From assembly GCA_946480245.1 (NCBI GenBank), contig CAMLIZ010000130.1:1-13263 (forward strand): a stretch of DNA of 13,263 nt, given 5' to 3'. The stretch is from an uncultured Pseudomonadota bacterium. Lineage in GTDB: Bacteria; Pseudomonadota; Gammaproteobacteria; Burkholderiales; Burkholderiaceae. Shown here one piece after another: positions 1 through 13,263 of this stretch. Under the pieces are notes generated by a model. The model was given only the letters and a program-made list of their open reading frames with translations. It made no database searches and was not told the DNA's origin. A program made the translations under genes and the position numbers. How positions within the stretch are numbered: position 1 is the stretch's first letter; the number at the start of each line of letters is the position of its first letter.

Positions 1-1408
1 GTGCCAGGTTGAGGCGCGCGAACGCATGGTCGCCGTCGAGCGCGGCATTGCTGCCCGAATCGTCGCGGATGGTGATGCGTGCGCGGTCGTAGCGCGCGCT
101 CAGCGTCGAGCTCCAGCGCGGCGACAGCGCCAGCGTGTCGCTGGCGTACGCGGCCAGCGCGCCGTTGCGCGTGTGCGCATCGGTGTCGAGCTCGAACTCG
201 CCCGCCGGCGTCGTGCCGCGCGTCGCGTCGAAGGTGGCGGGTTGCGCATCGAGCCGGTAATGGGCTGACCCGAAGTCGGCGCTGGCGCCCGCCACGAACT
301 GGTTCTTGTGCCGCCCCAGCGCGCGGCTCGACGTGAACTGCAGGCCCAGGCCCCAGCCCGCCTGCTCCACCGCAGAGCGGTCGTTGAAGGCCTGCACGGT
401 GTCCACGGTGCCGGTGTCGCCGTCGACGCTGCCGTAGTCGCCGTTGACGTTGCTGCTGAGGTTGCCGTTGCGATAGCGGCGCAGGTAGGCGTTGCCGACG
501 ATCGCATCGTCGTCGCCGATCGCGTGCCGCGCCGTGGCGGACAGCATCGCGAGCCGGTTGCGATGGATGTCGGGGTGCGTGTAGGCGGCGCGGATGTCGC
601 TCGCAAAGGACGCGGGCAACGTCTGCGTGCCTTCGAGCCGGTTGTCCGCCAGCGTGAGGCTGGCCTCCACGTCGTCGGCGTCGGCTTGGTAGCCCAGCTT
701 GCCGAAGAACTGCCGGATGCGGCTGGCGTTGTGCTGCTCCCAGCCGTGGTCGCTGGCGGCATGGCCGGTGGCGAACCAGTCCCACGCGCCGGCCGCCCCG
801 CCGTGCGCGAACTCGGCCTCGCGCCGGCCGAACGATCCGCCGGACAACGCCAGCTCGGTGCCCGGCTGGCGCCGGCCGCGCTTGGTTTGCACGGCCAAGG
901 CACCGCCCAGCGTGTTCAACCCGTACAGCGGATTGGAGCCGGGAATCACCTGCAGGCTGGCGATGGCCGAGGGCGCCAGCAGATCCCAGTTCACCACGTC
1001 GCCGAACGGCTCGTTGATGCGCACCCCGTCCTGGTACACCGACAGGCCCTGCGGCACGCCGAGCAGCGGCGACGCGGTGAAGCCGCGAAACGCGATGTCG
1101 GGCTGGTACGGGTTGCCTTGTGCGGCGTTGGCACTCATGCCGCCCGGCTCGGCCTCGAGGAACTCGCCGAGGCCGCCCTGGCGCGAACGGGCCAGCGCGC
1201 GCCCATCGAAGACCTGCACGTTGGCCGGCACATCGCGCAAGGCCAGGCCCAGGCCGGCCAGCGGCGTGAAGCCGACCACCTCCACGCGCTGCAGGTCGGC
1301 CACGTCACCGGCTCGGTCGTCGGCATGCACCAGGCCGCAGGCCAGCGCGCCGGCCACCGCGGCAGCGGCGCGTCGGCGGCGGCGCGTCAGCGGATCGCCA
1401 CGCCCCAC
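1..1408 (-). CDS. TonB-dependent outer-membrane receptor, 3' end cut by window edge
   Basis: About 469 N-terminal codons are visible; the rest of the barrel lies beyond the left edge. The minus-strand reading frame gives an Arg-rich start, a hydrophobic stretch ending in a likely signal-peptidase site (GLVHA), then a TonB-box-like LQRVEVVG. A complete plug domain follows, with recognisable motifs such as DIAFRGFTASPLL, YQDGVRINEPFGD, NWDLL, IPGSNPLYGLNTLGGAL. After it come alternating beta-barrel strands. The family imports scarce ligands across the outer membrane using TonB energy; the ligand here is unknown. It is the last visible gene of the PQQ alcohol dehydrogenase operon and overlaps the end of the beta-propeller gene by 22 nt, so translation is probably coupled. 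The start is uncertain: I chose an in-frame GTG at 1408, but no good ribosome binding site is visible and no ATG is better placed. Its position suggests a role in supplying PQQ, a lanthanide or a substrate to the periplasm (inference). Confidence 0.88.
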   Translation of the reverse strand, partial: MGRGDPLTRRRRRAAAAVAGALACGLVHADDRAGDVADLQRVEVVGFTPLAGLGLALRDVPANVQVFDGRALARSRQGGLGEFLEAEPGGMSANAAQGNPYQPDIAFRGFTASPLLGVPQGLSVYQDGVRINEPFGDVVNWDLLAPSAIASLQVIPGSNPLYGLNTLGGALAVQTKRGRRQPGTELALSGGSFGRREAEFAHGGAAGAWDWFATGHAASDHGWEQHNASRIRQFFGKLGYQADADDVEASLTLADNRLEGTQTLPASFASDIRAAYTHPDIHRNRLAMLSATARHAIGDDDAIVGNAYLRRYRNGNLSSNVNGDYGSVDGDTGTVDTVQAFNDRSAVEQAGWGLGLQFTSSRALGRHKNQFVAGASADFGSAHYRLDAQPATFDATRGTTPAGEFELDTDAHTRNGALAAYASDTLALSPRWSSTLSARYDRARITIRDDSGSNAALDGDHAFARLNLA

Positions 1409-2331
1409 GGCAGCTTGCCAACCGGCACGTCGGCGATCTTCACGAGGTGTTCGGTGTCGATCACCGACACCGCGCCCGAGCGCCCACAGGCCACATACAG
1501 CTTGCGGCCGTCGGGCGTGAGCGCCATGTTCCAGGGCCGCTGGCCCACGCCGATGGTGGCCACGATGGCCAGCGTGGCCGTGTCGAGCACCGACACGCTG
1601 GCCTCGCCGCCGTTGGAGATGAACACGTACCGGCCGTCGGGTTGCACGGCGATGCCGTTGCTGCGCACGCCGGCCTTGACCCGGGCGCGCACGCTGAAGT
1701 CCCGCGTGTCGATCACGTACACCTCGCTCGCGTTCTCGGCGGCGACGTAGGCCACCCGGCCATCGGGCGAAAAGCCGATGCCGCGCGGACGCGCCCCCAC
1801 GGCGACCTGCGCCACCTGGCGGCGCTGTGCCACGTCGATCACGTCCACCGCCCCGCCCTCTTCGGCGCTCACCAGCACGAGCCGGCCATCGGGGCTGAAC
1901 ATCGCGTGCTCGGGGTTCTTGCCGCGCACCGCCACCGCAAAGGCCTTGCGCTGCGTCTGCGTGTCGACGAACGCGATCTGGTTGCCCTGCTCCACCGCCG
2001 CGATCACCCAGCGGCCGTCGGGCGACAGGCCCAGGCCTTCGGGCGATTCACCCAGCGCGATGGTGCCGGCGGACTTGCGCGCATCGAGGTCCACCACCAC
2101 CAGCTGGTTGCCCGGCTGGTCGCTCACATAGGCCGTGCGACCATCGAGCCCGATCACCACGCCGCGCGGCTTGCTGCCGGCGGCGATTTCGCCCACCACC
2201 TGGTCGGTCGCGGTGTCGATCACGCTCAACGTGCCCGAGCCCTCGTTGGGCACGTAGGCGAACGGTGCGGCCAGCGCAGCCGGCACGGCCAGCATCAGCA
2301 TGCCGGCGAACAGAAACGAAGCGACGCGCAT
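1387..2331 (-). CDS. PQQ-catabolism-associated YVTN beta-propeller protein, periplasmic
   Basis: A 314-residue protein with a signal peptide (residues 1 to about 21, ending PAALAA), followed almost entirely by seven roughly 42-residue propeller repeats. Each repeat shows the pattern xSVIDTAT...G..P.G...SPDGR..YV (for example near residues 24-70, 100-123, 145-166, 188-208, 230-250, 271-292). It resembles the family often named PQQ-dependent catabolism-associated beta-propeller protein, which sits beside quinoprotein alcohol dehydrogenase genes. The molecular function of that family is not established; a scaffold or chaperone role for periplasmic redox proteins is only a guess. The ATG at 2331 is preceded by GGAG seven bases upstream and yields a normal signal peptide. 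An upstream ATG at 2364, which overlaps the b561 stop as ATGA, would add 11 residues before the signal peptide and is less likely. The 3' end overlaps the start of the TonB receptor gene. Confidence 0.9.
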   Translation of the reverse strand: MRVASFLFAGMLMLAVPAALAAPFAYVPNEGSGTLSVIDTATDQVVGEIAAGSKPRGVVIGLDGRTAYVSDQPGNQLVVVDLDARKSAGTIALGESPEGLGLSPDGRWVIAAVEQGNQIAFVDTQTQRKAFAVAVRGKNPEHAMFSPDGRLVLVSAEEGGAVDVIDVAQRRQVAQVAVGARPRGIGFSPDGRVAYVAAENASEVYVIDTRDFSVRARVKAGVRSNGIAVQPDGRYVFISNGGEASVSVLDTATLAIVATIGVGQRPWNMALTPDGRKLYVACGRSGAVSVIDTEHLVKIADVPVGKLPWGVAIR

Positions 2332-2360
2332 GGTGCAACTCCACGAAGCAGGCAGCGGGT

Positions 2361-2918
2361 TCATGGCCGTGCCCACGGCCACATGCGCGCGACGATGCCG
2401 TCGCGCTCGACGAAGGCGTGCGCCAGCGCAGCGGCCACATGCGCGGCGATCGCGGCCACGAAGAGCCAGCCCGTGGCCACATGCAGCCCGTTCAACAGCG
2501 TATAGAGCGCAGGCAGGTCCGGGCCCCAGGGCTTGAGCGCGATGCCGAAGAAGCGCACACCGTGCTTGCTGAAGTTCGACGCCAGCCAGCCCGACAGCGG
2601 CAGCAGCAGCATGCAGGCATACAGGGTGCGGTGGCCGAGCACGGCCGCACGCCGCTGCCAGCGCGGCATCGACATCGGCAGCGCGGGCGGCCGATGCGCC
2701 AGCCGCCAGGCCAGCCGGCACAGCACCAGCAGGCCCAGCACGATGCCGATCGACTTGTGCAGGTTGATCACGCCGGCGCGCGCCGGCGTGCCACGCGGCG
2801 CCAGCTCGTCGAGCAGCAAGCCGAACGCGATCTGCCCGAGCAGCAGCGCGCCGAGCAGCCAGTGCATCGCGATCGCCACGGCACCGTAGCGCTGCGGGGC
2901 TGCGCGCGCCGCGGCCAT
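2361..2918 (-). CDS. Cytochrome b561 family membrane protein
   Basis: A 185-residue integral membrane protein of the bacterial b561 (CybB-like) family. Four hydrophobic segments lie near residues 15-37, 55-75, 95-113 and 148-168. Candidate haem-b ligands are H19 (AMHW), H54 (NLHKSIG), H146 (GLHVATGW) and H160 (AAHVAAAL), placed as expected for two transmembrane haems. Members pass electrons between the quinone pool and periplasmic partners. Here the gene directly follows a cytochrome c gene (stop and start share a base, TGATG) inside the quinoprotein operon. It could therefore connect periplasmic cytochrome c with the membrane quinones (inference). The ATG at 2918 was chosen because it follows the cytochrome c stop and gives the standard short N-terminus before the first histidine segment. 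Length is normal for the family. Confidence 0.92.
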   Translation of the reverse strand: MAAARAAPQRYGAVAIAMHWLLGALLLGQIAFGLLLDELAPRGTPARAGVINLHKSIGIVLGLLVLCRLAWRLAHRPPALPMSMPRWQRRAAVLGHRTLYACMLLLPLSGWLASNFSKHGVRFFGIALKPWGPDLPALYTLLNGLHVATGWLFVAAIAAHVAAALAHAFVERDGIVARMWPWARP

Positions 2919-3304
2919 CACGGCCTCTGCCGCAGCGTGCTGAGGTAGGCGATCACGTCGGCGCGATCGCTCGCGTCCGGCACCGCGAAGAACATCTTCA
3001 CGCCATGCAGCACCTGCCGCGGGTTCGTGAGGTAGGCGTCCAGTCGCTGCTCGTCCCACACCTTCCACTGCCGGCTGACCGCGCGCATCTTCTTCGAGTA
3101 GTCGTAGCCGTGCACCGAGGCGATCGGGCGGCCCACCACGTCGAACAAGGTGGGGCCCACCTGGTTCACGCCGGCCTGCGTGGAATGGCAGTTGGCGCAG
3201 GTCTTGTCGAACAGCGCCTGGCCGGCCGCTGCGTCCGCCGCGCGTGCGCCCGTGCACAGGGCCAGGCCGGCGACGGCGAGCGCGACCGCGTGATGCAATC
3301 TCAT
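2918..3304 (-). CDS. Class I c-type cytochrome, periplasmic
   Basis: A 128-residue exported monohaem cytochrome. A signal peptide (residues 1 to about 22, ending GARA) is followed by the haem-binding CANCH (C36, C39, H40) and a mitochondrial/c2-like fold: GPTLFDVVGRP, GYDYS, W80, and a C-terminal PRQVLHGVKMFF in which M104 is the likely second axial ligand. It probably accepts electrons from the quinoprotein alcohol dehydrogenase, directly or through the cytochrome domain encoded just upstream, and passes them to an oxidase or to the adjacent b561 protein (inference). The ATG at 3304 has a strong ribosome binding site, AAGGAGAT, ending a few bases upstream. The frame stays open further upstream into the preceding gene, but that extension lacks a signal peptide at its start and is discarded. 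The stop overlaps the b561 start by one base. Confidence 0.94.
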   Translation of the reverse strand: MRLHHAVALAVAGLALCTGARAADAAAGQALFDKTCANCHSTQAGVNQVGPTLFDVVGRPIASVHGYDYSKKMRAVSRQWKVWDEQRLDAYLTNPRQVLHGVKMFFAVPDASDRADVIAYLSTLRQRP

Positions 3305-3327
3305 GGGGATCTCCTTCGGTTGTCCGC

Positions 3328-4437
3328 TCACTTGTCCTGCAGGGATTTCAGGTAGGCGAGGATGTTGGTGAAGTCCTGGCGCGTGAACACGTCCTTCCAT
3401 GTGGGCATGCCCTTGGCCGGCCGGCCGTCGGTGACGGTGGTGAAGAACACCTCGTCCATCTGGTCGCCGTACTTCAGCTTCAGCCGCCGCAGGTTGATCC
3501 TGCGGTCCTCGACGACAGCGTTGGGGCCGTGGCAATGCGCGCAGGTGCCGTTGAAGATCTCCTTGCCGGCCACCGCGTTGCCTGCGGCCGGCTCCGCCGC
3601 CGCAGGGGCGGAGGCGGAGGCGGCGCCGGCCAGTGCCAGCTGCATCGGGCCGGCATCGGTCATCGTCACGGCAGGGGCCGCGGCAAGGACCGCGTACTTC
3701 ACACCCAGCTCATGGATGCGCGGCGCCAGCTGTGCCAGCACCTTGTCCACGTCGTCGCGCAGCGCGGCCTGCTTCTTCGAGAAGCCGATGGCCGCCTCGA
3801 ACTGCATTTGCGGCGCGGCCACCGGCGTCACGTCGAACGCGTCGTGCAGCGTCGAGCGGTTGATGTAGCCGGCGCTCGGGCCCCACACGAAGGCGGCGTC
3901 CACCTCGCCGGCAGCCAGGCGGCGCATCGCCTCCTCCGGGTCCATCACCGTCACCGAGGTGACGTCGTTGCGCAGGGCCAGCAGGCTTTGCGGCGGCGAG
4001 CCGAACTGCACCGCCACGCGCTTGCCCTTCAGTGCATCGACGCTGACCACCGGATGCGCCTTGGGCGAGACCAGTGCATAGCCCAGCGTGAGGATGGGCC
4101 GCGAGAAGACCACGCGCGGGCCCATGAAGTCGGCCACGGCCGGCAGCCCCACGGCCAGGTCGCACCGGCCGGCCAACAGCGTGGCGCCCAGGTTGCGCTT
4201 GCCGAAGTAGCTGAGCGACCACACGGTTTCCATGGGCCGCCCCAACGCCTCGGCCACGGCCTGGCCGATCTCGACGTACAGGCCGGGCGCGCCCTTGTCG
4301 CGCGCCTCGGGCGCATTGCTGCTGAAGGGCAGGTTGGCGGGATCTGCGCACAGGCGCAGGGGTGCTGCCGCGGCCTGCGCGGCCGCCGCCGCGCAAGCCA
4401 TCGCCGCCATCAGTGCTGCAAAGGTGGCGAGTCGCAT
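3328..4437 (-). CDS. Periplasmic binding protein (MxaJ/XoxJ-like) fused to a cytochrome c domain
   Basis: A 369-residue two-domain periplasmic protein. Residues 1 to about 25 form a signal peptide. Residues 26 to about 255 are a family-3-type solute-binding fold: PLRLCADPANLPFSS at the start, GLYVEIGQAVAEALG, the LLAGRCDLAVGLPA segment, and the second-lobe LKGKRVAVQFGSPP. This is like the quinoprotein dehydrogenase-associated binding proteins related to MxaJ/XoxJ. An Ala/Pro-rich linker (about 268-290) leads to a c-type cytochrome domain with CAHCH (C299, C302, H303) and a probable Met ligand M344 in KGMPTW. In methanol dehydrogenase systems J and G (cytochrome) are separate partners of the enzyme; here they appear as one chain, probably the immediate electron acceptor docked to the dehydrogenase (inference). 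The ATG at 4437 follows the dehydrogenase stop by 4 nt, with its GGAG inside the end of that gene. An upstream ATG at 4467 would lie within the dehydrogenase gene. Confidence 0.9.
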   Translation of the reverse strand: MRLATFAALMAAMACAAAAAQAAAAPLRLCADPANLPFSSNAPEARDKGAPGLYVEIGQAVAEALGRPMETVWSLSYFGKRNLGATLLAGRCDLAVGLPAVADFMGPRVVFSRPILTLGYALVSPKAHPVVSVDALKGKRVAVQFGSPPQSLLALRNDVTSVTVMDPEEAMRRLAAGEVDAAFVWGPSAGYINRSTLHDAFDVTPVAAPQMQFEAAIGFSKKQAALRDDVDKVLAQLAPRIHELGVKYAVLAAAPAVTMTDAGPMQLALAGAASASAPAAAEPAAGNAVAGKEIFNGTCAHCHGPNAVVEDRRINLRRLKLKYGDQMDEVFFTTVTDGRPAKGMPTWKDVFTRQDFTNILAYLKSLQDK

Positions 4438-4441
4438 CGCA

Positions 4442-6148
4442 TTACTCCGAGAAGACGAAGATGGCACCGCCTTCGGGCGTGGCTTCGGTCATCTTCTTGC
4501 CCACGTCACCCAGGAAGGCCGGGATCGACGCGGTGCGGCCGACCACGATCGCCACGTACTGCTTGCCGCCCACCGAGTAGCTGATCGGGCCGGCGCCGAT
4601 GCCCGAGCCCAGCGAGGCCTGCCACAGCTCCTTGCCGTTCCTGGCGTCGAAGGCGTGGAAGATGCCGTGCAGGTCACCCCAGAACGTGAGGCCGCCGGCG
4701 GTGGTGAGCGTGCCGCCGTTGAACGGCAGGTCGGTCTTGACGCCCCACACCTTCTTCTGCGCCACCGGGTCCCAGGCCACCAGCTCGCCCATGTAGCCGC
4801 CGGGGCCGGGCATGGTGGGGAAGTCGGCACCCAGGTAGAACACGCCCTTGCGGTAGTTCACCTCCGACACCGACCAGTCCATGCACACGTTGTTGGTCGG
4901 GATGTAGACCAGGCCCGTATCGGGGTTGAACGACATCGGCTGCCAGTTCTTGCCGCCGATCAGGTTGGGGCACACGCCCTTGACCGGATGGTTGGGGCCG
5001 GGCCGCATCGCGGGGTCGGCGTCGGGCTGGCCGGTGGCCACGTCGATCTTCGAGGCCCAGTTCGTGGGAACGTACTTCTCGGCGGAAACGATCTTGCCGT
5101 TCTCGCGATTGACCACGTAGAAGAAGCCGTTGCGATCGGCCTTCAGGTAGACCGGCGTCTTCTGGCCCTTGATCTTCAGATCGGCCAGCACCAGCTCGTT
5201 GACGCCGTCGTAATCCCATGCGTCTTCGGGCGTGGCCTGCACCCACCACTTGATCTTGCCGGTGTCGGCGTCGAAGGCCACCGTGCTCGACGAATACAGG
5301 TTGGTCAGCTTGCCGTAGTTGACGTCGCCGGTGCTGCGCACGGCGGAGTTCCACGGGCCGGGATTCGAGGTGCCCCACAGCACGGTGTTGGTCTTGGGGT
5401 CGTACGAGCCGACCAGCCAGGCCACGGCGCCACCGTGCTGCCAGCTGTCGCCCTTCCAGGTGTCGTTGTTGGCCTCGCCGGGGCCAGGCACCGTCCAGGT
5501 CTTCCACACCTCCTTGCCGGTGTTCACGTCGTAGGCCTGCAGGCTGCCGCGGGCGCCGTACTCGCCGCCGCCGAAGCCGGTGATGACCTTGTCACGCACC
5601 ACCAACGGCGGCGAGGTGATCACCGAGCCCTGCTTGTAGTCGACCACCGTGGAGGTCCACAGCTCCTTGCCGGTGGCTGCGTCCACCGCGGACAGCTTGC
5701 CGTCGAGGCGACCGACGAAGATCTTGCCGTCGGCATAGGTCACGCCGCGGCTGTTCACGTCGCAGCACGCGTACTGCAGCGTGTCGTCGGGGATGTCGGG
5801 CTGGTAGGTCCACTTGCGCGCGCCGGTGCGCGCGTCGAGCGCGTACACGAACTTCGGGCCCCACGACGTGCTCACGTACATGGTGTCGCCGATCACGATC
5901 GGCGTGGCCTCGTTCGAGCGCAGCGAGCCGAGCTGGAACGAGTACGCCAGCTTGAGCTTGCCGACGTTGGCCGCGTTGATCTGCTTGAGCGGCGAGTAGC
6001 GGGTGTTGTCGTAGCCGCGGCCGTACATCGGCCAGCCGTTGGCGTCGGCGGCGTTGCCGTCGGCTGCGTGCGCCAGCGTGGCCAGCGCGGCGCCGGCAAG
6101 CAGCGTGGCCGAGCGCAGCAGGCGCATCAGGGGCTGTGGGTGAACCAT
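4442..6148 (-). CDS. PQQ-dependent alcohol dehydrogenase, lanthanide-type active site
   Basis: A 568-residue periplasmic quinoprotein that oxidises alcohols to aldehydes and gives electrons to cytochrome c. A signal peptide (1 to about 28, ending TLAHA) precedes an eight-bladed propeller. Visible family features are NTRYSPL near 48-54, the adjacent-cysteine pair C128-C129 that forms a disulfide above PQQ, GGGEYG with metal ligand E196, SNPGPWN with N262, the catalytic D312 in WDYDGVNE, and R339. D314, two residues after the catalytic Asp, is the residue that marks lanthanide-using XoxF, ExaF and PedH; calcium enzymes usually have Ala, Ser or Thr there. There is no CxxCH, so this is not a quinohaemoprotein. 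Substrate is unproven: ethanol or other short alcohols, or methanol as in the Mdh2 enzymes of Burkholderiales, are possible. The ATG at 6148 has GGAGGAG upstream. It lies 22 nt after the aldehyde dehydrogenase gene and 4 nt before the fusion gene. Confidence 0.95.
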   Translation of the reverse strand: MVHPQPLMRLLRSATLLAGAALATLAHAADGNAADANGWPMYGRGYDNTRYSPLKQINAANVGKLKLAYSFQLGSLRSNEATPIVIGDTMYVSTSWGPKFVYALDARTGARKWTYQPDIPDDTLQYACCDVNSRGVTYADGKIFVGRLDGKLSAVDAATGKELWTSTVVDYKQGSVITSPPLVVRDKVITGFGGGEYGARGSLQAYDVNTGKEVWKTWTVPGPGEANNDTWKGDSWQHGGAVAWLVGSYDPKTNTVLWGTSNPGPWNSAVRSTGDVNYGKLTNLYSSSTVAFDADTGKIKWWVQATPEDAWDYDGVNELVLADLKIKGQKTPVYLKADRNGFFYVVNRENGKIVSAEKYVPTNWASKIDVATGQPDADPAMRPGPNHPVKGVCPNLIGGKNWQPMSFNPDTGLVYIPTNNVCMDWSVSEVNYRKGVFYLGADFPTMPGPGGYMGELVAWDPVAQKKVWGVKTDLPFNGGTLTTAGGLTFWGDLHGIFHAFDARNGKELWQASLGSGIGAGPISYSVGGKQYVAIVVGRTASIPAFLGDVGKKMTEATPEGGAIFVFSE

Positions 6149-6170
6149 GGTTGTCTCCTCCGGGCAGGGT

Positions 6171-7691
<1,521 letters not shown>

Positions 7692-7743
7692 GAAAGGTCT
7701 CCTGCGATTGAGAGGGAGTGGGCCGTGGAACGCGGCTCAAATC

Positions 7744-7758
7744 GCAATAGCCATGCCA
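7744..7758 (-). promoter_or_regulatory. Sigma-54 promoter for the aldehyde/alcohol dehydrogenase operon
   Basis: Read on the minus strand the sequence is TGGCATGGCTATTGC. The -24 GG and the -12 GC are separated by exactly 10 bp, and 10 of 11 consensus positions of TGGCACG-N4-TTGC match. Transcription would begin near 7732, about 41 nt upstream of the aldehyde dehydrogenase ATG, leaving room for the AGGAG ribosome binding site. Sigma-54 promoters need an enhancer-binding activator, so the operon is probably inducible. Confidence 0.75.
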
Positions 7759-7854
7759 TCCACACCATGCGGCGCAGCGGGCCGCAAAGCTCAGGCCTTA
7801 CCCTTGGATGCGGTGTTCGCAAGGCATCGGTGTCACGCCGGCCTGGTACAGCGT

Positions 7855-7871
7855 TGTGCCGCAATGGAACA
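7855..7871. promoter_or_regulatory. Candidate activator-binding palindrome between the two sigma-54 promoters
   Basis: The 17-bp sequence TGTGCCGCAATGGAACA has arms TGTGCC and GGAACA (reverse complement TGTTCC), which match at five of six positions around a 5-bp spacer. It lies about 97 bp upstream of one promoter and 66 bp upstream of the other, a usual distance for an upstream activator site. Looser half-sites (TGTCAC at 7831, GGTACA at 7845) lie next to it. The binding protein is unknown; an AcoR-type Fis-family activator would fit the gene content. Confidence 0.4.
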
Positions 7872-7937
7872 GTGCAGGCGTGCTGTCATGGCGCACTCGG
7901 GCGTTGCAGCCTGGGCGGCCCATGGGGTCGATCGGAT

Positions 7938-7952
7938 TGGCACGCACCTTGC
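7938..7952 (+). promoter_or_regulatory. Sigma-54 promoter for pqqU
   Basis: The sequence TGGCACGCACCTTGC matches all 11 conserved positions of TGGCACG-N4-TTGC, with 10 bp between the -24 GG and the -12 GC. The expected transcription start is near 7963-7965, essentially at the ATG of the downstream receptor gene. The transcript would then have no leader, or the receptor start or promoter assignment needs correction. Confidence 0.7.
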
Positions 7953-7964
7953 GGCCGCGTCGTC

Positions 7965-10145
7965 ATGCTCCTCGCTCATCGCTTCCCCCACCCGCTGCCT
8001 CGCCTGCTGCGCGCAGCCTGCGTGCTGTCCCCCGTGCTGCTGTGGCCCGCGGCATGGGCGCAGTCGTCCGATGCGCCGCCCGATGCGCAGCCGCTGCCGG
8101 CGGTGGTGGTCACCGCCACGCGCACCGAGGCGTCGGCGTTCGACATCCCGGCCTCGATCGATCGCATCGACCGGAGCGTGATCGAGACCGGCCGTGCGCA
8201 GGTCAACATCTCCGACAGCCTGGGCGGCGTGCCGGGGCTGGTGGCGCGCGACCGGCAGAACTACGCCCAGGACGTGCAGATCTCGGTGCGCGGCTTCGGC
8301 GCGCGCTCCACCTTCGGCATTCGCGGCGTGCGCCTGTATGTGGATGGCATTCCGGCCACCTTCCCCGATGGGCAGGGGCAGATCTCCAACGTCGACCTCG
8401 GCTCGGCCGATCGCATCGAGGTGCTGCGCGGCCCGTTCTCGGCGCTGTACGGCAACTCGTCGGGCGGTGTGATCCAGGTGTTCACCGAGGACGGCGCGGC
8501 GCCTCCCCGGCTGAGCTTCAGCGTTGCGGCGGGCAGCAACGGCCTGCTGCGCGTGGGCACCAAACTGAGCGGCGCCACGAACGGGCTGGGCTATGTGTTG
8601 AGCGCCAGTCATTTCGAGACCGACGGCTGGCGCGAGCACAGCGCCGCGCGGCGCGACCTCGGCAACGCCAAGCTCACGCTGCACCCCGACGACGCCAGCA
8701 CGGTGACGCTGATCGCCAACAGCATGGCGCTGCCCGGTGTGCAGGACCCGCTGGGCCTGACGCGCGCGCAGTTCGATGCCGCACCGCGCAGCGTGGATGC
8801 GTCGGCATTGACCTTCGACACGCGCAAGCATGCCGATCAAACCCAGGGCGGCCTGATCTACGAGCGCCGCATCGATGCGGCCAACACCGCGCGCGTGCTG
8901 CTGTACACCGGCCACCGCAACACCGAGCAGTTCCAGTCCATTCCGGTGGCGCCGCAGGCCAACCCGCTGCACCCCGGCGGCGTGATCGAGCTGGCCAGCG
9001 ACTACCGCGGCGCCGACCTGCGCTGGACCACGCGCGCCACGCTCGCCGAGCGCCCGTTCACGCTGGTGGGCGGGCTCGCCTACGACACCTTGCAACAACA
9101 GCGCCGGGGCTACCAGAACTACGTGGGCACGCCGCCCGACGCAACTCCCGGCGTGCAGGGCGCCCTGCGGCGTGACCAGACCGACACCGCCGGCAACACC
9201 GACCCGTACGTGCAGGCGGTGGTGCAGCTGAGCCCGGCCTGGTCGGTGTCAGCCGGGGTGCGGCACAGCAGCGTGCGCATCGACTCGCAGGACCACTACA
9301 TCGTGGGCACCAACCTCGACGACAGCGGCGCCGCGCGCTACAGCGCCACGCTGCCGGTGCTGGCCACGATGCTGGCGCTGAGCAACCAGGTGCACGTGTA
9401 TGCGGCCGCGAGCCGCGGCTTTGAAACGCCGACGCTCAACGAGCTGGCCTACCGGCCGAACGGCGCCACGGGATTGAACTTCGACCTGCGCCCCGCGCGC
9501 AGCGACAACGTGGAGCTGGGCGTGAAGGCGCGCCCTGCCGGTGCAGGCGAGCTGAGCGCCGCCGTGTTTGCCACGCGCACCACCGACGAGATCGTGACGC
9601 TCACCAATCTCGGCGGCCGATCGACCTACCAGAACGCCGGCGCCACGCGGCGCACGGGCTTCGAACTCGCCTGGTCCACCCACCTGGCCAGGGATCTGCG
9701 CGCACAGGCCGCGTTCACCGCCATCGACGCGGTCTATGCCGACAGCTTCCTCACCTGCAACGGGAGCCCGTGCGCTGCGGCCAACCAGCAGGTGATTCCG
9801 GCCGGCAATCGCATCCCCGGCGTGCCGCGCACGGCATTGCAGGTGTCGCTGGCGTGGACGCCGACGCTGGGCTGGCGCGCCGGGGCCGAAGCCCGCGCAC
9901 TGAGCCACGTGCAGGTGAACGACGCCAACTCCGATGCTGCGCCCGGCTACGTGGTGGCCGGCGCCTACCTCGGGTATGCGGTCAGCGTCGGGTCATGGGA
10001 GTTGAGCAGCTACGCGCGTGCCGACAATCTGTTCGACCACCGGTATGCCGGCTCGGTGATCGTCAACGAAGGCAACGGCCGCTACTTCGAGCCCGCCGCC
10101 GGCCGCGCATGGTCGGCCGGGGTGTCGGGCACGCTGAGGTTCTGA
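7965..10145 (+). CDS. pqqU: TonB-dependent receptor of the PqqU/YncD family (PQQ uptake)
   Basis: A 726-residue outer-membrane receptor with a signal peptide of about 32 residues (ending AAWA), a TonB box near LPAVVVTATR (44-53), a plug to about residue 200, and a 22-strand-type barrel ending in the terminal Phe usual for outer-membrane proteins. Long stretches match E. coli YncD as I remember it: RQNYAQDVQISVRGFGARST, GIRGVRLYVDGIPAT, LRGPFSALYGN, SRGFETPTLNEL and, near the end, VGSVIVNEGNGRYFEP-like sequence (here AGSVIVNEGNGRYFEP). YncD was renamed PqqU after it was shown to import PQQ. The gene is divergent from a PQQ dehydrogenase operon, which fits cofactor scavenging. The ATG at 7965 is the only start giving a full signal peptide, yet no ribosome binding site precedes it and a sigma-54 promoter ends 12 nt upstream. 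Family assignment is strong; ligand specificity is inferred from homology. Confidence 0.9.
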   Translation: MLLAHRFPHPLPRLLRAACVLSPVLLWPAAWAQSSDAPPDAQPLPAVVVTATRTEASAFDIPASIDRIDRSVIETGRAQVNISDSLGGVPGLVARDRQNYAQDVQISVRGFGARSTFGIRGVRLYVDGIPATFPDGQGQISNVDLGSADRIEVLRGPFSALYGNSSGGVIQVFTEDGAAPPRLSFSVAAGSNGLLRVGTKLSGATNGLGYVLSASHFETDGWREHSAARRDLGNAKLTLHPDDASTVTLIANSMALPGVQDPLGLTRAQFDAAPRSVDASALTFDTRKHADQTQGGLIYERRIDAANTARVLLYTGHRNTEQFQSIPVAPQANPLHPGGVIELASDYRGADLRWTTRATLAERPFTLVGGLAYDTLQQQRRGYQNYVGTPPDATPGVQGALRRDQTDTAGNTDPYVQAVVQLSPAWSVSAGVRHSSVRIDSQDHYIVGTNLDDSGAARYSATLPVLATMLALSNQVHVYAAASRGFETPTLNELAYRPNGATGLNFDLRPARSDNVELGVKARPAGAGELSAAVFATRTTDEIVTLTNLGGRSTYQNAGATRRTGFELAWSTHLARDLRAQAAFTAIDAVYADSFLTCNGSPCAAANQQVIPAGNRIPGVPRTALQVSLAWTPTLGWRAGAEARALSHVQVNDANSDAAPGYVVAGAYLGYAVSVGSWELSSYARADNLFDHRYAGSVIVNEGNGRYFEPAAGRAWSAGVSGTLRF

Positions 10146-10283
10146 GGCCAGCCCGTGCCTCTGCGGCGGGCGCTGATACGCGCCGTTCACCGAGCGTTAC
10201 CCACCGATGGCACACCTGCGATCGAGCGGACACGCGCCGACCCTAACCTGCCCTCGTCCAATTCCTTTGCGCAGGAGCAGAGC

Positions 10284-10616
10284 GTGCCCTCACCCGTCAT
10301 CGAGCAGAAGTTCCACAACGAAGAAGCAGGGGCGCCCATCACCCATTGCTGGCCCCGGCCCGCGGGCAAAGCGCTCAGCATCGACCAGCGAATTGCCGCC
10401 ATGCGCAGCTTCCTCACGAGCGCCGGCCTTGATGCGAGCGACTTCGAGATCGAGCTGAAGCCGCAGTCGTGGCTCACCGGCATGCTGGGCATCGGCGACA
10501 GGTTCCTGGCCGTTCGCCGGCGCTCGTCGCGCCGCGAGCGGATTTATTCGGCGGAGCTCCATACGCCCTGGATGGCGGAGCTATTGAACGATCTGGAGCA
10601 CGGCGAATTCGCCTGA
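10284..10616 (+). CDS. Small uncharacterised cytoplasmic protein
   Basis: I do not recognise this 110-residue protein. It has no signal peptide, membrane segment or cysteine motif (a single Cys in ITHCWPRP). The N-terminal third is polar, residues about 30-50 look helical (IDQRIAAMRSFLTSAG), the middle contains an acidic then basic stretch (DFEIELKPQ, then RRRSSRRER), and the C-terminus is acidic (ELLNDLEHGEFA). I chose the GTG at 10284 because AGGAG lies six bases upstream. The frame stays open further upstream to an ATG at 10155, but that extension is low-complexity and lacks a ribosome binding site. Codon bias is like that of its neighbours, with GC-rich third positions, which supports it being real. 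It stands alone between pqqU and a convergent kinase gene, and nothing in the context reveals a function. Confidence 0.65.
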   Translation: MPSPVIEQKFHNEEAGAPITHCWPRPAGKALSIDQRIAAMRSFLTSAGLDASDFEIELKPQSWLTGMLGIGDRFLAVRRRSSRRERIYSAELHTPWMAELLNDLEHGEFA

Positions 10617-10620
10617 GCGG

Positions 10621-10638
10621 CGGCCCTGGGCCGGGCCG
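10621..10638. terminator. Weak hairpin between convergent genes
   Basis: A perfect 6-bp inverted repeat, CGGCCC and GGGCCG with a 6-nt loop, fills most of the 25-nt gap between two convergent stop codons. There is no T-tract on either strand, so it is at best a poor intrinsic terminator, and a GC-rich stem of this size can arise by chance here. Confidence 0.2.
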
Positions 10639-10641
10639 TGG

Positions 10642-12756
10642 CTAGCTCGTTCGCCGTGCGCCGAAGCGCGCCAGTGCAGCGCGCAGGTCCCGCAGGCGTG
10701 GTGGCTTGGCCATCACGAGATCGAAATGGCCGGCGCTGCTGGCGTCGGTGCTCAGCGCCTCGCCCCAGCCGCTCAGCAGGATCACCGGCGTGGCCGGCGA
10801 TGCCTGCTTGATGGCCCGCGCCACACCGTGGCCGTCGACCTCGGGCATGCCGAGGTCGGTGAACACCGCCTCGAAAGGCTGGCCCGCCGCCTGCCCGGCG
10901 AGAAAGGCGTCGATGCCGGGTGCCCCGCCTTGCGCGGGGGTCACCTGCTGGCCGGCCGCCTTGAGCATGGTGACCAGCGTCTCCAGCACCAGCGGGTCGT
11001 CGTCGATCACCAGCACGCGCAGCACCGGCGGCGGGGGTGAGGCTGCAGCGCGCGGCGTGGCGGGCTGCTGCGCCACCGGCGGAAAGCGCAGCGTGATGGT
11101 GGTGCCGGCGCCGGGCCGGCTATCGATCGACAGGTCGGCGCCATGCCGCTGGGCCATCGAGTGGACCATCGCCAGGCCCATGCCGGTGCCACGCTCGCCC
11201 TTGGTGGTGAACAGGGGATCGAGGCAGCGCTTCAGCGTGTCCTCGTCCATCCCGTTGCCGGTGTCCGACACGCACAGGTAAGCGCCGCCACGCGAGGCCG
11301 GTGCATGCGCGCCGTCGGTGGCCGTGATCCCCGTGGTCAGCTGCAGCCGGCCGCCCCGCGGCATGGCGTCGACTGCGTTGAGCACCAGGTTCAGCAGCGC
11401 CTCGCGGATTTCGCTCTCGGAGCCGAGCACGGAGGGCACCTCGCCCAGGCTCGTCTGCACCTCGATCTCGAGGCCCTGGCGCCGCGCCATGTCGGACCAG
11501 CGCGCCTGGCTGATCGAGACCACCTGCGGCACCAGCGCATTCAAGGACAAGGGCGCCATCGCCTGCTGCACATCGCGCGGCCGGTAGAACTCGCGCAGGC
11601 GCCCGGTGATCGCCGCCACGTCCTGCAGCGCCTGCACCAGCGTGGCAAGGCGCGACCGGCCGGCATCGCTCAGGTGCGCTTCCTCGGCCAGCAACTGCTC
11701 GCCGAAATGCAGGGCCGGCATCAGCAGGTTGCCGATGTCGTGCGCGACGCCGCTGGCCATCTCGCCCACCGCACGCATCCGCTCGTTGCGGATCGTGGCC
11801 TGCTGGCCGCGGTGCAGCTCGTCATAGGCGCAGCGCACCGACGCCAGCAACTCGGCCTGGTGCGTGGCCAGCGCCAGGTGCGCACTCAACTGGCCCAGGA
11901 ACTCGCAGTCACTGCTGCTGAAGGCGTGGCGCTGCGCGCGCGCCGCGATGAGCACGGCAAACACGCCCTGCTGCGAGCGCAGCGGCGCCAGCACCACCGA
12001 TTGCAGGCCGCCGCGTGCCAGGCGCGCCGCAAACGGCAGCGGCACGGCCGGCGTATCGGGCTCGTAGACCAGCGTGCCGTTCGCGCAGCGTGCCATGCCG
12101 TTGGGGTCGATCGGCAGGCCGCGGCCGCTCTCCTGCGCCAGCTCGGCGGCGAACGCCCCGCCGCGCACGCCGACGTGCGTGATGGCCACGGTGGTCCGGT
12201 CTCTCGACACGTGGCCGATGCACGCGCACGCCAACGGCATGCGCTCTTCGATCGAGCGCACCGCCACCTGGTAGATGCTGTCGATGTCCTGGTGCTCGCC
12301 GATCGCGCGCGTGATGTGGTCCAGCAGGTGCAGCCGGGCCAGCTGCGCCTGCATCCGCGCCTCGGCGTGCTTGCGCTCGGAGACGTCGCGCGCGATCTTC
12401 GAGGCGCCCACCACCTGCCCGTGCGCGTCGTAGACCGGCGAGATGGTGACGGACACGTCCACCCGCGTGCCGTCCTTGCGCAGGCGAACGGTCTCGAACG
12501 GCGGCACGCGCTCTCCGCGCGCGATGCGGGCCAGGATGCCGGGCTCTTCATCGAGCCGGTCGGCCGGAACGAGGATCGCGACCGGGCGCCCCAGGATCTC
12601 CTCGGCGGTGTAGCCGAACAGCCGCTCGGCCCCGGGATTCCAGCTGGTGACGATGCCCTGCAGCGTCTTGCCGACGATCGCGTCGTCAGACGACTCCACT
12701 ATGGCGGCCAGCCGCGAGGCAAGGTCGTCGGGGGCAGAGCGGAGCGGCGAATCCAT
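10642..12756 (-). CDS. Soluble hybrid sensor histidine kinase (PAS-GAF-HisKA-HATPase-receiver)
   Basis: A 704-residue cytoplasmic signalling protein without transmembrane segments. Residues about 12-130 form a PAS domain (SSDDAIVGKT, SWNPGAERLFGY, FETVRLRKDGTRVDV, ARDVSERKHAE). Residues about 140-305 form a GAF domain. The kinase core follows: the H-box GVAHDIGNLL with phosphoacceptor H339, the N-box LNLVLNAVDAM (N460), DTGNGMDE (498-505), FTTKGERGTGMGL (G2 box). After a Pro-rich linker, a receiver domain spans about 579-697 with acidic D585-D587, phosphoacceptor D634 (FTDLGMPE), S662 and K684. The C-terminal receiver suggests a phosphorelay or self-regulation, since no output domain is present. 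Signal and partner are unknown, and no response-regulator gene is adjacent. The ATG at 12756 places the PAS domain near the N-terminus; only a distant GAGG lies upstream. The frame extends to an ATG at 12939, but that part overlaps the divergent gene and looks like repeat sequence. Confidence 0.92.
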   Translation of the reverse strand: MDSPLRSAPDDLASRLAAIVESSDDAIVGKTLQGIVTSWNPGAERLFGYTAEEILGRPVAILVPADRLDEEPGILARIARGERVPPFETVRLRKDGTRVDVSVTISPVYDAHGQVVGASKIARDVSERKHAEARMQAQLARLHLLDHITRAIGEHQDIDSIYQVAVRSIEERMPLACACIGHVSRDRTTVAITHVGVRGGAFAAELAQESGRGLPIDPNGMARCANGTLVYEPDTPAVPLPFAARLARGGLQSVVLAPLRSQQGVFAVLIAARAQRHAFSSSDCEFLGQLSAHLALATHQAELLASVRCAYDELHRGQQATIRNERMRAVGEMASGVAHDIGNLLMPALHFGEQLLAEEAHLSDAGRSRLATLVQALQDVAAITGRLREFYRPRDVQQAMAPLSLNALVPQVVSISQARWSDMARRQGLEIEVQTSLGEVPSVLGSESEIREALLNLVLNAVDAMPRGGRLQLTTGITATDGAHAPASRGGAYLCVSDTGNGMDEDTLKRCLDPLFTTKGERGTGMGLAMVHSMAQRHGADLSIDSRPGAGTTITLRFPPVAQQPATPRAAASPPPPVLRVLVIDDDPLVLETLVTMLKAAGQQVTPAQGGAPGIDAFLAGQAAGQPFEAVFTDLGMPEVDGHGVARAIKQASPATPVILLSGWGEALSTDASSAGHFDLVMAKPPRLRDLRAALARFGARRTS

Positions 12757-12808
12757 GCAGGTCGAGCCTCGCAGGCTAGAAGCGGCACGCTGCACTGCCT
12801 TGGCATGA

Positions 12809-12865
12809 CCCTTCCGCCCGTGTGGCCCCCAACCCGGCCCTTCGTCGGGCAGGGGTGAGGAAGGG
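12809..12865. repeat. Long imperfect hairpin in divergent intergenic gap
   Basis: Outer arms CCCTTCC (12809-12815) and GGAAGGG (12859-12865) enclose a second stem, CCCC (12827-12830) with GGGG (12852-12855). A third stem, CCCG (12833-12836) with CGGG (12846-12849), closes around a 9-nt loop. The layout resembles REP-like palindromes dispersed in intergenic DNA, but only one copy is visible here. Confidence 0.4.
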
Positions 12866-12922
12866 CGCGCACGGGGAACCTGATTGAATGGCGCTTCGTC
12901 CATCTTCGGGAGAACGACTGTG

Positions 12923-13263
12923 ATGAGCAAGAACACCATCTGCCTCTGGTACGACGGCGCCGCGCTCGAAGCCGCGCAGTTCTACGCGGCCACCTTCCCT
13001 GACAGCGCCGTGAAGGCGGTGCACCACGCCCCCGGCGACTACCCTGCGGGCCAGCAGGGCAACGTGCTGACGGTGGAGTTCACCGTGATGGGCATCCCTT
13101 GCCTTGGCCTGAACGGCGGCCCGGCCATCCAGCACAACGAGGCCTTCTCGTTCCAGGTGGCCACGGACGACCAGGCCGAGACCGATCGCCTGTGGAACGC
13201 GATCGTGCGCAACGGCGGCCAGGAAAGCGCCTGCGGCTGGTGCAAGGACAAATGGGGCATCTC
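12923..13263 (+). CDS. PhnB-like VOC-superfamily protein, 3' end cut by window edge
   Basis: The first 113 residues of a small cytoplasmic protein of the VOC (glyoxalase/bleomycin-resistance) superfamily, in the PhnB-like group often labelled 3-demethylubiquinone-9 3-methyltransferase. The label is historical; methyltransferase activity is not established for the group. Typical features are FYAATFPDS (residues 20-28), the second-strand LTVEFTVMGIPCLGLNGGP, NEAFSFQV (72-79), ETDRLWNAIV and CGWCKDKWGI at the cut end; the last two normally lead into a short terminal SWQ motif. The ATG at 12923 is preceded by GGGAG ten bases upstream; an adjacent in-frame GTG at 12920 is an alternative start with better spacing. 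It is divergent from the histidine kinase gene. Its substrate is unknown. Confidence 0.9.
   Translation, partial: MSKNTICLWYDGAALEAAQFYAATFPDSAVKAVHHAPGDYPAGQQGNVLTVEFTVMGIPCLGLNGGPAIQHNEAFSFQVATDDQAETDRLWNAIVRNGGQESACGWCKDKWGI

Follow-up and report, generated by a model that had tools for sequence, protein, structure and literature searches.

A predicted sigma-54 control region between an exaC–PQQ alcohol dehydrogenase operon and a PqqU-type receptor gene

The window, by which we mean the whole stretch of 13,263 bases analysed here, is organized around two divergent units: a minus-strand operon that opens with an exaC-type acetaldehyde dehydrogenase, and a plus-strand gene for a PqqU-type TonB-dependent receptor. 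The genes of these units and the features between them are listed here in order of position.

2..1408, minus strand: second TonB-dependent receptor, truncated by the end of the window (PF07715 and PF00593)
1387..2364, minus strand: YVTN beta-propeller protein (TIGR02276 repeats above the cut-off, TIGR03866 below it; start approximate)
2361..2918, minus strand: cytochrome b561 (PF01292)
2918..3304, minus strand: cytochrome c (PF00034; start placed by eye)
3328..4437, minus strand: periplasmic binding protein fused to cytochrome c, MoxJ-2-like (MoxJ-2 model below its cut-off; start placed by eye)
4442..6148, minus strand: PQQ-dependent alcohol dehydrogenase, methanol/ethanol family (TIGR03075, 661.5 bits, cut-off 480; start placed by eye)
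6171..7691, minus strand: exaC-type acetaldehyde dehydrogenase, first gene of the operon (NCBIfam ExaC equivalog, 934.7 bits, cut-off 900)
7758–7744, minus strand: -24/-12 sigma-54 site TGGCATGGCTATTGC, GG-N10-GC, aimed at exaC (ATG 7691); as predicted promoter of the exaC operon (7744..7758) it would give a start at about 7732 and a leader of about 41 nt, with the RBS AGGAGA before the ATG
7854..7872, palindrome: putative activator (enhancer) site, CTGTTCCATTGCGGCACAA on the minus strand (19.6 bits, matrix trained on 63 relatives)
7938–7952, plus strand: -24/-12-like site TGGCACGCACCTTGC, GG-N10-GC, aimed at the receptor (ATG 7965)
7965..10145, plus strand: PqqU-type TonB-dependent receptor, 726 aa (signal peptide judged by eye)

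The gap between exaC and the receptor gene, read directly, spans positions 7692–7964 (273 nt). The order of the minus-strand genes (exaC, alcohol dehydrogenase, binding protein–cytochrome fusion, cytochrome c, cytochrome b561, YVTN protein, second receptor) is identical in a related locus, L099. On the 3′ side of the PqqU-type receptor, an ORF of 153 aa (10155–10616, plus strand) has no Pfam or NCBIfam match and is a putative gene at most, and positions 10642–12939 of the minus strand encode a hybrid sensor kinase with PAS, GAF, HATPase and receiver domains.

The best solved relative of the receptor is the Escherichia coli PQQ transporter (9c4o; 631 bits, aligned over residues 40–726). Against the NCBIfam PqqU model NF041535 it scores 793 bits, short of the cut-off of 1200 (two related receptors score 769 and 755), so the PqqU name rests on the published signature of Y, F or W at position 99 with R304 and R365 (PMC12124388), for which the window receptor carries F117, R318 and R380. 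Of that paper's 12 PQQ contacts, the 11 named in its available text were mapped, and ten of the 11 are identical (Q84, Q121, K274, R304, Q308, Q310, R365, N477, Y481 and R536); at the remaining one Y99 is replaced by F, which the signature accepts (PMC12124388). The likeness to E. coli PqqU lies in the extent of the alignment, in F/Y99, R304 and R365 and in eight more contacts, and the difference in the NCBIfam score.

Both -24/-12 motifs had been reported in a sequence-only reading of this DNA, as strict GG-N10-GC matches that each point toward one of the two divergent units and that are very unlikely to share such a gap by chance. Direct reading confirmed the positions, strands and spacing in the 273-nt gap, with the minus-strand motif directed at exaC and the plus-strand motif at the receptor. 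Using a scoring matrix built from a sigma-54 consensus (TGGCACG-N4-TTGCW) with weights of our own choosing, we obtained scores of 15.2 for the minus-strand and 15.6 for the plus-strand motif. These are the top two sigma-54-like sites of the window, the sole other match of at least 10 scoring 11.4, and in both the GG-N10-GC core sits within a TGGCA...TTGC context. Sites of at least 15.5 number 43 in 2.63 million strand-bases (79 related loci and the window), which gives a chance expectation of 0.0045 per 273 nt of one strand, some of the 43 probably being real sites. A looser search of the window, with three mismatches allowed, returned 141 matches against 157 expected, and since such matches show no excess, only near-perfect ones are informative.

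The exaC side was compared across relatives belonging to the same GTDB family as G002, a record from the Burkholderiales; ExaC matches at 1e-250 occur in 170 of the 399 genomes of that family. The upstream set consisted of 65 relatives and the window, 60 of the regions being our own picks from the listed matches (the top ones and a spread of weaker ones). A site scoring at least 10 lies within 250 nt of the exaC ATG in 64 of the 66 regions, the window counted, and these related genomes are not independent, but the core stays constant while spacing and flanking sequence vary. Controls from the same regions were far sparser: 8/66 on the antisense strand, 1.45/66 after shuffling, and 4/130 in blocks 1.0–1.25 kb upstream. 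All but three of the 64 sites begin TGGCA, and the -12 C of the best sites lies 41 to 160 nt from the ATG. The two regions in which no -24/-12 site was detected over these 250 nt are L157 and L193; the former comes from G081, whose receptor is among the closest in the matches listed (68%). We regard it as near certain, from this comparison, that the minus-strand motif is a real sigma-54 promoter of the exaC operon.

The palindrome at 7854–7872 went unmentioned in the sequence-only reading. Upstream of the exaC promoters, inverted repeats of the form CTGT-N11-ACAG occur in 20 of the 64 regions (the window among the 64); from this count we chose a symmetric seed, and the matrix was then iterated without the window, which was left out of the training yet was present in the first count behind the seed. 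The iterated matrix yielded 61 sites from the 63 training regions, with a consensus of approximately CTGTTCCRTTTYGGAACAG; two of the 63 relatives have no palindrome scoring above 5. The score of the window palindrome was matched by none of the shuffled regions (0/630), and palindromes of at least 18 bits number 10 in 1.30 million bases (79 receptor loci). Its centre lies at -131 from the exaC start and at -101 from the start predicted on the plus strand. In 26 of the 63 relatives the centre of the best palindrome lies 124 to 131 nt before the predicted start, and in the others that have one it ranges from -77 to -277, so that the 101 nt of the receptor side fall within the exaC range. It is likely that the palindrome is an enhancer shared by the two sites.

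A candidate for the protein that would bind it is encoded beside exaC in many relatives, a homologue of the L099 activator being divergent from exaC in 38 of 65 (a few regions being short and a few matches partial). The L099 activator has GAF, sigma-54 interaction (AAA+) and Fis-type HTH domains, which we take to be the AcoR architecture. A tblastn search of the whole window with this protein gave no match at 1e-5, and the PqqU-type receptor here occupies the place that the activator gene holds, divergent from exaC, in many relatives. Because the exaC-side site recurs (64/66) and the activator site is conserved, it is very probable that expression of the PQQ enzyme operon depends on an activator. 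The case for the exaC promoter and its predicted enhancer is about as strong as sequence comparison allows.

The acoD/exaC-type acetaldehyde dehydrogenase of Ralstonia eutropha is under the control of sigma-54 and AcoR. The exaC promoter and enhancer belong to this known kind, in line with the remark in the sequence-only reading that sigma-54 control of acoD-type genes is known. The ExaC equivalog, the -24/-12 promoter and the GAF/AAA+/Fis-HTH activator divergent in 38/65 relatives are common ground; unlike the acoD system, the window is without the activator gene and has the PqqU-type receptor divergent instead, and its operon continues into the PQQ alcohol dehydrogenase and cytochromes.

Sigma-54 sites also recur at loci of related receptors. 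A strict same-strand site lies upstream of the receptor in 19 of 79 loci, of which 18 have one of at least 15 in the 2.5 kb before the gene, none of them more than 1,544 nt away, and the nineteenth, L021, was added, having a site of 16.0 just before the receptor ATG that the start estimate had placed just inside the gene. The remaining 60 loci, some on short contigs, lack a strict site over that distance. Same-strand sites of at least 15 number 17 in the 1.5 kb before the receptor and 0 to 4 in each of the other 1.5-kb bins; on the opposite strand there are none in the 1.5 kb before the receptor and eight at 3.0–4.5 kb upstream. In 16 of the 18 loci the site stands 1.3–1.55 kb upstream of the receptor, and in L029, the sole annotated locus of these, site and receptor are separated by genes for a PedF-type cytochrome and a binding protein, with a second AcoR-like activator divergent. 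Among the 26 receptor loci with an activator match, 17 were examined for site and palindrome, and 15 were found with a site of at least 17.6 and 15 with a palindrome of at least 9 bits. A site of at least 14 directly precedes the receptor in L021, L024, L043 and L072; a palindrome was sought before the receptor at these loci and found in L021 (17.7 bits, directly before the receptor) and L043 (12.7 bits, at -220 from the ATG), with none in L024 or L072. Taken together these sites make sigma-54 control of PqqU-type receptors elsewhere likely.

Several other features of these loci deserve mention. The palindrome centre is fixed at -43/-44 from the predicted start of the receptor-leading operon in 14 of 17 loci (L029, at about 7494–7538, and 13 receptor loci), which is unusually promoter-close for an enhancer. 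Eight loci (L022, L025, L027, L028, L029, L032, L037 and L076) carry an extra site and palindrome on the minus strand, and in L029 pqqB (4160–5092, minus strand) lies behind AGGCACGGGTCTTGCA and a palindrome. Back-to-back sigma-54 sites with a palindrome between them are present in three of the 65 exaC relatives (L147, L150 and L158), where exaC faces a PQQ-alcohol-dehydrogenase-like gene with a predicted leader of 55–58 nt; the facing gene was matched to the L029 PQQ alcohol dehydrogenase (genome of L158), and in L147 and L150 was assigned by its similar start. L168 has an opposite-strand site of 13.5 near exaC, with no gene behind it.

The receptor-side site of the window matches the motif well but is awkwardly placed. 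It ends 12 nt 5′ of the receptor ATG, a detail absent from the sequence-only reading, and predicts a start at 7964, or at 7965 if a purine is preferred, the ATG itself being at 7965. No RBS was found before this ATG (duplex energy -1.7, against -7.4 for exaC), and the usual leader with an RBS downstream of the start is not what this site would produce. Because the start falls on the ATG, the RBS is absent and the signal peptide favours 7965, the site would work only through a leaderless mRNA. Such spacing is not avoided in the family: in searches of 100 family genomes each, the matches listed include 99 motifs followed by an ATG at 11–13 nt, 73 at 5–7 nt and 56 at 17–19 nt, with backward-pattern controls of 10, 5 and 12, the ATGs being candidate start codons. 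The excess at 11–13 nt could come from a preference for a purine or for a given start nucleotide. In Sinorhizobium meliloti, 171 leaderless start sites are described, all AUG (PMC3616915).

The coincidence of start and ATG and the missing RBS would also be explained by a one-sided switch, in which the minus-strand promoter and palindrome serve exaC alone, the plus-strand match is either fortuitous or the decayed remains of a site, and the receptor is expressed from an unrecognised promoter. Yet a match of the quality of the plus-strand motif has the low expectation given above for 273 nt of one strand, and no sigma-70-like promoter for the receptor was detected in 7600–8100. The relatives divide on the point: strict sites occur at 19/79 receptor loci, but are missing from the other 60 and from 17 of the 20 best-scoring relatives (the three with a site being L034, L009 and L074), and the receptor of G002 (L001), whose exaC operon is ordered as in the window, is also without one. 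We lean against the one-sided switch, while regarding it as quite possible. An ordinary leader would be restored if the plus-strand site were used and the receptor translated from a downstream GTG, for which in-frame codons exist at 8022 (58 nt past the predicted start) and at 8034 (70 nt past it), but either start would cost the protein the basic part of its signal peptide, and codon-position composition is coding-like from 7965 (GC3 0.85 vs 0.62 upstream), so that this reading is very improbable. That neither motif is a promoter is hardly credible, for although loose matches are no commoner than in shuffled sequence, the minus-strand site and the activator site both recur in relatives.

With moderate confidence we therefore favour the two-sided reading: PQQ-dependent alcohol oxidation would form a sigma-54 regulon, and the gap would hold its control region. 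In the presence of alcohol or aldehyde, the palindrome would be bound by an AcoR-like activator (GAF, AAA+, Fis-type HTH) whose gene lies outside the window; by looping, this protein would reach the sigma-54 RNA polymerase on the exaC promoter and turn on exaC along with the genes for the PQQ alcohol dehydrogenase and its cytochromes. Less certainly, the palindrome may serve the plus-strand site as well, with its start 101 nt off, and the receptor mRNA may be leaderless, beginning at AUG, in which case cofactor import and enzyme would rise together. The earlier prediction that a TonB receptor for the cofactor and the enzyme using it form one activator-dependent regulon gains support on the exaC side (64/66 regions and a conserved activator site) and for receptors in general (strict sites at 19/79 loci). 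The part that fared less well is the plus-strand motif as promoter of this particular receptor, which is plausible and unproven: the predicted start lies on the ATG, whereas the best exaC sites keep at least 41 nt from theirs; none of the 79 receptor relatives faces an exaC-type gene; and a strict site is present in three of the 20 best-scoring relatives. The regulon idea as such is supported by the relatives. The fullest picture, in which one enhancer, bound by an AcoR-like activator, serves two back-to-back sigma-54 promoters, the importer mRNA being leaderless, and sigma-54 regulons of pqqB, PqqU and PQQ enzymes exist in part of the Burkholderiales, we put forward tentatively, as somewhat short of probable.

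The same arrangement was also sought elsewhere. None of the 79 receptor relatives has an exaC-type gene divergent beside it, and no receptor divergent from exaC appeared among the matches listed in the 399-genome searches, as read by eye. Receptor and exaC lie 8–24 kb apart in G008, G021, G038, G151 and G311 (among the matches listed). A receptor homologue (44–45%) lies beyond exaC on the same strand in two genomes, again among the matches listed, at about 0.6 kb in G213 (receptor homologue and exaC within C2 29520–33752) and about 3.2 kb in G345 (C2 162436–169127); co-transcription of the two genes is possible there. Eight loci (L056, L057, L058, L060 and L062–L065), mostly Halopseudomonas-type records, have a distant aldehyde dehydrogenase (32–33% identity) divergent about 1.1 kb upstream of the receptor, and none of the eight has a plus-strand sigma-54 site of at least 10 before the receptor. 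In a plasmid search, the best 20 of 119 records align to the exaC part only. The idea of sigma-54 sites at alcohol dehydrogenase operons without exaC was rejected, none of 11 such loci having a site of at least 13 before the dehydrogenase gene (the best scored 11.7, in an odd place); a receptor lies behind the dehydrogenase in five of the 11.

The orp operons of Desulfovibrio vulgaris have a divergent arrangement. They are like the two units predicted here in being jointly regulated and sigma-54-dependent, as described in the available text of PMC3897727, and unlike them in that the genes of the window are unrelated. In the Pseudomonas ped cluster, too, PQQ alcohol dehydrogenases occur alongside an aldehyde dehydrogenase of the ExaC type (PedI). 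This cluster differs in that the available text of PMC12997753 names the PedS2–PedR2 system, and sigma-54 once, for CbrB; PqqU did not turn up in that paper. For PqqU itself, a 2025 study describes the gene as usually non-syntenic with the PQQ synthesis operon, taken as suggesting independent regulation, and as syntenic with PQQ synthesis genes in four Burkholderiales genomes; the words ‘promoter’ and ‘sigma’ occur 0 times in its main text (PMC12124388). We found no published report of sigma-54 control of PqqU-type receptors in a search that mostly lay outside the subscription literature.

The reading favoured here suggests one concrete way in which the scavenging of a shared cofactor could be geared to demand for it. 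The site before pqqB in L029 predicts that PQQ synthesis, too, would be under sigma-54 control, and the sites as a whole predict that activators are shared in some of the Burkholderiales, as against the independent regulation suggested in PMC12124388. The palindrome may, moreover, be used to list the members of the regulon.
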